A stretch of 5,933 bases of DNA from the NCBI GenBank assembly GCA_019246575.1, contig JAFAQG010000925.1, positions 1-5,933 of the forward strand. The letters run 5' to 3'. The notes below the pieces were generated by a model. The model saw only the letters and a list, made by a program, of their open reading frames with translations, did not search any database and was not told the origin of the DNA. Of this stretch, positions 1 to 5,933 are shown in pieces (position 1 is the stretch's first letter; each line of letters starts with the position of its first letter). The translations under genes and the position numbers were made by a program. Source of the stretch: Acidobacteriaceae bacterium. Its GTDB lineage: Bacteria > Acidobacteriota > Terriglobia > Bryobacterales > Bryobacteraceae.

Positions 1-129
1 GTAGTGCTTGCTGGTCCATTTCTGAGGCCCTAGAGCCAACCGGCATTCGGAAGAATAAATGTGCTGATGCTCTATATAGTCGCGCCCTGCGACGTTCTTG
101 ACTGGTTGATTAAAATGCTGATTGCTCAC
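1..129 (-). CDS. Partial protein with N-terminal NVAGRDYI element (3' end beyond left edge)
   Basis: An open frame starts with GTG at 129-127 and continues without a stop to base 1, giving the first 43 residues of a protein. The start overlaps the TGA stop of the upstream gene as GTGA (129-126), an arrangement typical of translationally coupled operon genes; only a weak AAGGG sits 2 nt upstream. Residues 4-20 (Q-H-F-N-Q-P-V-K-N-V-A-G-R-D-Y-I-E) align without gaps to residues 13-29 of the upstream protein, with 10 of 17 identical, including N-V-A-G-R-D. After this element come H-Q-H-I-Y-S-S and then a more ordinary sequence (G33-P-Q-K-W-T). The body of the protein lies outside the window, so no domain can be named. 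That such tags precede the effector or NTPase part of defence or signalling proteins is an inference. The frame is short, but the conserved element and the coupled start make it convincing. Confidence 0.7.
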   Translation of the reverse strand, partial: MSNQHFNQPVKNVAGRDYIEHQHIYSSECRLALGPQKWTSKHY

Positions 130-404
130 TGCCCTTGCGTCAAAACGGCCTTCAGCCCCTCGAATATAGCGCTAGTGGCGAGCCCCGAAATGTAGGGATT
201 CTGCGCTAGCACGCGCAGCTGGCGAAGCAATCCGGCCTTCTCACGATCTGGGATCGTCGCGGAGTGTTCAACAGCCATTTCCAAAACGCGCAAAAGCTGG
301 ATGGACGTGACATTCGTCTGAATGATATCCCGGCCTGCAACGTTTCCCACGGCAGCGTGGAAATTCTGATGAACCACATTTGAATCGGTTAAATTGTCCG
401 CCAA
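126..404 (-). CDS. Small protein with N-terminal NVAGRDII element and helical tail
   Basis: This is a complete small gene of unknown function, first in a two-gene minus-strand unit. Read from TTG at 404 it encodes 92 residues. An AGAGGG ribosome-binding site (415-410) lies 5 nt upstream of that TTG. A second possible start is GTG at 377-375 (residue 10). It has no clear binding site, but it would place the shared motif at exactly the same distance from the N-terminus as in the downstream protein. Residues 13-29 (Q-N-F-H-A-A-V-G-N-V-A-G-R-D-I-I-Q) hold the shared element. Residues 35-92 look alpha-helical and amphipathic (L-L-R-V-L-E, then I-P-D-R-E-K-A-G-L-L-R-Q-L, then N-P-Y-I-S and F-E-G-L-K-A-V-L). 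There is no signal peptide or membrane segment, so the product is probably cytoplasmic. The stop overlaps the next start by 4 nt. It could be an adaptor, inhibitor or partner of the downstream protein; this is inference. Confidence 0.75.
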   Translation of the reverse strand: MADNLTDSNVVHQNFHAAVGNVAGRDIIQTNVTSIQLLRVLEMAVEHSATIPDREKAGLLRQLRVLAQNPYISGLATSAIFEGLKAVLTQGQ

Positions 405-409
405 AGCTG

Positions 410-415
410 CCCTCT
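410..415 (-). promoter_or_regulatory. Ribosome-binding site deciding a TTG start
   Basis: AGAGGG on the minus strand, 5 nt before the TTG at 404. It is the main reason to prefer the TTG start over the GTG at 377, which has no purine-rich sequence in front of it. Confidence 0.45.
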
Positions 416-420
416 ACCGA

Positions 421-426
421 AGTATA
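421..426 (-). promoter_or_regulatory. Candidate -10 box (TATACT) for the NVAGRD gene pair
   Basis: TATACT on the minus strand matches the sigma-70 -10 consensus at 5 of 6 positions. No good TTGACA-like -35 is seen 15-18 nt upstream. Transcription would begin near 414. That falls within the AGAGGG ribosome-binding site of the TTG start, but would leave a normal leader of about 37 nt for the alternative GTG start at 377. A small dyad TGTG-T-CACA (430-438) lies immediately upstream and could bind a regulator. The evidence is sequence resemblance only. Confidence 0.3.
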
Positions 427-571
427 CGCTGTGTCACACTTAAGAGCCGTGGGGTGCCCCTGCTTAATTGAGGAGAAGCGCAGCCGCGCCCGTGGGATGA
501 CAGGCAATGCAGCATGCGATTTGACCCGCCGCGTCGGCAACAGGCCTGACAAGGGAATTATCTCCTCCCGC

Positions 572-586
572 TCTCTGTCGCAGAGA
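572..586. repeat. Small perfect hairpin TCTCTG-TCG-CAGAGA
   Basis: Arms 572-577 and 581-586 are perfectly complementary around a 3-nt loop. No T-run follows on the plus strand. On the minus strand a short T-run precedes the stem rather than following it, so this is not a normal intrinsic terminator. Its role is unknown. Confidence 0.35.
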
Positions 587-627
587 AAACAGCCTCACTC
601 CTTGCGCTGTATTTTCAGCATGCAGAT

Positions 628-762
628 GTGAGAACGCAGGGACTTTCTGCGACATACGGCGGCGGCATTTTTGCCGCAGGCTATCATGCGGTCATAGATA
701 CCGATTGGGACCGCAACCTTGCGGCGCTCAAAGGGAAAGCGAAAGTAGTTTTATGCAATTGA
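628..762 (+). CDS. Doubtful 44-codon frame overlapping the CBS gene start
   Basis: A GTG at 628 opens a frame that ends with TGA at 760-762, overlapping the first codons of the CBS gene (ATG at 753) by 10 nt. The translation has a protein-like look (G-G-G-I-F-A-A-G-Y-H-A-V-I-D-T-D-W-D-R-N-L-A-A-L), and the same frame stays open back to a TGA at 547. No ribosome-binding site precedes the GTG and I do not recognise a family. It could be a leader peptide coupled to the CBS gene, the tail of a decayed gene lacking its start, or chance. The same bases form GC-rich hairpins, which may explain the frame. Confidence 0.2.
   Translation: MRTQGLSATYGGGIFAAGYHAVIDTDWDRNLAALKGKAKVVLCN
662..724 (+). repeat. 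Cluster of GC-rich hairpins, two mutually exclusive
   Basis: Three inverted repeats lie in the leader of the CBS gene. The first is GCGGCA-TTTT-TGCCGC (662-677). The second has a 7-bp stem, TGCGGTC (687-693) with GACCGCA (709-715). The third is CCGCAA-CC-TTGCGG (711-724). The second and third share bases 711-715, so they cannot form together, which is the geometry of a switch or attenuator. There is no terminator-like U-run after either, and the CBS ribosome-binding region (about 741-745) lies just downstream. Regulation is only a possibility. Confidence 0.35.
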
Positions 763-1196
763 CCGAGCTAATGAGCAGGAATCCCGCCTGCTGTACGCCA
801 GCCACTCCGCTGCGAGATGTGGCTCGAATGATGATTGATTGCGATTGCGGAGAAATTCCCGTCGTGGATAGCAGAGAATCGATGCGGCCAGTGGGCGTCA
901 TCACCGATCGCGATATTACTTGCCGCACGGTTGCGGAAGCAAGAAACCCGCTGCAGATGACGGCGGCGGACTGCATGACAACGCCCTGCATTACCATCCA
1001 CCAGAGCGCTTCAATCGTAGATTGCTGTCATCTGTTGGAAGAGCATCAGATCCGGCGTGTGCCCGTGGTCGACGACAACGGGCGGTGCTGCGGGATTGTG
1101 TCGCAGGCCGACATCGCCCAGAAGATGGACCAGATGGCGGCGGAGGTGGTACGGCAGGTGTCGCAACCGGTACATCACCGGTCGCGCGAGCGATAG
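753..1196 (+). CDS. Cysteine-rich tandem CBS-domain protein
   Basis: This encodes a 147-aa stand-alone protein of two CBS domains, roughly residues 7-60 and 75-125. CBS pairs form a Bateman module that binds adenine nucleotides or similar ligands and usually regulates a partner. The typical end-of-domain motifs are visible: G48-V-I-T-D-R-D-I in the first domain and G114-I-V-S-Q-A-D-I in the second. Each repeat also has the I/V-P-V-V-D strand (residues 35-39 and 103-107). ATG at 753 is preferred because M-Q-L-T-E-L-M begins the domain and GAAAG lies 7 nt upstream; an in-frame TTG at 705 would add 16 unconvincing residues. The protein has 11 cysteines, including C-C pairs at 13-14, 91-92 and 112-113, which suggests redox sensitivity or metal binding. 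The C-terminus is short and basic (H-H-R-S-R-E-R). No effector domain is attached. It converges on pckG with a 135-nt gap in which I see no clear terminator. Confidence 0.9.
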   Translation: MQLTELMSRNPACCTPATPLRDVARMMIDCDCGEIPVVDSRESMRPVGVITDRDITCRTVAEARNPLQMTAADCMTTPCITIHQSASIVDCCHLLEEHQIRRVPVVDDNGRCCGIVSQADIAQKMDQMAAEVVRQVSQPVHHRSRER

Positions 1197-1331
1197 GGCA
1201 AGACCTCCGGCGGAGTACCGGAAAAGCCGGACGTGGAGTCATTCAGGGGTGGATTGAAGCCTAACTTCACTCCACTCCTGATGGCGAATGGTTCTCGAGA
1301 GATGACGAATATACTGCTGCAGAAGTGTGCT

Positions 1332-3176
1332 TTACATCCGGCAGATCAGCAGTTCGCGCTCATAGACGAGCTCAGGCGGCAGATGGTCGTGCAGGTCGAT
1401 GAAAAGCTCCTCGTGTCCGATCACTTCCGAGCGCCACGCAGCGCGATCGAAGGCTTGCAAATCAGCGAACTTCTCCTTGGGGAAGTCCAACCCGTTCCAC
1501 TCGATATCGGAGTACCGGGGCACCCAGCCGATAGGAGTTTCGACGCCGATTGCGCGGTTGCGCGCACGATCCACAATCCACTTCAACACGCGCATATTTT
1601 CGCTAAAGCCCGGCCAAACGAACTTGCCGTGAGCATCCTTACGGAACCAGTTCACATGGAAGATGCGTGGCGTTGCGGCGAGCCCGCGCTGCATGCGTAG
1701 CCAGTGCCGGAAGTAATCACCCATGTGATAACCGCAGAACGGCAGCATGGCCATGGGGTCGCGGCGAACCTTTCCAACCGCGCCTGCGGCGGCGGCGGTT
1801 GTTTCGGAACCCATGGTTGCGCCGATGTATACGCCGACACTCCAGTTGAAGGCTTGATAAATCAGCGGAATAGTTGAGGCGCGACGTCCGCCGAAGACAA
1901 TGGCGCTAATGGGCACGCCATCGGGCGATTCCCAATCGGGATCGATGGTAGGGCATTGAGAGGCGGGCGCGGTGAAACGTGAATTGGGATGCGCGGCGGG
2001 GGTGCCATTTTTCTGCCCGATTTCCGGTGTCCAGCGGTTACCGCGCCAATCGAGGCACTCGGCGGGAGGCTCATCCGTCAGACCTTCCCACCACACGCCG
2101 CCTTCGGGCGTCAGGGCCACATTCGTGAAGATGGTGTTACGCGCGAGCGTCGCGATCGCATTGGGATTGGTTTTCGGAGATGTTCCTGGCGCTACACCGA
2201 AGAATCCTGCTTCGGGATTGATGGCGCGCAGATAGCCTTCGGAATCGGGCTTGATCCAGGCAATATCGTCGCCGACGGTCCAAACCTTCCAGCCTTCGAA
2301 CCCTCTCGGCGGAATCAGCATGGCGAAGTTGGTCTTGCCGCAAGCGCTAGGGAATGCGGCCGCGACATAGGTTTTCTCGCCGTGCGGATCTTCAACGCCC
2401 AGGATGAGCATGTGCTCTGCCATCCAGCCTTCATCCCGCGCGATGTTGGATGCAATACGCAGCGCGAAACACTTCTTGCCAAGCAGCGCGTTGCCGCCGT
2501 AACCCGAGCCGTAGGACCAAATCTCACGGGTTTCCGGGAAATGAACGATGTACTTTTCGCGATTACACGGCCAGGGGACATCCTTCTGTCCCGGTGCAAG
2601 CGGCGCTCCCACCGAGTGCATGCAGGGCACGACGCGCTTCACATCTTTGTCGATTTCACGGAAAACGGGGAGGCCGATGCGGGCCATGATGCGCATGTTG
2701 ACAACGACGTACGGAGAATCGGTCAATTCAACGCCGATCTGTGACATCCGGGAATCGATCGGGCCCATGCTGAACGGAAGGACATACATAGTCCGTCCGC
2801 GCATGCAGCCGCGAAAGAGCTCCTTGAGTTTGCGGCGCATCTCAAACGGGTTGACCCAGTTGTTGGTGGGCCCGGCGGCTTCTTTGGAAAGCGAGCAGAT
2901 GAAAGTGCGGTCTTCGACGCGTGCTACGTCGCTGGGGTCAGAACGCGCGTAGTAACAGCCCGGCCAGAGGTCCTCATTCAGCTTGATGAACGTGCCGCTA
3001 TCGACCATCTCGGCGCAGAGGGAGTCATATTCTTCCTGCGAGCCGTCGACCCAGTGAATGGCTGCGGGAAGCGTAAGATCCGCCATCTTTTCTACCCAGC
3101 GGATCAAGTGTTTGTTCGAAGTAAGCGGGACAGCAGAACGGGAGTGCGCCGGGGGGATTGCCACTGAACTTTTCAT
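1332..3176 (-). CDS. pckG: Phosphoenolpyruvate carboxykinase (GTP)
   Basis: This cytoplasmic enzyme catalyses oxaloacetate + GTP = PEP + GDP + CO2, linking the TCA cycle to gluconeogenesis. ATG at 3176 gives 614 aa, near the usual length for GTP-type PEPCK of about 600-620. It is preferred because GGTGA lies 5 nt upstream; TTG at 3188 and GTG at 3185, in frame, would add four or three residues but lack a binding site. Numbered from the TTG, visible landmarks are: the substrate arginine in Y-Y-A-R (82); Y230 and the metal-site lysines in L-L-G-K-K-C (238-239); metal-binding histidine A-E-H-M (259); the P-loop F-P-S-A-C-G-K-T-N (279-287) with the family's reactive cysteine 283; the metal aspartates V-G-D-D (307-308); N-S-R-F (402-405); G-G-R-R (433-436); and the mobile lid [10 protein letters not shown] (460-469). 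All expected catalytic residues are present and the frame is intact. The gene stands alone on its strand. Confidence 0.97.
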
Positions 3177-3287
3177 TGCTTTCACCAATTTAGAACTAAA
3201 ACATATTAATCCAGGATAAATCGCTGGCTATCGACGGTTTGTAGTGGAACCTCTGTCACTGGCGATTCTGCTTAGGGGCAGTTCTGC

Positions 3288-3301
3288 TGTATCTTGATAC
3301 A
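3288..3301. promoter_or_regulatory. Candidate operator palindrome TGTATC-TT-GATACA
   Basis: A perfect 6-bp inverted repeat with a 2-nt centre lies about 112 nt upstream of the pckG start and 33 nt upstream of the next plus-strand gene. Size and symmetry fit a dimeric helix-turn-helix repressor site. The regulator cannot be named, and no second copy was found in the window. Confidence 0.35.
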
Positions 3302-3319
3302 AAGGTCAGGTTTGTATTC

Positions 3320-3325
3320 AGGAGG
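3320..3325 (+). promoter_or_regulatory. Strong ribosome-binding site (AGGAGG)
   Basis: A full AGGAGG lies 9 nt before the ATG at 3335. It is the strongest Shine-Dalgarno in the window and fixes the start of the 124-aa protein on the plus strand, over a longer antisense frame. Confidence 0.7.
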
Positions 3326-3334
3326 CGGGGGTGT

Positions 3335-3709
3335 ATGCAAGTTAATCGTCTAGTGAGCAGTTTGTGCCGGAGCCGCGGCGGATTGGTTCTGGTGGCTGGC
3401 GTTGCGGCTGTGCTAACCGGGATCGAACGGGCGTTTTCACCCGGGTCGAGAAACCGGAGTGGCCCCGTGTTGACGGCACGTAAGGCAGTTACCGAGGTTA
3501 CGATCGAGCGTCGAGGCGGCGAGTATTTTTCGATCCGCCGGACGTGTTCCGAACTGGGGTATGTGTATTGGGTGCTGCAGGGATTCGGCGGCTGTACGTC
3601 GTTTGCCCTATTCGATACCTGGCAGGAAGCAATGGATGAGGCAAACCGGCGTCTAGCGCGCAAGCGTACGGACATGCTCGAGCGGGAGTACGCGTCGATT
3701 AGTACTTAG
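3335..3709 (+). CDS. Small protein of unknown function with N-terminal hydrophobic segment
   Basis: I do not recognise this 124-aa protein. After a short basic start, residues 16-30 (G-L-V-L-V-A-G-V-A-A-V-L-T-G-I) form one hydrophobic segment that could be a membrane anchor or an uncleaved signal. Residues 31-50 are polar and loop-like. Residues 52-108 look like a compact alpha/beta domain: V-T-I-E-R-R-G-G-E-Y-F-S-I-R-R, then Y-V-Y-W-V-L-Q-G-F-G-G-C-T, then F-D-T-W-Q-E-A-M-D-E-A-N-R-R-L as a closing helix. C71 and C87 could pair. The AGGAGG site supports the ATG at 3335. It lies 60 nt before the DUF3309 gene on the same strand, so the two may share a transcript. A 139-aa antisense frame overlaps it but lacks comparable start signals. 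The C-terminal domain looks more protein-like than the N-terminal part. Confidence 0.7.
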   Translation: MQVNRLVSSLCRSRGGLVLVAGVAAVLTGIERAFSPGSRNRSGPVLTARKAVTEVTIERRGGEYFSIRRTCSELGYVYWVLQGFGGCTSFALFDTWQEAMDEANRRLARKRTDMLEREYASIST

Positions 3710-3769
3710 GATGCAGAACTTGCACTAACTCCGGTGTACTAGTTTCGGAACATACGCCGTCAGACGGGC

Positions 3770-3922
3770 ATGGGTCTGATTCTGCTGATCATTCTGGTGA
3801 TCCTTCTGATTGGTGCGGTCCCGGCATGGCCTTATTCGCGAGAGTGGGGGTACTACCCCTCCGGCGGTCTCGGGCTAATACTGCTGATCGTGCTCATTGC
3901 CTACCTGCTGCATTGGTTCTAG
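3770..3922 (+). CDS. DUF3309-type mini membrane protein (50 aa)
   Basis: This is a 50-codon gene, easily missed because of its size. Its product has two hydrophobic helices, residues 1-17 (M-G-L-I-L-L-I-I-L-V-I-L-L-I-G-A-V) and 34-50 (L-G-L-I-L-L-I-V-L-I-A-Y-L-L-H-W-F). They are joined by the loop P-A-W-P-Y-S-R-E-W-G-Y-Y-P-S-G-G. The W-P-Y-S-R...W-G-Y-x-P-S-G-G loop between Leu/Ile-rich helices is the hallmark, as I recall it, of the DUF3309 family of about 50-residue inner-membrane proteins, whose function is unknown. The ribosome-binding site is weak (GACGGG close to the ATG). The gene sits between the 124-aa protein and the TPR protein, all on the plus strand with gaps of 60 and 77 nt, so co-transcription is plausible. 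A short dyad CTCGG-GAA-CCGAG (3949-3961) follows the gene but has no T-run, so it is not a convincing terminator. Confidence 0.88.
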   Translation: MGLILLIILVILLIGAVPAWPYSREWGYYPSGGLGLILLIVLIAYLLHWF

Positions 3923-3999
3923 GAGCGAAACGCACACCTCAGTAGGCGCTCGGGAACCGAGAGAAGTTCCTGCCCGGAAGAAAACTATGTCACTAGCGA

Positions 4000-5933
4000 A
4001 TGTTATCCCCATTTGCGAGGCTGGTTGGAAGACGGGCGGCAGGCGCGGCGCTCATGGCAGCGCTGGTCGTTTGCGCGTGCGCTCAAACACCCGGTGACGA
4101 CGAGCTCACGCAGGCTTACAAAGCGCTTGCCGAAAAAGATTACGATTCCGCAATCAGTCTGTTTCGAAGTGCGTTAGCGAAACACCCGGGAAACGCGGCC
4201 GCGCACAAAGACCTCGCCTACACACTCCTCAAAACCGGCGAGAACGCGGAAGCACGCGACGAATTCGAGGCCGCACTTCGCTTGAACTCGGCAGACGAAA
4301 CTGCAGCGCTCGAGTTTGCGTTCTTAGCCTTCGAAACGAAAGAGCCGATCGAGGCGCGTCGCACGTTCGACAGATTACGGAAACGGGGCAGCGCAGAGAC
4401 GCGAAGAACGGCCGAACAGGCCTTCCAGAATATAGATCAACCGCTCGCAGCAGGTATCGCACGGTGGAAACAGGCGCTTGCGAGTTCGCCGAATCCGAAC
4501 GATGTTTCGATGTTCAGCGCGCATTGGGAGCTGGCCCAACTGGCCGAGCTTCGGGACGAGCTGCCGCTGGCGGCGGAGCAATACGAGATCTGCCGCAAGC
4601 TGAAACCGGAACGGAGTGAGCTTCTTTTGATTCTGGCGCGCGTGTGGCAGCAGCTTAACCGCGTCGAAGAAGCGCATGCGGCGCTGCTGGCGGCCTCGCG
4701 TCAGACGGATTCGCGAACGGCCGAGCAGGCAATGGAACAACTCGGGCCGCGGTACCCGTATCCCTACGAATTCTTGAACGCGCTCGAGATCGATCCCCGG
4801 AACGTGCCGCTGCGGCGCGAGCTCGCGTTTCTGTATCTGGCAATGAACAAACAGCCCGAAGCGGTTGCACAGCTCGAAAAGGTCTTGACCATCGACCCGA
4901 ACGACCGGTTGTCGCGGGATCAGCTGGATGCAGTGCGCGGGGTTCCCAAGAAAGCGGCCGTTGTGTCGCCTCAAGAGAGCAGCCCGGCAGCAGTGGGCGT
5001 AAACCCGAGAGCGATGGGCATGAAGAGCTATGCGCTCGGTTACGCCCGAGACGCGATCAAATATCTTTCGCGCGCGCACCAGGAAAACCCGGACGATGCC
5101 GAAGTCATGCTGAAGCTCGGCTACGCCTACAACTATGCCAAAGACGACGCCGATGCGATTGCGTGGTTCGATCGCGCGCGCCATGGTAACGACCCGCAGA
5201 TCGCAGCCGAAGCGACAAAGGCTTTTCATAATCTGAACGGGGATACGCTGCCGCAGACCACTGTGTGGTCGCTGCCGATGTGGTCATCCCGCTGGCATGA
5301 CTTGATCGGTTACGGGCAGGCGAAGAGAACGGTTCCGCTGCCCTGGAACAGCTTCAACCACTGGTTCTCGCTGTATATTTCGACACGCTTCATGGGGGAC
5401 ATCAAGAGCAGCGTTCCGCAGCAGGCGATTACGCCGCAATATCTGTCTGAGAGCTCGGTGATCTTTGCCGGCGGTGTGTCGACCAGAACCTGGCATCACC
5501 TTTCAGGCTGGGCGGAAGCGGGCGAAGCGGTGAAGTATCTGCCCTTCCGCCACGATATAGGCACAGCCATTCCGGATTATCGCGGCGGGTTGACGTTTGC
5601 GAAGGGTTTTGGGCAGCTGCTTGGCAGCAACACGCCGGGAATGTTCTTCGAAACGACTGGGGATGCCGTCTACGTCAGCCGATACAACAAAGATTGGCTA
5701 TTCATCTCGCAGAATCGCGCCGGACGAACCTTCGATTTCTGGGACGGATCTTCGGCGCAAGTGCTTTTTAACGCAAATTACGAGCACGATTTAAAAGCTC
5801 AGTACTGGGCCAATACGGTCGAAATGGGCCCTGGGCTCAAAGTTCATCTGCCGTGGATGCGCCCAGGCGTTTACTTCTCTGCCGATTTCCTGCGCGGGGT
5901 GTACACGAATAATCAAGGGAATCCGAGGCGGCC
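4000..5933 (+). CDS. Secreted TPR protein with C-terminal envelope/beta-barrel-like region (3' partial)
   Basis: The frame is open from ATG at 4000 to the right edge (644 codons, no stop), so the C-terminus is missing. Residues 1-28 form a signal peptide: basic R7, R11-R12, a hydrophobic core A-A-L-M-A-A-L-V-V, and likely cleavage after A-C-A before Q29. Residues 35-68 and 69-100 are clear TPR repeats, followed by degenerate helical repeats to about 250. Further TPR-like units lie at about 270-303 and 335-398, the linker at 315-335 being rich in Ala, Pro and Ser. From about 420 the composition changes to alternating, aromatic- and Gly-rich strands (F-S-L-Y-I-S-T-R-F, W-A-N-T-V-E-M-G), like an outer-membrane barrel. 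TPR plus barrel is the layout of exopolysaccharide exporters (BcsC, PgaA, AlgK/AlgE type) and of NfrA-like surface proteins; which one is not decidable here. The start has no good Shine-Dalgarno. ATG at 3987, in another frame, has GGAAG 6 nt upstream. Confidence 0.85.
   Translation, partial: MLSPFARLVGRRAAGAALMAALVVCACAQTPGDDELTQAYKALAEKDYDSAISLFRSALAKHPGNAAAHKDLAYTLLKTGENAEARDEFEAALRLNSADETAALEFAFLAFETKEPIEARRTFDRLRKRGSAETRRTAEQAFQNIDQPLAAGIARWKQALASSPNPNDVSMFSAHWELAQLAELRDELPLAAEQYEICRKLKPERSELLLILARVWQQLNRVEEAHAALLAASRQTDSRTAEQAMEQLGPRYPYPYEFLNALEIDPRNVPLRRELAFLYLAMNKQPEAVAQLEKVLTIDPNDRLSRDQLDAVRGVPKKAAVVSPQESSPAAVGVNPRAMGMKSYALGYARDAIKYLSRAHQENPDDAEVMLKLGYAYNYAKDDADAIAWFDRARHGNDPQIAAEATKAFHNLNGDTLPQTTVWSLPMWSSRWHDLIGYGQAKRTVPLPWNSFNHWFSLYISTRFMGDIKSSVPQQAITPQYLSESSVIFAGGVSTRTWHHLSGWAEAGEAVKYLPFRHDIGTAIPDYRGGLTFAKGFGQLLGSNTPGMFFETTGDAVYVSRYNKDWLFISQNRAGRTFDFWDGSSAQVLFNANYEHDLKAQYWANTVEMGPGLKVHLPWMRPGVYFSADFLRGVYTNNQGNPRR

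What the first reader, a model, noticed from the sequence alone, without database searches (positions are those of the whole stretch)
1..404. Overlapping gene pair whose two proteins share the same N-terminal NVAGRD tag
Seen: two minus-strand genes overlap by GTGA, and both proteins carry Q-x-F-x-x-x-V-x-N-V-A-G-R-D-x-I near the N-terminus (10 of 17 identical, no gaps), followed by unrelated sequence. The N-V-A-G-R-D part is encoded by AAC GTT GCA GGC CGG GAT in one and AAC GTC GCA GGG CGC GAC in the other. Four of six codons thus differ only synonymously, which points to selection on the peptide rather than a recent DNA duplication. Known: in bacterial NLR-like and other conflict systems, adaptor and effector genes side by side can carry matching short motifs (including amyloid-type motifs) that join the two proteins. 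Inference: this pair may be a similar module, with a small helical partner and a larger effector starting at 129. The motif does not match any such class I can name with certainty.
Basis: partly seen in the sequence, partly recalled or inferred. Interest (0 to 1): 0.8.

Follow-up and report, generated by a model that had tools for sequence, protein, structure and literature searches.

The report
Peptide tag shared by neighbouring genes
Two overlapping genes of a soil bacterium begin their proteins with the same short tag, and a like tag links phage repressors to neighbouring, mostly membrane, proteins, which hints at an unrecognised way of coupling two proteins made from one operon.

Summary
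Two minus-strand genes overlap by GTGA and both begin with Q-x-F-x(3)-V-x-N-V-A-G-R-D-x-I (10 of 17 identical; 0 of 5000 shuffles). The tag is conserved in 14 metagenomic relatives of the small protein. A tag profile built only from viral contigs picks the two window frames out of 26,836 frames (32.1 and 18.6 bits; next 6.3).

The larger result lies outside the window. By my judgement 51 viral contigs carry the tag at the N-terminus of a membrane or small protein. In the 49 with upstream sequence a tag-like C-terminal tail was read on a protein encoded upstream: an XRE-type regulator in 47, a truncated frame in L141, another frame in L147. Some tails are clear, others weak. Burkholderia phages KS5, AP3 and Carl1 are named examples. 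Between the window family and two partner families only the tag aligns.

Best reading: a mobile docking tag that couples co-expressed proteins. An amyloid nature is untested; four published peptides do not match. The second window gene leaves the contig after 43 codons and no relative was found, so 'larger effector' is unproven.

The parts
126..404 (-). Gene 1: 92-aa protein, N-terminal tag then helical region (TTG start, TGA stop)
   Evidence: 14 relatives, aligned; model (helices 27-47, 53-68, 70-90; mean pLDDT 64.4)
321..368 (-). Tag of gene 1, QNFHAAVGNVAGRDII (residues 13-28)
   Evidence: V19, V22, A23, G24, D26 invariant in 15 rows, Q13, F15, R25 nearly so; 32.1 bits to a profile of viral-contig tags
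1..129 (-). Gene 2, first 43 codons only (GTG start), runs off the contig
   Evidence: no relative found with its start
73..120 (-). Tag of gene 2, QHFNQPVKNVAGRDYI (residues 4-19)
   Evidence: 18.6 bits to the same profile, second best of 26,836 frames; 0 of 2000 shuffles reach its score
126..129 (-). GTGA overlap of gene 1 stop and gene 2 start
   Evidence: Read. Comparable 4-base overlaps of regulator stop and partner start in L124, L138, L139 (ATG) and, if TTG starts, L114 and L127
132..136 (-). AAGGG, ribosome-site-like, before gene 2, inside the end of gene 1
   Evidence: Read; inference
410..414 (-). GAGGG, ribosome-site-like, before gene 1
   Evidence: Read; inference. No sigma-70-like promoter found in 1-760

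Best explanation
The tag is a short, mobile docking module placed on the ends of otherwise unrelated proteins that are encoded in one operon, so that they assemble with each other. In temperate phages it sits at the C-terminus of an XRE-type regulator (in KS5 and Carl1 annotated as the phage's own repressor) and at the N-terminus of a protein encoded downstream, usually membrane-anchored. In this probably acidobacterial genome it sits at the N-termini of a small helical protein and of a second, unidentified protein whose genes overlap. Shown: the tag, its conservation, its recurrence in neighbouring genes, unlike sequence outside the tag. Inferred: that tags bind each other (perhaps as beta-strands; they are unstructured in the single-chain models), that this couples a regulator or adaptor to a membrane sensor or effector, and that the window pair works in the same way.
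For: Pair likeness beyond shuffles. Conservation of the tag in 14 relatives. Tag profile from viral contigs finds both window frames first and second of 26,836. 48 of 59 scanned loci with an N-tag have an XRE-type regulator within 3 kb upstream on the same strand; in 47 of the 48 its C-terminus reads as a tag (tails judged by eye). In a profile test on 1847 frame C-termini the best 14 are 13 upstream frames and one tagged partner. Three consecutive tagged genes in L113. Named phages KS5, AP3, Carl1. Profile comparison of the window family with two partner families aligns only the tag, 18 columns at E 8.7e-6 and 23 columns at E 3.6e-9. Within-locus tags slightly more alike than shuffled pairs, 10.9 against 10.1 of 20, P 0.028, 9 loci.
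Against: No binding was tested. The C-tags of the L112 and L133 types score near background in the objective tests (2.2 bits or less; 3.1-5.9 bits, mixed with unrelated frames). Many of the loci are near-identical, so they are not independent. The within-locus preference is weak and rests on nine loci of which four C-tags were shortened by one residue by hand. No XRE-type gene is seen beside the window pair. The second window protein is unknown. No tag was recognised in 398 Pseudomonadota and 396 Acidobacteriota genomes with the tag alignment, at unknown sensitivity.
Confidence: 0.55

Rival explanations
1. The tag is a new bacterial amyloid signalling motif: one partner is switched on, its tag folds into a cross-beta seed, and this templates the partner's tag and switches on a membrane effector.
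For: Same logic as published motif pairs at the ends of neighbouring gene products (PMC8086366; PMC12261475 section 3.3). The tag is short, Q/N/G/V-rich and unstructured in the models. By eye the C-tags resemble the Methanothrix peptide of PMC8086366.
Against: That peptide scores no better than many of its shuffles (210 and 83 of 2000 reach it with the two profiles); the other three peptides do worse. No NLR gene was seen. BASS profiles themselves were not available for a test.
Confidence: 0.25
2. Both tagged proteins bind the same third partner (a host protein or a surface of one) and not each other.
For: Core residues A-G-R-D are constant whether the tag is N- or C-terminal, as expected for a peptide read by a common receptor.
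Against: The tags come in neighbouring genes, and no third gene was seen to be constant around them (one search shows only a limited neighbourhood; not searched systematically).
Confidence: 0.2
3. The tag is a hitch-hiking end sequence, spread by recombination at gene joints, with no function in pairing.
For: Tags lie at gene joints, often with a 4-base overlap; phage cargo regions are exchanged as modules (recalled).
Against: In the window pair 6 of 10 shared residues use different codons and codon-position identity is 10, 14, 6 of 17; the tag is conserved in 14 relatives. This speaks for selection on the peptide.
Confidence: 0.1
4. The likeness is chance, or frame 2 is not a gene.
For: Frame 2 has only 43 codons in the window and no relative was found.
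Against: 0 of 5000 shuffles; second best of 26,836 frames with an outside profile; overlap and ribosome-site-like stretch.
Confidence: 0.03

Closest known systems
Bacterial amyloid signalling sequences (BASS) of Bell-domain/NLR gene pairs
   Same: A short motif shared by the ends of two proteins encoded side by side (PMC8086366, passages and section 13)
   Different: Partners here are an XRE-type regulator and a membrane or small protein, or a small helical protein and an unknown one; four published motif peptides do not match; aggregation untested
phrog_6521, phage 'membrane protein' (KS5 gp12, AP3 gp38)
   Same: Its first 24 or so positions match the window family's tag (best E 3.2e-4 among 15 rows)
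   Different: The window's small protein matches hardly beyond the tag and is half as long
Type II toxin-antitoxin pairs
   Same: Upstream HTH protein with a tail, overlapping downstream gene (layout recalled)
   Different: Both partners carry the same tag; the HTH protein is annotated as the phage's repressor in KS5 and Carl1; toxicity untested

Membership tests
Bacterial amyloid signalling motif (BASS) systems | Short motif shared by neighbouring gene products | tested here: met
   for the window; for viral contigs
Bacterial amyloid signalling motif (BASS) systems | Motif sequence resembles a known BASS motif | tested here: inconclusive
   Only four published peptides compared, none above shuffles; BASS profiles not available
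Bacterial amyloid signalling motif (BASS) systems | One partner is an NLR | tested here: inconclusive
   No NLR domain among ten viral-contig proteins scanned with Pfam; second window protein unknown
Bacterial amyloid signalling motif (BASS) systems | Motif forms amyloid fibres | not testable with these tools
   Needs peptides
phrog_6521 membrane protein | Match over the whole 243-position profile | tested here: not met
   Window protein matches positions 3-24 only, E 0.28; best relative positions 3-57
Type II toxin-antitoxin pair | Upstream gene encodes a DNA-binding antitoxin | tested here: inconclusive
   Window gene 1 has no Pfam match; among 15 rows only weak single hits, one to an HTH model at E 0.062
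Type II toxin-antitoxin pair | Downstream product is toxic and neutralised by the upstream one | not tested
   Needs expression

The most novel reading that the evidence does not exclude
Temperate phages carry an unrecognised signalling device in which the immunity repressor and a membrane protein with an outer two-cysteine domain, encoded in the same operon, are joined through matching peptide tags, so that an event at the envelope can hold, free or polymerise the repressor, or the repressor can hold an effector in check. Soil acidobacteria use the same tag on a pair of cellular genes.
Probability: 0.3. Interest if true: 0.9.

Novelty: new variant of a known kind. Interest (0 to 1): 0.7.

Why it matters
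If true, a repressor that decides between lysogeny and lysis is wired to the membrane by a peptide tag. That would give prophages a direct way to sense the envelope and would extend matching-tag assembly beyond NLR-type immunity. It also offers a simple handle, matching tags in neighbouring genes, for finding the partners of unknown proteins.

Tried and rejected
Direct relatives of gene 1: genome-contig scan with A1, 50 pattern stretches, none confirmed; the genome search with A1, 1 of 11 genomes at E up to 1 and 7 of 396 at E 0.019-0.095. L081-L088, the loci of those hits, hold no N-V-A-G-[RS]-D. Viral contigs with gene 1 or A1: 15 and 14 stretches, none confirmed. tblastn: gene 1 in plasmids one match at E 0.6, in phages none, P0008 in phages none; gene 2 in plasmids four at E 5-8. 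L132 and L130 partners in phages none, L132 partner in plasmids none.

Tag in whole genomes: a DNA pattern for N-V-A-G-[RS]-D gave 17 sites in 15 of 396 genomes, against 5 sites that I count for the reversed control pattern; none looks like the tag in its frame. phrog_6521 gave 6 of 297 genomes, none of them over its first 19 positions. Tag alignment A2 gave 0 of 5, 5 of 398 and 5 of 396 genomes, at 18-20 bits over part of the tag; taken as chance and not opened.

Families: PADLOC Aga_HEPN on 6 of 15 rows, best E 0.0043, over the helical part, and other weak hits were taken as noise. Fold searches: best E 1.4 for gene 1, 0.35 for a phage partner. A defence role for the partners was considered; PADLOC gave only weak hits for seven of nine partners or none, apart from the TIR gene of L113, which is a neighbour and not a tagged gene.

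Dropped before counting: 8 of the 59 loci judged chance by eye from the frames (L135, L143, L144, L145, L148, L155, L157, L174); the script found no regulator in any of the eight. L123, L125, L128, L154 and L156 came up in scans but were not among the 59. L138 came up through its C-tag.

Full report
WHAT WAS CLAIMED AND CHECKED. Gene 1 (126-404, minus, TTG, 92 aa) and gene 2 (GTG at 129, minus, open at base 1) overlap by GTGA. Both have a ribosome-site-like stretch. The ungapped match is 10 of 17; 0 of 5000 shuffled pairs reach it. Identity by codon position is 10, 14 and 6 of 17, and of the 10 shared residues 4 use the same codon.

THE SMALL PROTEIN. A protein search gave 15 hits among 16 candidates, one of them the window's own protein, so 14 relatives, 83-99 aa, 59-77% identical. 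One bears the name Acidobacteriaceae bacterium (P0008). In 15 rows V19, V22, A23, G24 and D26 are invariant and Q13, F15, R25 nearly so (P0013 lacks Q-x-F, P0012 has H for R). The model has helices 27-47, 53-68 and 70-90; residues 1-29 have pLDDT below 50, and the mean is 64.4. Pfam, NCBIfam, PADLOC and solved structures give nothing convincing, nor does Foldseek. 8 of 15 rows end in QGQ. In the window these codons also make the ribosome-site-like stretch of gene 2, a hint and no more that a coupled second gene is conserved.

THE SECOND PROTEIN. Only 43 codons lie in the window and the contig ends there. Two searches with its start, padded to 252 and 85 residues, found no candidate sharing three words. 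Its size and nature are unknown. The host is probably acidobacterial: the closest PEP carboxykinases among the 80 loci kept (of 589) are 84-86% identical, from MAGs labelled Acidobacteriaceae, Bryobacteraceae, Bryobacterales, Terriglobia and, in one case, Planctomycetaceae.

THE TAG ELSEWHERE. A PHROG scan linked the tag to the N-terminus of phrog_6521, a phage 'membrane protein' (10 of 15 rows at E up to 10, best 3.2e-4). A scan of viral contigs with Q-x-F-x(3)-V-x-N-[VIM]-A-G-[RS]-D gave 11 stretches, L112-L122. In ten of them the tag found lies near the N-terminus of a frame unlike the window's; in L114 it lies at the end of a regulator. Further patterns gave 17, 43, 19 and 0 stretches, overlapping sets.

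THE NEIGHBOURS. In L113 three genes in a row carry the tag: an XRE-type regulator at its C-terminus, a 120-aa protein and a longer one at their N-termini. By script, 59 loci have an N-tag; 48 have an XRE-type regulator within 3 kb upstream on the same strand (phmmer to seven seeds). In 47 of the 48 its C-terminus reads as a tag, by eye for the weaker types; in 42 of the 47 it ends within 170 bases of the partner's tag, while L118, L140, L175, L180 and L188 have about 0.7-1.3 kb between. In L147 the tag is on a frame between regulator and partner. The 11 loci without a regulator are 8 that I judge chance, L149 and L182, which have hardly any upstream sequence, and L141, whose regulator is cut but whose C-tag is present. 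So 49 of 49 judged-real loci with upstream sequence have an upstream C-tag. These are not 49 independent events; many contigs are near-identical.

A CONTROL. A profile of 20 distinct N-tags was run on the last 50 residues of 1847 frames of the loci of the first scans. The best 14 are 13 upstream frames and one tagged partner; the 15th, 12.2 bits, is unrelated. Five of the 13 had themselves been hit by the search patterns (L114, L138, L139, L140, L142), so 8 were found independently. The C-tags of the L112 and L133 types score near background, and with a mixed profile 3.1-5.9 bits among unrelated frames. I accept them by eye and because intermediate forms exist (L114, L181, L186, L189). Within-locus likeness exceeds shuffled pairs only slightly, 10.9 against 10.1 of 20, P 0.028, nine loci.

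NAMED PHAGES. One partner found five records, of three Burkholderia phages, KS5, AP3 and Carl1, all Peduoviridae. In KS5 gp11 (note: repressor) ends RQNFEGASIGQQVTGDVTAPFSINMG... and gp12 (membrane protein) begins MNQKFDGEIGQVAGGDV; AP3 and Carl1 are alike. Papers: of PMC3091744 12 of 16 passages found, of PMC5247547 5 of 5; they give the annotations and no shared motif.

PARTNER TYPES. One family has tag, small helical domain, in some members a coiled coil, one long helix taken as membrane-spanning, and a C-terminal domain with two conserved cysteines (model of L130, mean pLDDT 75.5, tag unstructured). A second is a membrane-like protein of about 130 aa. A third is small, 49-61 aa, tag plus a presumably helical stretch. 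L113 has a zinc-ribbon-like one (PF07282 below cut-off), L149 another. Membrane segments were read by eye and from the model; no predictor was run. The window family aligns to the second and third types over the tag only.

THE WINDOW JUDGED BY THE VIRAL TAG. The profile of viral-contig N-tags, run on the window and 80 PEP-carboxykinase loci (1.13 Mb, 26,836 frames in all), ranks the two window frames first and second, 32.1 and 18.6 bits; the next is 6.3. Of 2000 shuffles each none reaches them.

AMYLOID? Published motif pairs follow the same logic. By eye the Methanothrix peptide of PMC8086366 resembles the C-tags, but 210 and 83 of 2000 of its shuffles score as well. I therefore keep amyloid as a rival.

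LITERATURE. 'NVAGRD' is in no paper of the library, 'VAGRD' only in one on mathematics. Searches on repressor, membrane protein, amyloid, shared motif or exclusion terms gave none that looked relevant (listings only). PMC8086366 was seen in passages and section 13, PMC12261475 in outline and section 3.3, PMC8195603 in two passages. Most subscription papers are not in the library.

VERDICT. Docking of co-expressed partners is likely but untested, and the window pair itself is incomplete.

Noticed in passing
L113:3977-4828: Near the three tagged genes lies a gene with a CAP12/Pycsar-type TIR domain (PF10137, E 1.5e-39; PADLOC PDC-S35, E 2.3e-115), a candidate defence gene.
   Followed up: partly
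L172:8267-8419 and L178:10226-10384: Between regulator and tagged partner lies a small frame beginning M-T-[SY]-I-G-Q-[LV]-A-G-[QH]-[DN], tag-like itself, overlapping the regulator's end.
   Followed up: no
L114, L127, L138, L184: Here the tagged partner is a small protein without an evident membrane segment (49-61 aa), closer in plan to the window's small protein.
   Followed up: partly
PHROG profile phrog_17537: L113's zinc-ribbon-like partner matches positions 37-100 and L139's membrane-like partner 121-231 of the same 234-position profile, as if they were halves of one longer protein.
   Followed up: no
window 1332-3188 (-): GTP-type PEP carboxykinase by its relatives (name recalled; one search found 589 relatives), used only to place the host.
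   Followed up: partly
window 705-1196 (+) and 4000-5931 (+): Frames that look like a CBS-domain protein and a TPR protein (recalled, no family search run).
   Followed up: no
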